Source of the DNA: Actinomadura syzygii | Lineage (GTDB): Bacteria; Actinomycetota; Actinomycetes; Streptosporangiales; Streptosporangiaceae | Assembly (NCBI RefSeq): GCF_008085905.1 | Contig: NZ_VSFF01000008.1 | Coordinates: 372,001-436,000 of the forward strand | DNA: 64,000 bases | Direction: 5' to 3' | Shown: one piece after another, positions 1-64,000 of the stretch | How positions within the stretch are numbered: position 1 is the first letter of the stretch | Layout of the letters: the number at the start of each line of letters is the position of its first letter | The notes under the pieces: generated by a model | Told to the model about the DNA's origin: nothing | The model's input: only the letters and a program-made list of their open reading frames with translations | Databases searched by the model: none | Made by a program: the position numbers and the translations under genes

Positions 1-507
1 GCCCACCGCCGTGCAGTGCAGCGGCATCCGGCCGGCGATCTGGGTGTGCCGGGTCGGCTGCCGGAACGGCGACAGCCGCTCGATGACCAGCGCCTCCAGT
101 CCGTCGAGGACGGCCAGGTGCACCACCGCCTGGGTGCGGTAGAGGAGCCCCTGCATGTACGGGCGGCCGGCGTCCCGCAGAATGCGCTGGTGGGGCACGC
201 GCTGGCCCAGTTCGAAGAGGCGCAGCCCGAGCCGGTAGTCGATGCCGGAACGTTCCAAGATCCCCCAGGTGGTGACCACCTGGCAGATCCGGTGGACGGT
301 CGTGCGCGGCAGGCCGGTGCGCCGCACCAGCTCCGCCAGCGACAGCTCGACGTCGTCGATCGTGAACGCGTCGAGGATGATCTCGATCTTGCCGACCACC
401 GACCGCGGGTCGAGCTTGTCGCCCTCCCGCGCCAAGGCCCTCTCGCTTGCCCTGTCGCCGGTCTGTTCGCCGGTCTGTTCGCTGGTCTGGTCGCGCTGCC
501 TCGCCAT
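1..507 (-). CDS. IclR family transcriptional regulator (partial, C-terminus beyond window)
   Basis: The minus strand is open from the left edge to an ATG at 507, giving the first 169 residues. A GTG at 513 in the same frame is an alternative start that overlaps the stop of the upstream hydrolase gene (GTGA). After a polar 35-residue leader with Glu/Gln/Thr repeats comes an IclR winged helix (about residues 38-85, with LAELVRRTGLPRTTVHRIC as recognition region) and the linker YRLGLRLFELGQRV. The start of the ligand-binding domain follows. The gene is translationally coupled to the alpha/beta hydrolase and lies opposite the Rieske operon, so it is the likely pathway regulator. The effector-binding part is missing from the window. 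Confidence 0.88.
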   Translation of the reverse strand, partial: MARQRDQTSEQTGEQTGDRASERALAREGDKLDPRSVVGKIEIILDAFTIDDVELSLAELVRRTGLPRTTVHRICQVVTTWGILERSGIDYRLGLRLFELGQRVPHQRILRDAGRPYMQGLLYRTQAVVHLAVLDGLEALVIERLSPFRQPTRHTQIAGRMPLHCTAVG

Positions 508-509
508 GC

Positions 510-1337
510 TCACGGCGTCCCGCCGTACGCCGAGTCCGCCTGGACCGTCTCGTCGAGGAACTTGGAGACGAGCGCCGCGACCTCCTCGGGCAGCTGCTCC
601 ATCAGCGGCACCATCCCGCCCTGGATGATCTCCAGCCGGGCCTGCGGCAGCCGCTCGACCAGCCGGGGCACCTGGTGGAAGGCGATCGGGTCGGCGGTGG
701 CGCCGATGCAGAGCACGGGCCCGCGGTAGCCGGTCCGCCCCTCCATCCGGTACGTGCTGATCGCCCGGTGCCCGTCCTCGGCCTGGTCCTCCAGCAGGAG
801 GACGTCCCGCACGTACCGGTTGAGCAGGTCGGGACGGGCGGGCGGGTAGAAGCCGCTGCGGCGCACCCACAGCTCCATGAGGTGGCGGCCGTCGTCCTGG
901 AGCTCGACCATGCTGAGCGGGTGCATCGGCGGCCGCTCGCGGCGGAACTCCTCGTCCACGTAGGGCGTCCCGGACAGGACGAGCCGCCGCAGCCGCTCCG
1001 GCCGCCGGTGCGACATCTCGATCGCGATGATGCCGCCGAGCTGGTGGCCGAGCAGGTCGACGCGGTCGAGCCCCAGCTCCTCCAGGAGGGCGAGCACCGA
1101 GTCGGCGTACCGCTCGATCGAGTGGTCGGGGATGGACTCGGACGCGCCGTAGCCGATGATGTCCGGCGCGATCACCCGGCGCTGCTCCGCGAGGAGGGGC
1201 ATGAGCAGCCGGAACTCGTCCCATGACCGCGGCGTCTGGTGCAGCAGGAGGAGCGGCTCCCCGGCGCCCATCTCGACGTAGTGCATGAGACCGCTGCGCG
1301 TTCGGGCGTAGTGCGGGGAGAACATCGGGGCGATCAT
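510..1337 (-). CDS. alpha/beta-hydrolase fold protein lacking Ser nucleophile and His
   Basis: This encodes 275 residues from ATG 1337, with a GAAGG ribosome site upstream. The alpha/beta-hydrolase fold is clear: LLLLHQTP oxyanion region (29-36), nucleophile elbow near 97-102, acid-loop TADP (D216) and C-terminal helix. The elbow reads G97-H-Q-L-G101, so the usual Ser/Asp/Cys nucleophile is Gln99. The usual catalytic His position in the QGGMVP segment is Met242. The reading frame is intact and codon use is normal, so this is not decay. It probably performs a non-hydrolytic reaction (lyase, decarboxylase or cofactor-free oxygenase type chemistry) or binds ligand. It is co-transcribed with the IclR regulator and divergent from the catabolic operon. 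Function is unassigned. Confidence 0.85.
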   Translation of the reverse strand: MIAPMFSPHYARTRSGLMHYVEMGAGEPLLLLHQTPRSWDEFRLLMPLLAEQRRVIAPDIIGYGASESIPDHSIERYADSVLALLEELGLDRVDLLGHQLGGIIAIEMSHRRPERLRRLVLSGTPYVDEEFRRERPPMHPLSMVELQDDGRHLMELWVRRSGFYPPARPDLLNRYVRDVLLLEDQAEDGHRAISTYRMEGRTGYRGPVLCIGATADPIAFHQVPRLVERLPQARLEIIQGGMVPLMEQLPEEVAALVSKFLDETVQADSAYGGTP

Positions 1338-1544
1338 CGACCTTCGTCCTGTCGTCGGTTTTGTGGAGCTTACTTGGCTTTTGTCCTGTTTCTGTGCCCG
1401 TCGTCGTGGCCGCCACCCTAGGTCGGCCCCGGCCCCGGCGGCTCGCGTGCGCATCCACTGACCGGGATGCGGGGCTGGTCAGGCGTCCGGGCGGTCCCGC
1501 AGCCTATGGACCCGAACAGTCCGGTGGACGCGAAAGGAGGGCCG
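1338..1544. promoter_or_regulatory. Divergent control region of the aromatic catabolism locus
   Basis: This 207-base region separates the leftward hydrolase-iclR unit from the rightward operon and must hold both promoters. An inverted repeat CTGACC-N13-GGTCAG lies at 1458-1482 and is a possible IclR site. The strong ribosome site AAAGGAGG at 1533-1540 fixes the start of the M20-fold gene at 1545. No clear -10/-35 pair was recognised. Confidence 0.4.
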
Positions 1545-2882
1545 ATGGCACCCGAACCGGTGGAGCGGGCAGTGGAGCGAGCTGTGGGGCGGGCATGGGC
1601 GGCGATCGACGCCGACCGCCTCCGGGACCTGACGCTGCGCATGGTGTCGACCCCGAGCCCGACCGGCGACGAGGCGGCGCTCGCCCGCTTCCTCACCGGC
1701 CACCTGGCCGCGGCCGGGCTGGAGGCGGCCTACCAGGAGATCGACGACCGGCAGGGCAACGCGGTCGGGCGGCTGCGCGGCGACGGAACCGGTGCCGACC
1801 TGCTGCTCTACGCGCCCATCGACACGCTCTCGGTCGGCACTGCGGAGGAGGACGTCCCCTACGTCGGCGACGAACTCCGCCCCGACATGCGCACCGAGGG
1901 CGTCCTCGACGGCGACACGATCATCGGCCTCGGCGCCAGCAACCCGAAGGGGCACGCCGCCTGCCTCGTGGAGGCGGCCTCGGCGATCGCCGCGGCGGGC
2001 CTGCCGCTGCGCGGATCGCTCCTGGTCGGGCTGGGCGCCGGGGGGATGCCGACCAACCGCCGTCCGGGCGCGTCCCGGGCGAACGCGGGCCAGGGGAACG
2101 GCTGCTCGTTCATGCTGGAGCAGGGCGTGTGGGCCGACCACGCCATCCTCGCCAAGCCCGGCTGGTCGGTCTCCCACGAGGAGGTCGGGCTCTGCTGGTT
2201 CACCGTCCGGGTGGACGGCACCTACAACTACGTGGGCAGCAGGCAGCGGCTGCCGTACCGCAACGCGGTCGTCGACGCCGCCCGGCTGATCGGCGAGCTG
2301 GAGCGCTGGTTCCCCGAGTACACCGCCCGCAACACGTCCGGCCTGGTCGCCCCGCAGGGGCACATCGCGTCGGTGCGCGGCGGCTGGGAGCGGACGGCCG
2401 CGTTCAGCCCGGCGGTCTGCGAGTTCACCGTGGACCTGCGGATCAGCCCGCGCACCACCCCGGCGGACGCCGCCCGGCAGTTCGCCGAGGGCATGGCGGC
2501 GGCGCTGGCGCGGCTGGGCGACGTGTCCGCGACCTGGGAGATGACGCTCTCCATCCCCGGGAGCCGCACCGACCCGTCGACCTGGATCGTCCGGTCCTGC
2601 GTGCGGGCCTGGGAAGAGGTCACCGGCGAGCCGCACGTCCCGGACGAGGCGGCCCGCACCACCAGCGGCGCGACCGACGGCAACATCCTGCGCAACCGCG
2701 GCCTTCCCACCGCCCGGATCGGCATGCCCCGGCTCACCGCCGCGTCCGGCGCCGAGGTCGACTTCGCGATGGGCATGAACGCGGTCTCCCTGCCGAGCAT
2801 GCTCCGGCTGACCAGGCTGCTGGTCGCCGCGGCGGTGGACGCCTGCACCCGGGACCGCTCCGAGCTGGAGGAACTCACGTGA
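1545..2882 (+). CDS. M20-fold (ArgE/DapE/ACY1-like) protein lacking all zinc ligands
   Basis: This encodes 445 residues; the start is set by AAAGGAGG four bases upstream. The overall M20 layout is visible: N-terminal catalytic domain, an inserted dimerisation domain (about 205-320) and a C-terminal return containing RTTSGATDGNILRNRGLPT. Every zinc-binding position differs from the family. The HxD motif is P91-I-D93, the bridging Asp in GxGxxDxKG is N133 (GLGASNPKG), and the EE pair is replaced by G164-A-G-G167. The later Glu is K204 (ILAKPGW), and the C-terminal His is absent (MGMNAVSLP). It is unlikely to be a conventional metallopeptidase or deacylase. The stop overlaps the next gene (GTGA), so it is made in step with the catabolic enzymes. 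Confidence 0.85.
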   Translation: MAPEPVERAVERAVGRAWAAIDADRLRDLTLRMVSTPSPTGDEAALARFLTGHLAAAGLEAAYQEIDDRQGNAVGRLRGDGTGADLLLYAPIDTLSVGTAEEDVPYVGDELRPDMRTEGVLDGDTIIGLGASNPKGHAACLVEAASAIAAAGLPLRGSLLVGLGAGGMPTNRRPGASRANAGQGNGCSFMLEQGVWADHAILAKPGWSVSHEEVGLCWFTVRVDGTYNYVGSRQRLPYRNAVVDAARLIGELERWFPEYTARNTSGLVAPQGHIASVRGGWERTAAFSPAVCEFTVDLRISPRTTPADAARQFAEGMAAALARLGDVSATWEMTLSIPGSRTDPSTWIVRSCVRAWEEVTGEPHVPDEAARTTSGATDGNILRNRGLPTARIGMPRLTAASGAEVDFAMGMNAVSLPSMLRLTRLLVAAAVDACTRDRSELEELT

Positions 2883-3652
2883 CCCGCTGGTGGCAGGAGG
2901 CGTTCGCCGGTGAGGCGGGCGCCGCGTACGCCTCGTTCGCGCACCGCCAGGACCCGGGGCACCGCCCGGCCGTCCTGGTCATCGACGTCGTCCGGTCGTT
3001 CGTCGGCTCGCCCGGATTGGACCTGGACGCGGCGATCGCCGAATGGCCCACCGCCTGCGGGCCCGCCGCCCACCGGGCGCTCCCGGCGATCGCGGCGGTG
3101 CTGGCCGCCGCCCGCGCCGCCGGGGTGCCGGTCGCGCATCTGCGCCCGTCCGGCCCGGCCGCCCGGCACCTCGGGCCCACGGTGAAGAACGAGCTGGTCG
3201 GCGAGTTCGTCAACGGACGCCCCGGCGCGGTCGACTTCGTGACCGAGTCCGCGCCCCGCGAGGACGAGCTTGTCATCGCCAAGCCCCGGGCGAGCGCGTT
3301 CTTCGACACGCCGCTGGCGACCTGCCTCCGCGCCCTCGGCGTGGACGACCTGATCGTCATGGGCACCACGACGTCCGGATGCGTCCGCGCGTCGGTGGTG
3401 GACGCCTTCTCGCACGGCTTCCGGCCGTTCGTGGTGGAGCAGGCGGTGTTCGACCGCTCCCGCCTGTCCGCCGCCGTGAGCCTCTACGAGATGGACGCCA
3501 AGTACGCCGACGTCGTCCAGCTCGACGACGTCCTCGAACGGCTGGCGCGCACGGCCGGCGGGAAAGCGGCCGCCGGGCGCGCGGCCGGCGAAAGCGCGGC
3601 CGCATTGAGCTTCACAGGAAAGAACGACCCGATTGGAGGTTCCGATAAATGA
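2879..3652 (+). CDS. Isochorismatase-like cysteine hydrolase (amidohydrolase type)
   Basis: This encodes 257 residues from GTG 2879, overlapping the M20 stop by 4 bases. It has the isochorismatase-superfamily triad: Asp in AVLVIDVVRSF, Lys in VIAKPRASAFF and the nucleophile Cys in GTTTSGCVRASVVDA, preceded by the typical cis-peptide threonines. Relatives with Cys are N-carbamoylsarcosine, maleamate and related amide hydrolases, so an amide or N-carbamoyl intermediate is the likely substrate. The C-terminal 25 residues are Ala/Gly-rich and probably disordered. The stop overlaps the ATG of the Rieske gene (ATGA). This is the only hydrolase of the first three in the locus with intact catalytic residues. 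Confidence 0.9.
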   Translation: MTRWWQEAFAGEAGAAYASFAHRQDPGHRPAVLVIDVVRSFVGSPGLDLDAAIAEWPTACGPAAHRALPAIAAVLAAARAAGVPVAHLRPSGPAARHLGPTVKNELVGEFVNGRPGAVDFVTESAPREDELVIAKPRASAFFDTPLATCLRALGVDDLIVMGTTTSGCVRASVVDAFSHGFRPFVVEQAVFDRSRLSAAVSLYEMDAKYADVVQLDDVLERLARTAGGKAAAGRAAGESAAALSFTGKNDPIGGSDK

Positions 3653-4842
3653 CCATCGAACGCGAGGCCGCGAAGTCTCCGGTATGGCAGAACGACACGC
3701 CTGAGGGCCCGGCTCCGGTGGGTGAGGGGCAGGACTGGTCGGCCTGGCCCCTTTATGACAGTTCCGAGCTGGGATTGCGCAATTACTGGTACCCGGTCGG
3801 CTGGGCGGACCGGTTCGGTTCCAAGCCGCAGGCGATCCGCCTTCTGGGCGAGGACTTGGCGCTGGTGCGGGAGGGCGAGGAGATCTACGCCCTCCACGAC
3901 CGGTGCCCGCACCGCGGTGTGCCGCTCTCCCTCGGCCGCCGCGAGTTCCCGGACACGGTGAGCTGCGCCTACCACGGCTGGACCTTCGACCTGCAGAGCG
4001 GCGAACTGCGCGCCGCCCTCACCGACGGGCCGGAGTCGCCGATCTGCGGCAAGCTCAAGGTGCGGACGTACCCGGTGGAGCAGCGGCTCGGCCTGGTCTG
4101 GATCTACGTCGGCGACGGGCCGGTCCCGCCGGTCGAGCGGGACATCCCCGACGAGCTGCTCGACAACGACTTCGTGATGGGCGGCCGCAGCGACGTCCGG
4201 GAAGGCAACTGGCGCTTCGCCGCGGAGAACGGCTTCGACGAGGGGCACGCCAAGTACCTGCACAACACCGCCCTGTGGCGGCTGTTCAAGGTGATGCCCG
4301 CCTGGAACAAGACGCGGATCCAGCAGGTGGGGACGTGGCTCGTCCGCGTCCAGGACGAGGTGCACTGGGAGGGGAACTACCCGGGCCTCGGCGTGTGGAC
4401 GAACAAGCGGTGGTGGAAGCGGATGCCGCTGCCGGACCGTCCGGGCAGGGGCAAGAAGATCAACCCGGTCATCGACTCCCTGGAGATCCCGGGCTTCGTC
4501 TCCATCCGCCTGCCCGGCCTGCTGCGGGTCGCCTACCCCAAGTTCATCCACTACGAGTGGTACGTCCCGGTGGACGAGGACCACGTCCGGTACGTGCAGA
4601 TGATGGTCCGGTTCGAGCGGGGCCTGCCCGCGACGGCGTTCAAGGCCGGGTACCTCGGCGCCATCCGCTGGCTGTTCCACGGCCAGTTCACCAAGCAGGA
4701 CGCCTGGATGGTCGACGTCACCGACGCGCCGCCGGAGCGCCTCTACCGGCCGGACTCCTCGATCACCACCTGGCGCCGCCACCTCGAGAAGTCCAAGCCC
4801 ACCCCCCAGACCCGCCCCCTGCGCAAGAAGGCCGAACGATGA
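3649..4842 (+). CDS. Rieske non-heme iron oxygenase, CarAa-like terminal component
   Basis: This encodes 397 residues; GGAGG lies nine bases before the ATG. The Rieske [2Fe-2S] ligands are C86-P-H88 and C106-A-Y-H109. The mononuclear iron site is in AAENGFDEGHAKYLH (H200, H205, with the bridging Asp197). Segments such as NYWYPV, LLGEDL, YHGWTFDLQSGEL and YVGDG followed by PPVERDIPDELLDNDF resemble the carbazole angular dioxygenase CarAa family more than naphthalene-type dioxygenases, and no small beta subunit gene is present. It should hydroxylate an aromatic or N-heteroaromatic ring using electrons from the reductase at the operon's end. Exact substrate is unknown. Confidence 0.93.
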   Translation: MTIEREAAKSPVWQNDTPEGPAPVGEGQDWSAWPLYDSSELGLRNYWYPVGWADRFGSKPQAIRLLGEDLALVREGEEIYALHDRCPHRGVPLSLGRREFPDTVSCAYHGWTFDLQSGELRAALTDGPESPICGKLKVRTYPVEQRLGLVWIYVGDGPVPPVERDIPDELLDNDFVMGGRSDVREGNWRFAAENGFDEGHAKYLHNTALWRLFKVMPAWNKTRIQQVGTWLVRVQDEVHWEGNYPGLGVWTNKRWWKRMPLPDRPGRGKKINPVIDSLEIPGFVSIRLPGLLRVAYPKFIHYEWYVPVDEDHVRYVQMMVRFERGLPATAFKAGYLGAIRWLFHGQFTKQDAWMVDVTDAPPERLYRPDSSITTWRRHLEKSKPTPQTRPLRKKAER

Positions 4843-4976
4843 AGCTCCGCACCCTCGTCCTCGCGGTCCTGGCGGCCGCGGCGGCCGTCGCCCTGCCGCC
4901 GGTCCGCCGGCGGCTGGCCCGGCTGATCCTGCTCACCACCGGCACGGTCGTCCGCGACCAGCGGCGGATCCGGTGA
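4839..4976 (+). CDS. 45-residue single-pass membrane peptide between Rieske and LigB genes
   Basis: The ATG overlaps the Rieske stop (ATGA at 4839) and the stop overlaps the GTG of the dioxygenase gene (GTGA), so translation is coupled on both sides. The peptide starts MKLRTLVLAVLAAAAAVALP, a membrane helix, then has a basic stretch (PPVRRRLARL), a second short hydrophobic run (ILLTTGTVV) and a basic tail. No similarity is recognised. It could anchor or organise the oxygenase complex, or only maintain coupling. The frame is fully filled with no spare bases, which supports it being a real gene. Confidence 0.6.
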   Translation: MKLRTLVLAVLAAAAAVALPPVRRRLARLILLTTGTVVRDQRRIR

Positions 4977-5914
4977 GCGAGGTCGTCCTGGGCGTCGGCG
5001 CGTCGCACAGCACGCTGATGAACACCCACTGGGACGAGGTCGCCGACCTCCCCGACGCGGTCGCCTTCCGCGACGGCCTCCAGGAGGCCGCCGGGCTGGT
5101 CGCCGCCGCCCGGCCGGACGCCGTGGTGATCATCGGATCGAACCACTTCCGCGGTTTCTTCCTGGACATGATGCCCGCGGTGACGATCGGGGTCGGCGAG
5201 TGCGTCGGCGCGGGGGAGTCGGGCACGCCCGGCGGTCCCCTCCCGGTCGACACCGGCCTCGCCCGGCACCTCGTCGACTCCCTCCTGGAGAACGAGTTCG
5301 ACGCCGCGTTCTCGCTGCGCCTCCAGGTGGACCACGGCATCACGCACAGCCTGCAGTACCTGGTGCCGGACCTGGACGTGCCGATCGTCCCGGTCGTGCT
5401 GAACATGTTCGCGCCGCCGCTGCCGACGCTGCGCCGCTGCCACCGGCTGGGCGAGCGGATCGGGCGGGCGATCGCGTCGGACGGGGAGGCCAAGCGGGTC
5501 GCGGTCATCGCGTCAGGCGGCCTGTCGCACCGGCTGCCGTGGCCGAAGTGGTTCGCGACCTTCTCCGACGACGACCGCTTCCTGGTCGAGGCGTGGCTCA
5601 ACGGGCGCGCCTCCTGGAGCGAGTACGAGGTGCGCCGCCGTCAGATCATCCGGGCCGCCGCGCCCGACATCAACTCCGACTTCGACCGGCGTTTCCTCGA
5701 CATGCTCGCCGACGGCGGGCTCGGGGAGATCCTCGGCTACGACAACCACCGGATCGAGAGCGAGGCCGGCAACGGCGGGCAGGAGATCCGGTCCTGGGTG
5801 GCGATGGCGGCGGCCGTCGGCCCCGCGCGAGGACGAACCCTCGCATACGCACCGATTCCGCAGTGGCTCACCGGCATGGGTGTGGCCGTTCTCTCCGTGG
5901 GAGGCGACCGATGA
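4973..5914 (+). CDS. LigB/CarBb-type extradiol ring-cleavage dioxygenase catalytic subunit
   Basis: This encodes 313 residues from GTG 4973. It belongs to the class III extradiol dioxygenases (LigB, MhpB, CarBb): iron-ligand region GASHSTLMNTHW (His12), IIGSNHF (His58), the catalytic His region VDHGITHSLQYLVP and the closing block VIASGGLSHRLPWP. It should open a catechol-like product of the Rieske oxygenase to a meta-cleavage product. No separate LigA/CarBa-like small subunit was found next to it, unlike the classical carbazole genes; the 45-residue neighbour is not similar to LigA. The stop overlaps the next ATG (ATGA). Confidence 0.9.
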   Translation: MSEVVLGVGASHSTLMNTHWDEVADLPDAVAFRDGLQEAAGLVAAARPDAVVIIGSNHFRGFFLDMMPAVTIGVGECVGAGESGTPGGPLPVDTGLARHLVDSLLENEFDAAFSLRLQVDHGITHSLQYLVPDLDVPIVPVVLNMFAPPLPTLRRCHRLGERIGRAIASDGEAKRVAVIASGGLSHRLPWPKWFATFSDDDRFLVEAWLNGRASWSEYEVRRRQIIRAAAPDINSDFDRRFLDMLADGGLGEILGYDNHRIESEAGNGGQEIRSWVAMAAAVGPARGRTLAYAPIPQWLTGMGVAVLSVGGDR

Positions 5915-6762
5915 CGTTCTGGACCGACCTGACAGGGGTCCCCTTCAGCCTCGACTACGTCGACGCCGGAGGCGTGCGGACCCGCGCGCTGCGCGCCGGG
6001 GAGGGGGAGCCGGTCGTCTTCCTGCACGGGACGAGCGGCCACCTTGAGGCGTTCGTCCGGAACTTCCCGGCGCACGCGGAGCACTTCAGCTGCCACGCCA
6101 TCGACATGCTCGGCCACGGCTATACGCAGGGCATCGACGCGCCGTACCGGATCGCCCGCTACGTCGAGCACCTGCTCGCCTACCTCGACGCGATCGGCGC
6201 CGAACGGGCGCACCTGGTCGGCGAGTCGCTCGGCGGCTGGGTCGCGGGCAGGCTCGCCGCCGACCACCCGGACCGCGTGGCCCGCCTCACCCTGGTCGCG
6301 CCCGGCGGCACGGTGGCCAACCCGGCGGTGATGGAACGCATCAAGACCAGCACCCGCGCGGCGGTGGAGAGCGACGACGCCGGCCTCACGCGCAAGCGCC
6401 TCGAACTGCTCATGCACAACCCGGCCAAGGACGTCACCGACGAACTGGTCGCGGTGCGGCACGACGTCTACCACCGTCCCGAGTTCAAGGCCGGGCTGGA
6501 CAACCTCCTCTGCCTCCAGGAGATGGAGAACCGGCGCCCCGACCTGCTCACCGAGGAGCAGCTCGGACGCATCACCGCGCCGACGCTGATCGTGTGGGGC
6601 GCCGAGAACCCGTTCGGCGAGATCCCCGAGGCCGAGCGGATGCACGGGGCGATCCCCGGATCCCGGCTGGAGGTCTTCCCCAAGTGCGGGCACTGGCCGC
6701 AGCACGAGCACTCCGACCGCTTCAACGCGCTGAACATCGAGTTCCTGAGCGGGCGGGACTGA
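5911..6762 (+). CDS. Alpha/beta hydrolase, probable meta-cleavage product hydrolase
   Basis: This encodes 283 residues from ATG 5911, inside the previous stop. The nucleophile elbow is G104-E-S106-L-G, the oxyanion motif HGTSG lies at 39-43, and the catalytic His sits in CGHWPQHE. The usual acid motif WGxxD reads WGAENPF, so Asp may be replaced by Asn or the neighbouring Glu may serve. It follows the extradiol dioxygenase directly, matching the CarC/MhpC/BphD role of C-C bond hydrolysis of the ring-opened product. Unlike the hydrolase at 510-1337, its Ser and His are intact. Confidence 0.9.
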   Translation: MTFWTDLTGVPFSLDYVDAGGVRTRALRAGEGEPVVFLHGTSGHLEAFVRNFPAHAEHFSCHAIDMLGHGYTQGIDAPYRIARYVEHLLAYLDAIGAERAHLVGESLGGWVAGRLAADHPDRVARLTLVAPGGTVANPAVMERIKTSTRAAVESDDAGLTRKRLELLMHNPAKDVTDELVAVRHDVYHRPEFKAGLDNLLCLQEMENRRPDLLTEEQLGRITAPTLIVWGAENPFGEIPEAERMHGAIPGSRLEVFPKCGHWPQHEHSDRFNALNIEFLSGRD

Positions 6763-6765
6763 CCG

Positions 6766-7692
6766 ATGGAGGTCCTGGTCAAACAGGCCACCTGGGAGGC
6801 CGATGGCGTGCTGTCCCTGTCGCTCGTCCACCCGGAGGCGTCCGAACTGCCCGCCTGGACTCCGGGCGCGCACCTCGATCTGCACCTCGGGGACCGCGTC
6901 CGGCAGTACTCGCTCTGCGGCGACCCCGCGGACCAGGGGCGCTACCGGGTCGCGGTCCTGCGCGCGCCCGACAGCCGGGGCGGCTCGGAGTACGTGCACG
7001 AGCGGCTGCGGCCGGGGCAGCCGCTGCGGATAGACGGGCCGCGGAACCACTTCACCCTGGAGCCGTCGCCGCGCTACCTGTTCGTCGCGGGCGGCATCGG
7101 CATCACCCCTCTGCTGCCGATGCTGCGCCAGGCGGCGGCCGAGGGGCGGGACTGGCGGCTCGCCTACGGCGGCCGCAGCCTGCGGTCCATGGCCTTCCTG
7201 GACGAGTTGGCCGGGTACGGGGAGCGGGTCGAGTTCGTCCCGCAGGACGAGCGCGGCCCGCTCGACCTGGACGCGCTCCTCGGCGCGCCGCTGTCCGACA
7301 CCCTGGTCTACTGCTGCGGTCCCGAGCCGCTGCTCGCGGCCGTCGAGGAGCGCTGCGCGGACTGGCCGCCGGGCTCCCTGCGGCTGGAGCGGTTCGCGGC
7401 CAAGCCGCAGGACTTCGGCCCCGACGAGCCTTTCGAGGTCGTCTGCCAGCGCTCCGACGTGACCGTCCGCGTCGGGCCCGGAACGTCCATCGTGGACGCG
7501 CTGGAGGACGCGGACATCTGGGTGCCCAGCGCGTGCCGAGAGGGAATCTGCGGAACCTGCGAGACCCGGGTCATCGACGGGGAGCCGGACCACCGCGACT
7601 CGCTGCTCTCCGAGGGCGGGCAGGAGGCGGACAAGATCATGCTGCCGTGCGTCTCCCGCTCCCTGACCCCGCGCCTGGTCCTGGACCTCTGA
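6766..7692 (+). CDS. Phthalate dioxygenase reductase-type flavin/[2Fe-2S] oxidoreductase
   Basis: This encodes 308 residues beginning four bases after the hydrolase stop. Domain order is FMN-binding ferredoxin-reductase barrel (RQYSLCG), NAD-binding lobe (VAGGIGITPLLPMLR, YCCGPEPLL) and C-terminal plant-type ferredoxin with CREGICGTC and a distal Cys in MLPCVSRS. This is the order of phthalate dioxygenase reductase and VanB. It is the dedicated electron donor for the Rieske oxygenase, which explains the absence of a separate ferredoxin gene. It ends the operon; the next gene is convergent. Confidence 0.94.
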   Translation: MEVLVKQATWEADGVLSLSLVHPEASELPAWTPGAHLDLHLGDRVRQYSLCGDPADQGRYRVAVLRAPDSRGGSEYVHERLRPGQPLRIDGPRNHFTLEPSPRYLFVAGGIGITPLLPMLRQAAAEGRDWRLAYGGRSLRSMAFLDELAGYGERVEFVPQDERGPLDLDALLGAPLSDTLVYCCGPEPLLAAVEERCADWPPGSLRLERFAAKPQDFGPDEPFEVVCQRSDVTVRVGPGTSIVDALEDADIWVPSACREGICGTCETRVIDGEPDHRDSLLSEGGQEADKIMLPCVSRSLTPRLVLDL

Positions 7693-7730
7693 ACCCGGCG
7701 GTCCTGTTCCGCTGCCGCGCCTCGCCCTGC

Positions 7731-8921
7731 TCAGCTCACTCCGACTTTCGCGCCGATGGCCAGTGGTGGCATTGGCTCGGCGATGCGCGGTTCCGGCCGC
7801 TGGAACGGTACGAGCACGGCCACGGCGATCGCCAGCCAGGGGCGGAGTTCGGCGAGCGGCAGCGTCATGATCGACAGAACCGCGGCCGCCCACAGGGCTT
7901 GGACGGGGAAGCGGCGCTCGAAGAGCCGCCGTTCGGGTCGGCGCACGACCGCGAAAGCCGCCAGGACCAGCCAGATCTGATGGTGGGTCCAGGAGATGGG
8001 GGAGACCACCAGGCTCGCGGCTCCGATCACGATCGCGGCCGCGAAGTGGTCGCCGGCGCGGCTGGCCAGTGCCGCGCGGCGCAGCGAGATCACGACGACG
8101 GCGAGGCATAGCGGTACCCACACGGCCCTGTGCACTCCGCCGTGCAGGCCGAGGCGTCGCAGGGCGGCGTCCAGGGAGATGTTCCCCTTGGACGCGAAGG
8201 CGTGCACCTCGTCCCCCTGGAAGATCACGGACAGCCAGAACTCCCCGGACTCGTGGGACATGCTCGCCCACGCCACGACGGCGCAGGCGGCGAAGGCGGC
8301 CGCCGCGACGCCGACGGCTCGGCGGCCGGTCAGCCACAGGTACGGAACGAAGATCAACGGGGTCAGTTTGATCGCGGCCGCGACGCCCACCAGGACACCG
8401 CCTGCGCGTGTGCGCCTGAGGCAGAGGAGGTCCGCGAGGACGAGAGCGGCGATCAGGAAGCTGATCTGGCCGAACCGCAGGTTGCTGGCCAGCGGTGCGC
8501 TGACCGCGATGGCGCTGAGGACCAGCCCGCTGGAGAGCACCGCGTCCCCGAGGACGCCGGGGGCCTGGTTCCTCGCCACCTCTCTGCCCGAGACGACCGC
8601 GATCAGTGCGGTGCACGCCAGGCAGGCACAGGTCCACAGCACGGCTGCCCAGCCGTAGGGGATGAAGGTGAGCGGCATGATCACCAACGCCGCGAACGGC
8701 GGATAGGTGAAAGCGTCGCCGATGCCCACGGTATGGAACGTGTAGAGCCCGAAACCATGCCGAAAAGACCCGACGGCCCCGAGATAGACCTCTAGGTCGT
8801 CCAGGCCGTGAACGCCTTGCAGCCCGGAGAGCGCACGATGGGCGGTCACTAGAACGATCAGGCCGCCTACGCTCCAGAGCGCGTATCCAAGAAGTCGTCC
8901 GAGTGGATTTCGGTGGTGCAC
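7731..8921 (-). CDS. GT87/DUF2029 polytopic mannosyltransferase
   Basis: This encodes 396 residues. GTG 8921 is chosen because GGAGGAAGG lies just upstream; the open frame extends further but without coding character. About ten membrane segments and the early DLEVYLGAV motif, followed by a luminal TYPPFAAL-type loop, fit polyprenol-phosphate-mannose-dependent alpha-mannosyltransferases of the GT87 family (DUF2029). These act on lipomannan-like glycolipids or glycoproteins outside the membrane. It stands alone and is convergent with the catabolic operon. The acceptor is unknown. Confidence 0.85.
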   Translation of the reverse strand: MHHRNPLGRLLGYALWSVGGLIVLVTAHRALSGLQGVHGLDDLEVYLGAVGSFRHGFGLYTFHTVGIGDAFTYPPFAALVIMPLTFIPYGWAAVLWTCACLACTALIAVVSGREVARNQAPGVLGDAVLSSGLVLSAIAVSAPLASNLRFGQISFLIAALVLADLLCLRRTRAGGVLVGVAAAIKLTPLIFVPYLWLTGRRAVGVAAAAFAACAVVAWASMSHESGEFWLSVIFQGDEVHAFASKGNISLDAALRRLGLHGGVHRAVWVPLCLAVVVISLRRAALASRAGDHFAAAIVIGAASLVVSPISWTHHQIWLVLAAFAVVRRPERRLFERRFPVQALWAAAVLSIMTLPLAELRPWLAIAVAVLVPFQRPEPRIAEPMPPLAIGAKVGVS

Positions 8922-9345
8922 TCGCCCTTCCTCCGGGCCCGACGAGATTACCGTGCCCGGAGGCGATTTTTGCACCACGTTATTCCTTTGTGGGGGGCGA
9001 GTGCGGTTCCCGGTTGCACCGCATAGGCGAAGACTTCGAGGCCACAAGGGCAGATGAAGGCATCGGGTGTGAGTGCGAGCTGACGGAGATACTTTCGCCG
9101 TCGAGCAGACCAAACGCTATGAATTCGCGCTTTCACCCTCTAGGGCCCTAGGGCCCCAATGCCCCTTGCGGGGGCCCAACGGCCCCTGCGCGACGCGACA
9201 CCCGCGCCAATTCCTGCGCTGCGTCAAGAACGGCGCCCACGACAAGCCGACGTAACGACCGTTGGTGCGGGGCATCGCGTCGACTCGCGTGGTCAGCGGT
9301 CCTTGCGGCGGGTGACTCAGAACAGAGCGTCGTGCTCTTCTGGTT
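8922..9345. other. Intergenic region with GC-rich inverted repeats
   Basis: No convincing gene is seen in these 424 bases between two leftward genes. A perfect palindrome CTAGGGCCCTAG lies at 9140-9151 and abuts a hairpin GGGCCCC-N13-GGGGCCC at 9151-9177. These may terminate the upstream membrane-protein transcript, although no T-tract follows on the minus strand. The promoter of the GT87 gene should lie between about 8925 and 9100. A short minus frame at 8948-9136 has no support. Confidence 0.45.
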
Positions 9346-10065
9346 TCACCGGCGGTGCGGCATGTCCGCGCGCCATTGCTGTCCCTCGGCCCCTGAGGAC
9401 CTCTCGTCCTCGCGGCGGGGGGCCGCCTGCCTCTCCCACTCGGGTGCGGCGGTGGACCCGCGGGCGCTGCGGTCCTCTTCGGGAACCGCCGTCCCACGAC
9501 CGGCGCGCCCCGCAGCCCCGGCAGTCCCGGCGGCCCCAGCAGGCCCTGCGGCCGCTGCGCGCTTCGCCTCCGCTCGGCGCACCTCTCGCACGCCGACCAC
9601 CAGGAAGCGTCCCAGCGCCATCGCCGCCAGCAGCACGATGATCGCGCCGAGGCCTTCGAAGAACGACAGATGTTCGGCGATCTGGCGGGTCTGGCCGCCG
9701 AGCGCCCTCCCGGGACCGCCGGTCCACAGCGGGGCGATCGTGGTGCCCACGACGAACCACAGGCCGCCGGCGATGGCCAGCCACGACCCGAAGATGGCGA
9801 CCGGACGGGCGGCACTGATCATCAGGATCAACCCGCCGATCCCTACGGCGATCGCCGGAAGGATGGACAACCACAGGCGGTCAGAGGTGTAGTCCCATGT
9901 CGCGTTCGACCCGAACCCGAAGGAGAAGTAGGGCCCGACGAACGGAATGAACCCACCCCACACCGCCAGGAGCATCAGCAGCAGCCCGTTGACCAACCCC
10001 CGGCTGCGCGGCGCCTTCAGCACTCCGGACATCGGGGCGCGTGGGGACTTCACACTCCCAGTCAT
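9346..10065 (-). CDS. Four-helix membrane protein with charged C-terminal tail
   Basis: This encodes 239 residues; GGGGAGG six bases before ATG 10065 supports the start. Four membrane helices (about residues 24-48, 64-84, 90-110, 135-160) are followed by an 80-residue cytoplasmic tail rich in Arg, Ala, Gly and Glu with GPAGAAGTAGAAGRAGRG-like low complexity. No enzymatic motif was recognised. It lies between the GT87 gene and an ArsR-type regulator, all on the same strand, but the gaps (over 200 bases) argue against one operon. It is a hypothetical protein. Confidence 0.75.
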   Translation of the reverse strand: MTGSVKSPRAPMSGVLKAPRSRGLVNGLLLMLLAVWGGFIPFVGPYFSFGFGSNATWDYTSDRLWLSILPAIAVGIGGLILMISAARPVAIFGSWLAIAGGLWFVVGTTIAPLWTGGPGRALGGQTRQIAEHLSFFEGLGAIIVLLAAMALGRFLVVGVREVRRAEAKRAAAAGPAGAAGTAGAAGRAGRGTAVPEEDRSARGSTAAPEWERQAAPRREDERSSGAEGQQWRADMPHRR

Positions 10066-10266
10066 GACTTACCTCCCCAACTAGCTCGAAATGTCCTATT
10101 CGCCCCGTACCCGGCCCGCCCCTGCCCAACCAGACCCACGTCAGCGCTCCCACCTGCGACGCCCCGACCTTTGCCAGTCATTGCCTCTGGCGTGGCGTCG
10201 AGGGAGGCCGCCGACACCGACCAGTTCGACGCGCGGGGACGGACATGGCGAGGGAGTTCTGCTGGT

Positions 10267-11253
10267 TCAGGCCCCTGCTGTGAGCGCGTCGCCGAGTGGG
10301 GTGCGGGTGTAGAAGGTGTGTCCGGCGTGCCGGGCTTGGAGGATGAGGTCGTTGGCGGCCAGCACGGCGGTGTGGCGGGATATCTGGGCGGCGGAGATTC
10401 CGGTCTCGTGGTGGATGGTGGCGGTCGTGGTGGCGACGGTGATCGTGGCGAGGATGCGGGCCCGGGTGGCGCCCAGGAGATTGGCCAGCGCGTCAGGGTC
10501 GGCGGCCGGCGGGGGCCTGTGCGGCAGCGGATAGACCAGGACGGGCGGCAGGTCGGTGTCGGCCAGGACCACGGGCGCCGTGGCGCAGAACCATGAGGGG
10601 ATCAGGCGCAGGCCACGGCCGCCGAGGTGGACGTCGTGGGAGACGGGGTAGCGGGCCTGGAGTATCCGGTCGGCCGGGTGCCAGACGGCGCACGGCAGGT
10701 TCGCCAGGACGTCCTCGGGCCCGCCGTTCGCTGAGGCGCCGATGAGCCGGGTGTGCTCGGTGGCGGCGTGCCTGCGGACGTCGCTCCAGCGCGGGGCCAG
10801 CGCGGCGGTGAAGTAGGACCGCAGATGGTCGCCCAGGAGGGAGAGGGCGCCGGAGTCGCCGGTGGCGAGGTCGGCTCCCCAGCTCGGAGCCCCGCTGCGG
10901 CCGGTCAGCCTGTCCAGCTCCCGGCCGATCCGTGCGCGCGGGGTGGAGAGCAGGGTTTCGAGGGCCGGTTCCAGGCCGTCGGTCCCGGTGTGCGGGGTGA
11001 GGAAGTCGGGCCAGTACGAGGAGTCCGGGACCAGCGGCAGCAGGCACCGGCCCACCGCGGCGCCGAGCGGTCGCCCGGACAGCACGGCCAGCGTGTCGGC
11101 GCGCCACCGCGCGACATCCGCGGGCGGCGCGAATCCCGGGCGCGGCCGCCTCAGCCGGTGCAGGCTCAGCACCAATTCCCAGAGCGCATCGGGATGGACC
11201 GATACCTGAGTCCGCTCCACGTCTTCGGGTTCGAAGAAGATACGCAAACTCAC
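10267..11253 (-). CDS. ArsR-like winged-helix regulator with DUF5937-like N-terminal domain
   Basis: This encodes 328 residues from GTG 11253. The C-terminal 80 residues form an ArsR-type winged helix (ARILATITVATTTATIHHE..., then ISAAQISRHTAVLAANDLIL and the wing AGHTFYTRTPLGDAL). The N-terminal 240 residues match the large sensor-like domain seen in actinobacterial ArsR proteins (starting LRIFFEPEDVERTQV). No metal-binding Cys pair typical of ArsR/SmtB is present, so a non-metal signal is likely. No ribosome site precedes the GTG, which suggests a leaderless transcript. Confidence 0.85.
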   Translation of the reverse strand: MSLRIFFEPEDVERTQVSVHPDALWELVLSLHRLRRPRPGFAPPADVARWRADTLAVLSGRPLGAAVGRCLLPLVPDSSYWPDFLTPHTGTDGLEPALETLLSTPRARIGRELDRLTGRSGAPSWGADLATGDSGALSLLGDHLRSYFTAALAPRWSDVRRHAATEHTRLIGASANGGPEDVLANLPCAVWHPADRILQARYPVSHDVHLGGRGLRLIPSWFCATAPVVLADTDLPPVLVYPLPHRPPPAADPDALANLLGATRARILATITVATTTATIHHETGISAAQISRHTAVLAANDLILQARHAGHTFYTRTPLGDALTAGA

Positions 11254-11265
11254 ACTTGAGGGCGT

Positions 11266-11299
11266 ACCCGCCTTACAAGATCTGTCAACGCATTTGCGT
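11266..11299 (-). promoter_or_regulatory. Promoter and candidate operator of the ArsR-like gene
   Basis: On the minus strand a perfect -35 TTGACA (11288 to 11283) is followed after 16 bases by TACGCC and, five bases later, the GTG start. This spacing fits a leaderless transcript. A perfect inverted repeat ACGCA-TT-TGCGT at 11288-11299 touches the -35 box and is a candidate autoregulatory site. The -10 match is weak. Confidence 0.4.
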
Positions 11300-11388
11300 C
11301 AGCGTGCAAGGGCCTGGTCTTCGTGGTTCCTTCACTGCGATCCTCGGGAGAGTCAAAAGAACGCGAAACTCACAACGCGGGGGAAACG

Positions 11389-11799
11389 GTGAATATTGGA
11401 CCTAAGAGCGTCCTAGGGGCGGGAGTCGGCGTCCTGATCGCGGTGACAACGGCGATCGGTACAGGCGCCATAACGGCCCCGGCCCGAGCCGCCGTATCAG
11501 CGGTGCCCGCAGGCACCGGCGCCTGCACCACCGGCAAGTTCTGCCTGTGGGAAAAGACCAACTATGACGGGCAACTCCTCGTGAGGATCAACCCGGTCCC
11601 GGGCGGGAGGCATGTGGGCCTGAGCAACTACGGCGCTATTTCGGGCTACAACGCCACCAACCAGGGCCAACGAGTCTGGGAGGGATACAAGGACGGTCGA
11701 TGCACCGGCCGCAGCGTTCCCATCCCGCGCTACACCCACTTCTCCGACATCACCCGGAACGGCCTCTACCACGGCATCGGCTGCATCACGCATTCGTGA
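11389..11799 (+). CDS. Secreted peptidase inhibitor, family I36-like
   Basis: This encodes 136 residues from GTG 11389, which has a GGGGGAAA ribosome site; an upstream in-frame ATG at 11323 would add a polar leader before the signal peptide and is disfavoured. A signal peptide (to about ARAAVSA) precedes a mature domain with CTTGKFCLWEKTNYDG, four Cys and late GRSVPIP and FSDITRN motifs. This is typical of the SMI/I36 metallopeptidase-inhibitor beta-sandwich found in Streptomyces. It is followed 74 bases later by another small secreted protein, and both may respond together. Confidence 0.8.
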   Translation: MNIGPKSVLGAGVGVLIAVTTAIGTGAITAPARAAVSAVPAGTGACTTGKFCLWEKTNYDGQLLVRINPVPGGRHVGLSNYGAISGYNATNQGQRVWEGYKDGRCTGRSVPIPRYTHFSDITRNGLYHGIGCITHS

Positions 11800-11873
11800 C
11801 CGTCCACGCCTCAGATTCACCGGAAGACCGTGTCTCGCGACACCGACCACAACCCGAACGGAGAAACCCGGCA

Positions 11874-12221
11874 ATGTCCACGATCAGAACCGCGAACCGT
11901 CGCGGCCGTGCCATCACACTCGGCTCGACGATTCTCGCCACCGCAGCACTCGCCACCGCAGCACCCGCAGTCGCCACGGCGAACGCCGGCCCCGCCAAGA
12001 TCACCGATGCGTTTCCCGGCTGCGCCAGCCATTGGGACAACGGCCGGACCACCTACGTCCAGAACGTCTCGTGCAACCGGCCGATCCGCGTGAGCGTCTC
12101 GTACTACGCCCGCGACTACCCCGACACCACCACCTGCAAGCCCATCAGCAGGGGCGGGACCACCGCCTTCGGCTGGCCGTTCTACGCCTACCGATTCAGG
12201 AATCTCAACCTCTGCTCCTAG
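11874..12221 (+). CDS. Small secreted Cys-containing protein
   Basis: This encodes 115 residues from ATG 11874 with GGAGAAA upstream. The first 38 residues are a basic, Ala-rich signal peptide ending near ATANAGPA. The mature part has four Cys (GCASHW, VSCNRP, TTCKPI, LNLCS), likely two disulfides, and many aromatic residues. It resembles uncharacterised actinobacterial exported proteins of about 80 mature residues. Alpha-amylase-inhibitor-like or I36-like folds are possible but not shown. It is transcribed with the I36-like gene. Confidence 0.7.
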   Translation: MSTIRTANRRGRAITLGSTILATAALATAAPAVATANAGPAKITDAFPGCASHWDNGRTTYVQNVSCNRPIRVSVSYYARDYPDTTTCKPISRGGTTAFGWPFYAYRFRNLNLCS

Positions 12222-12535
12222 ACCGGCGCACTCACGGCCCGGCGCCGTCCAACCTCACCGTCAACGATGAGCACGGCCTGCACTGGACGCCGCCCGGCGA
12301 GTGCTGTTCAGCCGAGACCAGGCAACGGCAGGCCCGGAAACGGGGGCGGCCTGCCGTAGCCGGGTCCGCGTTGCGGAATGGCATATGCCGTGCCGATTTC
12401 TCTTTGTGGAAAACGACACCGTCGAAAGAGTCATCCGTCTTCGGCGTAGCCATCGACGATGGTTTGCTTACGGGTGACCGTCACGGATGCACATCGATCG
12501 AGTTGCCTGGCTTGGGCGGTTGCGGTGCTCCTGCC
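12222..12535. other. Intergenic region with terminator-like hairpin
   Basis: No gene is supported in these 314 bases. A perfect 10-base stem ACGGCAGGCC/GGCCTGCCGT at 12325-12357 with a 13-base loop probably ends the secreted-protein transcript, though no T-tract follows. The later half (12370-12470) is AT-richer and probably contains the promoter of the following membrane protein and NTPase pair. Confidence 0.5.
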
Positions 12536-13276
12536 ATGCTGTGCGACGTGCGCGAGGAGACTGGTCGATTGGCTGTGCCGGGGCCCGATCAGAGCGATCT
12601 CGCCGCGGTGACGTGGTCCGGCACGCGCCGACAGGCGCTGATGCTGGGCGCCGGAGCGGTCGGTCTCTTGGCCGCGGGCTCGCTGACCTTCACCGAGTCG
12701 AAGGTCTCCGAGTTTCAGGCGGCGAGACGCGCGGAGCAGGCCAGGCAGAAACGCCAGAGCACGCTTCCGCTCTTCGCCTTCGAGGACATGGACGACGCCG
12801 TCGGGAACGCGGCGTCATATACTCGCGTCTTTCCGACGAAGGTTACGCTGGACCGCTACGAACGCCGAAGGCTGAGCGGCGTAGATGGTCTTCGCGAGTG
12901 TATAACGTTCTGTGAGAAGCAAGGCGGTGCGAAACTATGGGAGGTCAGGCAGCGCCTGACCTTTCAAGCAGGGGTGACCCTGCAACTCGTCGATATTGCA
13001 CTGGTGCTCACCAAGTCCGGGCCGCCGCTCAGCGGCACGCTGATGTGGGCTCCGCCTTCTGGACCATACGCGCAGCAGGGCGCCTTTCAGGGGAGGCATT
13101 TCCAGAATATCGCGGCCGTCACACATACCCAGGAATCCAGCCCGGTTCCGGTCATCCGGCTTGACGCGGATCTGGAGCAGCCCGACTTCAGCGCCTACGC
13201 CGGGCTGTACGTGGCGCAGGATGAACTCGGCTCCGTGACGTGGCAGGAGAAGGACCCCGAGAGGTACAGGGGGTGA
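12536..13276 (+). CDS. Single-pass membrane protein paired with KAP NTPase
   Basis: This encodes 246 residues from ATG 12536; the start is uncertain and GTG codons follow closely. A short cytoplasmic N-terminus with TRRQ is followed by one membrane helix (ALMLGAGAVGLLAAGSLTF) and an Ala/Glu/Arg helix. A soluble domain of about 170 residues has no recognised family. The stop overlaps the GTG of the KAP NTPase (GTGA at 13273), so the two are translationally coupled and probably form one membrane complex. No function is assigned. Confidence 0.65.
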   Translation: MLCDVREETGRLAVPGPDQSDLAAVTWSGTRRQALMLGAGAVGLLAAGSLTFTESKVSEFQAARRAEQARQKRQSTLPLFAFEDMDDAVGNAASYTRVFPTKVTLDRYERRRLSGVDGLRECITFCEKQGGAKLWEVRQRLTFQAGVTLQLVDIALVLTKSGPPLSGTLMWAPPSGPYAQQGAFQGRHFQNIAAVTHTQESSPVPVIRLDADLEQPDFSAYAGLYVAQDELGSVTWQEKDPERYRG

Positions 13277-15382
13277 GCGGGCGGTCCCGCGAACCCGACT
13301 CCGGCACGAGTGCGCCGGAGGCCCTGCTGCACACGCTGACCGAGGAGGTCCTTGCCTCCGCCGAGATCAGGGACGCGCTGGAGCGGTCGCATCTCGCGCC
13401 TGACGACGCCCGCGCGGCGGTGACCCGCGGGACCGCCGAGATTCTGGCGCAGGCGTCGGCGGAATATCAGGCGTACGTGTCGGCCACGGCGCACCGCCGC
13501 GAGGCCGCCGTCAAGGCGAACATGAGCACTTTGGGCGTGTTCGTTTTCGTCGTCGCGTACGGGCTGCTGAACATGCGCGAGTTGACGGGCTTCCATATCG
13601 CGGTCCTCCTTATGCTCCTCATTTTCGTGTCCTTCCGTGTTCCCGCTAGGCGGACCGCTCGGGTGCGGCGGGCCGCCGAGTTGGCGAGGATGGCCGGTCA
13701 GCAGTGGCGCGAAGTGCTGCGGGACAATGCGCTGCTACCGTTTCAGCGTGCCTGGATCACCCAGGAAGCGACCGACGATCTGTTCCGCACCCGCCTCGAT
13801 CCGCAGATAGCACCCGGCCTGATCGAGCGTTCTGAACCCAAGCACTTGGTCGTCACACCGGGCATTCGCGAAATCGTCCGGATCACCTCTACCACCTCAG
13901 CGGGCAGTCTCGGACTCAGCGGCCCGCGAGGAGTGGGGAAAACGACCCTGATCCGGTCGTTCTGCGACGGCGCGTACGAACCTCCCGACGCCACCGGAAT
14001 TGCGGGTCATGGTGTCGGCCCCGGTCGACTACGAGGGCCGGGCGTTCATCCTGCACCTTTTCGCCCAGCTCTGCAGAGCCGTCCTCGAAAGCGGCGCCGC
14101 CAAAAGGGAGCGGCCGGCGGTGCGCCAGTGGATCAGGTCGCCGCTCGCGCTACGGGTGCCGCTGGGGCTAGGCCTCGTGCTCCTCGGCGTCACCGCGTTG
14201 TGGGAGACCTGGACGGGCAAGCCTGGCCCGTGGCACGTCACGTTGCTGGTCGGCATCACCATCGTGAGCATCGGTGTGGTGGTCGGCGGGCTCGTGTCCA
14301 TGGGGCATGGCGGCGGCAACGGCGTCCAACTCCTTCCGTCGAACGAGTCCGGCATGATGGCCGAACGGACTCAGCGGCAGCTACGCCGACTCCAGTTCGT
14401 TCAAACGGTCTCCACGATGTCCAGCGCCACCGTCAAGATCGGTGCGGCGCTGGGCGCGGACATGGGTCGCTCATTCACCCGCCAATTGGCCGAGCAGCAG
14501 CTCACCCTCCCCGAACTCGTCCAGCAGTTCCAGAGTTACGCGTCGGACGTGGCCTACTGGTGGCGTGCGCACAACGGCGGGCAGGGCCGCCTGTTCATCG
14601 GCATCGACGAGGTCGACCGGATCGTCGACCCGGTAAGCGCCCAGCGTTTCCTCAACGAGGTCAAGGCGGTCTTCGACGTCCCGCATTGCTTCTACCTCGT
14701 CTCCGTGAGCGAGGAGGCCCTTGCGGCTTTCGAACGGCGCTCGGTGACGCTCCGGACGGCCTTCGACACCGCCTTCGACGAGATCGTCCGCGTGGACTAC
14801 CTCAACTACAAGGCGGCCATCGAGTTGCTTTCCAAACGGGTGGCGGGGCTGCCACGTCCCTTCATGGCCCTGTGCCACGGCTTCTCCGGCGGCCTGCCCC
14901 GCGACCTGGTCCGGACGGCCCGCACCTTGGTCGAGAACGCCCGCGAGGCACAGGACCGCGACCTCACGTCCCTCGCCCGCGCACTTGTGGCCGACGAGAT
15001 CCATGCGCTGAAGCGGAGCCGCCTCAGCAGCCTGGATTCGACCGAGCACCGCCGCCTGGCGGCCGTCCTGTACGACAGGTCGTGGCCCGAGGTGTCACCG
15101 CAAGGGCTGCTCAAGGCCGCCCGTGAGGACCTCGCGGCGGATCCCGGCCCGCCGGCCATGGACCTCACCGTGGCCTGCGCCTTCCACGCCACCCTCCTGG
15201 AGATCTTCGAGGCCCCCGGGTTCTCCGACCGCCTGCGGGACCCCGACGCCCCCGCGGCGGCCGTGGTGGACGAACTGGCCCAGGTCCGCAGCGTCATGAC
15301 CGCCAACCACGCCCTGGCCCTCGAATTGATCAATGCTCTCCGCCGCGCCGAAGCCCTCCCGCCCCTCACCCCTCGTCCTTGA
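13273..15382 (+). pseudogene. KAP-family P-loop NTPase with internal +1 frameshift
   Basis: The coding signal runs from GTG 13273 in one frame to about 13995 and continues in the next frame from 13997 to 15382. Removing one G from the GG at 13996-13997 would give a continuous 702-residue protein. Visible parts are two N-terminal membrane helices, Walker A GPRGVGKTT (about residue 217), a second pair of membrane helices inserted in the NTPase domain, Walker B RLFIGIDEVDR and a C-terminal helical region. This is the arrangement of KAP NTPases. The break could be a sequencing error, a true null allele or, less likely, programmed slippage, as no slippery run is present. It is coupled to the upstream membrane protein. 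Confidence 0.75.
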
Positions 15383-15537
15383 CGCCCGCGACAGAATTCG
15401 CGCCGCTCCCGGAGGCACCCAACCGGACCGGTCGTGTCTCCTCCAGAGGGGAAGATCGGCTGGGAATCTTCTGGCCCTTCCCCGGTACTTCCGAAGAGGA
15501 TTGTGGAAGGAGAGGCGTATCACCCTGGGAGGGAACG

Positions 15538-16131
15538 ATGCTGTTCAGGCGGGAGGTCCTTGAGGGGATCGCGGGCGGGCGGATCGACCGGGTGTTCCGG
15601 GTGTGGGCCGAGCCCCGGGTCCGCGCGGGGAGCACCCAGCGCACCTGGGCGGGGATCATCGTCATCGACTCGGTCACGCCCGTCACCCCCGAGGAGATCA
15701 CCGAACAGGACGCCCTGCGTTCGGGCTTCAACGACCGCGCGGCGCTGCTCACCGCCCTGTCCAAGAGCACCAAGGAGGGCGGGTACCACCGCGTCATGCT
15801 CCATCTGGGCGGCCCCGACCCCGCCTCGGAGGTCGCCGACAACGCCGACCTGTCCGACCAGGAGTTGGCCGACCTGAAAGCCACCCTGGACGCCATGGAC
15901 ACCCGCAGCCGCCGCGCCCCCTGGACCCGCGAGATCCTGCGCCTCATCGAGGAGCACCCCGGCCTCCGCGCCCAGGACCTGGCCGAACGCCTGAACCGCG
16001 ACAAGCTCCCCTTCAAGGCCGACGTCCGCCGCCTCAAGGCCCTGGGCCTAACCCAAAGCCTGGAGACCGGCTACCGACTCTCCCCGCGCGGCAAGGCCCT
16101 CATGACCCACCTACGCTCCTCGACTGAGTGA
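15538..16131 (+). CDS. ASCH/PUA-like domain protein with C-terminal winged helix
   Basis: This encodes 197 residues; GGGAGGGAACG directly before ATG 15538 fixes the start. The N-terminal 60 residues (FRREVLEGIAGGRIDRVFR, RVRAGSTQRTWAGIIVID) have the ASCH pattern of a beta-barrel with conserved basic residues, a fold linked to RNA or modified-nucleotide binding. Residues 120-190 form a winged helix (LRLIEEHPGLRAQDLAERL). The fusion suggests a nucleic-acid-binding regulator. It lies 155 bases after the KAP NTPase and is followed closely by a Nudix gene. The ASCH assignment is by pattern and moderately certain. Confidence 0.65.
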   Translation: MLFRREVLEGIAGGRIDRVFRVWAEPRVRAGSTQRTWAGIIVIDSVTPVTPEEITEQDALRSGFNDRAALLTALSKSTKEGGYHRVMLHLGGPDPASEVADNADLSDQELADLKATLDAMDTRSRRAPWTREILRLIEEHPGLRAQDLAERLNRDKLPFKADVRRLKALGLTQSLETGYRLSPRGKALMTHLRSSTE

Positions 16132-16141
16132 GGGAGAACTG

Positions 16142-16576
16142 ATTCCGGTCAAAGTCATCAAAGACAAGGTGCTGTGCTACATCGTTCGTGACGGACGGTT
16201 GCTGGTCTTCCGCCATACCGATCGCACCTATGAGGAGGTGGGGATCCAGGTCCCCGCTGGAAGCATCCGGCCGGAGGAGACTCCGGAGGACGCCGCCCTT
16301 CGCGAGGCACGAGAGGAGACGGGGCTCACCCAATTCAGGATCGTCCGAAAGCTGGGCGAGGTCACCTACGACATCAGTCCCTACCGATTCGAGATCCAAC
16401 GCCGCCACGTCTTCCAACTGGAGCTCACCGAGCCCACCCCGCAGCGATGGGCCAGCAAAGAACTCCACGACGGCGAACGTGACGCCACTCACTTCGAGTG
16501 CTTCTGGATCTCGCTGGAAACGGCTCACGTTCTTCAGTCCGGTCAAGGAGCACTGCTCGGCGCACTTTACGACTGA
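16142..16576 (+). CDS. Nudix hydrolase
   Basis: The full Nudix box G-x5-E-x7-REAREETGL is present (GSIRPEETPEDAALREAREE). The fold starts with VKVIKDKVLCYIV, residues that lie upstream of the first GTG (16169). The ribosome site AGGGAG (16131-16136) sits five bases before an ATT at 16142, so translation may begin at this rare start codon; starting at GTG 16169 would remove the first beta-strand. Substrate cannot be read from sequence: a nucleoside diphosphate derivative is expected. The gene begins ten bases after the ASCH protein stop, so they form an operon. Confidence 0.82.
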   Translation: MPVKVIKDKVLCYIVRDGRLLVFRHTDRTYEEVGIQVPAGSIRPEETPEDAALREAREETGLTQFRIVRKLGEVTYDISPYRFEIQRRHVFQLELTEPTPQRWASKELHDGERDATHFECFWISLETAHVLQSGQGALLGALYD

Positions 16577-16617
16577 CAGCGCCCCTGTCCGCCTACCGCT
16601 CGAACGGATTCGGCGGG

Positions 16618-17430
16618 TTAGTTCTGCGACTTATGCTTCGCGCAGAGTTTCCGTGGGAAACGCCGCTCGACTCGCAGGATCTCCTGGCAGCCCGCCTTGG
16701 TCGTGGAGGTGATGGCGACCCAGCCCGTCTTGCTGTAGCGGTAGAACGTCCGCCGCTTCACCGCGTGCCGGTCGCAGGTGCTGGGAGGCATGTCGCCGCA
16801 GGCCGGTCCCATGGGCATGGAGAAGTCGATGACCAGCCAATGTCCGGAGCAGTGCTCCCGCGTGTAGGTGTGGCGCGGGATGTCGGCGTTGCGGATGGTC
16901 TGTTGGTACGAGGCTTCAGTGCAGGCGGTCGGCGCGGGATGGCAGCCGTCCTGGCCGCATCGCCGCAGTGGGCCGTCCGCGGATGAGGCGGCCGTGAACT
17001 GCTTCTCGCTGGACTGGCTGATCACAATCGACCGTTTCCCGAAAGGCTCGGGGAGGGAGACCCTGGCGGTGGCGAGCGTCTTCGGCGGTACGCCGGTCGG
17101 GCGGCATCGCTTCTCGTCGGTCCTTCCCATATCGTTCTCGAGCGCCTCGAAGCGGATGTCCACCCGAACGAATGTCTTCTCGAACTGCTCCGCACGCGCC
17201 TGCACGTTCCGGTAGCAGTCACGGCCGGACGGGACCTCGAAGTCCAGCGCGAGCACCCTCCCGCCCTTTTCGGACCGCACCTGCGCCACATCACCGATGC
17301 TGAAGGTCTTCCACTTAAATGTCCCCTGCGACCCCGTCGACGCTGGCTGTTGCGCATGGCGATCGCCGCAGCCCGTACCGACCAGGACAACTAAGAGTGC
17401 CACGGCCATCGTTCCCAAAAAGGCTCGCAT
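16618..17430 (-). CDS. Putative lipoprotein, unknown function
   Basis: This encodes 270 residues from ATG 17430 with GAGGTG upstream. The signal sequence ends in the lipobox LVGTGC, so the mature N-terminus should be lipidated Cys. The mature protein has about ten further Cys and basic and aromatic residues, suggesting a disulfide-bonded extracytoplasmic domain. No family was recognised. It is convergent with the Nudix gene. Confidence 0.75.
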   Translation of the reverse strand: MRAFLGTMAVALLVVLVGTGCGDRHAQQPASTGSQGTFKWKTFSIGDVAQVRSEKGGRVLALDFEVPSGRDCYRNVQARAEQFEKTFVRVDIRFEALENDMGRTDEKRCRPTGVPPKTLATARVSLPEPFGKRSIVISQSSEKQFTAASSADGPLRRCGQDGCHPAPTACTEASYQQTIRNADIPRHTYTREHCSGHWLVIDFSMPMGPACGDMPPSTCDRHAVKRRTFYRYSKTGWVAITSTTKAGCQEILRVERRFPRKLCAKHKSQN

Positions 17431-17813
17431 CTCATCACCTCGTCCGGATCTTAACCAGTCACGAGTATGCGCCCGGGACGGCAACCTCGTCCGAAAACCA
17501 CAGGCTGATCCAAAAGGTCAGGTGAGACAGCGACAGTTGAGCGCGAAGGGTCACGGCCTGCTGTGGCCCGACCCCTTCGAGGACATGGTCTAAATCGACG
17601 GGAGAGAGGCCGCGGCTCGTGGCCCGGCTGATCCGCCGGTACAACGCGATCCGCCGTCACCGCTCGGCAGGCGGCTGCACTATCGAGCAGTTCATCGATC
17701 GGCCGTAGACCGGTGGTGCCATCAATGTGCCATCGCGGCCCACGATGATCTTCGTTGGCGGGTCCCGCTCCGGATCGTGCTGCGTTTCGGCAGGTCAGTG
17801 CCTTGGTTGTGGG
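17431..17813. other. Gene-poor stretch before tRNA-Arg
   Basis: No gene is supported in these 383 bases. A plus-strand frame ending at about 17709 reads LIRRYNAIRRHRSAGG near its end, slightly reminiscent of transposase or integrase C-termini. It lacks an upstream domain and cannot be called. No matching direct repeat of the tRNA end was found. Confidence 0.4.
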
Positions 17814-17886
17814 CGCCTCCGGCAGGATTCGAACCTGCGGCACCCGCTTTAGGAGAGCGGTGCTCTATCCCCTGAGCTACGGAGGC
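17814..17886 (-). tRNA. tRNA-Arg (CCT anticodon)
   Basis: The minus strand folds as a 73-base tRNA with acceptor stem GCCTCCG/CGGAGGC, D-arm GCTCAGGGGATAGAGC, anticodon loop CTCCTAA (anticodon CCT, reading AGG) and T-arm GCAGGTTCGAATCCTGC. The 3' CCA is not encoded. AGG is a rare codon in high-GC genomes. Confidence 0.96.
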
Positions 17887-18020
17887 ATGTCGTCGCTGCG
17901 GCAAGAGCGTAGCGGACGGCACCTACAGGGTAGGGGACGGGGCGTGCCGGGCGCTCCTTCTTATGGGGCGGCCCCGGGGCTCTAGGCCGCGTGGGGGCGG
18001 TGTCGGTACGCTTCGGTGCC

Positions 18021-18473
18021 GTGACGGGTCGGCATCGTGGGCAGCCGAAGGACCGGCCTGCCGGGGACGAAGTGGACGAGGTGGACGAGCGGTCGTCCCG
18101 GGGCAGGCGGATCGGCATCGTGGCCGGGGCCTTCATCGTGCCCATCGTCGTGGCCTCGGTCGTCGCGTTCGGGTTGCGGGACGAGCCGGCGCGGGAGCGG
18201 CCCGAGGCGGCGGCCTCCGGGCAGCAGACGATGACGCCGACGGCCACGCCCGAGGGCGAGCCGACGTACGGGGAGTACGTGCCGCCCGACGCGGAGCCGC
18301 AGGCCGCGACGAAGGCGCCGAAGCGGGCGCCGGCGCCGGTGACGACGCCGCGGAAGCGGAAGCCGGCGCAGCAGGCCCCGGGCAGCCGGACGCGGCGGCC
18401 GTGTCCGCCGGGCTGGGACGACGTCTGGTGGCTGCACCGGTGGTGTGAGCGGAACGGTTACCGTGGTCGCTGA
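18021..18473 (+). CDS. Single-pass membrane protein with Pro/Thr-rich extracellular linker
   Basis: This encodes 150 residues from GTG 18021 (an in-frame GTG at 17991 is possible). A basic cytoplasmic N-terminus of about 35 residues is followed by one membrane helix (RIGIVAGAFIVPIVVASVVAFG). A disordered Pro/Ala/Thr/Lys-rich linker follows, and then a compact tail with CPPGWDDVWWLHRWCERNG, in which two Cys may form a disulfide. No family is known to me. It precedes the VanY-like peptidase by 82 bases on the same strand and may be related to the wall. Confidence 0.65.
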   Translation: MTGRHRGQPKDRPAGDEVDEVDERSSRGRRIGIVAGAFIVPIVVASVVAFGLRDEPARERPEAAASGQQTMTPTATPEGEPTYGEYVPPDAEPQAATKAPKRAPAPVTTPRKRKPAQQAPGSRTRRPCPPGWDDVWWLHRWCERNGYRGR

Positions 18474-18555
18474 ACTGATTACTGACGGGTCACCGTAGAA
18501 CCTGTAGTAGCGTTCTGCCGCTGATCCGCATTCGGGCATCAGGAGGAAAACCACC

Positions 18556-19581
18556 GTGCCGAATCCCCGGTCGGCGGCGCTGACAGCGGTCTTCCTGGTG
18601 ATGACGATGATCTCGCCGCTCTGTGTGGCCGAGGGCCGGGCCGACACCCTCGACGCGCTGCGCCGCGAGGCGTCCAAGGCGCGCGCCGAGTTGGAGAAGG
18701 CCACGCAGAAGATGGAGGACCGGAAGAAGGACCTCGCCGCCTCCCAGGTCAAGCTCCGGGGCACGCTCGCGGACCTCGCGGGCGCGGAGGCGGAGCTGAA
18801 CCGGATCCGGGAGCCGCTGGCCAGGCTGGCGAACAGCTCCTACCAGCAGAGCGGCGCCGCCGGGTCGATGGCGATCTTCGGCGGCGGCGATCCGAGCGAG
18901 GCGCTGCGTTCGACGGCGGACGTGACCCTGCTCGCCCAGTCCCAGCAGGCGCTGGTCGACCGTGCCGACGAGTTGCAGGACAGGCGGAAGCGGCTCGCGT
19001 CGACCGCCCAGGACCTCCAGTCGCGCAACGCGGTCGAGCAGACGCGCCTCCAGCAGGACGTGGACGGGTTGAAGAACAAGTCGGCGGAGCTGACCCAGCA
19101 GCTCAACAAGATGCTCGAAAAGCTTGCCGCGGGCAGCCTCAGGCGGTTGCAGTTCGGATGCGACAAGGATCTCGCGGCGGACGCGAAGAAGTTCCCGAAC
19201 GGGCTCATTCCCGCCAAATACCTGTGCGTCCTGCCGCAGAAGGGCTTCAAGCTCCGGGCGGACGCGGCGCTGGCCTTCTACAAGCTCAACGAAGCCTACA
19301 AGCGCCGGTTCGGCCGCCAGATGTGCGTCAGGGACGCATACCGGAATCTGTCGGAGCAGCACCAGATCTACGCCCAACGGCCGGGATTCGCGGCCGTGCC
19401 CGGGACGAGCAACCACGGCAAGGGCCAGGCGACCGACCTGTGCGGCGGTGTGCAGAATTCGGGCTCCATTCAGTTCAACTGGATGGAGGCCAACGCCGGG
19501 AAATACGGCTGGGTGCACCCGGCGTGGGCATACAGCAACCCGTTCGAGCCGTGGCACTGGGAGTTCGGAACCGACGAGTGA
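18556..19581 (+). CDS. Secreted D,D-carboxypeptidase, M15/VanY domain with N-terminal coiled coil
   Basis: This encodes 341 residues; AGGAGG nine bases before GTG 18556 sets the start. After a signal peptide (about 1-30) there is a long coiled coil (35-190, heptads such as KARAELEKATQKMEDRKKDL) like those in RipA/NlpC-type wall hydrolases. A VanY/M15B domain ends the protein with zinc motif SNHGKGQATD and late PWHWEF. It should trim D-Ala from peptidoglycan stem peptides, with the coiled coil regulating access or docking to the divisome. Confidence 0.9.
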   Translation: MPNPRSAALTAVFLVMTMISPLCVAEGRADTLDALRREASKARAELEKATQKMEDRKKDLAASQVKLRGTLADLAGAEAELNRIREPLARLANSSYQQSGAAGSMAIFGGGDPSEALRSTADVTLLAQSQQALVDRADELQDRRKRLASTAQDLQSRNAVEQTRLQQDVDGLKNKSAELTQQLNKMLEKLAAGSLRRLQFGCDKDLAADAKKFPNGLIPAKYLCVLPQKGFKLRADAALAFYKLNEAYKRRFGRQMCVRDAYRNLSEQHQIYAQRPGFAAVPGTSNHGKGQATDLCGGVQNSGSIQFNWMEANAGKYGWVHPAWAYSNPFEPWHWEFGTDE

Positions 19582-19671
19582 CCGACCGCCTCGCGACTCT
19601 GCGTTGAATCAATGGCGGCGGCACGGTGAGAGCGTCCCCTCTACGGGTGCCTCGATGTCTCGGTCAGCGGC

Positions 19672-20055
19672 CTAGCGGGCCTGAGCGGGTGTGGTGTTCG
19701 AGCCCCAGTCCCAGAGCGCCTGTAGGACGGGTGCGAGCGCACGGCCGCGATCGGTGAGGACGTAGCGCACCCTTGGCGGCCAGCCCGGCGTGCGGTGCCG
19801 GTCGAGCGCACCGGCCTCGACCAGTTGGCCCAGCCGGTCGGTGAGCACCTTGTCGGAGAGCGTCGGCAGGGCCTGTGCCAGCTGGCTGAAGCTGCGTGGA
19901 CCGTGGAGGAGTTCGAGGAGGACCAGGGCGGTCCAGCGTCCGCGCAACGCGGCGAGAGTGATCTCCACGGGGCACGACGGGTCGGGCTCGACCACCGGGC
20001 CCTGGCAGCTGTCGAGGAGCTCGGTCGCCGCGTCACTGACCGTTTGGTGAGCCAC
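19672..20055 (-). CDS. HxlR family transcriptional regulator
   Basis: This encodes 127 residues; AAGGAGG six bases before GTG 20055 makes this start better than the upstream ATG at 20082. The HxlR winged helix is complete: CPVEITLAALRGRWTALVL, ELLHGPRSFSQLAQALPTLS, KVLTDRLGQLVEAGALDR and YVLTDRGRAL. A Cys37 near the N-terminus is the position often used for redox sensing in this family. It is divergent from a SnoaL-like gene and probably controls it. Confidence 0.9.
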   Translation of the reverse strand: MAHQTVSDAATELLDSCQGPVVEPDPSCPVEITLAALRGRWTALVLLELLHGPRSFSQLAQALPTLSDKVLTDRLGQLVEAGALDRHRTPGWPPRVRYVLTDRGRALAPVLQALWDWGSNTTPAQAR

Positions 20056-20126
20056 GTAGGGCCTCCTTAGTGTTGCCGTCACATCCCAGTGTGCAGGGCC
20101 GCGGGCCAGGCCCGGTGAGTCGCCCC

Positions 20127-20148
20127 GGACATCCGGTCAGTGATGTCC
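20127..20148. promoter_or_regulatory. Candidate HxlR operator GGACATC-N8-GATGTCC
   Basis: Perfect 7-base arms separated by eight bases lie between the divergent hxlR-like and SnoaL-like genes, 39 bases before the SnoaL start. Position and symmetry fit a dimeric winged-helix regulator. Confidence 0.45.
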
Positions 20149-20186
20149 ATGCGACTGGTCAGCGGCTATCTAAATGGAGGAGCGAC

Positions 20187-20657
20187 ATGGTGCATCCCAT
20201 TGAAAAGGTGGCGGTCGCCGAGGCGGTGACGCGGCTCTTTCACGCGCTGGACGCGCGTGATTGGGAAACGATTGCCGCACTGGCAGTGGAGCCCATCGAT
20301 CTCGATTACCCGTCGAAACAGGGCGGCCCGGAACTGGTGTCCACGGACGATTTCGTAGCCGGGCTGCAGAGTTTTCTGCCAGGCTTCGATGCCACGCAGC
20401 ACCTGCTGGGACCGATCGTGGTCGAACTGGGCGAGGAATTCACGGCGACGGCACGGTTCGACGCCCGTGTCACGCACGTGCTCACCGAAACCGCGGATGC
20501 CCCCATCTGGGTGATCGGCTGCCACTACACCATCGGCCTCAAACAGGAGGACGGTGAATGGAGAGCATGCTCCTCGCGCGTCCGAGTGATGTACGAGGAG
20601 GGCAACCCTGCCCTGGAAACCGCAGCCCGCGAACGAGTTCAGCTTTCGTCCCTCTAG
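20187..20657 (+). CDS. SnoaL/NTF2-like protein
   Basis: This encodes 156 residues from ATG 20187, with GGAGGAG upstream. The NTF2-like cone fold is suggested by the N-terminal helices (VAEAVTRLFHALDARDWETI), the VEPIDLDYP strand and late IWVIGCHYTIGLK and GEWRACSSRVRVMYEEG strands. Members act as isomerases, hydratases or ligand binders; no catalytic residues can be assigned. It is paired divergently with an HxlR regulator, suggesting induction by a small molecule or stress. Confidence 0.8.
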   Translation: MVHPIEKVAVAEAVTRLFHALDARDWETIAALAVEPIDLDYPSKQGGPELVSTDDFVAGLQSFLPGFDATQHLLGPIVVELGEEFTATARFDARVTHVLTETADAPIWVIGCHYTIGLKQEDGEWRACSSRVRVMYEEGNPALETAARERVQLSSL

Positions 20658-20772
20658 ACCCGCCCCTGTAGCTGTGGAGGACCCCGCCGAGGTCCTGGCA
20701 GGAATGGTCCCGCCGGGGGCCTGGCGGGGGCGCGAGGGCGGCTTAGCGGGAGGCGGCTTGGCGGGGGCCGAG

Positions 20773-20836
20773 CTTCCAGGTGGGTGCGCTTCCAGGTGGG
20801 TGCGCTTTCGGACGGTGCGCCTTTCGGACGGTGCGG
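20773..20836 (+). repeat. Four-unit tandem array of 16-bp repeats
   Basis: Two exact copies of CTTCCAGGTGGGTGCG (20773-20788, 20789-20804) are followed by two near-identical copies of CTTTCGGACGGTGCG plus one base (20805-20820, 20821-20836). All four keep the 16-base period and the pattern CTT-C-G--GGTGCG. The array ends 20 bases before the mscL stop codon, downstream of mscL. Confidence 0.85.
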
Positions 20837-20855
20837 TTCGGGGTGGTGTGGTTCG

Positions 20856-21269
20856 TTAGTGGACGACCTCGGCGACGGGGGAGACTTCGGCGGTGCAGTA
20901 GCGGCAGCGGGTGGCCTTGATGGGGATCTCGCTCAGGCATTCCGGGCATTCGCGCTCGGTGGCCTCCTTGCCCCGGTCCATCCGCTCGATCAGCTTGGCG
21001 GTCGGGAGGACGACCAGGAAGTACACGATCGCGGCCGTGATGAAGAACGCGATCGCGGACGTCAGGAAGACCCCGTACGGGAACTTGGTGCCTTCGACCG
21101 TGACGGCGAGGCCCGTGTAGTCGGGCTTGCCGCCGAGCAGCGCGATGAGGGGGGTGATGAAGGAGTTCGCGAAGTCCTTCACGAGTCCGGCGAAGGCGGC
21201 TCCGACGACGAACGCGACCGCGAGTTCGACGAGGTTTCCGCGGATGAGGAACTTCTTGAATCCGCTCAT
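20856..21269 (-). CDS. mscL: Large-conductance mechanosensitive channel with C-terminal zinc ribbon
   Basis: This encodes 137 residues. The N-terminal amphipathic helix FKKFLIRGNLVELAVAFVVGAAF and second helix (TSAIAFFITAAIVYFLVVLP) define MscL, the pore that opens under hypo-osmotic shock. The usual cytoplasmic helical bundle is replaced or extended by a zinc ribbon CPEC-x10-CRYC (about residues 109-126). The ribbon could tether the C-termini or bind a partner. This form is known from some actinobacteria. It opens the block that includes the SAF protein and mtnP, all on the minus strand. Confidence 0.93.
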   Translation of the reverse strand: MSGFKKFLIRGNLVELAVAFVVGAAFAGLVKDFANSFITPLIALLGGKPDYTGLAVTVEGTKFPYGVFLTSAIAFFITAAIVYFLVVLPTAKLIERMDRGKEATERECPECLSEIPIKATRCRYCTAEVSPVAEVVH

Positions 21270-21386
21270 GACGGGCTCCAGGGGTGTCGGGGGTGTGCGT
21301 CCCGGCTACGGCCGCACAGGGACGGCTACGGATCGTAATGAAACCTGCTGAGGTTCGCCAAATCGGCAGAGAAGCCTCCGGAGGGA

Positions 21387-22004
21387 TCAGCGGCCGGTGA
21401 TCGTCAAGGTCAGCGGGGCGGCGGCGCCGGCGAGCGCCACCGCCTGGGCTCGGTCGGTCGCCACGACCACCAGTGCCCCATCGTGATCATCGGTGGCGTC
21501 CCGGCGGGGAACGGCGACGACCGGCACCGAGGAGATCACCAACCGGGCCCCGCCGGAGGAAGCGGCGGGCACCGCGTCCAACGCAGCGGACGGGGACGGA
21601 GCGGCGAGCACGTCGATGCGGTCGCCCGGCCGCACGAGCCGGACGGCCCCGGCGTCCGCGATCCGGACCGGGGTGGCGACCGTGCCGGGGCCGTAGCCGC
21701 GCAGGAGCCCGTCGCCGACCAGGCGCGCGTCGGTGAGGGGCTCGCCGCGCCGCATCGGCCCGGCGAGGACGCGCCCGGCGGCCCGGGAACGGAGGGCGCC
21801 GGACGGGACGGCACCCGGCGGCAGCCGCACCCGCCGCAGGTCGGACGCGGTGAGCGTGGCCCCGGCGCGCAGGTCGCGCGCGGCGGCGAGGACCGCGACG
21901 GACGGCGGCGGCCCGGGCCGCAGTGCCGGCAGCGCGAGCCCCGCGGCGGCCGCGGCGAACAGCGCCGCCAGCGGCCGTCGCAGGCGGGCTAACCGGGCGT
22001 TCAC
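21387..22004 (-). CDS. CpaB-like SAF-domain membrane protein
   Basis: This encodes 205 residues from GTG 22004, overlapping the mtnP stop (GTGA). A single N-terminal membrane helix is followed by an SAF domain (VAVLAAARDLRAGATLTASDL) and the RcpC/CpaB core (GTVATPVRIADAGAVRLVRPGDRIDV). CpaB normally belongs to Flp/Tad pilus assembly, but no other tad gene is nearby, so its role here is unclear. Actinobacterial cores often have this orphan SAF gene beside mscL. Confidence 0.85.
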   Translation of the reverse strand: MNARLARLRRPLAALFAAAAAGLALPALRPGPPPSVAVLAAARDLRAGATLTASDLRRVRLPPGAVPSGALRSRAAGRVLAGPMRRGEPLTDARLVGDGLLRGYGPGTVATPVRIADAGAVRLVRPGDRIDVLAAPSPSAALDAVPAASSGGARLVISSVPVVAVPRRDATDDHDGALVVVATDRAQAVALAGAAAPLTLTITGR

Positions 22005-22828
22005 GGCAGCTCCAGGGGGAGCTTGATGCCGTCCAGGACGTTCGGGCAGGGGCAGTCGCGCTCGGCGGGCAGCGCTTCGACGATGTCGGCCACGACGGCG
22101 CGGAGGCGGCCGACGTTCTCGCCGAACACGCGGAGCACCTCGTCCATGGTGACGCCCTCGCCCTCCTCGATCCCGGCGTCGAGGTCGGTGACGAGGCACA
22201 AAGGCGTGTAGCAGAGGGCCAGCTCGCGGGCGAGGACGGCCTCGGGGTGGCCGGTCATCCCGATCAGCGTCCAGCCCTGGGAGGCGAACCACTGGGACTC
22301 GGCGCGGGTCGAGAAGCGCGGCCCCTCGATGACGACGAGGGTGCCGCCGTCGACCGCGTCCCAGCCGGACGCCCGCGCGGCGGACACGGCGGTGCGGCGG
22401 CCAACCGGGCAGTACGGGTCGGAGAAGGAGACGTGGACCGCGCCGCCCGCCTCGTAGTAGGTCTGCTCGCGTCCGGACGTGCGGTCGGTGAGCTGGTCGG
22501 GGACGGCGAGCGTGCCGGGCCCGAGGTCGGTGGTGAGGGAGCCGACCGCGCTCGGCGCCAGCACCTGCCGGACGCCGAGCGAGCGCAGCGCCCACAGGTT
22601 GGCCCGGTAGGGGATCTTGTGCGGCGGGAAACGGTGGTCGCGGCCGTGCCGGGGGACGAACGCGACGCGCCGCCCCGCCAGCTCGCCGATCGCGACGGGG
22701 TCGCTCGGCGGGCCGTAGGGGGTCTCGACCCGCACCTCCTCGATGTCGTCGAGGAAGGAGTAGAACCCGGAGCCGCCGATGACCCCGATCTCGGCGGCGG
22801 GCTCGGAACCGGAAGGCTGAGTGGACAT
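22001..22828 (-). CDS. mtnP: S-methyl-5'-thioadenosine phosphorylase
   Basis: This encodes 275 residues from ATG 22828 (an in-frame GTG/ATG six codons upstream is possible). Phosphate and nucleoside motifs include IGVIGGSGFY, VPRHGRDHRFPPHKIPYRAN, SAVGSLTTDLGPG, IEGPRFSTRAES and IGMTGHPEAVLARELALCY, followed by VTDLDAGIEEGEGV. It splits MTA to adenine and 5-methylthioribose-1-phosphate in methionine salvage. The stop overlaps the cpaB-like start. Confidence 0.95.
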   Translation of the reverse strand: MSTQPSGSEPAAEIGVIGGSGFYSFLDDIEEVRVETPYGPPSDPVAIGELAGRRVAFVPRHGRDHRFPPHKIPYRANLWALRSLGVRQVLAPSAVGSLTTDLGPGTLAVPDQLTDRTSGREQTYYEAGGAVHVSFSDPYCPVGRRTAVSAARASGWDAVDGGTLVVIEGPRFSTRAESQWFASQGWTLIGMTGHPEAVLARELALCYTPLCLVTDLDAGIEEGEGVTMDEVLRVFGENVGRLRAVVADIVEALPAERDCPCPNVLDGIKLPLELP

Positions 22829-22900
22829 GCCGCCGACACTAGCCACCGCCCACGGCCCTCCGGGAGACCGTCCGCCGATTGTGGATAACTCAGCGGGATG

Positions 22901-22930
22901 GGGCCCGGCGCAGTCGCCTGCGCCGGGCCC
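22901..22930 (-). terminator. Strong GC hairpin downstream of MMPL gene
   Basis: A perfect 13-base stem GGGCCCGGCGCAG/CTGCGCCGGGCCC closes a TCGC loop. It lies 44 bases after the MMPL stop in the direction of transcription and before mtnP. No T-tract follows on the minus strand, as is common for actinobacterial terminators. Confidence 0.75.
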
Positions 22931-22973
22931 CCAAACCCTTTTCCACCAGGCCGGACACCGACCAGAGCGGGTG

Positions 22974-25121
22974 TCAGCCGACCGGGTCGAGCACCTTCTG
23001 CCGGTCGTCGTCGGACGGGGTGTCCCTGGCGAGGCGTCCCGGCGTCCAGATGCGGCGGCCGATGTCGTACGACAGGGCCGGGAGCAACAGGGACCGGACG
23101 ACCAGCGTGTCCAGCAGGACGCCGAACGCGACCGCGAAGCCCATCTCGACCATGAACACCAGCGGCAGCGTGACCATGGACGCGAACGTCGCCGCGAGCA
23201 CCAGCCCGGCCGAGGTGATCACGCCGCCGGTGACGGTGAGGCCGCGCTGGATGCCGCGCCGGGTCCCGAGGGACTGCGACTCCTCCCGGACGCGGTGCAT
23301 CAGGAAGATGTTGTAGTCGACCCCGAGCGCGACCAGGAAGATGAAGGCGAGCAGGGGGAACCCGGAGTCTGTCCCCTCGAACCCGAACCCGTGCTGGAAG
23401 ACGAGCGCGCAGGCGCCCAGCGAGGCGAGGAACGACAGCACCACGGTGCCCATCATCAGCAGCGGCGCGACGACGGCGCGCAGCAGCGCGATGAGGATCA
23501 GGAACACCACGCCCAGCACGATCGGGATGATCACCTTGTTGTCGCGGGCGGAGGCCCGCTTGATGTCGAGGGCGGTCGCGGTCATGCCGCCGACCTTGGC
23601 GTCCGCGGACGGGACGCGGTGCACCCCGTCCCGCAGCCGGTCGATCGTGCCGCGCGCCGCGTCGCTGTCGGCCGGGTACTTGAGCGTCGCCTCGTACTTG
23701 ACCAGGCCGTTCGCGGTGGCGGGCGGGCCGACCTCGGCGACCCCGGCGGTCCCCCGAACGGTCTCGGCGACCCGGTCGGACGCCCCGGCCTTGGCGATGA
23801 TCACGGCGGGGGATCCGGAGCCCGCGGGGAAGTGCCGGGCGACGACCTCCTCGCCCTTGATAGAGTCCGGACGTCCGGTGAACTGTCCCGCGTTCGACAG
23901 CCCGTCGGCCTTGAGCGAGCCCAGGCCGAGGGTGAGGCCGATCAGGCCGAGCATGGTGAGGGCCCAGAGCGCGCGCGGGCGCCTCGCGACGAGACCGGCG
24001 ATTCTGCTCCACACCCCGTGCTCGGCCTCATATGCCTCTGGCTGCAAGTACTTGGCGTCATAGCGGGGGATCAGCGGCCAGAACAGCCACCGGCCGAAGA
24101 TGACGAGAAGCGCGGGAAGAAGGGTCGTCATAGCGGCGAGAGCGGTGAGCACACCCGCTGCGGCGACCGGACCCATGCCCGCGGTGGAGTTCATCTCCGC
24201 CAGCAGCAGGCACAGCAGGCCGACGGCGACGGTGGCGGCCGACGCGATGACAGCGGGGGCCGCGCGGTGCAGCGCGTACGCCATGGCCTCGTGCCGGTCC
24301 TCGTGCCGGTGCAGTTCTTCTCGGTAGCGGGCGACGAGCAGTAGCGCGTAGTCGGTGGCGACGCCGAACACGAGAACGGTCAGGATTCCGGCGCTCTGTC
24401 CGTTCACGGTGAGGTCGCCGTACTTGGCGAGCAGATACACCAACGACTGGGCGAGCCCAAGCGCGAACACCGCGCTCAGTACGGGGACGAACCAGAGCCC
24501 AGGGCTGCGATAGATGATGAGCAACAGGACGATGACGACCGCGCCCGCCGCGAGGAGCAGGAAGCCGTCCAGGCTTTGGAAGACCTCGAACTGGTCGGCG
24601 CCGCCGCCCGCGGGACCGGTGACGTGCGCGGTCAGTCCGGGCGGCCCGCGCTGGGTGAGGTCGCGCGCCTGGTCGACGGCGCCGGTGATGTCCTCGTCGG
24701 TGAGGGGCACGAGGGTCTGCAACGCCTTGCCGTCCTTGGACGGGAACGGCCCCTGTGCCTTCTGCGCACCGGGAAGCTTCTGCAGAGCGGGAACGTCCGA
24801 CGCGGCCTTAGCACGGTCCTGTGCGGTGATTCCGCCAGAGCGTTCGTAGACGATGACCGCGAGCATGGTCTCGTCCTTGCGGAACTGTTCTTCGAGTTCC
24901 ACTACCTGGGTCGATTCGGCCCCTTCGGGGAGCCAGGACGCCGCGTCGTTCTTCTCGACGTCGCCGAGTTTGCCGGCGAGCGGTCCGAGGGCGACCAGCA
25001 GGACGACCCACACGGCCAGGACGGCCCATTTCGTGCGCCGTCCGGCGATGAGTCCGGCCAGACGGTGGGCCGCCGACCTCGGGGCCTCCGACCTGGGGGG
25101 AGCCGGGCTGTGTCCGCTCAT
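22974..25121 (-). CDS. MMPL-family RND transporter
   Basis: This encodes 715 residues from ATG 25121 with GAGAGGA upstream. It has the twelve-helix MMPL layout in two halves: helix 1 near residue 30-50, large extracytoplasmic loop (WLPEGAESTQVVELEEQF), helices 2-6, a second loop (KYEATLKYPADSDAARGTIDRL) and a second helix bundle ending VRSLLLPAL. These proteins export lipids, siderophores or toxic compounds using proton motive force. It stands alone between mtnP and fmdB, interrupting an otherwise conserved block. Its promoter carries a palindrome, so a TetR-type repressor elsewhere probably controls it. Confidence 0.92.
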   Translation of the reverse strand: MSGHSPAPPRSEAPRSAAHRLAGLIAGRRTKWAVLAVWVVLLVALGPLAGKLGDVEKNDAASWLPEGAESTQVVELEEQFRKDETMLAVIVYERSGGITAQDRAKAASDVPALQKLPGAQKAQGPFPSKDGKALQTLVPLTDEDITGAVDQARDLTQRGPPGLTAHVTGPAGGGADQFEVFQSLDGFLLLAAGAVVIVLLLIIYRSPGLWFVPVLSAVFALGLAQSLVYLLAKYGDLTVNGQSAGILTVLVFGVATDYALLLVARYREELHRHEDRHEAMAYALHRAAPAVIASAATVAVGLLCLLLAEMNSTAGMGPVAAAGVLTALAAMTTLLPALLVIFGRWLFWPLIPRYDAKYLQPEAYEAEHGVWSRIAGLVARRPRALWALTMLGLIGLTLGLGSLKADGLSNAGQFTGRPDSIKGEEVVARHFPAGSGSPAVIIAKAGASDRVAETVRGTAGVAEVGPPATANGLVKYEATLKYPADSDAARGTIDRLRDGVHRVPSADAKVGGMTATALDIKRASARDNKVIIPIVLGVVFLILIALLRAVVAPLLMMGTVVLSFLASLGACALVFQHGFGFEGTDSGFPLLAFIFLVALGVDYNIFLMHRVREESQSLGTRRGIQRGLTVTGGVITSAGLVLAATFASMVTLPLVFMVEMGFAVAFGVLLDTLVVRSLLLPALSYDIGRRIWTPGRLARDTPSDDDRQKVLDPVG

Positions 25122-25171
25122 GGTTCCTCTCCTGTGCGCGGGCAGTCAAGATATGTCGCGTCCTGGGTAGG

Positions 25172-25197
25172 ATGTCTCGAAGGTCGAGACATGTCAA
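25172..25197 (-). promoter_or_regulatory. MMPL promoter with embedded palindrome ATGTCTCGA-AGG-TCGAGACAT
   Basis: A perfect 9-base inverted repeat with a 3-base centre occupies 25172-25192. On the minus strand it begins inside a consensus -35 TTGACA (25197 to 25192) and fills the spacer up to a weak -10 (CATCCT). A bound repressor would block RNA polymerase directly. No regulator gene is adjacent. Confidence 0.65.
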
Positions 25198-25227
25198 GTA
25201 GTATCGCGAGATCTGGAGCATCTGGAC

Positions 25228-25254
25228 GAGTTTCTCTATAAAAGAGTTTCTCTA
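25228..25254. repeat. Direct repeat GAGTTTCTCTA, 16-bp spacing
   Basis: Two exact 11-base copies lie at 25228-25238 and 25244-25254, upstream of the MMPL promoter. The second is part of an inverted repeat AGAG-TTT-CTCT. They may be activator sites. Confidence 0.5.
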
Positions 25255-25569
25255 AAGTAGAGCTATCTGTCAACCGGGAGAGCGGCCAGGAGATTCGCGC
25301 TCCCTCAAAGCTCCTCAATCGTCGCGAGGGGGTACTCGATCGCGCGTCGGGCGGGAGGAGCGATCCGCGCTACGCCCTCTGGGGCATGGGGAGCGGTGCG
25401 GCTACCTCTTGAGATGTAGAAGGCGCGCCCCCCGTAGGGACGGGCGCGCCGCGAAAGGAACAGCCGCGATGGCGTGAGGGCATGCGTGCATGCCTAAAGC
25501 CGGAGGATCACATCCCTGGACGGACGTCCCGGACGAACCCTCCGGCTAGGTGGTGCCGGGGCCTGAAGG
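25255..25569. other. Intergenic region with three hairpins between fmdB and MMPL promoter
   Basis: No gene is seen. Three perfect inverted repeats follow one another: GGCGCGCCC/GGGCGCGCC (25422-25450), GGCATGC/GCATGCC (25479-25494) and AGCCGGAGG/CCTCCGGCT (25498-25547, 32-base loop). They lie downstream of fmdB, so at least the nearest probably acts as its terminator. The first could insulate the MMPL promoter. Confidence 0.6.
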
Positions 25570-25965
25570 TCAGGCGACCTTGCTGGACGACGACTTGCCG
25601 GACGTCGACTTGCTGGAGGACGACGAGTCGCCCCCAGACGAAGACGAGCCCGAAGAAGACGAAGACGAAGACGAGGACGACGAAGAGGTCGAGTCGGACG
25701 ACGTCGAGGACGAGTCCGACTTGGACGACTCACCGTTCGACGACGAGCCGTTCGACGACGCGCTCGTGGTCGAGGACTTGCCGGAACCCGAGCGGCTGTC
25801 CGTCCGGTAGAAGCCCGAACCCTTGAAGATGATCCCCGCCGCCGAGAAGACCTTGCGGAGCTTGCCGCTGCAGGCCGGGCACTCCGTCAGCGCGTCATCG
25901 CTGAACTTTTGCACGACCTCCAGAGGCTCGCCGCACTCGGTGCAAACGTACTGATACGTCGGCAC
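25570..25965 (-). CDS. FmdB-family zinc-ribbon protein with poly-serine tail
   Basis: This encodes 131 residues from GTG 25965 (GAGGAGGAACC upstream). The first 45 residues are the FmdB zinc ribbon: PTYQYVCTECGEPLEV and ALTECPACSGKLRKVFSAAGI, with CxxC pairs. It continues with IIFKGSGFYRTDSR. The remaining 75 residues are about two-thirds serine, including an uninterrupted run of twelve. Regulatory roles have been suggested for FmdB proteins; the role of the tail is unknown. The strand opposite the tail encodes an acidic frame that is only a shadow. Confidence 0.88.
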   Translation of the reverse strand: MPTYQYVCTECGEPLEVVQKFSDDALTECPACSGKLRKVFSAAGIIFKGSGFYRTDSRSGSGKSSTTSASSNGSSSNGESSKSDSSSTSSDSTSSSSSSSSSSSSGSSSSGGDSSSSSKSTSGKSSSSKVA

Positions 25966-26116
25966 GGTTCCTCCTCGTTGACTCAGCCTGCCGGATCCGC
26001 GGGCTGGCACTCACTCTGAACGACTGCTAATGGTACCGATCCTTCAAACAGGATTCGCCCCCGGCCTGTTCCCGAACCGGTCATCGGGCCCGTCACCAGG
26101 CGAACCGCCAGAATGG

Positions 26117-27601
26117 TCACGTTCCCTGCTCGCCGAACCAGCCGGCCAGCTTTCCCCTGCGGCTCACCGCGCGCAGGCGGCGTTCGGTCGACTCCCGCAC
26201 GGCGTCGGTGGTGACGACCAGGAGGGTGTCACCCGCGTGGAGGGGCGTCGTGGGTTCTGGGACGAAACTCGTCCCGTCCCGGACGATGAGCGTGACGGAC
26301 GCACCCGGAGGCAGCCGCAGCTCGAATATCTCCACTCCGCTCAGCATCGAGTCGACCGGTATTCGTACTTCCAGTAGGTCGGCGTGCAGTTCCTCCAGGG
26401 GAGCGGCTTCGACGTCCAGTTCGCGGGTCTGTTCGTCGCTCTCCAACCGGCACCACTTCGCCGCAAGGGGCAGCGTGGGCCCCTGCAGCAGGGTGAACAC
26501 CACCACGATGTTGAAGACGATCGCGAACATGCGGTCGGCGCTCTGCACGTCCTGCACCATCGGGATGGTGGCGAGGACGATCGGGACCGCGCCCCGCAAC
26601 CCCGCCCAGGACGCGAAGAGCTTCTCTCCCCACGACATCTTGAACCCGATCGTGGAGACCACGACCGACACCGGACGCGCGATCAGCAGCAGCACGAACC
26701 CGACCACCAGCGCGGGGACGATCTGCCGGGGCAGCTCGCTGGGCGAGGCAAGCAGCCCCAGCATCACGAACAGCCCGATCTGGGCGAGCCAGCCGACGCC
26801 CTCGGCGAAGCCGCGCGTGGCCGGACGGTGGGGGAGTCGCGCGTTTCCGAGCACGACGGCGCTGACGTAGACGGCGAGGAACCCGCTGGCATGCAGCAGC
26901 GTCGCCGCGCCGTACGACCCGATCGACAGGGACAGCACCGCGATCGGGTAGAGGCCGGACGCGGGCAGCGCGACGCGGCGCAGCCCCTGCGCGCCGAGCC
27001 AGCCGACGACGATGCCGATGATCGCGCCCGCGGCCAGCTCGTACACCATGACGCCGAACAGTTCGGCGAGGTTGGGGACGCCGGTGTGCGTGCTGAGCGT
27101 CACCACGATGATCACGACGGGCGCGTCGTTGAAGCCGGACTCGGCCTCCAGCAGCCCGGACAGTCGGGACGGCAGCGGCAGCCGCCGCAGCACCGAGAAC
27201 ACGGCGGCGGCGTCGGTCGGGGCGAGCACGGCGGCGAGCAGGAACGCGGGCCGCCAGTCCAGGCCGACGAGCCACATGGCGGCGAGGCCGACCACGACGA
27301 TGCTGACCAGCGTGCCGACGATGGACACGCTGATCGCCGCGGGCACGGCCTTGCGGACGTGCCGCCAGCTCGTGGTGAGGCCGCCCTCGGCGAGGATCAG
27401 GACGAGCGCGGCGAGGCCGAGGGTCTCGGCCAGCTCGACGTCGTCGAAGTTGATGTGGAGGGGGCCAGACTCGCCGATGAGAAGGCCGAGGCCCATGTAC
27501 GCCAGCAGGGTCGGGAGGCCCGCCTGGTGCGACAGCCTGACCGCGACGATGGCGCAGAGTACGAGCGTGGCCCCGAGGAGTAGCCAGAGGTCGAGATGCA
27601 C
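26117..27601 (-). CDS. Potassium/proton antiporter, CPA1 NhaP2/CvrA type
   Basis: This encodes 494 residues. Twelve or thirteen membrane helices include the CPA1 hallmark APTDAAAVFSVLRR and the FNDAPVVI motif with its essential Asp, and SWAGLRGAVPIVLAT. A soluble TrkA-C/RCK-C domain (about residues 400-475, LRLPPGASVTLIVRDGT and HAGDTLLVVTT) probably senses nucleotide or ion. It should exchange K+ or Na+ for H+ in pH and osmotic control, which fits the nearby MscL. Confidence 0.92.
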   Translation of the reverse strand: MHLDLWLLLGATLVLCAIVAVRLSHQAGLPTLLAYMGLGLLIGESGPLHINFDDVELAETLGLAALVLILAEGGLTTSWRHVRKAVPAAISVSIVGTLVSIVVVGLAAMWLVGLDWRPAFLLAAVLAPTDAAAVFSVLRRLPLPSRLSGLLEAESGFNDAPVVIIVVTLSTHTGVPNLAELFGVMVYELAAGAIIGIVVGWLGAQGLRRVALPASGLYPIAVLSLSIGSYGAATLLHASGFLAVYVSAVVLGNARLPHRPATRGFAEGVGWLAQIGLFVMLGLLASPSELPRQIVPALVVGFVLLLIARPVSVVVSTIGFKMSWGEKLFASWAGLRGAVPIVLATIPMVQDVQSADRMFAIVFNIVVVFTLLQGPTLPLAAKWCRLESDEQTRELDVEAAPLEELHADLLEVRIPVDSMLSGVEIFELRLPPGASVTLIVRDGTSFVPEPTTPLHAGDTLLVVTTDAVRESTERRLRAVSRRGKLAGWFGEQGT

Positions 27602-27704
27602 ATCCCACCCTTCGAGGTCGTCAAAGTTGATCGTTGAGGAATCCTACAGATTCATCGGTCGATCGCGTATTTTCGGTTGATGGTCGGCATGTCGGAAACG
27701 CTCG

Positions 27705-28694
27705 TTATCGCCGTCTGACCTGCGGGTTCATCCCGTTCACGATATGGCGGACGTCCCAGCCCTCGACGGCCGCGGTCACGTTGTCGCGAACCAGGACCGC
27801 CAGGTTCAGTTGGGACTGGACGGATGCCCCGGCCGCGTGCGGCGACAGCAGGACGTTCTCGTGGGAACGGAGCGGATGCTCCACCGGAAGGGGTTCCTGG
27901 TCGAACACGTCCAGGGCCGCGCCAGCGAGACGTCCGGAATTGAGTGCGTCGAGGACGGCGTCGTCAGGCGCGATACCGCCACGGGCCACATTTACTAGCA
28001 ACGCGTTGTCCGGCATCAGGGCGAGACGTTCGGGACCGATCAGGTTCTTGGTCTCGTCGGTGCGGGGCAGGGCGATGACGAGGATGTCGGACGTCGCCAT
28101 GAGGTCGTCCAGGTCGCGGTACGTCGCTGGTGCGTCTGGACGCTTCCGCCTCGTCCAGTAGGACACAGTGCAACCGAGCGCGGTGAAAAGCCGTGCCGCC
28201 TCAGAGCCGATCGCTCCGAAACCCACGATGCCGACCCGCTGCGTGTGGATTTCACGTGGTGTCCTTGCGGTCATCTCCATCTGCGGCCATTCGCCCGCAC
28301 GGACCGCACGGTCGCCCCAGGCGAGGTTCCTGCACAGTGAGAACGCGGCGCCCAACGCCCACTCGGCTACGCCCCGCGCGTTGAATCCGGCGGCGTTCGC
28401 CACGGGAACCCCGGCGGCCGTCAGGGCGGCGACGTCGATGCTGTCCGTCCCGACGGCGGGCATCTGGACGAACGCCACCCGCGACGCGGCGGCGACGGCC
28501 TCGGCGTCCAGCGCGAGCCGTGCACTGAAGTCGGCGATCACGATGTCCGCCTTGGGCAGCGCGTCGAGCAGGGCCGCTCGGTCGCGCGTCACCGGGAACG
28601 CGATCTCGGCGGTATCGGCGAGCGGGGCGAACAGGCCCCGGACGAGGTCTTCGTCGATCGGGGGCAGGGAAAGGATCCGCCACGGCGCCGTCAT
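27705..28694 (-). CDS. D-isomer-specific 2-hydroxyacid dehydrogenase
   Basis: This encodes 329 residues from ATG 28694. The NAD-binding Rossmann motif VGIVGFGAIGSEAARLF lies near residues 152-168. The catalytic Arg is in LLVNVARGGI, the Glu in DVFDQEPLP and the His in LLSPHAAGAS. All three catalytic residues are intact. It reduces a 2-keto acid to a D-2-hydroxyacid or the reverse; the substrate cannot be inferred. It is flanked by an antiporter and folate cyclo-ligase on the same strand and is not typical of the conserved block. Confidence 0.92.
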   Translation of the reverse strand: MTAPWRILSLPPIDEDLVRGLFAPLADTAEIAFPVTRDRAALLDALPKADIVIADFSARLALDAEAVAAASRVAFVQMPAVGTDSIDVAALTAAGVPVANAAGFNARGVAEWALGAAFSLCRNLAWGDRAVRAGEWPQMEMTARTPREIHTQRVGIVGFGAIGSEAARLFTALGCTVSYWTRRKRPDAPATYRDLDDLMATSDILVIALPRTDETKNLIGPERLALMPDNALLVNVARGGIAPDDAVLDALNSGRLAGAALDVFDQEPLPVEHPLRSHENVLLSPHAAGASVQSQLNLAVLVRDNVTAAVEGWDVRHIVNGMNPQVRRR

Positions 28695-28829
28695 ATTCGA
28701 ACCTCCCGCTCTGACCTCCGCCGGACCGCGTCCCCCCGAGCCGCGATCTTGCCCCTCACTCTATGGGCCGCCCAGAAAGGCGAACGGAACAGCCCGCACG
28801 GCCGCCGAACCCTCGACCGGGTCAGGTGG

Positions 28830-29411
28830 TCAGCCGAGCCGGACGAGGCCCTCCGAAGGCGTCACGGCCGCTCGGACGGCCCGGTCGTGCGGCTCCGACC
28901 GCAGCGCCGGGACGATCTCCCCGTCGTACAGCAGCGCCACCGTCAGGATCGCCGGGCCGACCCGCGCGAGCGCCCGGTCGTAGGAGCCGCCGCCGCGGCC
29001 GAGCCGCAGGCCCGTCCGGTCGGCGGCGAGCGCCGGGACGAGGACGACGTCCGCGCTGGCCACGGCCCCGACGCCGCGCGGCGGCTCGGACGGCTCCAGG
29101 CACCCGCGCGGCCCCGGGACGAGCGAGTCCGGCCCCTCGTAGGACGCCCAGTCGAGGTCGCCGTCCGGGAGCAGGCGGGGGAGGATCACGTACGTCCCGC
29201 GCTTCCACAGCGCGAACAGCAGGCCGCGCGTGTCGGGTTCGGCGCCCACCGAGACGTAGGCGGCGACCGTCCCCGCCATCTCGACCTCCGGCAGGGACAG
29301 CAGCGCGTCCCGGATCGACCGGCCGGCTTCGGAGCGGGCCTCCGGCGGCATCGCGGCACGTCTGTCCAGCACCGCGGCCCGGAGGTCGGTCTTTGAAAGG
29401 ATGTCCTGCAC
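28830..29411 (-). CDS. 5-formyltetrahydrofolate cyclo-ligase
   Basis: This encodes 193 residues from GTG 29411. N-terminal KTDLRAAVLDRRAAM, the central AYVSVGAEPDT and VILPRLLPDGDLDW, and the ATP/folate motif TGLRLGRGGGSYDRALAR identify the enzyme that converts 5-formyl-THF to 5,10-methenyl-THF using ATP. It is divergent from galU with only 33 bases between starts, as in mycobacteria (Rv0992c next to galU Rv0993). Confidence 0.92.
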   Translation of the reverse strand: MQDILSKTDLRAAVLDRRAAMPPEARSEAGRSIRDALLSLPEVEMAGTVAAYVSVGAEPDTRGLLFALWKRGTYVILPRLLPDGDLDWASYEGPDSLVPGPRGCLEPSEPPRGVGAVASADVVLVPALAADRTGLRLGRGGGSYDRALARVGPAILTVALLYDGEIVPALRSEPHDRAVRAAVTPSEGLVRLG

Positions 29412-29444
29412 GCTGGCGTCCTCGTGGGTGGTTAGGGTCTCTAC

Positions 29445-30362
29445 ATGGCCGACATCACACCTGTGCTCAAGGCGGTCGTCCCGGCGGCCGGCCTCGGTAC
29501 CCGATTCTTGCCCGCCACCAAGGCGACTCCCAAGGAAATGCTGCCCATCGTCGACAAACCGGCGATCCAGTACGTCGTGGAGGAGGCGGTCGACGCCGGG
29601 CTGAGCGACGTCCTCATGGTCACCGGCCGGAGCAAGCGGTCCATCGAGGACCACTTCGACCGAGCCTACGAGCTCGAGGAGGCGCTGCGCGCCAAGGGCG
29701 ACGCGGAGCGGCTCGACGCCGTCCACGAGTCGAGCGACCTCGCGATCATGCACTACGTGCGGCAGGGCGAGCCGCGCGGGCTCGGGCACGCCGTGCACTG
29801 CGCGCGGCAGCACGTCGGCCACGAGCCGTTCGCGGTGCTGCTCGGCGACGACATGATCGACGCCCGGGACAAGCTGCTGCGGCGCATGATCGAGGTGCGG
29901 GACCAGTTCGGCGGCAGCGTGATCGCGCTGATGGAGGTCGAGCCGGACCAGGTCTCGGCGTACGGGTGCGCGGCCATCGAGCCCACGGACGAGGACGACG
30001 TCGTCCGCATCTCCGACCTCGTGGAGAAGCCGTCCATCGAGGAGGCGCCCAGCAACTGGATCATCATCGGCCGGTACGTCTGCGATCCCGCGGTGTTCGA
30101 CGTCCTGGAGAAGACCCCGCCCGGCCGCGGCGGCGAGATCCAGTTGACCGACGCGCTGCGCACCCTCGCCGACATGCCCGCCGAGCAGGGCGGCGGCGTA
30201 TACGGCGTGAAGTTCAGGGGCCGCCGCTACGACACCGGGAACAAGCTGGAGTACCTGCGGACGGTCGTCCAGTTCGCGGCGGAACGTCCTGACCTGGCGC
30301 CGGAGTTCATGCCCTGGCTGCGCGAGTTCGTCCGCGGCCGGGACGCCTCCGGGGAGTCGTGA
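29445..30362 (+). CDS. galU: UTP-glucose-1-phosphate uridylyltransferase
   Basis: This encodes 305 residues. The nucleotidyltransferase signature AAGLGTRFLPATKATPKEML and substrate motifs VEKPSIEEAPSNWIIIGRY and GRRYDTGNKLEYL are complete. It makes UDP-glucose for wall polysaccharides and trehalose. Its stop overlaps the GTG of moeA (GTGA), starting the galU-moeA-moaC-mog transcription unit. Confidence 0.95.
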   Translation: MADITPVLKAVVPAAGLGTRFLPATKATPKEMLPIVDKPAIQYVVEEAVDAGLSDVLMVTGRSKRSIEDHFDRAYELEEALRAKGDAERLDAVHESSDLAIMHYVRQGEPRGLGHAVHCARQHVGHEPFAVLLGDDMIDARDKLLRRMIEVRDQFGGSVIALMEVEPDQVSAYGCAAIEPTDEDDVVRISDLVEKPSIEEAPSNWIIIGRYVCDPAVFDVLEKTPPGRGGEIQLTDALRTLADMPAEQGGGVYGVKFRGRRYDTGNKLEYLRTVVQFAAERPDLAPEFMPWLREFVRGRDASGES

Positions 30363-31594
30363 CGAGCGGGACGGGAACGGCGGGCATGCGCACGGTCGGC
30401 GAGCACCTGGCGGACATCCTCGGCGGCGTGGCGGTCCTGCCGCCGCTCGACCTCGCGCTGCTGGAGGCCCAGGGGGCGGTGCTCGCCGAGCCCGTGACGG
30501 CCCCGGTGCCGCTGCCGCCGTTCGACAACTCGGCGATGGACGGCTACGCGGTCGTCGCGGCCGACATCGCCGCCGCCACCGAGGCCGAGCCGGTCGCGCT
30601 GCCCGTCGTCGGCGACATCGTCGCGGGTGACACGGGCGTGGCGGCGATCCGATCCGGGCTGTCCGCCCGGATCATGACGGGCGCGCCGCTGCCCGCCGGG
30701 GCCGACGCGGTCGTCCCGGTCGAGTGGACGGACGGCGGCAACGCCACCGTCCGGATCTCGCGCGCCGCGCCGCCCGGCAACTACATCCGCCGCGCGGGCG
30801 AGGACGTGATCGCGGGCCAGGTCGTGGTGGAGGCGGGCACGCTGCTCGGGGCGACGCAGCTCGGCATGATCGCCGCAGTGGGCCGGCCCCGGGTGACCGT
30901 CCGGCCGAAACCGCGGGTCGTGGTCGTCTCCACCGGGGACGAGCTGCGCGAACCGGGCGAGCAGCTCGCGCCCGGGCAGATCTGGGAGTCCAACGCCTAC
31001 ATGCTCACCGCGGCCGTCATCGAGGCCGGGGGAGTGGGCTACCGGCAGGCGACCGTGGAGGACGAACCCCGCAAGGTCATGGAGATGCTGGAAGACCAGC
31101 TCGTCCGGGCCGACGCCATCGTCACCACGGGTGGTGTTTCCATGGGCACCCGGGACGTTGTTAAGGAAGTGCTCGCGGGCACCGGGACAGTGAATTTTCA
31201 CAAGGTGCGGATGCGTCCTGGCAAGCCGCAAGGGTTCGGCTTGCTGGAAGGAACGCCGATATTCACGCTTCCTGGTAATCCGGTGAGCGCGTATGTGTCG
31301 TTCCAGGTTTTCGTGCGTCCCGCGCTGCGGGCCATGCAGGGGTTGCCGCCTGATCCGGTTGCGCGGGTGAGCGCTGTTCTGGGCGAGGACGTCAAATCGC
31401 CTGCGGGGCTTCGTCATTTCCTGCGCGGCAGGCTGTCGTTCAACCGCGGCTTCTACACCGTCACCGCCGCAGGCGTGCAGGGCTCGCACCAGCTCGGCTC
31501 CCTGGCGACGGCGAACGCGCTCATCGAATTGCCAGAGGATGTGGAGGCCCTCCCGGCTGGGTCGCACGTCGACGTGATGAGATTGCCGTCGTGA
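30359..31594 (+). CDS. moeA: MoeA/gephyrin-like molybdotransferase (Glp candidate)
   Basis: This encodes 411 residues from GTG 30359; ATG 30386 region is an alternative. MoeA domains are complete: FDNSAMDGYAV, TGAPLPAGADAVVP, STGDEL, TTGGVSMGTRDV and LPGNPVSAYVSFQVF. It inserts molybdate into molybdopterin. In corynebacteria the MoeA paralogue Glp, encoded beside galU, rimJ and glpR, binds FtsZ and the membrane receptor GlpR. The same neighbours are present here, so this copy may be Glp. Adjacent moaC and mog suggest it may also still work in cofactor synthesis. Confidence 0.93.
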   Translation: MTSGTGTAGMRTVGEHLADILGGVAVLPPLDLALLEAQGAVLAEPVTAPVPLPPFDNSAMDGYAVVAADIAAATEAEPVALPVVGDIVAGDTGVAAIRSGLSARIMTGAPLPAGADAVVPVEWTDGGNATVRISRAAPPGNYIRRAGEDVIAGQVVVEAGTLLGATQLGMIAAVGRPRVTVRPKPRVVVVSTGDELREPGEQLAPGQIWESNAYMLTAAVIEAGGVGYRQATVEDEPRKVMEMLEDQLVRADAIVTTGGVSMGTRDVVKEVLAGTGTVNFHKVRMRPGKPQGFGLLEGTPIFTLPGNPVSAYVSFQVFVRPALRAMQGLPPDPVARVSAVLGEDVKSPAGLRHFLRGRLSFNRGFYTVTAAGVQGSHQLGSLATANALIELPEDVEALPAGSHVDVMRLPS

Positions 31595-32073
31595 GTGCCA
31601 AGGGTTCTTCCGAATTCACCCACCTGGACGACGCGGGCGCGGCGCGGATGGTCGACGTGTCCGCGAAGGACGTGTCATCCAGGACGGCGACGGCCACCGG
31701 ATTCGTTCGGCTGTCGTCTGAATGCGTCGCGCTGCTGCGGGCGGGTGACATTCCCAAGGGCGATGCCCTGTCCGTCGCGCGGATCGCCGGGATCATGGGG
31801 GCCAAGCGGGTGCCGGACCTCGTCCCGCTGTGCCATCCGATCGCGCTGCACGGCGTCACCGTCGACCTGGAGATCCGGGAGGACGGCGTGGCGGTCACCG
31901 CCGTGACCCGCACCGCCGACCGGACGGGAGTCGAGATGGAGGCGCTGACCTCGGTGAGCGTCGCGGCACTCGCGCTGGTCGACATGGTCAAGGCCGTCGA
32001 CCCGGGCGCGGTGATCACGGACGTTCGGGTCGAGGAGAAGACCGGCGGCAAGACCGGGACATGGCGACGGTGA
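31591..32073 (+). CDS. moaC: Cyclic pyranopterin monophosphate synthase
   Basis: This encodes 160 residues from GTG 31591, overlapping the moeA stop (GTGA). Family motifs MVDVSAKDVSSRTATATG, DLVPLCHPIALHGV and TGVEMEALTSVSVAALAL followed by DMVKAVD are all present, including the Lys/Asp of the active site. It forms cPMP in the first stage of molybdenum-cofactor synthesis with MoaA, which is not in the window. Confidence 0.95.
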   Translation: MSAKGSSEFTHLDDAGAARMVDVSAKDVSSRTATATGFVRLSSECVALLRAGDIPKGDALSVARIAGIMGAKRVPDLVPLCHPIALHGVTVDLEIREDGVAVTAVTRTADRTGVEMEALTSVSVAALALVDMVKAVDPGAVITDVRVEEKTGGKTGTWRR

Positions 32074-32133
32074 GCGGTGTGCCGGTGAGCGGGCGTGACG
32101 GGCGTGACGGGCGTCGATGAGGGTGGGGTGCCG

Positions 32134-32655
32134 ATGAGTGGAGCGCCGGTGGCCGGGGCCGGGTCGGTCGCGATCAGGGCGATGGCCGTCACCGTGTCGA
32201 ACCGAGCCGCCGCTGGGATTTACGCCGACAAGTCGGGACCGGTGCTGGTCGAGATGCTGGAAGATCTCGGCTGTCAGGTGGACGGCCCGGTCGTCGTACC
32301 GGACGGGGAGCCGGTCGCGGACGTCCTGCGGGACGCGGTCGCCGCCGGGTACGACGTCGTCGTCACGTCCGGCGGGACGGGGCTCACCCCGACCGACCAG
32401 ACCCCCGAGATGACCCGCCGGGTGCTCGAATGGGAGATCCCCGGCATCGCGGAGGCCGTCCGGATGGAGGGGCGCGACGCGGTGCCCGCGGCGATCCTGT
32501 CGCGGGGGGTCGCCGGGGTGGCGGGCGGCACGCTCATCGTGAACCTGCCGGGATCGACGGGCGGCGTCCGCGACGGGATGACGGTCCTGGGCCGCGTCCT
32601 GTCCCACGCCGTGGACCAAATCAAAGGCGGCGACCATCCCCGCCCCCAAACCTGA
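32134..32655 (+). CDS. mog: Molybdopterin adenylyltransferase (MogA/MoaB family)
   Basis: This encodes 173 residues from ATG 32134, preceded by GAGGGTGGGG; a GTG at 32095 is possible. Motifs AVTVSNRAAAGIYADKSGP, VVVTSGGTGLTPTDQTPEM and IVNLPGSTGGVRDGM fit MogA/MoaB proteins that adenylate molybdopterin before molybdate insertion by MoeA. It closes the galU-moeA-moaC-mog unit; the next gene is convergent. Confidence 0.9.
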   Translation: MSGAPVAGAGSVAIRAMAVTVSNRAAAGIYADKSGPVLVEMLEDLGCQVDGPVVVPDGEPVADVLRDAVAAGYDVVVTSGGTGLTPTDQTPEMTRRVLEWEIPGIAEAVRMEGRDAVPAAILSRGVAGVAGGTLIVNLPGSTGGVRDGMTVLGRVLSHAVDQIKGGDHPRPQT

Positions 32656-32847
32656 CCGCGCCCGCCAGCCCGAGCGCTCCACCTCGCCCCTGTGAAAGCA
32701 GGCCCCTCCCGCCCGGGGGCAGGCCCCAATACCTCCATCGTCAAGCCCCATCAGGCTCCGGGGAAGCAGAACCGCCACCTGTGGAAAACTCCGCTGGCAC
32801 CGCTGGCTGCGTTTGGCCAGCGGCGGATGAGGCTTGGTCGGTGTCGG

Positions 32848-33633
32848 CTACGCCTGTAGCACGTGGACGCCCGCTTCGGTGAAGGCCGCCACGTCCTCAT
32901 CGGCTACCTTCGCGTCCGTCACCAGGATGTCGATCTCCGTGATGTCGCAGATGCGGGCGAACGCCCGATGTCCCACCTTCGAGCCGTCCGCGACAACGAC
33001 GACCTTGTCGGCGCGCTCGGCCATCCGCCGGTTCACGTCCGCTTCGCCCTCGTTGTGGCAGGTCGCGCCGTGCCGGGCGTCCACCCCGTTCACGCCGAGG
33101 ATCGCGACGTCCAGCGTCACGTGGTCGAAGATGCCGGTGGCCAGCGGTCCGGTCAGCTCGTACGACTGCGGCCGCGGCACCCCGCCGGTCAGGACGATCT
33201 TCACATGCGGCCGGACGGCCAGCTCGTTCCCGATGTTCAGCGCGTTCGTCACGATCGTGATCGCCGGGGACGCCCCTTCCGCGTGCAGGTCGGCCCGCGT
33301 CGCGAGGACCCGCGCCACCTCGGACGTCGTCGTCCCGCCGTTCAGCCCGATGATCGAGCCGGGCTTCGCGAGCTCCGCCGTCGCCGCCGCGATCCGCTGC
33401 TTTTCCGTCGCGTGCCGCGCCGCCTTGTACCGCAGCGGCAGGTCGTAGCTGACGCTCTGCGCGACGGCGCCGCCGCGGGTGCGGGTCAGCATCTGCTGCT
33501 GCGCGAGCTGGTCGAAGTCGCGGCGGATCGTCGCGGCGGACACGTTCATCCGCGTGGACGCCTCCTCGACCGACAGCCGGCCGGCGTCCGCGAGGAGTTC
33601 CAGCAGCGAGTTCCAGCGTTCATGCCGGGTCAC
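32848..33633 (-). CDS. DeoR/GlpR-family sugar regulator
   Basis: This encodes 261 residues. The N-terminal DeoR helix-turn-helix (RLSVEEASTRMNVSAATIRR, RDFDQLAQQQMLTRTRGGA) is followed by the DeoRC sensor domain with IGLNGGTTTSEVARVLA, ITIVTNALNIGNEL, LTGGVPRPQSYELTGP and KVVVVADGSKVGHRAFA. Such proteins sense sugar phosphates. Its position opposite nagA suggests control of amino-sugar use, with GlcNAc-6-P or GlcN-6-P as the likely effector. Confidence 0.92.
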   Translation of the reverse strand: MTRHERWNSLLELLADAGRLSVEEASTRMNVSAATIRRDFDQLAQQQMLTRTRGGAVAQSVSYDLPLRYKAARHATEKQRIAAATAELAKPGSIIGLNGGTTTSEVARVLATRADLHAEGASPAITIVTNALNIGNELAVRPHVKIVLTGGVPRPQSYELTGPLATGIFDHVTLDVAILGVNGVDARHGATCHNEGEADVNRRMAERADKVVVVADGSKVGHRAFARICDITEIDILVTDAKVADEDVAAFTEAGVHVLQA

Positions 33634-33741
33634 ACCGGCCCCCTCTCAAGGGGATCATGCGGATCATGCGGACGGGCGTGCGGGGAAAAGGCCGGAAAGA
33701 GCGGGGAAGAGCTGCACCACGGGATTCTAGCCATGCACACC

Positions 33742-33770
33742 CATGGCCTTTAATGCACATTCAGGCCATG
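33742..33770. promoter_or_regulatory. Candidate DeoR operator CATGGCC-N15-GGCCATG
   Basis: Perfect 7-base arms separated by an AT-rich 15-base centre lie between divergent deoR-like and nagA genes. The location overlaps where both promoters must be. Confidence 0.5.
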
Positions 33771-33802
33771 TAACAATCAACAACGATCAACAGGGAGGTT
33801 CG

Positions 33803-33844
33803 ATGCTGACCGATGGCCGCGCCGCTCTCCGGGACGTCCCATGA
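33803..33844 (+). CDS. Possible 13-residue leader peptide of nagA
   Basis: ATG 33803 has the best ribosome site in the area (GGGAGG at 33793-33798). It opens a short frame, MLTDGRAALRDVP, whose stop overlaps the nagA ATG (ATGA at 33841). nagA itself has only a weak GGGACG site. Ribosomes ending the leader could restart on nagA. The peptide may also be regulatory, but no attenuation structure is obvious. Confidence 0.4.
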   Translation: MLTDGRAALRDVP

Positions 33845-34995
33845 CCGTCCTCGCCGGTGCCCGGATCGTGCTCCCCGGCGGCGTCCACGAAGGTGACCTG
33901 CACATCTCGGACGGCGTGATCGCCGAGCCCGGAACGCCGACGGCGACCGACGGAACGACCGACGGCGAAGTGATCGACGTCGGCGGCCGCTACCTGGTCC
34001 CCGGGTTCGTCGACATGCACGTCCACGGCGGGGCGGGCGCGTCCTACCAGCTCGGACGCCCCGACGAGGCCCGCCGCGCCGCCGGGTTCCACCTGTGCCA
34101 CGGGACGACGACCACCATGGCGAGTCTCGTCACCGGCTCGCCCGAAGAACTGGCGACCGCCGTCGCGAGCCTCGCCGACCTCGCCGCGGACGGTCTCATC
34201 GCGGGCGTCCACCTGGAAGGCCCGTACCTCGCCCGCGCCCGCTGCGGCGCCCACGACCCAGCGCTGCTGCGCCTGCCCGACCGCGCCGAGTTCCGCGAAC
34301 TGGTCCGCCTCGGCCGCGGGCACGTCCGCATGATCACGATCGCGCCGGAGCTGCCGGGCGCGCTCGACCTCGTCCGGGACGCGGTGGACGCCGGAGTGAT
34401 CGCCGCCGTCGGCCACACCGACGCCACCGGCGAGACGTCCCGGGCCGCGTTCGACCTCGGCGCCCGCGTCGCGACGCACCTGTTCAACGCGATGCGCCCG
34501 CCGCACCACCGCGAGGGCGGACCTGCCGTCGCCGCGCTCACCGACCCCCGCGTGACCGTCGAGCTGATCAACGACGGGGTGCACCTCGAGCCGTCGGTCG
34601 CGCGGCTGGCGTTCGCGGCGGCCGGGCCGTCCCGCGTCGCGCTCATCACCGACGCCATGGCCGCCGCCGGGATGGGCGACGGCGACTACCGGCTCGGCGT
34701 GATGGACGTCGAGGTCCGCGGCGGCCGCGCCACGCTCGTCGGCGGGACGTCCATCGCCGGCAGCACCATCACCATGGCCGACGCGTTCCGCGGCGCCGTC
34801 GTCGGCGCGGGGTTGCCCGTCCACGAGGCGGCCGAGTCCGCGTCGCTCACCCCGGCGCGGGCGCTGGGCCTCGACTCGCGGATCGGTTCGCTGGAGCCGG
34901 GCAAGGACGCCGACCTCGTCGTCCTGGACGACGACCTCCGCGTCGTTTGGGCCATGAAACGCGGCCGCCGCGTCGAGTGCCCGAATTCTCGGTGA
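33841..34995 (+). CDS. nagA: N-acetylglucosamine-6-phosphate deacetylase
   Basis: This encodes 384 residues. The amidohydrolase barrel has DMHVHGGAG, GVHLEGPYLA (metal Glu), VGHTDATG and THLFNAM (metal His), INDGVHLEPS and the catalytic LITDAMAAAG, with the closing LGLDSRIGSLEPGKDADLVV. It deacetylates GlcNAc-6-P in amino-sugar recycling. It is divergent from a DeoR regulator, and the pair separates the molybdenum genes from rimJ-glpR, so it looks inserted. Confidence 0.94.
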   Translation: MTVLAGARIVLPGGVHEGDLHISDGVIAEPGTPTATDGTTDGEVIDVGGRYLVPGFVDMHVHGGAGASYQLGRPDEARRAAGFHLCHGTTTTMASLVTGSPEELATAVASLADLAADGLIAGVHLEGPYLARARCGAHDPALLRLPDRAEFRELVRLGRGHVRMITIAPELPGALDLVRDAVDAGVIAAVGHTDATGETSRAAFDLGARVATHLFNAMRPPHHREGGPAVAALTDPRVTVELINDGVHLEPSVARLAFAAAGPSRVALITDAMAAAGMGDGDYRLGVMDVEVRGGRATLVGGTSIAGSTITMADAFRGAVVGAGLPVHEAAESASLTPARALGLDSRIGSLEPGKDADLVVLDDDLRVVWAMKRGRRVECPNSR

Positions 34996-35038
34996 CAATC
35001 GATGGCGTCCGGACGTCCGACCAGGGAATCATGGAACC

Positions 35039-35668
35039 GTGGAACGATTGCGGGGATGGCCGGTCACCCTCGCCGAAGGTCCCGTGGGCCTGCGGCCGCT
35101 CCGGCACCGCGACGCCGCGGTATGGCGGGAACTGCGCGTCCGGAACGCGGACTGGCTCCGGCCCTGGGAGCCCACCAACCCCGAGACGCCGCTGTTCCGC
35201 AGCGGACTCGGCCCGTACCTCAGCATGGTCCACACCATGCGCCGCGAGGCCCGGCAGGGGCTCGCCCTCCCCTGGGTCGTCACCTACGACGACCGGTTCG
35301 CCGGACAGCTCACCATCGGCGCCGTCGTGTGGGGCTCGGCGCGGTCCGCGCAGATCGGCTACTGGGTCGACAAGCAGGTCGCCGGACGGGGCGTCATTCC
35401 CACCGCCGTCGCGCTCGCCGTCGACCACTGTTTCTTCACCGTCGGACTCCACCGGCTTGAGGCGAATATCCGTCCGGAGAACACCGCGAGCCGCCGGGTC
35501 GTCGAAAAGCTCGGATTCCGGGAAGAGGGAATTCGGCGCCGCCATCTGCACATCGACGGAGCGTGGCGGGACCACATCTGCTACGCCCTCACCGTCGAGG
35601 ACGTCCCCGGTGGCCTGCGCGCACGCTGGCTCGCCGAGCGTAAACAGGCATTTCCCCGGCGCACTTGA
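35039..35668 (+). CDS. GNAT acetyltransferase, RimJ-like
   Basis: This encodes 209 residues from GTG 35039. The GNAT fold includes LRPLRHRDAAVWRELRVRN, QIGYWVDKQVAGRGVIPTAV (acetyl-CoA loop) and HRLEANIRPENTASRRVVEK followed by LGFREEG. These match ribosomal-protein Ser/Ala N-acetyltransferases. In mycobacteria the equivalent gene (rimJ, Rv0995) sits between moeA1 and the glpR-like Rv0996; here it again precedes the glpR-like gene. Confidence 0.92.
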   Translation: MERLRGWPVTLAEGPVGLRPLRHRDAAVWRELRVRNADWLRPWEPTNPETPLFRSGLGPYLSMVHTMRREARQGLALPWVVTYDDRFAGQLTIGAVVWGSARSAQIGYWVDKQVAGRGVIPTAVALAVDHCFFTVGLHRLEANIRPENTASRRVVEKLGFREEGIRRRHLHIDGAWRDHICYALTVEDVPGGLRARWLAERKQAFPRRT

Positions 35669-35883
35669 GTCGGCGCTGACTTTCCGTCCGTAAGAATCCT
35701 GCGACTGAGAAGCCACGGCAAACGGAGAGTAACGGCGAGCTCGATCTCGCGACACACCGCCCCTTATGCTCGTCAACCTCTGACAGGCCCTCGTACCGTG
35801 CGGGGCGTGACCCTGCTCCCATTGCACGCTCGCGCGCCGAAAGTCGGCCCGCCGATCGGGCGTGCCCTGGGGCGGTGGAGCCG

Positions 35884-36468
35884 ATGAGCAGCGCGGTCCT
35901 TTACCTCGCCATCGTCGCCGTGTGGGCCGTCGTCCTCGTACCCATGTGGCTGCGCCGCGACACCGAGAACACGGGCATCACCCGGCTCCTCCACAAACGC
36001 GCCGACGAGGAGGAGGCGGAGGACGCCGAACCCGGGGCCGGGCCTGCTCCGGAGACCGCGCCCGAAGCGGTCCCGGGACCGCGCCCCCGCCGCCGGACGA
36101 CCCGCGCCGCCGTCATCGCCCGGCGCCGCCGCCGCACCACCGGCCTCGCGGCCCTGGTCGTCACGGCCGGGGCCGTCGTCGCGTCCGGCGTCGCCCCGTG
36201 GTGGGTGATCGCGCCGCCGACCGTCCTGTTCGCCGGCCACCTCACCCTGCTCCGCGTCGCCGTGGGCATGGACACGGCCCGCCGCCTGGCCGCCCACGAG
36301 GCCCGCGCCGCGGCGGCCCTGGCCCGCGCCCAGGCCCGCGCCGCCCGCGCCGCCGCTCAGGCCGCGGAGCCCGCCGAGACGCCTGAGTCCGCCGAGGTGA
36401 TCGAACTCGTCGCCCCCGACGACGTCTTCGACCAGTACGCCGACGACCGCCGCGCCGTCGGCGAATAA
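35884..36468 (+). CDS. GlpR/SepX-like divisome membrane protein
   Basis: This encodes 194 residues from ATG 35884 (GTG 35875 possible). One N-terminal helix (SSAVLYLAIVAVWAVVLVPMW) is followed by a polar linker rich in Glu, Pro and Arg, two closely spaced helices (about 96-130) and a long Ala/Arg cytoplasmic helix. The protein ends in an acidic motif VIELVAPDDVFDQYADDRRA. This pattern matches the actinobacterial receptor GlpR (Streptomyces SepX) that binds the gephyrin-like protein Glp and helps place FtsZ. The call relies on architecture plus synteny with rimJ and moeA. Confidence 0.8.
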   Translation: MSSAVLYLAIVAVWAVVLVPMWLRRDTENTGITRLLHKRADEEEAEDAEPGAGPAPETAPEAVPGPRPRRRTTRAAVIARRRRRTTGLAALVVTAGAVVASGVAPWWVIAPPTVLFAGHLTLLRVAVGMDTARRLAAHEARAAAALARAQARAARAAAQAAEPAETPESAEVIELVAPDDVFDQYADDRRAVGE

Positions 36469-36515
36469 CCGGTGCGCGACCACCCCTCGATGTTTGCTAA
36501 CCTTACGGAGTCCTC

Positions 36516-36589
36516 GGGGCTGTAGCGCAGTCCGGTAGCGCACCTCGTTCGCATCGAGGGGGTCAGGGGTTCAAATCCCCTCAGCTCCA
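36516..36589 (+). tRNA. tRNA-Ala (CGC anticodon)
   Basis: A 74-base cloverleaf has acceptor stem GGGGCTG/CAGCTCC (one G-T pair), D-arm with GCGCAGTCCGGTAGCGC, anticodon stem CCTCG/CGAGG with loop TTCGCAT (anticodon CGC, codon GCG) and T-arm AGGGGTTCAAATCCCCT. The discriminator A is followed by CCCA. Confidence 0.95.
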
Positions 36590-36597
36590 CCCAGGTC

Positions 36598-36631
36598 AAA
36601 GGCCGGTCCCACAAGGGGAACCGGCCTTTTT
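36598..36631 (+). terminator. Intrinsic terminator after tRNA-Ala
   Basis: AAAGGCCGGT pairs with ACCGGCCTTT (with an inner CCC/GGG extension) and a run of five T follows. It lies nine bases after the tRNA and is the clearest classical terminator of the window. Confidence 0.9.
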
Positions 36632-36879
36632 GCTCTCCGTACAGCAGCGAAATACGGCCACGGCATCAAGGCGGACCTAGCGGGCCCCACCCCCGCGCAA
36701 GTCCGGAACCGTCCGGCTCGACGCGCGGCACATCCGACACTCACGGCCCAGATCCCATCAGGGATGGGGGCCAGGTGCGTGGTCGGGCCCGCCGAGCCCC
36801 ACGGCCCGTCGCCGGCGGCGGGCCGCCACCACGTGGGACACGGGCCGCCCCCGTTCTTTCGCCTGAGCCGTGTCGTCGG

Positions 36880-37932
36880 TCAGGGGGTGACGGTCACGGT
36901 GGCGTTCATGCCGATGAGGACGTTGCCCGGGGCGTCGTCGAAGGCGATCTTCACGCCGTAGCGGACGAGGTCGCCGTCCGTGGTGGCGGACGGGTCGATG
37001 TGCACGACGCTGCCGGTGTACTTCGCGCCGGGGCGCACGGGAAGGGTGATCGAGGCGTCCTGCCCGACCTTCAGCCGGGCCACGTCGCTCTGCGAGAACA
37101 TGCCCTCCACCTGCAATTCGCTCAGGTCGCCGAGCGTGATGAAGCCGCCGGAGCTGGCGCCGGACACCTGCGCGCCGGTGGTGCCCGCGACCGTCAGCAC
37201 CGTCCCGTCGATGGGCGCGGTGATGCGGGTCCCGGCGAGCGCGCGCCGCGCTTCCTTGAGTTCGGTCTCGGCGCGGATGACCTGCGCCTCGGCCTGGCTC
37301 TGCCGTCCGGACGAGCCGTTCTGCCCGGACGAGGACGGGCTCGGCTGCCCTTGGGCGTCGCAGCCGCCGCTCGGCGCGCGCCGTGTCGTGGTGGGCGTGG
37401 GCGTGGGGCTCGGTTTCGAGGATGGCGTCCGCGACCCGGTCGCGGACGGCGCCGGTGTCGGCGAGGTCGTCACGGGCGTTCGCGTGGGCATGCCGTAGGC
37501 CGCCGCCGCGACGGTGCAACCGGCCGAGCCGCCGGAGCCGCCGGACGGTTGCCGCTGAGGCGTGTCCCGCGACTCCACGGCGGCGTCGAGGGCCGCCTCG
37601 GCCACCTGGAGCCGCTCTTTTGCCTGAGTGTCGTCCAGCCGCGCCAGCACCCGGCCCGCCCGCACTTTGTCGCCGACGCGCACGCCCAGCGCGACGACCT
37701 TGCCCGCCGTGCCGAACGCGAGGTCGCGGGTGTCGGCGCTCCGCACCGTCCCGGCGGCGGCCACGCCGTCGGACGCCTGTGCCGGGACGGGTCCCCGGGA
37801 GGACGCGGGCGACGCCTTCCCGCGTCCACTCGCCCACACCAGCGGGACTCCGATGACGATCAGCAGTGTGAACGCCAGCCAGACCGGGGTAGGGACACGG
37901 CGGAGCCGCCGTGCCAGGGCGAGTGGGTTCAT
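36880..37932 (-). CDS. HlyD/MacA-type membrane-fusion adaptor with Pro/Ser/Thr-rich insert
   Basis: This encodes 350 residues. An N-terminal anchor helix (TPVWLAFTLLIVIGVPLVWA) precedes a lipoyl half-motif (GTVRSADTRDLAFGTAGKVVALGVRVGDKV), a short helix, and the second half (RRALAGTRITAPIDGTVLTVAG) with a beta-barrel. Instead of a long coiled-coil hairpin, the tip (about 125-210) is a low-complexity Pro/Ser/Thr/Gly insert bounded by C139 and C191, which may form a disulfide. It is divergent from a second adaptor and ABC exporter; it has no transporter of its own nearby and may share that one. Confidence 0.85.
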   Translation of the reverse strand: MNPLALARRLRRVPTPVWLAFTLLIVIGVPLVWASGRGKASPASSRGPVPAQASDGVAAAGTVRSADTRDLAFGTAGKVVALGVRVGDKVRAGRVLARLDDTQAKERLQVAEAALDAAVESRDTPQRQPSGGSGGSAGCTVAAAAYGMPTRTPVTTSPTPAPSATGSRTPSSKPSPTPTPTTTRRAPSGGCDAQGQPSPSSSGQNGSSGRQSQAEAQVIRAETELKEARRALAGTRITAPIDGTVLTVAGTTGAQVSGASSGGFITLGDLSELQVEGMFSQSDVARLKVGQDASITLPVRPGAKYTGSVVHIDPSATTDGDLVRYGVKIAFDDAPGNVLIGMNATVTVTP

Positions 37933-37979
37933 GGCAGTCGAGAATGCCGCACCCGTGCCCGCGGTCCCTTTGCGGACGG

Positions 37980-38038
37980 CTGAGAATGCGGTGAGAAACG
38001 CCGTCTCCGCTTTAACGGTTTTCTCAGACGGGATTCAG
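37980..38038. promoter_or_regulatory. Candidate OmpR-type response regulator sites between adaptor genes
   Basis: On the left, the minus strand reads TTTCTCACCGCATTCTCAG, two TTCTCA boxes with 11-base spacing. On the right, the plus strand reads TTTTCTCAGACGGGATTCAG, with TCTCAG and ATTCAG also 11 bases apart. The two pairs face each other as a large dyad between divergent adaptor genes. Paired boxes with 11-base period are typical of OmpR/PhoB-family binding. Confidence 0.5.
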
Positions 38039-38072
38039 AGTCCGCCGCCGCAGGTCCGGCACTGTTCTCCGG

Positions 38073-39377
38073 GTGGATGCGCAGATCTCTCCGGGGAAGC
38101 CGCCGCCGGTGAAGGCGCCGCCGTCCCCGCCCGGGCGGGGACAGGCCGGGCATCGCCGCGGGAGGCCGGTCAACCGCCGTAAGGCGGTCGTCAACGGCGT
38201 GCTCGCGGCCGTCCTCCTGGCCACCTGCGGGTACGGCTACCTGGCGCTGTCGGACGACGGGGAGCCCGCCGCCCAGACCCGCACGGGCACCGTCTCCCGC
38301 GGGACGCTGCTGGCCACGGTCTCCGCGTCGGGTTCGGTGACCAGCGCCAAGACCGCCGACCTCAGTTTCGGGGCGTCGGGGACGGTCGAGTCCGTCGACG
38401 TCAAGGCCGGTGAGACGGTGTCCAAGGGGCAGGTGCTGGCCACCCTCGACGACACCGCCGCCCGGGACTCGGTGCGCTCCGCCAAGGCGTCCCTGGACGC
38501 GGCGAGCGAGGGCGACACCTCGACGGCGTCCGGCTACTCGACCTACGTGTCCGCGAAAGCCCAGTACAACGACGCCCTCCGGCAGCTCGCCGGGTCCACG
38601 ATGAAGGCGCCCTACGCCGGAACGATCACCGCGGTCAACGGCACGGTCGGCGGGCCCTCCGGCGGGTCGAGCGGATCGACCGGGACGACCGGATCCACGA
38701 GCTCGTCCAGCGGGCAGCCGGGCGGCGGCGGGTCCGGCGGGTCCGGCGGGTCCGGCGGGACCGGTGGGTCCGGGGGGTCGGGCTCGTCGGGCGGCTCGTC
38801 GTCGAGCGGCTCCGGATCCGGGTTCATGACGATCGCCGACACGTCCCACCTGGAGGTCGGCGCGAGCTTCACCGAGGCCGACATCACCAAGATCAAGAAG
38901 GGCCGGCCCGCCACGATCACGTTCGACGCGCTGCCGGGCGTGACCGCCTCCGGTGCGGTGACGGCGATCGACCAGACGTCCACGACGGAGAACAACGTGG
39001 TGCGGTACGGGGTGCGGATCGCCCTCACCGAGCGTCCGGACGGGGTTCGGCTCGGCCAGACCTCGCAGGTCCAGGTGACGACGGGCAAGGCGGAGAACGT
39101 CCTGTACGTGCCCGCCGCCGCCGTCCGGACGGCGGGCGGGCGCAGCACGGTCACGGTGGTCGCGAACGGGACGCAGACCGTGAAGACGGTGCAGACGGGA
39201 CTGACCGGCGACCAGGGCACCGAGATCAAGTCGGGTCTGGCCGAGGGCGAGTCCGTCCTCATCACGACCACCACCGGCTCCAGCGGCCAGAACGGCCGGT
39301 TCCCCGGCGGCGGATTCCCCGGCGGTGGCCCGGGCGGCACGCGGCTCGGCGGAGGCGGCGGGGGAGGGCGCCCGTGA
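38073..39377 (+). CDS. HlyD/MacA-type membrane-fusion adaptor with Gly/Ser-rich insert and tail
   Basis: This encodes 434 residues from GTG 38073; no clear ribosome site is seen. Domains: basic cytoplasmic N-terminus, membrane helix (about 40-58), lipoyl halves (GTVSRGTLLATVSASGSV; STMKAPYAGTITAVNGTVGG), beta-barrel and membrane-proximal domain with NVLYVPAAAVRTAGGRSTV. Residues of about 190-248 form a Gly/Ser/Thr linker encoded by TCCGGCGGG repeats, and the C-terminus ends in GGGFPGGGPGGTRLGGGG. It should connect the MacB-like permease encoded next to the outer wall layers. Its stop overlaps the ATPase GTG. Confidence 0.9.
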   Translation: MDAQISPGKPPPVKAPPSPPGRGQAGHRRGRPVNRRKAVVNGVLAAVLLATCGYGYLALSDDGEPAAQTRTGTVSRGTLLATVSASGSVTSAKTADLSFGASGTVESVDVKAGETVSKGQVLATLDDTAARDSVRSAKASLDAASEGDTSTASGYSTYVSAKAQYNDALRQLAGSTMKAPYAGTITAVNGTVGGPSGGSSGSTGTTGSTSSSSGQPGGGGSGGSGGSGGTGGSGGSGSSGGSSSSGSGSGFMTIADTSHLEVGASFTEADITKIKKGRPATITFDALPGVTASGAVTAIDQTSTTENNVVRYGVRIALTERPDGVRLGQTSQVQVTTGKAENVLYVPAAAVRTAGGRSTVTVVANGTQTVKTVQTGLTGDQGTEIKSGLAEGESVLITTTTGSSGQNGRFPGGGFPGGGPGGTRLGGGGGGGRP

Positions 39378-40180
39378 CCTCCCCCCACGACGGCGCGGCC
39401 CCCGTCCTGGACGCGCGGGACGTCGTCAAGATCTACGGGCATGGCGAGACGGCCGTGCACGCCCTGCGCGGGGTGTCCCTTGAGGTGCACCGCGGCGACT
39501 ACGTGGCGTTCATGGGCGCCTCGGGGTCCGGCAAGTCGACGCTGATGAACATCCTCGGCTGCCTGGACGTGCCCACCACGGGCAGCTACCTGCTCGACGG
39601 CACCGACGTCGGCGAGCTGACGCAGGGCCAGCTCGCCGTCCTGCGCAACCGCAAACTGGGCTTCGTCTTCCAGTCGTTCAACCTCATCCCGCGCATGAGC
39701 GCGCTGGCGAACGTGGAACTGCCGTTGGCGTACGGCGGGGTCGGGGCGTCCGAGCGGCGGCGCCGGGCGCGGGCCGCGCTCCGGTTGGTCGGTCTGGGCG
39801 AGCGCGTCGGCCACGAGCCGAACGAGCTGTCCGGCGGGCAGCAGCAGCGGGTCGCGGTCGCGCGGGCGCTGGTGACCGCTCCGGCGCTCCTGCTGGCGGA
39901 CGAGCCGACCGGCAACCTCGACACCGCCTCGACCGCGGAGGTGCTGGCGATCCTCGACCGCCTCAACGCCCAGGGGCGCACCGTCGTCGTGATCACCCAC
40001 GAGACCGAGGTCGCCGCCCACGCCAAGCGGACGCTGCGGCTGGTCGACGGGCGGATCGTCGAGGACGTCCGCAACGCCCCGGTGAACGGCCCGCCGCCCG
40101 GCCTGGCAGCCGCCGCCGACGCCACCGACCCCGGCCCGGAGCCCGCATCCGGCTCTGGTCCCGCTGAGCGGGGGTGGTGA
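39374..40180 (+). CDS. ABC transporter ATPase, MacB/LolD type
   Basis: This encodes 268 residues from GTG 39374. Walker A GASGSGKSTLMNILGCLD, Q-loop FVFQSFNLIPRMSALANVEL, signature NELSGGQQQRVAVARAL, Walker B ALLLADEPTGNLD and the switch His in VVVITHETEVA are complete. The C-terminal 40 residues are Pro/Ala-rich. With the following permease and preceding adaptor it forms a MacAB-like tripartite unit for mechanotransmission or export rather than import; no substrate-binding protein is present. Confidence 0.95.
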   Translation: MTSPHDGAAPVLDARDVVKIYGHGETAVHALRGVSLEVHRGDYVAFMGASGSGKSTLMNILGCLDVPTTGSYLLDGTDVGELTQGQLAVLRNRKLGFVFQSFNLIPRMSALANVELPLAYGGVGASERRRRARAALRLVGLGERVGHEPNELSGGQQQRVAVARALVTAPALLLADEPTGNLDTASTAEVLAILDRLNAQGRTVVVITHETEVAAHAKRTLRLVDGRIVEDVRNAPVNGPPPGLAAAADATDPGPEPASGSGPAERGW

Positions 40181-40181
40181 G

Positions 40182-41459
40182 GTGAACCGCGACATCGTGC
40201 GGTTCGCCCTGCGCGGGCTGTCCGCCAACAAGCTGCGCAGCGGGCTGACGACGCTCGGCATCCTGATCGGCGTCGCCGCCGTCATCCTGCTGGTGGCGGT
40301 CGGGAACGGCTCGTCCCGGCAGATCCAGGAGAGCATCGCGCGGCTGGGCTCGAACACGCTGACCGTCCGTCCGTCCACCACGGGCGGGGGCGGTCCGGGC
40401 GGGGCCGGGCCGCGCGGCGGGTTCCCCGGCCTCGCGGGCGGCGGCCAGCAGCAGAGCTCCGGGCCCCGGATCCAGGCCAAGGACCTGACGGTGGACGACG
40501 CCAAGGCGCTCGCCGACAAGGCCGCCGCCCCGTCGGTCAAGTCGGCGTCCCCGGTGGTGACGGCGCAGTCGGCCACGGCCGCCTACGAGGGGAGCAGCCA
40601 CGCGATCGCGCAGTTCGTCGGCAGCGGCCCGGCGTACTTCGACGCGACCAGCAACGCGGTCGGCACCGGCTCCGCCTTCACCCAGGCGGATGTCGACCAG
40701 GCCCGCAAGGTCGTGGTCATCGGGCAGACCGTTGTGGACGAGCTGTTCGGCACGGTGCGACCGGTCGGCAAGCAGATCGCCGTCAACGGAGTGCCCTTCA
40801 CGGTGGTCGGGGTGCTCAAGGAGAAGGGCTCGTCCGGCATCCAGGACTCCGACGACCTCGCCATCGCCCCGCTGGACGCCGTCCGGCAGAGCCTGACCGG
40901 GTTCGGCGGCCTCGACCAGATCGTCGTCCAGGCCACGGGACCCGACGCCACCGACGGCGCGGAAGCCGAGATCACCCAGATCCTCAACCAGCGGCACGGC
41001 GTCGGGACCGGGTCGACGGCGGACTTCAGCGTCCAGAACCAGGCCAGCCTGCAGGAGACGGCCAGCGAGTCCAGCGAGACGTTCACCGTGCTGCTCGGCG
41101 CGGTCGCCGCGATCAGCCTGCTGGTCGGCGGGATCGGGATCACCAACATCATGCTGGTCACCGTCACCGAGCGGACCCGGGAGATCGGCATCCGCAAGGC
41201 CATCGGCGCGCCGCGCCGTGCGATCCTCGGCCAGTTCCTGGCGGAGGCGATCGTGCTCAGCCTGGTCGGCGGGCTGAGCGGGGTGGCGGTCGGCGTCGTC
41301 GGCAGCCAGTTCACCGTCCTCGGCGTCGACCCCGTCATCGTGCCGAGCTCGATCCTGCTCTCCCTGGGCGTGTCGGTCGGCATCGGCCTGTTCTTCGGCG
41401 GCTTCCCCGCGGGACGCGCCGCCGGGCTGCGTCCCATCGAGGCGCTCCGCCATGAGTGA
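40182..41459 (+). CDS. MacB/FtsX-type ABC permease
   Basis: This encodes 425 residues from GTG 40182, one base after the ATPase stop. It has the MacB topology: helix 1 (LTTLGILIGVAAVILLVAVGNG), a large extracytoplasmic domain, then three helices starting near 305 (LLGAVAAISLLVGGIGITNIMLVTV), with the TRETGIRKAIGA-like coupling motif TREIGIRKAIGAPRRA. The external domain contains a GGGGPGGAGPRGGFPG linker, the same type of segment found in neighbouring proteins. Exported substrate or transmitted signal is unknown. Confidence 0.94.
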   Translation: MNRDIVRFALRGLSANKLRSGLTTLGILIGVAAVILLVAVGNGSSRQIQESIARLGSNTLTVRPSTTGGGGPGGAGPRGGFPGLAGGGQQQSSGPRIQAKDLTVDDAKALADKAAAPSVKSASPVVTAQSATAAYEGSSHAIAQFVGSGPAYFDATSNAVGTGSAFTQADVDQARKVVVIGQTVVDELFGTVRPVGKQIAVNGVPFTVVGVLKEKGSSGIQDSDDLAIAPLDAVRQSLTGFGGLDQIVVQATGPDATDGAEAEITQILNQRHGVGTGSTADFSVQNQASLQETASESSETFTVLLGAVAAISLLVGGIGITNIMLVTVTERTREIGIRKAIGAPRRAILGQFLAEAIVLSLVGGLSGVAVGVVGSQFTVLGVDPVIVPSSILLSLGVSVGIGLFFGGFPAGRAAGLRPIEALRHE

Positions 41460-41524
41460 TCCGCCATGAGTGATCCGCCCGAGAGACCGACGCCACCCGT
41501 GGTCCTGTTGATGAGGAGGCCCTC

Positions 41525-42163
41525 GTGGCCGTGAGACGACCCGTCCGCCCGAGCGACGCCCCGGCGGACGACCTGGAGGACGTGCTGAGCTCGTCCCCCT
41601 TCGAGGACGACGTGCAGACGGCGCTCGACGCCGCGCCCAGGGAGCGCCCCCGGCCGTCGCTGACCCTCGTGCTGGTCGGCGGACTGCTGCTGGCCGCCGG
41701 GTTCGTCGGCGGGATCGAGGCGAACAAGCGGTGGGGCCCGGACGGGTCCTCGCCCGGTCTGGCCGCCGTGGGCGCGCGCAACGGAACGAGCGGCGGCCTG
41801 CCCGGCGGCCTGCCCGGCGGCCTGCCCGGCGGCGGGCCCGCGGCCGGTTACCCCGGAGGCAGGGGCGCCGGTCCGGGAGGAACGGCGGGCGGCGGCCAGG
41901 TTGGGGCACAAGGCGGGTCGCAGGGCGGCGGCATGACCGTCGGGACCGTCAAGCTCGTCAGCGGCGACACCGTCTACGTGCAGACCGTGGACGGCAGCCT
42001 GGTCACCGTCGAGACCAGCGGTTCGACCAAGATCCAGATCAGCCGCGCGGGCAAGGCGTCCGACCTGAAACCGGGATCGACGGTCAGCGTGCAGGGCTCC
42101 GCCGGCTCCGCCGGCAAGATCTCCGCTACCTCCATCACCCAGGGGTCCCGTCCGGGCAACTGA
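41525..42163 (+). CDS. Membrane-anchored DUF5666-like beta-domain protein
   Basis: This encodes 212 residues from GTG 41525 with AGGAGG upstream. A cytoplasmic N-terminus with Asp/Glu clusters is followed by one membrane helix (LTLVLVGGLLLAAGFVGGI). A 60-residue Gly/Pro linker includes three exact GLPG repeats, and a small OB-like beta domain follows (GTVKLVSGDTVYVQTVDG, VTVETSGSTKIQISRAG, LKPGSTVSVQGSAG). The last domain has the DUF5666 pattern. It lies within the exporter operon and probably faces the wall. Confidence 0.8.
   Translation: MAVRRPVRPSDAPADDLEDVLSSSPFEDDVQTALDAAPRERPRPSLTLVLVGGLLLAAGFVGGIEANKRWGPDGSSPGLAAVGARNGTSGGLPGGLPGGLPGGGPAAGYPGGRGAGPGGTAGGGQVGAQGGSQGGGMTVGTVKLVSGDTVYVQTVDGSLVTVETSGSTKIQISRAGKASDLKPGSTVSVQGSAGSAGKISATSITQGSRPGN
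41795..41830 (+). repeat. Three exact 12-bp coding repeats (GGCCTGCCCGGC)
   Basis: The unit encodes Gly-Leu-Pro-Gly and lies in the linker of the DUF5666-like protein. Identity at DNA level, including third positions, points to recent expansion by slippage. Confidence 0.9.
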
Positions 42164-42205
42164 TTCCCCCAATCCCCAACCCCCTACGACCAAGGGATCA
42201 CGAAC

Positions 42206-42787
42206 ATGACCGCACGGCTTTCACCGATCCGCCTGGGAACCGGTCTCGCGGCCCTGGCCATGGCGGTGACGCTCACCGGCTGCGGTGGCAGCGACGACAA
42301 GACGTCCGCTTCCCCGGCCGGCGGCGGTGCCGGCGAATCGATGCAGGCGTTCCAGGAGTGCCTGAAGAAACAGGGCGTCCAGATGCCGCAGGGCGGAGGC
42401 CGGGGTCCGGAGGGCGGCCCGCCGTCCGGCCGACCCTCGCAAGGCGTCCCGACCGGTGCTCCCAGCGGACGTCCGACCGGGCGCCCGTCAGGCGGCCCCG
42501 GCGGCGGGATGCGTTCGCTTCCGCCCGAGCAGCGGAAGGCGTTCGAGGCGTGCGCGTCGCTGCGCCCCTCGCCCCGCAACGGCCAAGGCCCCGGCGGCGG
42601 GCAGGGCCCCGGAAACGCCGACGCGATGGCCGCGTTCCGTGACTGCATGGCCAAGAACGGCGCCGAGATCCCCGAGAACACTCGGCCGTCGGACCTCAAG
42701 ACCGCCGATCCCAAAATCGCCAAGGCCCTCAAGACCTGTCAGCCCCTCCTGCCCCGGCGGAGCGGCTCCCCGACCCCGGGTACCTGA
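42206..42787 (+). CDS. Lipoprotein with duplicated Cys-containing motif and Gly/Pro linker
   Basis: This encodes 193 residues. The signal peptide ends with lipobox AVTLTGC. Two related segments, AFQECLKKQGVQMP (about 49-62) and AFRDCMAKNGAEIP, flank a Gly/Pro/Arg-rich region (GGGRGPEGGPPSGRPS) and a third Cys motif RKAFEACASLRP. Repeated FxxCMxxNG units are seen in uncharacterised actinobacterial exported proteins. It is likely anchored outside the membrane with the exporter. Confidence 0.8.
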   Translation: MTARLSPIRLGTGLAALAMAVTLTGCGGSDDKTSASPAGGGAGESMQAFQECLKKQGVQMPQGGGRGPEGGPPSGRPSQGVPTGAPSGRPTGRPSGGPGGGMRSLPPEQRKAFEACASLRPSPRNGQGPGGGQGPGNADAMAAFRDCMAKNGAEIPENTRPSDLKTADPKIAKALKTCQPLLPRRSGSPTPGT

Positions 42788-42800
42788 TCCGGGACCGACC

Positions 42801-42953
42801 ATGACCTGCGCCGATTATCGTGAACGCGTGGAGCGGGGTATGCCGGGGGAGGCGCGGGTCCTGAGCGCGGACGGCGAGGCCGCCGTCCGCCTCATCGACC
42901 TGACCCACCCCCGCCTCCCGCACACCGTCCTCCGCACGGCGGCCACCCGATGA
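42801..42953 (+). CDS. 50-residue small protein coupled to histidine kinase
   Basis: ATG 42801 opens a frame that ends by overlapping the kinase ATG (ATGA at 42950). The peptide is charged with no membrane helix (MTCADYRERVERGMPGEARV, then VRLIDLTHPRLPHTVLRT). It has no recognised family. It could be a small regulator or a coupling frame; a decayed regulator fragment is also possible. Confidence 0.4.
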   Translation: MTCADYRERVERGMPGEARVLSADGEAAVRLIDLTHPRLPHTVLRTAATR

Positions 42954-44416
42954 CCACCCGGGCGTCGCGTCCGCCGGTCACCCGGCGGCTGACCCTGCGT
43001 GCTCGGATGGCGCTGCTGACCGCGGTGGCCGTGGCGCTGGCCGTCGCCGCCTGCGCGACCGCCGGGTGGCTGATCACCCGCAACCAGCTCTACCGCGAAC
43101 TGGACCGGCGGCTGACCGTCGGGTCCGGCGAGCGGCCCGGCCCCGAGGGCGACCGGCCGTTCCGCCCGCCGATGTCCCGGCAGCTCGCCGAGGCGCTCGC
43201 CGCCTGCTCCGCGACCCCGTCGCCGGGCGACGGATCCCGGCCGCCCGGCCCGTTCGCCATTGTGCAGCTCATCGACGCCCGCGGACGGATCTGCACCGTC
43301 CCCGGCGCCGGATCCCTGGACACCACCGCCGCCGACGCGGCGGTCGCCCGCGGCGAGCGCGGCCCCCTCTACCGCGACGGAACCGGCCGCACCGCCGACC
43401 GCACCCAGGACGACGTCCGCGTCCTCACCCGCCCGATCCGCACCGACACCGGCGAGCAGGCCGCGGTGTCGTTCGCGCTGTCGCTGGACGAGGTCCAAGG
43501 CCCCCTGGACAACCTCGCCCTGCTCCTGGCCGCCGTCACCGCCCTCGGCGTATTGGCCTCGGCGGGCGCCGGGCTGATGATCGCCCGCGCCTCGCTGCGG
43601 CCCGTGGACGAGCTGACCGACGCCGTCGAGCACATCGCCCGCACCGAGGACCTCGCCGTGCGCATCCCCGCCCACGGCACCGACGAGATCGCCCGCCTCG
43701 GCCGGTCCTTCAACACCATGACCGCCGCACTCGCCGCCTCCCGCGAACACCAATCCCAACTCATCGCCGACGCCGGACACGAACTGCGCACCCCCCTCAC
43801 CAGCCTCCGCACCAACATCGACCTCCTCCTACGCGCCGAAGCCACCGGCCGCGACCTCCCAGCCCCCGCCCGCCACGACCTCCTCACCAGCGTCAAAGCA
43901 CAAATGCAAGAACTCACCAGCCTCGTCGGCGACCTGCTGGAACTCGCCCGCCCCGACGAGGCCAGACCCGTCCGCGAAACCGTCCCCCTCCACCAGGCCG
44001 TCACCCGCGCCGTCGACCGCGCCCGGCTCCGCGGCCCCGGCCTCACCATCCGCGCCCACACCGAACCCTGGTACGTCCACGGCGACCCCGCCTCCCTCGA
44101 ACGCGCCGCCGTGAACCTCCTCGACAACGCCGTCAAATTCTCCCCACCCGGCGGGACCGTCGACGTCCGCCTCACCGGCGGGGAACTGACCGTCCGCGAC
44201 CACGGACCCGGCATCCCCGCCGAAGACCTCCCCCACGTCTTCGACCGGTTCTGGCGATCACCGTCCGCCCGCAGCCTGCCCGGCTCCGGACTCGGCCTGT
44301 CCATCGTCGCCCGCGTCATCACCGAAACCGGCGGAACCGTCCACCTCGAACCCGCCGACGGCGGCGGCACCCTCGCCCGCATCCACCTCCCCGGCACCCC
44401 CGACCCCGGCGACTGA
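42950..44416 (+). CDS. Membrane sensor histidine kinase (first of locus)
   Basis: This encodes 488 residues. Two membrane helices (about 17-40 and 183-205) flank a 140-residue external sensor domain with two Cys. HAMP follows (ARASLRPVDELTDAVEHIA), then DHp with phospho-His in LIADAGHELRTPLTS, and the ATPase with N-box LLDNAVKFSPPGG, DHGPGIPAEDLPHVFDRFWR and GSGLGLSIVARVI. It ends the exporter-side operon; the response regulator starts 66 bases later, apparently with its own promoter. Confidence 0.95.
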   Translation: MTTRASRPPVTRRLTLRARMALLTAVAVALAVAACATAGWLITRNQLYRELDRRLTVGSGERPGPEGDRPFRPPMSRQLAEALAACSATPSPGDGSRPPGPFAIVQLIDARGRICTVPGAGSLDTTAADAAVARGERGPLYRDGTGRTADRTQDDVRVLTRPIRTDTGEQAAVSFALSLDEVQGPLDNLALLLAAVTALGVLASAGAGLMIARASLRPVDELTDAVEHIARTEDLAVRIPAHGTDEIARLGRSFNTMTAALAASREHQSQLIADAGHELRTPLTSLRTNIDLLLRAEATGRDLPAPARHDLLTSVKAQMQELTSLVGDLLELARPDEARPVRETVPLHQAVTRAVDRARLRGPGLTIRAHTEPWYVHGDPASLERAAVNLLDNAVKFSPPGGTVDVRLTGGELTVRDHGPGIPAEDLPHVFDRFWRSPSARSLPGSGLGLSIVARVITETGGTVHLEPADGGGTLARIHLPGTPDPGD

Positions 44417-44482
44417 CCGGGTCAGGCGACGACGGCAGGAATCTCATAGAGAGTTTTCAGATTCCGCGTGTAGGACTCTGGC

Positions 44483-45184
44483 ATGGACGAGTCGTACCGT
44501 GCCAAAGTCCTCGTCGTCGACGACGAGCCCGGCATCCGGGAGCTGCTGGCCGAGGCGCTCCAGCTCCAGGGGTTCGGCGTGACCACCGCCGCCAGCGGGG
44601 GCAGGGCCCTGGACGCCGTCGACCGGGTCCGCCCCGATCTCGTCGTGCTGGACGTGATGCTGCCCGACGTGGACGGCTACCAGGTGGCGCGCAGGCTGCG
44701 GGCGCGCGCGGACGCGCCGCTGATGCTGTTCCTCACCGCGAAGGACGCCGTGGCCGACCGGATCGCCGGGCTGACCGCGGGCGGGGACGACTACGTCGCC
44801 AAACCGTTCGACCTGGACGAGGTGATCCTGCGGGTCCGCGCGATCCTGCGCCGGACCGGACGCCCGGACGGCCGGTCCGGCGACGGGGTGCTGCGCTACG
44901 CGGATCTCGAACTGGACGAGGAGGCGCGGCTGGCCCACCGGGCGGGGCGGTCGTTCCATCTGTCGCCGACGGAGTTCGCGCTGCTGCGCTATCTGATGAT
45001 CAATGCCGGGCGGGTGGTGAGCAAGGCGCAGATCCTGGACCGCGTCTGGGACTACGACTTCGACGGCAGCAGCCGGGTCGTGGAGTCCTACATCAGCTAT
45101 CTGCGGCGCAAGGTCGACGCCTCGGGTCCACCGCTCATCCACACCCTGCGCGGGGTGGGCTACCGGTTGCAGGAGCCGCGGTGA
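44483..45184 (+). CDS. OmpR/PhoB-family response regulator
   Basis: This encodes 233 residues. The receiver has acidic VVDDEPG, phosphoacceptor D57 (VVLDVMLPDVDG) and K107 (VAKPFD). The C-terminal OmpR winged helix contains LSPTEFALLRYLMINAGRVV and SYISYLRRKVDASGPPLIHT followed by LRGVGYRL. The stop overlaps the second kinase's GTG. It is the only response regulator in the window, flanked by two kinases, and probably binds the repeats at 37980-38038. Confidence 0.95.
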   Translation: MDESYRAKVLVVDDEPGIRELLAEALQLQGFGVTTAASGGRALDAVDRVRPDLVVLDVMLPDVDGYQVARRLRARADAPLMLFLTAKDAVADRIAGLTAGGDDYVAKPFDLDEVILRVRAILRRTGRPDGRSGDGVLRYADLELDEEARLAHRAGRSFHLSPTEFALLRYLMINAGRVVSKAQILDRVWDYDFDGSSRVVESYISYLRRKVDASGPPLIHTLRGVGYRLQEPR

Positions 45185-46635
45185 CGTCGTGGCGCCGGTC
45201 GTGGCCGTTGCGGCATCGGCTGCTGGCCGCGATGCTCGTGCTGTCGGCAACGGCGGTGGCGGGGTTCGCCGTCGCCGGGGTGCTGCTGCTGGAACGGTCG
45301 CTCGTGCACCGGGTGGACGTCCAACTGGCCGACATGACGGCCCCGCTGCACCGCAGGCCGCCGCCGGCGCCGAGGTCCGCGGACTCGCGCGAGGTGAAGT
45401 TGCCGACCGAGTTCCGCATCGCCTTCCACGACGCGTCGGGGACGCTGCTGCGCGAGGTGCCCGACGACGCCGGCGAGGGCCCGGCGCTGTCCGCGGCCGC
45501 GGTGGCCGGCGCGCCGGACGGGCCGTTCACCGTGGCCGGCCGCACCGGCGGCGCCGAGTGGCGGGTCCTGGTCGTGCGCCTTCCGGACGGCACCCGCGCG
45601 GTGGCGGGCATGTCGCTGGCCTCGACGCGGTCGGCGGTCAACCAGTTGCTCGTGATCGAGGCGTCGGTGGGCGTGCTCGTCCTGCTGGCGCTGGGCGGCC
45701 TGGCCTGGGGGGTGGTGCGGCTGGGACTTCGTCCGCTGACCAGGATGGAGCGGACGGCCGTGGCCATCGCGGGCGGGGAGATCGACCGGCGGGTCGGCGA
45801 CACCAACCCGCGCACCGAGACCGGCCGGCTCGGCCAGGCCCTCAACACCATGCTGGGCCGCCTCGGCCACGCGCTCCGCGAACGGGAACGCTCCGAGGAG
45901 CGGATGCGCCTCTTCGTCGCCGACGCCTCCCACGAACTGCGCACGCCGCTGACGTCCATCCGCGGATTCGCCCGGCTCTACCATCACGGCGCGGGCCGCA
46001 AGGACCCGGCCGCGGAACGCCTCCTCGGCCGCATCGAGAACGAGGCGGAGCGGATGGGGCGGCTCGTCGAGGACCTGCTGCTGCTCGCGCGACTCGACCG
46101 GGAGCCCGCCCTGGAGATGGACGTGGTGGACCTGAGCGTCCTCGCGGGGGACGCCGTGCACGCCGCCCGTGCCCGCGACGGCGACCGGCCCGTCCGGCTG
46201 GTCCTGTCCGACCGCCCGGTCACGGTCAGAGGCGACGAGCGGCGGCTCCACCAGGTCATCGGCAACGTCGTCGGCAACGCGCTGACCCACACGCCGGACG
46301 GCACGCCGGTAAGGGTGAGCGTCGACCGCGTCCGGGCGGGGAGCCTGGCGGGCGCGCACACCGGTTCGGGGCCCGCGCCGGGCGCGGACGCCGTGCTGAT
46401 CGAGGTGGCCGATCAGGGGCCGGGAATCGCGCCCGAGCATCTGCCCCGCGTGTTCGACCGCTTCTACCGGGCGGACGCCGACCGGTCCCGGGACACGGAC
46501 CGGACGGGCGGCACCGGCCTCGGCCTCGCGATCGCGGCGGCGCTCGTCCTGGCCCACGGCGGGCGGATGGAGGCGTCCAGCGGCGCCGGAACGGGCGCGA
46601 CCTTCCGCATCCTTCTTCCATTCATCTCTGATTAG
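45181..46635 (+). CDS. Membrane sensor histidine kinase (second of locus)
   Basis: This encodes 484 residues from GTG 45181 inside the regulator stop (GTGA). Helix 1 (LLAAMLVLSATAVAGFAVAGVLLL), an external domain with Pro/Arg-rich start, helix 2 (VLVLLALGGLAWGVV), HAMP, DHp LFVADASHELRTPLTSIRGF, then N-box VVGNALTHTPDGTPV and GTGLGLAIAAALV. It is the cognate partner of the regulator by coupling. An open frame continuing upstream through the regulator and first kinase is only a high-GC artefact. Confidence 0.95.
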   Translation: MTSWRRSWPLRHRLLAAMLVLSATAVAGFAVAGVLLLERSLVHRVDVQLADMTAPLHRRPPPAPRSADSREVKLPTEFRIAFHDASGTLLREVPDDAGEGPALSAAAVAGAPDGPFTVAGRTGGAEWRVLVVRLPDGTRAVAGMSLASTRSAVNQLLVIEASVGVLVLLALGGLAWGVVRLGLRPLTRMERTAVAIAGGEIDRRVGDTNPRTETGRLGQALNTMLGRLGHALRERERSEERMRLFVADASHELRTPLTSIRGFARLYHHGAGRKDPAAERLLGRIENEAERMGRLVEDLLLLARLDREPALEMDVVDLSVLAGDAVHAARARDGDRPVRLVLSDRPVTVRGDERRLHQVIGNVVGNALTHTPDGTPVRVSVDRVRAGSLAGAHTGSGPAPGADAVLIEVADQGPGIAPEHLPRVFDRFYRADADRSRDTDRTGGTGLGLAIAAALVLAHGGRMEASSGAGTGATFRILLPFISD

Positions 46636-46700
46636 CCTTCCGTTCACACATTGTTCCCAGCTTCGTAGTGTCGGATATGCGCGGACTCCCGAGGAGAGAG

Positions 46701-47681
46701 ATGCTGCGCAGATTCCGCCAACGCAACGAAACCGCAGGTCAAGCTGACGAGGACGCCCCGGATTCACCGCCGGTGACCGGCGAGGTCGGGCACCGGCTGC
46801 GGGCGCCGAGCACGCTGCACGCCTTCAACCGGTACGAGATCAAGTACCTGGTCGACGCCGCCGACGCGGACGACCTCCGCGCCGAGCTCCGCCGCCGCCT
46901 CGACCCCGACGAGCACAGCGGAGACCAGGGGTACGGCGTCTGGAGCGTCTACTACGACACCCGCTCGCTGCGGTTCTACTGGGAGAAGATCGAAGGGCTG
47001 CGGTTCCGCCGCAAACTGCGGGTCCGGCACTACGGCGACCGCTTCTGCGTGGACGCCGACACACCGGTCTTCGTCGAGATCAAGCAGCGGGTCAACCGGG
47101 TCACGCAGAAGCGCCGGGTGCGGCTGCCCTACCGGGACGCGCTGCTCCTGTGCGACCGCCGGGAGATGGTGCGGCACGAGCCGTCCCAGCGGGCCTTCCT
47201 GGAGGAGGTCCTGGACCTGGTCTCCCGGCTGGACCTGCGCCCCACCGCGATGACCGGCTACCAGCGGCAGGCGTTCGTCGGGCAGGACGCCGACGTCGGC
47301 CTGCGCGTCACCCTCGACCAGCGGGTCCGGGGCCGCGACCGCGACTTCCACCTCGGCGCCGACGCCGAGAACCGGCTCATCGTCCCGCCGCACAAGGCGA
47401 TCCTGGAGGTCAAGGCGAACGAGCGGGTCCCGTACTGGCTGACCGATCTGACCGCGGCCAGGAACCTCCAGGTCGTGCGGGTCTCCAAGTACTGCCAGAG
47501 CGTGGAGGCCTACGGGCTCGCGCCGCGCTCGGTGTTCCACGTCCCGGACCACGACGCCCACGACGCCCACCTCGTCCACGACCGGCGCGTCCGAGATCAG
47601 CGTCCCCCGCGACCCGGTGCCCCGGAACGCGAACAGTCGCCGACGCCGCCCGGCCTGCACACCGCCTCAACGAAAGCCTGA
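46701..47681 (+). CDS. VTC-domain polyphosphate polymerase-like protein
   Basis: This encodes 326 residues from ATG 46701, directly after GAGGAGAGAG; in-frame GTG 46668 and ATG 46677 are alternatives. The triphosphate-tunnel fold has NRYEIKYLV, GLRFRRKLRVRHYG, FVEIKQRVNRVTQKRRVRLP and AILEVKANERVPYWL, the Lys/Arg/Glu residues that line the VTC4 tunnel. The C-terminal 50 residues are His/Asp/Pro-rich and disordered. It is cytosolic and forms an operon with the DUF4956 membrane protein and CotH-like kinase, a recurring trio. Confidence 0.9.
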   Translation: MLRRFRQRNETAGQADEDAPDSPPVTGEVGHRLRAPSTLHAFNRYEIKYLVDAADADDLRAELRRRLDPDEHSGDQGYGVWSVYYDTRSLRFYWEKIEGLRFRRKLRVRHYGDRFCVDADTPVFVEIKQRVNRVTQKRRVRLPYRDALLLCDRREMVRHEPSQRAFLEEVLDLVSRLDLRPTAMTGYQRQAFVGQDADVGLRVTLDQRVRGRDRDFHLGADAENRLIVPPHKAILEVKANERVPYWLTDLTAARNLQVVRVSKYCQSVEAYGLAPRSVFHVPDHDAHDAHLVHDRRVRDQRPPRPGAPEREQSPTPPGLHTASTKA

Positions 47682-47687
47682 GCCCCC

Positions 47688-48365
47688 ATGGACTTCTCCT
47701 TCCAGGACCTCTCCGGCACGTTCAGCGTCGCCGACATCGCGATCGCGATGGCCCTGTCGTTCGCCCTCAGCGCGATGATCGGTTGGATCTACAGGGCGAC
47801 GCACCGGAACGTGTCGTACAGCCAGTCCTACGTCCAGACGCTGGTCGTCCTCGGCATGCTCATCTCCCTGATCATGCTGGTGGTCGGCTCCAACATCGCC
47901 CGCGCGTTCGCGCTGGTGGGCGCGCTGTCGGTCGTCCGCTTCCGCAACGCCATCAAGGAGACCCGCGACGTCGGGTTCATCTTCCTCGTGATGGGCGTGG
48001 GGATGGCCGTCGGCACCCGCTTCTACACCCTGGCCGTCGTCGCCGCGGTGGCCATCTCCCTGGTCATCATGATCATGCACCGGTTCAACTGGTTCGCGCT
48101 GAGCGTCCGGCGGCAGGTGGTCAAGGTCCAGGTCCCGCCGGACGAGGACTACGCGCCCGTCATCCAGGACGTCCTCATCCGGCACACCGACGAGTTCGAG
48201 CTGGTCAGCATGGAGACCATCAGGGGCGGCGCGCTCGTCGAGCTGATGTACACCGTCAGGATCAAGAAGGGCAGCGAGCCGGCCGACGTCATCGCCGCGC
48301 TCCGCGAACGGAACCAGGGCCAGCCCGTCACGGTGCTGACCGGATACGACCAGACCGACCTGTAG
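47688..48365 (+). CDS. DUF4956 membrane protein
   Basis: This encodes 225 residues, six bases after the VTC gene. Four membrane helices (about 18-38, 50-66, 71-88 region, 106-130) are followed by a 95-residue cytoplasmic ferredoxin-like domain (VVKVQVPPDEDYAPVIQDVL, LVELMYTVRIKKGSEPADV). The sequence FALVGALSVVRFRNAIKETRD in the loop is typical of DUF4956. The family almost always accompanies bacterial VTC proteins and may channel phosphate or polyphosphate. Confidence 0.92.
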   Translation: MDFSFQDLSGTFSVADIAIAMALSFALSAMIGWIYRATHRNVSYSQSYVQTLVVLGMLISLIMLVVGSNIARAFALVGALSVVRFRNAIKETRDVGFIFLVMGVGMAVGTRFYTLAVVAAVAISLVIMIMHRFNWFALSVRRQVVKVQVPPDEDYAPVIQDVLIRHTDEFELVSMETIRGGALVELMYTVRIKKGSEPADVIAALRERNQGQPVTVLTGYDQTDL

Positions 48366-48372
48366 GCCCGTG

Positions 48373-49938
48373 ATGAGCGCTCCCACCCGCCGCCTACGGC
48401 ACCGGATACCGGTACGGCTGCGACACAACTGGCGCCTCGTCGCCATCACCCTGGCCTTCCTCGGCCTTTGCTGGGGCGTGTTCGGCAGCGGGTCCATCCA
48501 CCCGTACGTCACCGGCAGCCGCGCCGACTCGTCCGACCCGGTCACCGTCGACATCCGCGGGAACAAGAACCTGTTCGACGCCTCCGTCCCGCACCAGGTG
48601 AAGCTCTCCTTCCGGGACGAGTCGTACAAGGACATGCTCAACGAATACTGGAAGAGCGGTGAGAAGGAATACGTCGAGGCGGACCTGACCGTCGACGGCG
48701 TGACGATTCCCAGCGTCGGCATCCGGCTCAAGGGGAATTCCACGCTGGCGGGCTTCACGTGGAAAGGCAAATCGCGCCCGCGCACGGGCGGCGGCCCCGG
48801 CGGCTTCCCCGGAGGCGGCAAGCCTCCGGAAGGCATGCCGCCTCCGGGGAATGGCCGTCCTGCGATGAACGGCCCCGGCGGGTTCGGCGCGGCGCTGAAG
48901 GCCGAGCAGCCGGAGGATCTGCCCTGGCTGATCAGCTTCGACGAGTTCGTGGAGGGCCGCCGCTACCAGGGCCGCACGCAGATCGCCGTCCGCCCGGCCG
49001 CCATGGGGTCGGCGACCTTGGTGAACGAGGCGCTGGCGATCGCGACGGTCGGCGCCGCCGGAGAACCCACCCAGCGCTACGCCTACAGCTCCTTCTCGGT
49101 CAACGGCCGGACGTCGAGACCGCGTCTGATAGTGGAGTACCTCGATGAGGGCTACGCCGAAGAACTCGGCGACGGAGTGCTGTACAAATCGCTTGCCACG
49201 AGCACCTTCACCTACAAGGGCGAGGACCAGACCAAGTACACCACCGACTACAAGCAGATCAGCAAACTCGGCGCGACGGACCTCCAGCCGGTCATCGACC
49301 TGGTGAAATGGGTCGAGAAGGCTTCCGACAAGGAGTTCGCGGCCGGACTCGCCCGCCGGGTGGACGTCGCGTCCTTCGCCCGCTATCTGGCCTTGCAGAA
49401 CCTGATGACGAACTTCGATGACATGGCCGGCCCGGGCCGTAATTACTACCTGTGGTACGACCGCGCCTCCACCAAGTTCAAGGTCATCACGTGGGATCTC
49501 AACTTCGCCTTCAGCGGGGACGCCAAGACCGACCCGAAAAGCACCGTCTCCATGGGTTTCCCCGGCGGGCGAAACCCGACGCGGCAACCCCAGGGCCAGC
49601 CTCCGCAGGGCCAGCCCCCGCAGGGACCGCCCGGCGGCCCCGGTGGGCCCGGCAAGAATGGAGGACGGCCGGGCGGACCCCGCATGGGCCACGCCCTGAA
49701 GGACAGATTCCTGAAAACCCCCGCCTTCAAGAGGCTCTATCTCGACCAGTACCGCGCCCTGAATCAGAAACTGGTGGCGAACGGGACCCTGTCCCGGCTG
49801 CTCGACTCGATCGTCCGGTCGTACAAGGCGAACTCCGGCGCCGACACCGCGCGGATCGAGGCAGAGGCCAAGACCCTCCGCACGACGCTCAAGACCCGCG
49901 CGCAAACCCTGTCCGCCGACGACCAGATCGGCAGGTGA
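48373..49938 (+). CDS. CotH-like protein kinase with Gly/Pro/Gln-rich inserts
   Basis: This encodes 521 residues from ATG 48373. After a basic N-terminus and one membrane helix the CotH fold is clear: VDGVTIPSVGIRLKGNSTL, PWLISFDEFVEGRRYQG, VNEALAIATVG, RYAYSSFSVNGR, FARYLALQNLMTNFDDM, NYYLWYDRASTKFKVITWDL and the DFG-like WDLNFAF. Two low-complexity inserts, GGGPGGFPGGGKPPEGMPPP (about 137-175) and a QGQPPQGQPPQGPPG segment (about 400-437), interrupt it. Spore CotH phosphorylates coat protein; exported actinobacterial forms have unknown targets, and polyphosphate or extracellular proteins are candidates. Confidence 0.9.
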   Translation: MSAPTRRLRHRIPVRLRHNWRLVAITLAFLGLCWGVFGSGSIHPYVTGSRADSSDPVTVDIRGNKNLFDASVPHQVKLSFRDESYKDMLNEYWKSGEKEYVEADLTVDGVTIPSVGIRLKGNSTLAGFTWKGKSRPRTGGGPGGFPGGGKPPEGMPPPGNGRPAMNGPGGFGAALKAEQPEDLPWLISFDEFVEGRRYQGRTQIAVRPAAMGSATLVNEALAIATVGAAGEPTQRYAYSSFSVNGRTSRPRLIVEYLDEGYAEELGDGVLYKSLATSTFTYKGEDQTKYTTDYKQISKLGATDLQPVIDLVKWVEKASDKEFAAGLARRVDVASFARYLALQNLMTNFDDMAGPGRNYYLWYDRASTKFKVITWDLNFAFSGDAKTDPKSTVSMGFPGGRNPTRQPQGQPPQGQPPQGPPGGPGGPGKNGGRPGGPRMGHALKDRFLKTPAFKRLYLDQYRALNQKLVANGTLSRLLDSIVRSYKANSGADTARIEAEAKTLRTTLKTRAQTLSADDQIGR

Positions 49939-50173
49939 TCCCGCCGCGTTCAGCCGCACCGTTCTCGTCCTCGACCATTCCACCGGAACGTCCAGTCGAC
50001 TCTCCGGCGGCGGTCGGGCAGTAGCGGTCGAGTTGGTCCGCGCCAAGCTCCGGAAGGGCCTGGCCTTGGCTTGGGTGACCGGGCTCCGGCGGGAGGGCGG
50101 TCGGCTTCTGGTGTGAGGGCGGGTTGGCCGCCTGCGGACTGCTGGGGTCGTGCCCGATCTTGATCGCTTTAGC

Positions 50174-52777
50174 ATGGTTGCCGTGGTGCTCCTGGAACGT
50201 GAGCGCGAGCTGTCGGAGTTAGTCCGAATCGTGGCGGGCGCCCCGGAGTCCGGAGGCGGGCTCGTCCTGGTCTCCGGTGAGCCCGGGATCGGAAAGACCG
50301 CGTTGGTGGGCGCTTTGCGGGAGCGGACGAAGCGCCTGGCCCGGTTTGTGCTGACGGGTTGTGAGCCGCTGTCGGTCCCGGTGCCGCTGGCGCCGGTGCG
50401 TGCGGTGGTGGAGGCCACGGGCGCCGACGCGGGCGGCCTTGAGGGCGGTGACCGTCCGGCGATCGTGGGGGCGCTGTGCGCGGCGCTTGAGCGGGGCGGC
50501 CCCGCCGTGGTGGTGATCGAGGATCTGCACTGGGCGGACGCGGCCACGCTGGACGTGCTTCGCCTGCTGGTGCGTGGTGTCCGGTTCCTTCCGGTGACGG
50601 TGGTGGGGACGTACCGCGACGACGGGCTCGGCGCTCGTCCGCGGCTGGCGATGCTGGTGGGTGACCTGGCGGGCGCCGCCGCCCGGTTCGAGTTGGGCCC
50701 GCTGTCCGAGGCGGCCGTCGCCCTGCTCGCCGAGCCCGCCGGGCTGGACGGGGCGGAGCTGTTCGCCGTCACCGGTGGGAATCCGTTCCTGGTGGTGGAG
50801 TCGGTGGCCAGCGGGGGAGGGCTGCCGCGGTCGGTGCTCGACGCGACGTGGGCGCGGATGGCGCGGCTGGACGGCGGCGCCCGGCGGGTCGTCGAGGCGG
50901 CGGCCGTGATCGGCCCGGTGACGCCGCTCGACCTGCTGGAGCGGGTGACGCCCGAGGCGGTCGAGGCGGTGGAGCGATGCCTGGCGCACGGGGTGCTCGT
51001 CGACGCCGGGGACGGCAGGGTCGCGTTCCAGCACCAGCTCGTCCAGCAGGCGGTCGAGCGATCGGTGTCGGCGCCTCGGCGTCGCGTTCTGCACTCCCAG
51101 GTCGTGCGTGCTCTTCTGGACGGTGACGACCCGCCGGAACATGCGCGGCTGGCCCACCATGCCGAGCGGGCGGGCCTTCGACGGATCGCCCTGGACCACG
51201 CCTGGCGGGCGGCCAGGGAGGCTTGGCTGCTGGGATGCCATGCCGATGCCGCCAGGCAGTTCGAACGCGCCTTGGCGCAGGGCCCGTCCTCTCATGGCGA
51301 CCGGGCACGGCTCCTCACCGGCTTCGGCCATGCCGGCTGGCTGGCGGGACAGCCGGAAGAGGCCGCGGCGGCCTTGGAGGAGGCGGCCACGCTGGGCAGG
51401 CGGCTTGGGGATCGCTTTGTCCAGGGCCGCGCGCTGCGGCTGCTGAACCAGCCCCTGTGGGAGTTCGACCGCTGGCAGGAGGCCCGCAAGGCGCTGTTAG
51501 AGGCGATCTCCCTGCTGGAGCAGTGCGACGACGAGGGGGAACTGGCGAGGGCCTGGGCGGGCCTGGTCGCGATCGAGGGCTGCGGGCTGGATCCGGCGGC
51601 CGGCATCGAGCACGCCCCGGTCGCCGCGCGCCATGCCGCCGACGCCGGTCTGGAACAGATCGCCGTCGACGTGCTGATCGGCCTCGCCCACGCGAAGGGG
51701 CTGCGGGGCCGGCCCGATTACGGCACGCTCACCGACTGCCTTCGGCGCTGCCGCGCCGAGGGGTGGCATTTCGAGGCCGCACGCGGCTACGCGGTGGTGT
51801 TCATCGTGTCGTCCCTGAACCGCGACCACGCGGTGGTCGACGCGACGCGCTCCGAAGCCTTCGCCTACTTCACCGAGATCCAGACCGTCCGGGCCCGTGA
51901 CCTGGTCTCCGGGTGCCTGGCCCGCAGCCTCTTGGACCGCGGACGGCTGCCGGAGGCCGTCGAGTGGGCGGCCAGGGCGCGCCGCACCCGGCACATGGAG
52001 GCGTCCCTGGCCCCGGCGGTCGAGGCACTCGCCAAACTACGCGGCGGCGAAGAGGACGCCGACGCGCTCCTGGCGGAGGCGCACGCCGCGCTCACCGGTT
52101 CCGCCGACGTCTACCGGCTGCCGCTGGTGGAGTCCGCGCTCGCCGAGGCGGCGTGGCTGCGCGGCGACCACGACGCGCTGCGGGCCCATGTCCGGGCCGG
52201 GCTGTCCCATCCGGGGGTACGGCAGATACCGCGCGTGGCGGGGGATCTGGCGCTGTGGGCGATGCGCTGCGGAGAGGAGCCGCCCCCGCCCGGTGACCTC
52301 CCGGAACCCGTCCGGCTGGAACTCGGTGGGGACTGGCGCGGCGCCGTGCGGGCCTGGCACCGCCGCCGGGCGCCCTACGAGGCCGCGTTGGCCGCCCTGC
52401 CCGCGGATCCGACGGACGTGTTCGCGGCTCGCGAGGCGATCGGCGTCCTGCAGCGCATCGGGGCCACCGCCGCGGCCGGCGCGTTCGTCCGCGAACGCGC
52501 CGCCCAGGGCGCTCCCGTGCCGAGGGGCCCGCGGTCCTCCACCCGATCGAACCCGGCCGGTCTGACCGGGCGGCAGCGCGAAGTCCTCGCCTGGATCGCT
52601 CGGGGCGCCACCAACCGCGAGATAGCGGCCGCCCTTCATCTGTCCGAGCGCACCGTCGCCCACCACGTCTCGGCGGTCCTGCGCAAGCTCGGGGCCCGCA
52701 CCCGCACTGCCGCCGCGCAGCAGGCCCGAGCGCTCTATCCGCCATCCGAGGATGGGCAGGCCCCGTCGCCAAGATAG
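50174..52777 (+). CDS. LAL-family LuxR transcriptional regulator
   Basis: This encodes 867 residues from ATG 50174 (GTG 50150 and GTG 50183 also possible). Walker A SGEPGIGKTALVGAL and Walker B AVVVIEDLHWADAATLD are followed by an AAA lid, a long TPR-like helical region with many Ala/Arg repeats, and a C-terminal LuxR helix-turn-helix (LTGRQREVLAWIARGATNRE, LHLSERTVAHHVSAVLRKLG). LAL proteins are large ATP-binding activators often linked to secondary metabolism. No obvious target operon is adjacent. Confidence 0.92.
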   Translation: MVAVVLLERERELSELVRIVAGAPESGGGLVLVSGEPGIGKTALVGALRERTKRLARFVLTGCEPLSVPVPLAPVRAVVEATGADAGGLEGGDRPAIVGALCAALERGGPAVVVIEDLHWADAATLDVLRLLVRGVRFLPVTVVGTYRDDGLGARPRLAMLVGDLAGAAARFELGPLSEAAVALLAEPAGLDGAELFAVTGGNPFLVVESVASGGGLPRSVLDATWARMARLDGGARRVVEAAAVIGPVTPLDLLERVTPEAVEAVERCLAHGVLVDAGDGRVAFQHQLVQQAVERSVSAPRRRVLHSQVVRALLDGDDPPEHARLAHHAERAGLRRIALDHAWRAAREAWLLGCHADAARQFERALAQGPSSHGDRARLLTGFGHAGWLAGQPEEAAAALEEAATLGRRLGDRFVQGRALRLLNQPLWEFDRWQEARKALLEAISLLEQCDDEGELARAWAGLVAIEGCGLDPAAGIEHAPVAARHAADAGLEQIAVDVLIGLAHAKGLRGRPDYGTLTDCLRRCRAEGWHFEAARGYAVVFIVSSLNRDHAVVDATRSEAFAYFTEIQTVRARDLVSGCLARSLLDRGRLPEAVEWAARARRTRHMEASLAPAVEALAKLRGGEEDADALLAEAHAALTGSADVYRLPLVESALAEAAWLRGDHDALRAHVRAGLSHPGVRQIPRVAGDLALWAMRCGEEPPPPGDLPEPVRLELGGDWRGAVRAWHRRRAPYEAALAALPADPTDVFAAREAIGVLQRIGATAAAGAFVRERAAQGAPVPRGPRSSTRSNPAGLTGRQREVLAWIARGATNREIAAALHLSERTVAHHVSAVLRKLGARTRTAAAQQARALYPPSEDGQAPSPR

Positions 52778-52862
52778 GCACCTGACCTATCCCTCTCCCA
52801 AACGTGGGCACTTACGCTTTCTCTGTCACAACCCTTTCTCATGCGAGCCACGCCAAGATAGG
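52767..52862 (+). repeat. Imperfect direct repeat CGCCAAGATAGG
   Basis: CGCCAAGATAGG occurs at 52767-52778, across the end of the LAL gene, and at 52851-52862. Similarity extends over about 25 bases (CACCTGACCTAT versus ACATCCGACCCAT). The copies are 84 bases apart. They could be protein-binding sites or a relic of duplication. Confidence 0.5.
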
Positions 52863-53007
52863 ACATCCGACCCATAGCCATCAGGTCAGGATGGCTTCAA
52901 GCTTCTCATAGCCGCTCTGCATAACCACTGGACGGCTTCGACGGGAGGCCGAAGTAGCTTTTGCCGTAGATCGGAATCGCTCATCTCGAATGACAGGAGA
53001 CCTCTCC

Positions 53008-53316
53008 ATGAAGAACTACGTTCGCGCCGCTGTGGCCTTACTGGTCGCCACCGGCGCCATCGTCGCCCCGAGCGTCCCCGCCAACGCCAGTCCGAACTCT
53101 TTTCCGCCTTCATGCCCCATGCATTACGAGACCGGGCAAAAGAAGTTCGTGAAGGGCGCCAAGGCGCATACAGGCCCCTACGGAGCGAATCCCGTCGTAT
53201 GGGTGCTCACCCGTGATGAATATCTCTGGGTTACCGGGTGGTGCAAGAATGAAAAAGGCAATCGCTGGTGGGGTCTCTCAGGCGGCAATTATGTTTGGGA
53301 TGGTTACGCCGCCTAG
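53008..53316 (+). CDS. Small secreted protein, SH3-like
   Basis: This encodes 102 residues from ATG 53008 with CAGGAGA upstream. A signal peptide (MKNYVRAAVALLVATGAIVA to about ANA) is followed by a 70-residue mature domain with two Cys and several Trp: HTGPYGANPVVWVLTRDEYL and VTGWCKNEKGNRWWGL. The pattern suggests a bacterial SH3-type beta-barrel. The gene is followed by a strong hairpin and stands alone. Confidence 0.75.
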   Translation: MKNYVRAAVALLVATGAIVAPSVPANASPNSFPPSCPMHYETGQKKFVKGAKAHTGPYGANPVVWVLTRDEYLWVTGWCKNEKGNRWWGLSGGNYVWDGYAA

Positions 53317-53372
53317 TGCCGGCAACTGGCACTAGAGGGATCTGAGTTCCGCTGGTGAACCCGTGAAACGCC

Positions 53373-53403
53373 GAGCCGCCCCATGGCCGCCATGGGGCGG
53401 CTC
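53373..53403 (+). terminator. 15-bp perfect hairpin after secreted-protein gene
   Basis: GAGCCGCCCCATGGC and GCCATGGGGCGGCTC form a near-continuous stem around one central C. It starts 57 bases after the stop at 53316. A short T-containing tract (CGTTCTGTTCC) follows. Confidence 0.8.
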
Positions 53404-53573
53404 CGTTCTGTTCCTGGAGGAAACGAGGACGTTGATGTCCCTTCACCCGGGCAACCTCGACCATATTTCTCTCCCTCCTGGCCACCGTCGCCGGTGGCAT
53501 CGCCCCAAGAGACCGGCACCGGCCGACGTCATCGGCGGGAACGCCGCTCCCTGGGTGCGTACGATCGCTGGTC

Positions 53574-54044
53574 ATGTTGGGAGTGCATTTCGCCATCACT
53601 GGCGAGCAGGAGCGGGCCCTGTTGGCGAGGGATGAGGACGCGGTGGCGGAGCTTCTCGAAGAGCTCGAGGAGAACTGGCGGGACGATGACCTCAAGGTCG
53701 ACACTGACAAGGCGTGGGAGGACATCCATCGGTGCTTGGGTGACGGCACGCTCGACTATGAGGGCTATCCGCTTTCGCATGCCGTGCTCGGTGGCCGTCA
53801 TCTGCATACGGAGATCTACGTGGTGCATGTGTCCGTGGCCGAGGTGCGTGACGTCGCCGAAGCCCTTCGGCCTCTGGGCAGGGACTGGTTGCGGAGGCAG
53901 TGTGACGCCTTGGGGTCCAGCGGCTATGACGGGGCGCACGGCCCTGAGGTCTTTGAGTACATCTGGACGAATTTCGTGGACGTCCAGAACTTCTATCAGC
54001 GAGCCGCCAAGGCCGACCGCGCGGTCATTTTCACCGCCACCTGA
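53574..54044 (+). CDS. DUF1877 (YfbM-like) protein
   Basis: This encodes 156 residues from ATG 53574. N-terminal LGVHFAITGEQERALLA, the central DKAWEDIHRCLGDG and YPLSHAVLGGRHLHTE, and VSVAEVRDVAEALRPLG match the DUF1877 family, cytosolic proteins of unknown function related to E. coli YfbM. It stands alone between a terminator and a convergent TetR gene. Confidence 0.85.
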   Translation: MLGVHFAITGEQERALLARDEDAVAELLEELEENWRDDDLKVDTDKAWEDIHRCLGDGTLDYEGYPLSHAVLGGRHLHTEIYVVHVSVAEVRDVAEALRPLGRDWLRRQCDALGSSGYDGAHGPEVFEYIWTNFVDVQNFYQRAAKADRAVIFTAT

Positions 54045-54091
54045 GGGGCGCCTTCATGGGCCCGTGGTGTCCTCGAATGCCGTCCGGTGTT

Positions 54092-54673
54092 TTAGTCGGG
54101 GGCAGCGGGTCCGCTGAGGCCGTGGCGGAGGAGGTCGATTAGGCGGTGTACCCGGTTGACATCGGTCTCTGCTGAGACGGCGACCGCGTTTGCAAGCGCC
54201 AGTATCTCGGTCACGGTGAGGTCTGGGCGGACGGTGCCCGCCTCCTGGGCTTCGGAGAGCAACTTCTCCGCAGTGAAGGTCAACGAGGTGTGCCAGCGGG
54301 CGAACAACTCGGTGCGTCGTTCGCTGCCGCTGTCGGTACCGGCGAAGGCCAGCGTCCGTCTGGTCGCCACGTGGACGGTGAAGGCTCGCAGCCAGGTGAA
54401 GAACGCCTCACCGGGGGCCTGGTCACGTAGCAGGGCGTCGCCTCGGTCGCAGAGCGCGGCGATCTCGTCGGCGTAGACCGCGGTGAGCAGGTCACCGCGG
54501 GTGGGGTAGTGCCGGTAGAGGGTCGCGTTGCCGACGCCCGCCCGCCGGGCCACCTCGTCCAGGGCGACGTCCGGACCGCGCTCGTCGAAGAGCGCCCTGG
54601 CCGCCGCCATCAGCAGCCGGGCGTTCCGCTCGGCGTCCGCGCGGCGCGCCCGTTTGGCGGGGGGCGTCATCAC
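54092..54673 (-). CDS. TetR-family transcriptional regulator
   Basis: This encodes 193 residues from ATG 54673 (ATG 54670 equivalent); AGGAAG lies upstream. The N-terminal TetR helix-turn-helix reads LLMAAARALFDERGPDVALD, EVARRAGVGNATLYRHYPTR. The C-terminal domain contains ELFARWHTSLTFTAEKLL and fits the SbtR-like subgroup. It is divergent from a SnoaL-like gene, with two related palindromes between them, and probably represses both. Confidence 0.93.
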   Translation of the reverse strand: MMTPPAKRARRADAERNARLLMAAARALFDERGPDVALDEVARRAGVGNATLYRHYPTRGDLLTAVYADEIAALCDRGDALLRDQAPGEAFFTWLRAFTVHVATRRTLAFAGTDSGSERRTELFARWHTSLTFTAEKLLSEAQEAGTVRPDLTVTEILALANAVAVSAETDVNRVHRLIDLLRHGLSGPAAPD

Positions 54674-54694
54674 TGATCTTCCTGGGTTGCTAAA

Positions 54695-54747
54695 CGGGGA
54701 CTTCCCCGCTTAGCTTAGTCGAGACGGTGACCGGGGACGTCCCCGGT
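54695..54747. promoter_or_regulatory. Two TetR-type palindromes sharing CGGGGA-NN-TCCCCG
   Basis: Site 1 is CGGGGACTTCCCCG (54695-54708). Site 2 is the perfect 18-base palindrome ACCGGGGACGTCCCCGGT (54730-54747), whose core is CGGGGA-CG-TCCCCG. Centres are 37 bases apart, so each probably serves one of the two divergent promoters. Confidence 0.75.
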
Positions 54748-54796
54748 TCGTTTCGGGCGAGGATGAGCACCTGCCGGGGCCGTCTCAGGAGGAGCG

Positions 54797-55204
54797 ATGA
54801 CCTTCACCGCCGACGACCGCGTCGCGGTCACCGAGCTGATCTCCATGCACGGCCACCTCTGCGACAGCGGGGAGTTGGACCGGCTGGACGAGGTCTTCAC
54901 CCCCGACGTCGTCTACGACGTCTCGGATTTCGGGCAGGAGCCCTTGCTCGGCGTCGCGGCCTGCGCCGCCGCAGGACGTGCGTTGGGGGAGCTCAACCCG
55001 GTCGGCCATCACGTCACCAACGTCGTCCTCACCGAGATCGCCCACGACCGGGTGCACGCGCGGTCCAAGGGGATCGGTGTCAACGCCGACGGCACCACCG
55101 GGAGCGTGACGTACGAGGACGCCGTCCTGCGCACCCCGCGCGGCTGGCGGATCAGCCACCGCAAGGTCCGCGCGCACCGCACGCCCCTGGGCGGACGAGG
55201 TTAA
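54797..55204 (+). CDS. SnoaL-like NTF2-fold protein
   Basis: This encodes 135 residues from ATG 54797 with AGGAGGAGCG upstream. It starts FTADDRVAVTELISMHGHLC followed by DSGELDRLDEVFTPDVVYDV, the SnoaL_4 pattern, and ends with EDAVLRTPRGWRISHRKVRAHR. The conserved Tyr/Asp/His set could support dehydratase or isomerase activity but is not decisive. It is the probable target of the divergent TetR regulator. Confidence 0.85.
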   Translation: MTFTADDRVAVTELISMHGHLCDSGELDRLDEVFTPDVVYDVSDFGQEPLLGVAACAAAGRALGELNPVGHHVTNVVLTEIAHDRVHARSKGIGVNADGTTGSVTYEDAVLRTPRGWRISHRKVRAHRTPLGGRG

Positions 55205-55220
55205 TTCGGCTGGACGGCGT

Positions 55221-55853
55221 TCAGGGGCAATGCCTCCACACGAAGAGGTATCTCGCGCTGCTGTTGGTGGCGTCCATTGACATGAGGCTCGTCTTGGCGG
55301 CGCCGGAGCCTTCCGCCTTCACCCGCAGCTCGGTGTTGATGTTGAGGTCGCGGTCCTCACCGCATGGCTTCCAGACCATGGCTCGCGGGCTGACCCAGTC
55401 CTCCGACTGCCATTCGAAGATGTACTGGCCCTGGAACGTGCGGCCGATCGGCTCCGGATAAGAGCCTCCCTGGAAGTAGAGGTGCGTTCGCTCTTCCCCG
55501 GTCGCTTCCATCTCCAGCCGGGCGAAGCCACGGTGGTTGACGCCGAGGACGGAGTAGCTGTAGTCGTCCGCGCCGTTGACCCGCACAGTGATATGGCAAT
55601 TCTTGCGCGAGGCCGACGGCGGCGCGTCACCGCCGGCGTAGACGACGAAATCGCTGTAGGTGACGGTGAAGGAGGTCTTGTCCTTGGACATCACCACCGA
55701 CGACGTCCCGGCGAGGCAGCCGGAGCCGTTGACGCCGACCACGTCGACGCTGACACCGTCCGGTATGGGGTCCGCGGCCGCGGGGAGGGCCGTCAGAACG
55801 GGCAAGCCAAAAGCGCCCGCCAACACAATCGCCGTTCGTTTGACAATCATCAT
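55221..55853 (-). CDS. Secreted DUF4360 protein
   Basis: This encodes 210 residues with an N-terminal signal peptide (VKRTAIVLAGAFGLPVLTAL to AAA). The mature protein has the DUF4360 pattern: VSVDVVGVNGSGCLAGTSSV, FTVTYSDFVVYAG, SRKNCHITVRVN and the C-terminal SLMSMDATNSSARYLFVWRHC. Several conserved Cys probably form disulfides. The family is common in actinobacteria and fungi with no known function. Confidence 0.88.
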   Translation of the reverse strand: MMIVKRTAIVLAGAFGLPVLTALPAAADPIPDGVSVDVVGVNGSGCLAGTSSVVMSKDKTSFTVTYSDFVVYAGGDAPPSASRKNCHITVRVNGADDYSYSVLGVNHRGFARLEMEATGEERTHLYFQGGSYPEPIGRTFQGQYIFEWQSEDWVSPRAMVWKPCGEDRDLNINTELRVKAEGSGAAKTSLMSMDATNSSARYLFVWRHCP

Positions 55854-55922
55854 GGCCTGGACTTCCAGGTAAATTAGGATGGGTCCGGTCCGCTGGTCGC
55901 CTCGGCCGAAATCTCGAAGCCG

Positions 55923-56084
55923 CTATCGCTCCCAGCCGTAGATCATCATCGACGGTATTCTCAACTCGGGAAGCGGGTCAACGTCGTCTTTTTCGACTCG
56001 CTTTCTGTCTTCACTTTTCTTGACATCCGTCCATATCTCACCTGATCTCGCCCATCTGATCGCGGTGTCCTGTCTCATCCGCAC
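55923..56084 (-). CDS. Possible small protein, about 51-53 residues
   Basis: A minus-strand frame from GTG 56084 or ATG 56078 encodes MRQDTAIRWARSGEIWTDVK followed by KSEDRKRVEKDD and ends YGWER. AGAGGA precedes the start. The base composition is clearly lower in GC than neighbouring genes, so this may be foreign or non-coding. No family is recognised. Confidence 0.3.
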   Translation of the reverse strand: MRMRQDTAIRWARSGEIWTDVKKSEDRKRVEKDDVDPLPELRIPSMMIYGWER

Positions 56085-56274
56085 GAAACATCCTCTTAAG
56101 TGACTCTGGACTTCCTCATCCTTCCCGGACCTCTTGATCGAAATGGCTGTCGGCAGCCCCCCGGGAGCAGGACGCGATGTCAGGACCGCGAGGAGGGGCG
56201 GAGCGCTGCCGCGCCCGAGGGGCGGGTGCGGCAGCGCTGCCGGTTGTGCCGGGGCCATTCCCGGCGGCGGGGGG
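56085..56274 (-). terminator. SulP-side intergenic with terminator hairpin
   Basis: An 11-base perfect stem AGCGCTGCCGC/GCGGCAGCGCT lies at 56202-56238, 37 bases past the SulP stop on the minus strand. The rest of the segment is AT-richer and shows no further gene. Confidence 0.6.
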
Positions 56275-57729
56275 TCAGGTGAGGGCGGGGGACATCCGTA
56301 CCTGCTCAGTGCTTTCGGCGTTGTGCTGTTCGGTCCAAGTGGTCAGGGCGGTGCGGCAGGTGTGGTCGAGGTGGTGAAGTCCGGTCAGGTCCAGCTCGAT
56401 GGGCCGGTTCTTGGGCAGTGTCTCCAGGTCGTCCAGGATCTTCGGCAGTCGCAGGAAGGTGGCGTTGCCCGACAGGTGAGCGTGGACGGGGCCGGTGCCC
56501 TCGTCCGTCACCTCCAGCTTGATGTGCGAGGTCTGCCAGGCGGCCTTGACCACGGACAGGAGGAGACCGATGAGGACACCCTCGAACATGCTGATGGTGA
56601 CGATGGCCACGGCGGTCGCCGCGAGGATGACGGCCTCCCCGCGGTGGGCGCGCCACAGCACGGGGAACTGCTCGACGGGCATGAGCTTGACCCCGGCGTA
56701 GACCAGGACACCCGCGAGCGCGGCGATGGGGATGAGCGCGAGGACGGCCGGCAGCAGGGCGGCGAACAGCAGCAGCCACACGCCGTGCAGGACCCGGGAC
56801 GCCTTGGTCCTGGCGCCGGCCTGGACGTTGGTGGCGCTGCGGACGATCACCGCGGTCATCGGCAGGGCGCCGAGGGTCCCGCAGACGATGTTGCCCGCGC
56901 CCTGGGCCATCAGCTCCCGGTTGTAGTCGGTACGCGGGCCGTCGTGCATGCGGTCCACCGCCGCCGCGCTGAACAGCGACTCGGCGGAGGCGATGAGGGT
57001 GAAGGCCAGGACGGTGCCGATCACGCCGGGGCCGAGCGCGGCGAACACGTCGGTTCCGGGCGGTTGGACGGAGTCGATCAGGCCGCGGACCTCGACCGTC
57101 TTCACCTGGAGGCCCAGCAGCCAGGTGACGGCGGTGGCCAGGGAGACCGCCACCAGCGCGCCCGGCGCGACGCGCGCCTTGGCGGGCAGGCGCTGCCACA
57201 GCGGCAGCAACGCCACGGTGCCCGCGCCGATGGCGAACGAGGGCCACAGCGTGGCGGAGGTGGCGAGGTCACCGGCGAGCCCGGGCAGACCGGCGATCTT
57301 TCCGATGCCCGACGCGGGCGCGGCGGCGCCGGCCATGGCGTACAGCTGCCCGGCGATGATGACCAGGCCGATGCCGGCGAGCATCCCCTCGACCACGGCG
57401 GTCGAGATGCCGCGGAACCAGCTCCCGAATCTCAGCGCTCCGAGCAGCAGTTGCAGCAGGCCCGCGGCCAGCACGATCGCGCCGAGGGCGGGCAGGCCGT
57501 AGGTCTCGACGGCCTCGTAGACGAGGACGGTCAGGCCCGCGGCGGGTCCGCTGACCTGGAGGCTGCTGCCGGGCAGCAGGCCGGTGACCAGGCCGCCGAC
57601 GATGCCGGTGACCAGGCCGAGTTCGGCGGGCACTCCGGAGGCGACGGCCACGCCCACGCACAAGGGGAGGGCGACGAGGAAGACGACGAGGGACGCGGCG
57701 ATGTCGTGCCGCGGGATGGCGGGATTCAT
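56275..57729 (-). CDS. SulP-family anion transporter (bicarbonate candidate)
   Basis: This encodes 484 residues from ATG 57729. SulP features: MNPAIPRHDIAASLVVFLVA, LPGSSLQVSGPAAGLTVLVY, GLLQLLLGALRFG, ASAESLFSAAAVDRMH and AQGAGNIVCGTLGALPMTAV, about twelve helices, with a C-terminal STAS-like domain (PIELDLTGLHHLDHTCRTAL). It is 44 bases downstream of a beta-carbonic anhydrase gene on the same strand. SulP-carbonic anhydrase pairs usually move bicarbonate, so this is the favoured substrate over sulfate. Confidence 0.92.
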   Translation of the reverse strand: MNPAIPRHDIAASLVVFLVALPLCVGVAVASGVPAELGLVTGIVGGLVTGLLPGSSLQVSGPAAGLTVLVYEAVETYGLPALGAIVLAAGLLQLLLGALRFGSWFRGISTAVVEGMLAGIGLVIIAGQLYAMAGAAAPASGIGKIAGLPGLAGDLATSATLWPSFAIGAGTVALLPLWQRLPAKARVAPGALVAVSLATAVTWLLGLQVKTVEVRGLIDSVQPPGTDVFAALGPGVIGTVLAFTLIASAESLFSAAAVDRMHDGPRTDYNRELMAQGAGNIVCGTLGALPMTAVIVRSATNVQAGARTKASRVLHGVWLLLFAALLPAVLALIPIAALAGVLVYAGVKLMPVEQFPVLWRAHRGEAVILAATAVAIVTISMFEGVLIGLLLSVVKAAWQTSHIKLEVTDEGTGPVHAHLSGNATFLRLPKILDDLETLPKNRPIELDLTGLHHLDHTCRTALTTWTEQHNAESTEQVRMSPALT

Positions 57730-57773
57730 GAGGTCCTTGGCAGGGGGCGAGGTCTGGTGGGGGCGGGAGCGGT

Positions 57774-58367
57774 TCACAGCGGCAGGAAGGCGTCGTCGCC
57801 GGGCCGGTGCTCGCACACCAGCCCGGTGTGGACCTCGTAGAACCAGCCGTGCAGCCGCAACCGCCCCTCGTCCAGGCGGCGGGCGACGCCCGGATAGCCG
57901 CGCAGCCGCTGAAGCTGCACCAGGACGTGACGCTGCACGGGACCGGCGAGATCCGCGGCGGGCTGCCCGCCGTCGCCGTCCTGCGGGAACGGGGAGGCCG
58001 CCTGGGCCAGCCAGTTCCGGACGGCGGGGACGGCCGTCAGGTCGTCCCCGCGGACCAGGGCGCCCACCGCTCCGCAGTGGGAGTGGCCGCACACCACGAT
58101 GTCGGCGACGCCGAGCACTTCGACCGCGTACTCGACGGTGGCCGCCTCGCCGGACGGCCGCTGAGGGCGGTACGGGGGAACGATGTTGCCCGCGGTACGC
58201 ATCTCGAACAGCTCACCCGGCTTGGCTCCGGTGATCAGTGAGGGGACGACACGTGAGTCGGAGCAGGTGATGAACAGGGCCTCCGGCGCCTGGCCGGCGG
58301 CCAGCCGGTCCAGCGCGCCGGCGGCGCGGCGGTGGTAGGAGCGGGCGTGGTCGATGAGGGAGCGCAT
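57774..58367 (-). CDS. Beta-class carbonic anhydrase
   Basis: This encodes 197 residues. Zinc ligands are C35 in FITCSDSRV, H96 and C99 in VVCGHSHCGAVGAL; the D37-R39 pair that gates the active site is also present. It interconverts CO2 and bicarbonate in the cytosol. It is first in an operon with the SulP transporter, consistent with bicarbonate supply or pH control. Confidence 0.95.
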   Translation of the reverse strand: MRSLIDHARSYHRRAAGALDRLAAGQAPEALFITCSDSRVVPSLITGAKPGELFEMRTAGNIVPPYRPQRPSGEAATVEYAVEVLGVADIVVCGHSHCGAVGALVRGDDLTAVPAVRNWLAQAASPFPQDGDGGQPAADLAGPVQRHVLVQLQRLRGYPGVARRLDEGRLRLHGWFYEVHTGLVCEHRPGDDAFLPL

Positions 58368-58519
58368 GTCAGGTGCCTCCTGCGCGCCGATGCGGCGCGT
58401 CGGTGTCGTGAGTTCGGGACGGACCCGGCCCGGCGTCCGGGCACGCCCTGGCGCGTCCGCGAACCAGCGGCACGCCAGGAGCGGACGGCTTCAAGAGGAC
58501 GAGGAACGGGGAGTGTCCG

Positions 58520-58867
58520 TCAGCAGCGGAGGACCTGCAGCGCGGCAGGTGACGGGGGCTTTCCGACCGGCTCGCACGGCATCCGCAGGCAAGGCCCGCA
58601 AGCGCACGGTGCTACCGGCGGGCGCAACGTCCCGGGACCTCGCGGCGCCGACAGGTTCAGAGACGAGCCATGCCTGAGCACCCGCCCCAAATGCCCGGGA
58701 GCCTCCTCGAACCGGGAGGGGGCGTCGCACATCTGCGCCTCGGAGACGACCGCTCCCGCAAGCAGATGCGGGTCGGACGCGGCGGCGGTATGGGAGAAGA
58801 ACAACAGCGCCACGACGGCGGCCAGCAGTGCCGCGACGGCACGTACCGGACGCCTGTTCTCCGACAC
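58520..58867 (-). CDS. Small secreted Cys-rich protein
   Basis: This encodes 115 residues from GTG 58867 with GAGGGGAGGG upstream. A signal peptide (RAVAALLAAVVALLFFSHTAAA) precedes a mature part with six Cys clustered late (PCACGPCLRMPCEP, LRC). No family is recognised. It lies on the same strand as the carbonic anhydrase and SulP genes, 152 bases upstream, but a functional link is not shown. Confidence 0.6.
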   Translation of the reverse strand: MSENRRPVRAVAALLAAVVALLFFSHTAAASDPHLLAGAVVSEAQMCDAPSRFEEAPGHLGRVLRHGSSLNLSAPRGPGTLRPPVAPCACGPCLRMPCEPVGKPPSPAALQVLRC

Positions 58868-59380
58868 GCCCGCCCTCCCCTCCGAACCCTACTCCGCGGT
58901 AGCGAGATGATCTCCGAGTGTCGCCATTCATTTTGACGATCGGCCCGCGGCAAGAGTGCCAAGCCGAGTATAAAAAGCGCGTAATGAGTGGACCGCGAGC
59001 ATGAAGGCGCAGATGGGAACAGTCCAGCGCCTCGCGATCGCCGCGGAAGCCTGAACAAGGCGGCGAACACCCTGGTCAAGGCGCGGAGGGGCGCGGCGGG
59101 CCGAGCGGGATCGATCTTGCGGATACGGCCGTTCCGCTGGCCCGGGGTCGCTGAACTCGCAGGATTCGTGCGAACTTGAAAGTTCCTCGGCATAACTGTG
59201 AGCTCTTCGACGCCGCTAGGGATGAATGTATTTCGGGTTCACCTGGCGACGGCCAATTGAAATGGTTCTGACCCAATTGTCGTGAATCGAGCGCATCTTC
59301 ACCGGGCACATCGAAGGGTTGACCGAACAATCCGTCCTCGTGTGGACCTTGTTTCGCGTCTTCGTTCGGAAGCGCTGTGG
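58868..59380. other. Intergenic region with inverted repeats
   Basis: No gene is supported in these 513 bases. An AT-rich stretch around 58970-58990 could hold the promoter of the Cys-rich protein. An inverted repeat GAACTT-GA-AAGTTC is at 59172-59185. Two CCAATTG words lie near 59255 and 59275. Confidence 0.4.
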
Positions 59381-60262
59381 TCAGTGCTCGCGGTTGACGT
59401 GTACTCCTGCGAGCACTGCGAGGAGGACGACGCAGCCGCCGACCGCTCCGTGCTTCGAGGGGGCCTCGCCGAGGACGGCCCACGTCCAGATCGGGGTCAT
59501 GGGGGCGTCCAGTACGTCGATCAGCGCGGCGTCCCCGGACGGCACCCGGCCCGACCCGAGGATCAGGAACACCCGGCCGAGCCCCAAGGTCACGGCCCCG
59601 AAGAGCGCGGAGACCGCGAAGTCGCGGGGGTCGAAGCGGTAGCCGCTGACGAACGGGGCCGCCACGGCACTGCTCAGCAGGCATGCCATGCCGGAGGCGA
59701 TCAGCATCGGGGTGTCCCGGTGCGCGCGTGTGATCATGATGATGGCCGCCACGCAGACGGTCATGAGCAGGGCGAGCGCCATGCCCGCCGCGTCGCCCGT
59801 ACTGAGCCCGCCGCCGGTCATGATGGCGACGCCCGCGACGACTCCCAGGCCGCACGTCCAGAAGACCGGCGACGTCCGCCGCCGTAGGAACACCAGTTGG
59901 AACAGGCCGATGACCAGGGGGATCATCGCGTAGACGACCGAGACATTGACGACCGTTCCCACTCGGTAGGCGGCGACGAGGCTCGTCATCCCGAGTGTGA
60001 AGAGGCCGGCCACGCACAAGGACGGCCAACGGAAGTTGGCCCGGTCGAGGACGCGCCGGCGGGTGAAGAGGCGGGCGACGACCCAGATCGCGAGGGTGCC
60101 GAACAGTCCTCTGATGAAGAGGAGGTCGGCCAGGGGGAGCGAGACCGCCCGAGTGAACAGGCCGATCGTGCTGAACGACACCGCCGAGCCGAGCATCAGC
60201 AGGACTCCGGACAACCGCTCGTCCGCCTGCGGCTCGACCTCCTCGGGGATCGTCGACGTCAC
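59381..60262 (-). CDS. EamA/DMT-family exporter
   Basis: This encodes 293 residues with ten membrane helices arranged as two EamA repeats (GVLLMLGSAVSFSTIGLFTR; the second beginning GMALALLMTVCVAAIIMI). These drug/metabolite transporters export amino acids, purines or toxic compounds. It is divergent from a CGNR zinc-finger regulator with two operator-like repeats between them, so it is the likely regulated target. Confidence 0.92.
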   Translation of the reverse strand: MTSTIPEEVEPQADERLSGVLLMLGSAVSFSTIGLFTRAVSLPLADLLFIRGLFGTLAIWVVARLFTRRRVLDRANFRWPSLCVAGLFTLGMTSLVAAYRVGTVVNVSVVYAMIPLVIGLFQLVFLRRRTSPVFWTCGLGVVAGVAIMTGGGLSTGDAAGMALALLMTVCVAAIIMITRAHRDTPMLIASGMACLLSSAVAAPFVSGYRFDPRDFAVSALFGAVTLGLGRVFLILGSGRVPSGDAALIDVLDAPMTPIWTWAVLGEAPSKHGAVGGCVVLLAVLAGVHVNREH

Positions 60263-60330
60263 TGCGGCACCTCGTGTCCGGGCTGCGGCTCGTGCTTCAT
60301 GAGCGTCCCCTCGTCCCGGCCCCGGGTGAG

Positions 60331-60375
60331 TAACCGTATATACGGTTATCGAAGGGGTAACCTATCATGTGGTTA
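60331..60375. promoter_or_regulatory. Two TAACC-N8-GGTTA operators and -10 box of CGNR gene
   Basis: Site 1 TAACCGTATATACGGTTA (60331-60348) is a perfect 18-base palindrome. Site 2 TAACCTATCATGTGGTTA (60358-60375) keeps the same half-sites and 8-base centre. Site 2 contains a good -10 (TATCAT, 60363-60368) seven bases before ATG 60375, suggesting a leaderless transcript that a repressor would block. Confidence 0.75.
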
Positions 60376-60968
60376 TGTCCATGGAGGCGGTCGGAGATCG
60401 CGAGTGGGTCTGGTACGGGGGGCGGCTGAGCACCGACTTCGTGAACACCCGCCGGTACCGGTTCGCGGGCGGACGCGAGCTGCTGAAGGCGCCGGACGAT
60501 CTGGCGGCATGGCTGGCGGCCGCGAAGCTGACCTCCACGGGCGTCGGCGTCGCGGGCGCGGAGTTCGACGCCGCCCTGCACCTCCGGGAAGCCGTCGATG
60601 CGGGTATCCGGGCGACGGTCGCCGACGAGCCCGTCCCCGGGGATGCCGTGGACGTCCTCAACCACTGGCTGGACCGGCCCGCCGGCCCGGCGCGGCCTCA
60701 CCTCGTCCTGCGCTCCGGGGTTCCCGCCCTGGAGCGGCGGTTCGACCCGCGGGACGCCGTCACCGCGCTGTGCCGCGTCGCCGCCGACGCCGCCGAGCTG
60801 CTCGGTACCGACGCCCGCCGCACCTTGCGCATCTGCCCCGGCCCGGACTGCAGCGGACGCTTCGTCGACAAGTCGCCGGGCGGACGGCGGCGCTGGTGCT
60901 CCATGGCGGGTTGCGGCAACCGCGCCAAGGCCGCGCAGCACCGCCGAACGGTCAGAACCAACCGCTGA
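60375..60968 (+). CDS. CGNR zinc-finger regulator (ABATE domain)
   Basis: This encodes 197 residues from ATG 60375 (GTG 60369 or ATG 60381 also possible). The N-terminal ABATE domain (LSTDFVNTRRYRFAGGRELL) is followed by the CGNR zinc finger: ICPGPDCSGRFVDKSPGGRR and WCSMAGCGNRAKAAQHRR, the latter giving the family its name. The CGNR finger is thought to bind DNA. It is divergent from the EamA exporter, and its own start overlaps an operator copy, implying autoregulation. Confidence 0.92.
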   Translation: MSMEAVGDREWVWYGGRLSTDFVNTRRYRFAGGRELLKAPDDLAAWLAAAKLTSTGVGVAGAEFDAALHLREAVDAGIRATVADEPVPGDAVDVLNHWLDRPAGPARPHLVLRSGVPALERRFDPRDAVTALCRVAADAAELLGTDARRTLRICPGPDCSGRFVDKSPGGRRRWCSMAGCGNRAKAAQHRRTVRTNR

Positions 60969-61049
60969 TCGGCCTTCCGCCTCCGAACCTGACAACTACA
61001 CTCGGTAATGAAGTGTTCGCGGGGCGAGTTGGGGGAGGGCAGGCGACGC

Positions 61050-62408
61050 ATGCGGCGATCGGGCACGCGGTATTCGGTGCGGGCCCGCGCGACCCTGGTG
61101 ACCGTCCTCGTCTCGGCGGTCCTGCTCGCCCTCGCGCTCTCCCTGACCGGACGGGTCATGCGCGACTGGTTCAGGAACCGGAGCCAGGACCAGACCGAGC
61201 GGACCGTTCAGGAGCTGATCTTCGACATCGACCGTGGCCTGCGGAGCGATCCCGTCCCGGTCGGCAAGGGCCAGTCGGACCTGATCCAGGTCGAGACGCT
61301 GGACGGACGGGTCATCGCGGCCAGCGCGAAGATGCGGGGACGTCCCGCGCTGGTGGTGCCGGACGACACCGAACTGATCAACACCAAGGTGTGCCCGGGC
61401 TACCTCGACCGGTGCGCGTGGGTGTACGGGATCCGGATGAGGGAGTCGGCGTACGGGCGGAACGTGATGGTGCTCGCCGGCTCGCCGCTGCCGGTGCTGA
61501 CGAGCGTGTGGGCGCTGTCGCTGCTTCTGTCGCTGCTCCTCGCGGCGTTCCTGACGCTGATCGGCTGGTGGACGTGGCGGGCCATCGGGCTGGCGCTGGA
61601 ACCGGTCGACCGCATCCAGGAGGAGATGTCGGAGATCAGGGCGAGCAACCTGAGCCGCCGCGTCCCCGTCCCGCAGACCGGCGGGCATTTCCGGCGGCTC
61701 GCCGACACCGTCAACGACACGCTCGCGCGGCTGGAGGAGGCGGCCACCCGTGAGCGCCGGTTCACCTCCGACGCCTCGCACGACCTGCGCAACCCGATCG
61801 CCGGGCTGCGGACACGGCTGGAGGTCGCGCTCGACGACCCCGACGACCACGAGCTGCGGCCGGCGATGCGCGCGGCCCTGACCGACGTCGAGCGGCTCGG
61901 GGCCATCGTGGACGATCTGCTGGAACTCGCCCGACTGGACTCGCTGGCCCCGATGCCCATCGAGTCGCTCGACCTGTCCCGGCTGACGCGCCGGGAGATC
62001 GAGCGCCGCGGCCCCGGCAAACCGATCACGACCCGGCTGGAACCGGACGTGCGCGTCCGGGCCAGCCCGGTACGGCTGAGCCGGGTGCTGCACAACCTGC
62101 TGAACAACGCCGACCGCCACGCCCGATCGGCCATCGAGGTGACCGTTGCACGGGAGGGCGGGCAAGCCCGCCTGGAGGTGCTCGACGACGGCTCGGGCGT
62201 TCCCGAGGACGAGCGCGAGAGGGTCTTCGAGCGCTTCTCCCGTCTCCCCGAATCGCGCGGCAGGGACCCGCACGGCACCGGCCTCGGCCTCCCCATAGCC
62301 CGCGAGATCGCCGAGGTCTACGGCGGCTCCCTGACCATCCAGGACAGCCCGTCCGGCGCCCGCTTCGTCCTGACCCTCCCCCTCGCCCAAGACCCGCCCG
62401 CGCCCTAG
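61050..62408 (+). CDS. Orphan membrane sensor histidine kinase
   Basis: This encodes 452 residues from ATG 61050, preceded by a purine-rich GGGGGAGGG; an upstream ATG at 61008 is less likely. Two helices (about 14-35 and 150-180) flank an external domain with two Cys (NTKVCPGYLDRCAWVYG). HAMP, DHp FTSDASHDLRNPIAGLRTRL and ATPase (LLNNADRHARSAIEV, DDGSGVPEDERERVFERFSR, GTGLGLPIAREI) follow. No response regulator is adjacent. Confidence 0.93.
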   Translation: MRRSGTRYSVRARATLVTVLVSAVLLALALSLTGRVMRDWFRNRSQDQTERTVQELIFDIDRGLRSDPVPVGKGQSDLIQVETLDGRVIAASAKMRGRPALVVPDDTELINTKVCPGYLDRCAWVYGIRMRESAYGRNVMVLAGSPLPVLTSVWALSLLLSLLLAAFLTLIGWWTWRAIGLALEPVDRIQEEMSEIRASNLSRRVPVPQTGGHFRRLADTVNDTLARLEEAATRERRFTSDASHDLRNPIAGLRTRLEVALDDPDDHELRPAMRAALTDVERLGAIVDDLLELARLDSLAPMPIESLDLSRLTRREIERRGPGKPITTRLEPDVRVRASPVRLSRVLHNLLNNADRHARSAIEVTVAREGGQARLEVLDDGSGVPEDERERVFERFSRLPESRGRDPHGTGLGLPIAREIAEVYGGSLTIQDSPSGARFVLTLPLAQDPPAP

Positions 62409-62501
62409 GCGCTGGGGAAGGAGGGCGCCGGAGGCGAGGGTCACGGACAGCGCCTGCGCCGAGGAGCGCAGCTCGCCGGGTCGAAGACGCCGCGGGCGCC
62501 G

Positions 62502-63617
62502 CTACTCGGTGACGGAGACGGTGAGGCGGGCGGCGCGGCCCTTCTCGCCCGCCGCCCAGCAGGCGCCGTCCGGGGCGCAGTCGACGGTGTCGAAGCTGCC
62601 CGCGTCGAACCGCGTCCAGGACCGGCCGCCGGTCAGCGTGAGGTCGCTGCCGGTCGGGCCCACGGCCAGCGCGACCGGGCCGCTGAACCGCGGCCACACG
62701 ACGCCGGACCGGTACTCGGCGGGCGGACGGTCCGCCGCGCGCCAGGTGCGCCCGCCGTCGCTGGTCGTCGCGGCGGCGGTCGGGGACGGCTCGCCCGGAC
62801 GGTAGTCGCCGCCCACCGCGATCCCGTGCCGGGAGTCGCGGAACGCCACCCCGAACACGCCCTGCGACGGGCTGCTCGGCAGCGGGGTGTCGGCGACGGT
62901 CCAGGTGCGGCCGCGGTCGCCGGAGTGGAATACGCGGGAGCGGGCGCCGCCGCCGCTGGCGAGCCAGACGTCCTTCTTGCCTAGGCTGACCAGGCACTGG
63001 CCGCTGGCGGCGAACCCGGCCTCGCCCTCCAGCGCGGGCGGCATGCCCTTCGGCGGGAGGACGCGCCAGGAGCGCCCGCCGTCGCTGGTGGAGATGATCC
63101 GGAACCGGCCGTCGACCGGGTCGCTCATGGCGAGGCCGTGCCGGGAGTCGAAGAAGGTGACGCAGTCGTAGAACGCCTTGGGCTCGTCGTTCTTGAAGCC
63201 GAGCGTCCATGTCCGGCCGCCGTTGGACGTGCTGTAGACGCGGGACGCCTCGCCCTCGCCGATCGCGAGCACCACGGCCCGGTTCGCGTCGAACGCCTCG
63301 ACGTCGCGGAACTCCAGGCCCGCCGCGTCGGGCGGGGCGACGTTCCGCCAGGTGCCGCCGCCGTCGGTCGTCCGCAGGACGGTCCCGCCGCTGCCCGCCA
63401 GCCAGGCCGTCTTGCGGCCGACGGCGGCGAGGCCGCGGAACCGGGCGTCCGACCCGGTCGGGGTGAGCCGCCAGGACGGGCCGCCGATGACGGGCTGCGG
63501 CCTCGCGCCCCGGACGTCCTGCGCGTACGCCGTCCCGGGCGTCAGCAGGGACGCGCCCACGACCGCGCACACACCGGCGAACGACATCTTCCGGGCGAAC
63601 GCCCGCATCGGCTTCAT
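62502..63617 (-). CDS. Secreted YCF48/BNR-type beta-propeller
   Basis: This encodes 371 residues from ATG 63617 (nearby ATG codons are alternatives). A signal peptide ends near TPGTAYA. The mature protein has repeated propeller blades with Asp-box motifs: RTTDGGGTWRNV, STSNGGRTWTL, STSDGGRSWRVL, HSGDRGRTWTV, TTSDGGRTWRAA and LTGGRSWTRF, each about 45-60 residues apart. This is the sialidase-like/YCF48 BNR repeat pattern. No sialidase catalytic residues are seen, so binding or scaffolding outside the cell is more likely. Confidence 0.88.
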   Translation of the reverse strand: MKPMRAFARKMSFAGVCAVVGASLLTPGTAYAQDVRGARPQPVIGGPSWRLTPTGSDARFRGLAAVGRKTAWLAGSGGTVLRTTDGGGTWRNVAPPDAAGLEFRDVEAFDANRAVVLAIGEGEASRVYSTSNGGRTWTLGFKNDEPKAFYDCVTFFDSRHGLAMSDPVDGRFRIISTSDGGRSWRVLPPKGMPPALEGEAGFAASGQCLVSLGKKDVWLASGGGARSRVFHSGDRGRTWTVADTPLPSSPSQGVFGVAFRDSRHGIAVGGDYRPGEPSPTAAATTSDGGRTWRAADRPPAEYRSGVVWPRFSGPVALAVGPTGSDLTLTGGRSWTRFDAGSFDTVDCAPDGACWAAGEKGRAARLTVSVTE

Positions 63618-63676
63618 ACCGCGCAAGCTAACGAACGATGATCAAGCCGTCCAGACCCGGATGAGGCGGATGAGCG

Positions 63677-64000
63677 TCAGTTGACCGCCGCGCGGTAGGC
63701 GGCTTCGAGCCGCTCGGCGACCGGCGGGGCCGCCGGGTCGGGGCGCGGGACGCCGAGGTGCGTCTCGCGCAGCTCGTCCATGAAGTCGGACCACATCCCC
63801 GGGCCGCCGTGTTCGAGCAGCTCGGCGCGGACGCGCAGCCCCTCGGTCGTCGGACGGTGCCGCACCCCCCACGCGCCGAGGTGCACGAAGACGGGGACGA
63901 GCTGGACGGCCGCCTCGGTCAGGCTGTAGGTGGCGCGCTGCCCGGGCCCGGCGTCGTCGCGGGTGAGCAGGCCGTCGTGGACCAGCCGCTTCAGCCGGTC
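63677..64000 (-). CDS. HxlR-family regulator (partial, N-terminus beyond window)
   Basis: The minus-strand frame is open at the right edge and ends at 63677, giving the last 107 residues. The visible part contains DRLKRLVHDGLLTRDDAGPG, QRATYSLTEAAVQLVPVFVH and LGAWGVRHRPTTEGLRVRAE, the second half of an HxlR winged helix and its dimer helix. An acidic/Pro tail follows. The recognition helix lies outside the window. Confidence 0.88.
   Translation of the reverse strand, partial: DRLKRLVHDGLLTRDDAGPGQRATYSLTEAAVQLVPVFVHLGAWGVRHRPTTEGLRVRAELLEHGGPGMWSDFMDELRETHLGVPRPDPAAPPVAERLEAAYRAAVN

Follow-up and report, generated by a model that had tools for sequence, protein, structure and literature searches.

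A conserved M20-fold clade without metal ligands at Rieske/LigB catabolic loci of actinomycetes and Cupriavidus

M20 metallohydrolases hold their metals with a His / Asp / Glu / Asp-Glu / His ligand set, and in the M20-related 5-nitroanthranilate aminohydrolase (5NAA-A) the presumed attacker of the amine-bearing ring carbon is a hydroxide bound to the metal. Our literature search for metal-less M20 pseudoenzymes found no paper. According to the accessible text of two sources on quinoline degradation, NH4+ is released between 2,8-dihydroxyquinoline and 8-hydroxycoumarin in the coumarin pathway (PMC9029321), and a dioxygenase, "hdo", has been proposed (PMC11945285). Within the accessible parts of the quinoline/coumarin literature searched, no gene is assigned to release of the ring nitrogen between 2-oxo-8-hydroxyquinoline and the catechol; most subscription papers lay outside this search, which is not proof of absence.

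We analyzed a 64,000-nucleotide stretch of Actinomadura syzygii DNA (contig NZ_VSFF01000008.1, positions 372,001 to 436,000; "the window"). A sequence-only reading had placed two intact genes, for an alpha/beta-hydrolase-fold protein (abh) and an M20-fold protein, on either side of the divergent promoter of a Rieske/LigB operon. Both open frames lie as described: abh (275 aa) at 510..1337 on the minus strand and the M20-fold gene (445 aa) at 1545..2882 on the plus strand, separated by a 207-base intergenic region (1338..1544) in which a sigma-70 scan found no sigma-70-like consensus. An alternative GTG start of the M20-fold gene occurs at 1584. After the M20-fold gene, the plus strand encodes an isochorismatase-like (N-carbamoylsarcosine amidohydrolase-like) amidohydrolase (2879..3652), a Rieske oxygenase with a PF11723 C-terminal domain of the carbazole 1,9a-dioxygenase / 2-oxoquinoline 8-monooxygenase (OMO) type (3649..4842), a 45-aa short ORF with a hydrophobic N-terminus that overlaps the stop of the Rieske gene and the start of LigB (4839..4976), a LigB / MhpB-like class III extradiol dioxygenase (4973..5914), an MhpC/HsaD-like meta-cleavage-product hydrolase that retains the GESLGG elbow and a C-terminal His (5911..6762), and a flavin/2Fe-2S reductase (6766..7692) that probably serves the Rieske oxygenase. 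On the minus strand, positions 1..507 hold the N-terminal part of an IclR-type, PcaR/PcaU/PobR-like regulator, which scores 135 bits against NCBIfam TIGR02431, under the cut-off of that model. Its gene continues upstream of the window and is called, with an uncertain start, at 9671-10435 of locus stretch L047.

The M20-fold protein is one of a conserved clade whose active site has been rebuilt and lacks metal ligands. At the metal-site positions it carries P91, N133, GAGG (164-167) and K204, and the metal-ligand set of M20 metallohydrolases is absent. In a homologue alignment P91, N133, G167 and K204 are identical in 64/64 distinct relatives, and a His occurs anywhere in the 393-413 region in only one of the 64. 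None of the six peptide patterns used to find loci covers these four positions. Residue counts exclude four interrupted M20 frames (L038, L042, L043 and L044), whose pieces carry the same motifs where covered, and distinct counts were purged of duplicate GTDB loci (L041=L075, L025=L100). Positions 91/167/204 read H/E/E in all seven ligand-keeping relatives and P/G/K in the 35 others, which group together in a tree on a 100/99 branch apart from those seven. All five zinc ligands had been reported as lost, and all five are indeed absent, including the C-terminal His; yet the seven ligand-keeping relatives retain only three of them, since they too lack the C-terminal His and already have Asn instead of the bridging Asp. 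As judged from the alignment, the clade-specific losses are therefore three: His to Pro91, Glu to Gly167 and Glu to Lys204. The aligned position of Lys204 places it at a former metal-ligand position in the pocket. Seven polar positions, D93, N133, K135, K204, D378, R383 and R391, are invariant in 35/35 rows.

An AlphaFold model of the M20-fold protein (pLDDT 90.9), compared with VIA-align, shows the M20 two-domain fold, with 5NAA-A as the top fold match (407 residues, Z 41.9, rmsd 2.5). A PDB search with the single M20 sequence likewise returned 5NAA-A as the sole match with an E-value no higher than 0.001 (E 2e-21). We considered and set aside a misalignment with catalytic residues elsewhere: neither the pairing of LYAPIDT with NSHLDT nor the whole-length structural match hints at a shifted site.

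The abh protein has the alpha/beta-hydrolase fold (Pfam PF00561, 81 bits; structural Z 28), and Gln99 in its GHQLG nucleophile elbow and Met242 at the usual His position are as first read. Conservation holds for the M20 residues but not for Gln99: among 46 distinct abh homologues, position 99 is His in 43, Gln in three and Ser in none. Within this set, Gln99 is the minority state and His99 the family norm. Position 242 is variable (M, T, G, L, V, A, E, D and a single His, 1/46; one row, L011, is frame-shifted before it). The family has neither the Ser/Cys/Asp nucleophile nor a conserved catalytic His of the kind seen in catalytic alpha/beta-hydrolases. His33, Gln34, Glu41, Asp59, His98, His152, Arg160, Arg174, His190 and Asp216 are invariant across the 46 homologues. 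Ser is kept in 116/116 rows (not de-duplicated; 113 by motif, 3 read) of two further alpha/beta-hydrolase families from this set of loci. The abh protein may act without a serine nucleophile as another member of the pathway in which the M20-fold protein works, and would then probably be a lyase, isomerase or binder that uses its invariant His and Arg residues.

In most loci the M20 clade is linked to a PF11723 Rieske oxygenase, a LigB dioxygenase and an amide/ester hydrolase. Across 39 M20 loci we found a Rieske gene in 36, LigB in 38, a second hydrolase or amidase in 36 and a Mo-hydroxylase large subunit in 13; a Rieske gene was not found in the stretches of three (L043, L044, L059), nor a Mo-hydroxylase in those of 26. 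A further set of 31 M20 loci, two of them shared with the first set, gave Rieske in 28 and LigB in 29 when counted by eye. The window's Rieske protein scores 109 bits to OMO versus about 166 to carbazole dioxygenase, both in the same Pfam family, and shares only about 29% identity with the Cupriavidus OMO described below; its substrate may therefore not be quinoline. The window's LigB protein is nearest to 2,3-dihydroxyphenylpropionate-type extradiol dioxygenases (190 bits, below the cut-off of 291).

The OMO link itself comes from a single Pseudomonadota record, in Cupriavidus, the only one that a plasmid search for further Pseudomonadota with OMO and M20 yielded. Its gene order is OMO Rieske (863 bits, full length to 1z01), reductase, metal-free M20 and AS amidase. 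A 3-carboxyethylcatechol 2,3-dioxygenase gene (566 bits versus a cut-off of 467) lies about 6 kb from the M20 gene; counted across the record start, it is ~3.7 kb and a 2-keto-4-pentenoate hydratase gene ~4.7 kb from the OMO gene, and both exceed their NCBIfam cut-offs. Relatives of Mo-hydroxylase, with weak matches, and of old yellow enzyme are farther off, about 22-26 kb from the amidase, and the genes in the interval look unrelated. We did not find abh in the Cupriavidus stretches examined.

Of the roles suggested by the earlier reading, new chemistry or ligand binding, gene context favours catalysis in the case of the M20-fold protein. We tentatively propose that it is a metal-free C-N-cleaving enzyme that removes the ring nitrogen before ring cleavage and so gives a catechol for LigB, a reading we hold as somewhat short of even. 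The substrate would be a hydroxylated N-heteroaromatic whose aryl C-N bond the protein breaks; in the Cupriavidus case this could be 8-hydroxy-2-oxo-1,2-dihydroquinoline or its lactam-opened o-aminophenol form. The Rieske enzyme would put a hydroxyl beside the nitrogen before the M20 step, so that the ring could tautomerise to a keto-imine. Lys204 might then act as the nucleophile, through transimination, or as an acid/base, assisted by the retained Asp93, Asn133, Lys135 and Asp378, and LigB would cleave the catechol product. As a variant, angular dioxygenation could give a hemiaminal that the M20-fold protein merely collapses. Nitrogen removal could instead fall to the amidase or another enzyme.

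Two other roles for the M20-fold protein compete with C-N cleavage. It may be a non-catalytic partner of the Rieske or LigB enzyme (a substrate channel, scaffold or stabilising subunit) that keeps fold and pocket for binding. Loss of all three clade-specific ligands and the mapped Rieske or LigB neighbour in most loci fit such a partner, but 35/35 rows share more invariant polar positions than a scaffold seems to need, the Cupriavidus M20 gene lies apart from its LigB-type gene and gene order differs among loci, and we consider this rather unlikely. A role in another step, such as lactone or lactam hydrolysis, or hydration or isomerisation of a coumarin/cinnamate or meta-cleavage product, is suggested by the hydrolase/amidase type, which varies by locus (31 GGGPG-type alpha/beta-hydrolase, 5 isochorismatase-like and 2 AS amidase), so that M20 may cover one hydrolytic step. 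Against it, 36 of the 39 loci already have a further hydrolase or amidase, and the reaction of the nearest characterised relative is deamination of an aromatic ring; we judge this role unlikely.

Decay or mis-sequencing would explain the missing parent-family residues, but 64/64 M20 rows agree, 46/46 abh rows lack Ser and the frames are open. Against Phytohabitans, Nei-Gojobori dN/dS is 0.22 for abh and 0.25 for M20, within the 0.20-0.25 of operon neighbours; both genes are under purifying selection like their neighbours. We did not find homologues keeping Ser/His and zinc ligands with only this copy deviant. With the losses fixed across the homologues examined and the genes co-occurring, the earlier view that this is not decay stands, and we rejected decay or artefact as highly improbable. 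Among 345 genomes, abh occurs in 28, M20 in 39 and both in 19 (30 of 40 listed places outside the window's genome were examined). At the search thresholds used, 9/28 abh genomes lack M20, although one of these, G551, does carry an M20 gene (L094); none was present in the other eight abh stretches examined (L086-L093). Conversely, the abh match is missing in 20/39 M20 genomes, and from this and the Cupriavidus stretches it follows that abh is not required. The two genes thus co-occur but neither needs the other. "Simultaneous loss" was not supported: each loss is common to its own family and occurs there without the other, and we rejected a single coupled event.

The broadest form of our proposal, which we regard as doubtful, is that in the M20-fold clade a lysine took over from the catalytic metal, and that in actinomycetes and Cupriavidus the clade removes nitrogen during quinoline-type degradation by metal-free aryl C-N cleavage, through lysine Schiff-base chemistry or hemiaminal collapse. 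Some loci would add a histidine-for-serine alpha/beta-hydrolase-fold partner. If the protein is active, a conserved metallohydrolase-fold clade that lacks metal ligands and has a lysine fixed in place of one of them would represent a new way of catalysis; if the proposal is right, a gap in N-heterocycle degradation becomes directly testable.

Among known systems, the quinoline 8-hydroxycoumarin pathway (OMO, XenA, 2,3-dihydroxyphenylpropionate cleavage) shares the Rieske family and MhpB/MhpC-type enzymes with these loci, Mo-hydroxylases with some of them, and in Cupriavidus an M20 gene beside OMO; its literature, in the accessible parts, names no M20-fold protein. Catechol-pathway alpha/beta-hydrolases (enol-lactonase 2xua, CarC, BphD, DxnB2) share fold (Z 27-28) and catabolic setting with abh, whereas the abh family has His/Gln for the Ser nucleophile and no conserved catalytic His. 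M20 metallopeptidases and deacylases (DapE, ArgE, carboxypeptidase G2) have the two-domain fold in common with the window's M20-fold protein (Z about 29-37), which keeps 0/5 of their ligand positions. At about 25% identity, 5NAA-A (PDB 5k8m-5k8p) differs in having Mn or Zn in its entry titles and, as assigned via the M20 alignment, His, Glu and Glu where the window protein has Pro91, Gly167 and Lys204. Yet the two proteins share the whole fold, an Asn in place of the bridging Asp, a Tyr at lid position 229, the lack of a C-terminal His and a setting in aromatic-amine catabolism.

Two genes of the window, one on each side of a 207-base gap, encode hydrolase-fold proteins in which the frames and residues claimed by the sequence-only reading were recovered. 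The alpha/beta-hydrolase homologue (abh; 510-1337, minus strand; 275 aa) has Gln99 in GHQLG and Met242, and the M20-fold protein (M20; 1545-2882, plus strand; 445 aa) has P91, N133, GAGG and K204. Reading on from the M20 gene, the order is isochorismatase-like amidohydrolase, Rieske oxygenase, LigB, MhpC-like hydrolase and reductase, and the sequence upstream of the window holds the remainder of an IclR regulator and molybdenum-hydroxylase (Mo-hydroxylase) genes. The closest match of the Rieske protein is carbazole 1,9a-dioxygenase (E 6e-48), followed by 2-oxoquinoline 8-monooxygenase (2e-30), and the nearest relative of LigB is 2,3-dihydroxyphenylpropionate/2,3-dihydroxycinnamate 1,2-dioxygenase. 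Also upstream (L047:2383-5927) are iron-containing alcohol dehydrogenase, type II asparaginase-like and MmgE/PrpD-like genes, which have counterparts in the Phytohabitans locus and possibly serve later pathway steps or nitrogen handling. A hydrophobic 45-aa ORF (4839-4976) joins Rieske to LigB via overlapping start and stop codons; short ORFs with the TGTVVR motif are also present in loci L011, L012 and L084 (at least 3 of 70 loci, in a scan excluding ORFs within stop-free stretches of at least 200 codons, the window's own included).

P91, N133, G167 and K204 are fixed across the first 32 full-length M20 orthologues, and across 35/35 rows once two more actinobacterial sequences and one from Cupriavidus were added. 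All seven related ligand-keeping rows have H/N/E/E at these positions, metal binding having been demonstrated among them for 5-nitroanthranilate aminohydrolase only. A search of 345 genomes of the window's order gave 40 other places; the rows from 30 of these, and one more met next to an abh gene, make 31 additional rows, all in full agreement at the twelve positions checked. With two repeats taken out (L100 of genome G673, from the window's genus, is for example identical in sequence to L025 of Actinomadura sp. K4S16), all 64 distinct rows read P/N/G/K at pairwise identities down to about 30%; the set was chosen by similarity to the window protein, but none of these four positions falls inside the six search patterns used to locate the loci. 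In a tree, a branch supported at 100/99 separates the 35 metal-free rows from the seven ligand-keeping ones. Five ligand losses had been proposed from the sequence. Three of them, Pro91 for His, Gly167 for Glu and Lys204 for Glu, are indeed clade-specific (35/35 versus 7/7 rows), but Asn133 in place of the bridging Asp and the absent C-terminal His also occur in ligand-keeping relatives and do not distinguish the clade. Asp93, Asn133, Lys135, Asp198 and Asp378 are retained by both groups alike. From alignment to M20, we infer that the ligands in 5-nitroanthranilate aminohydrolase are exactly these His, Glu and Glu residues.

Loci from Phytohabitans (L032:3388-4650) and Micromonospora (L011:4274-5548) hold a second, ligand-keeping M20 gene (H/N/E/E) beside Mo-hydroxylase genes, 47 and 45% identical to 5-nitroanthranilate aminohydrolase, respectively; thus ligand-keeping and metal-free relatives share one cluster. 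When the metal-free protein was used as query against the window's genome, no counterpart turned up. A third ligand-keeping group, which retains the lid His, comes after a luciferase-like monooxygenase relative in four further actinobacterial genomes (L050, L051, L052, L053) and possibly belongs to another aromatic or heterocycle pathway.

The abh fold was confirmed by a predicted model (pLDDT 87.7), which matches enol-lactonase and esterases at Z 28. At the nucleophile position, 43 of the 46 distinct homologues have His and three have Gln, and the family as a whole thus lacks a serine nucleophile; the absence of Ser noted earlier holds throughout, but Gln99 itself is the rarer variant. Position 242 varies (M, T, G, L, V, A, D, E and, once, His; the L011 row is frame-shifted ahead of it), and His33, Gln34, Glu41, Asp59, His98, His152, Arg160, Arg174, His190 and Asp216 are invariant. 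Two other alpha/beta-hydrolase families from the same set of loci served as a control, and Ser is present in 116/116 of their rows, repeats not removed (113 scored by motif, three read individually). Two abh-family genes (GHHTGG; L086:7991 and L087:7427) lie near Mo-hydroxylase subunits with no M20 gene beside them in the stretches read, so the family also has gene contexts apart from M20.

Comparison with the Phytohabitans locus gives dN/dS values (Nei-Gojobori) of 0.22 for abh and 0.25 for M20, inside the 0.20-0.25 range seen for the remaining five genes of the operon; further pairs yielded 0.27 for abh and 0.38 and 0.22 for M20. Of the 345 genomes, 39 hold M20 (E at most 1e-90), 28 hold abh (E at most 1e-40) and 19 hold both (Fisher one-sided 3e-14, uncorrected for genome relatedness); in 17 of these 19 the two genes lie no more than 20 kb apart on a single contig. 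The two genes thus co-occur, but 20 of the 39 M20 genomes lack abh and nine of the 28 abh genomes lack M20 at these thresholds (one, G551, has it on inspection, at L094), which argues against tight coupling. In 396 genomes sampled evenly across the phylum, M20 orthologues occur in three, the window's included, and only ligand-keeping relatives in four more; abh occurs in four, among them all three with M20 orthologues.

The copies most similar to the window M20 come from Micromonosporaceae (88, 79 and 78%), whereas other copies from its own genus share 44-60% in the order search, which suggests horizontal transfer of the operon. Contig C11 of the same genome carries a second, diverged M20/Rieske/LigB/MhpC set (M20 at L046 2449-3798, 60% identical) and, some 13 kb away, a separate abh (L045 8675-9463, 42%).

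A set of 39 M20 loci examined for gene content contains Rieske (36), LigB (38), MhpC-like hydrolase (35), abh (23) and Mo-hydroxylase large subunit (13) genes, and 36 have a second hydrolase or amidase (31 from the GGGPG-type alpha/beta-hydrolase family, five isochorismatase-like, two AS-class amidases). These counts are lower bounds given contig ends and stretch borders; L046, for example, was counted without neighbouring L045, where its abh and GGGPG-type genes lie. A fused Mo-hydroxylase in L026 is nearest to 4-hydroxybenzoyl-CoA reductase and next to quinoline 2-oxidoreductase. L058 adds genes that resemble those for a hydratase, an aldolase and an acetaldehyde dehydrogenase, as in MhpD/E/F-type pathways.

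Plasmid p1 of Cupriavidus necator C39 has the order Rieske, reductase, metal-free M20, AS amidase. Its Rieske protein is by sequence a full-length 2-oxo-1,2-dihydroquinoline 8-monooxygenase (863 bits; 1-448 on 1-445 of 1z01). A 3-carboxyethylcatechol 2,3-dioxygenase and a 2-keto-4-pentenoate hydratase, both above NCBIfam cut-offs, lie about 3.7 and 4.7 kb from Rieske and about 6 and 7 kb from M20, counted across the start of the circular record, followed by acetaldehyde dehydrogenase and aldolase relatives. On the other side, an old-yellow-enzyme relative and Mo-hydroxylase subunits lie 22-26 kb from the amidase, with transport and other genes in between; the Mo-hydroxylase matches are weak, so membership of these genes in the pathway is uncertain. 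The locus agrees with the 8-hydroxycoumarin route of quinoline, which runs from 2-hydroxyquinoline through 2,8-dihydroxyquinoline to 8-hydroxycoumarin and NH4+, then 2,3-dihydroxyphenylpropionate (PMC9029321), with the old yellow enzyme XenA acting at 8-hydroxycoumarin (PMC5519977). Excerpts of the quinoline and coumarin degradation literature contained no gene for the N-removing step bar a proposed dioxygenase, 'hdo' (PMC11945285).

The window operon may act on a quinoline-type substrate. A hydroxyl ortho to the nitrogen would allow the ring to be treated as a keto-imine, which could be open to lysine attack without metal; in the alignment, Lys204 occupies the position of the former ligand Glu. 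Lactam opening could be carried out by the amidase or isochorismatase-like neighbour, before or after N removal.

The window M20-fold protein has no Pfam match, and its NCBIfam matches are M20-type only and far under cut-off (best 59 versus 218 bits). Its sole PDB sequence match is 5-nitroanthranilate aminohydrolase (E 2e-21; single-sequence query, E up to 0.001), whose PDB entries name Mn or Zn in their titles. This enzyme, the closest relative of characterised function, takes NH2 off an aromatic ring by hydrolysis (PMC4539516), and a 2025 research article counts it among enzymes thought to act in SNAr-type fashion via metal-hydroxide intermediates, or by aryl-ester hydrolysis (PMC11903332). 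It also matches the predicted window model (pLDDT 90.9) over 407 residues (Z 41.9, rmsd 2.5); DapE/ArgE-type enzymes score lower (Z 32-37).
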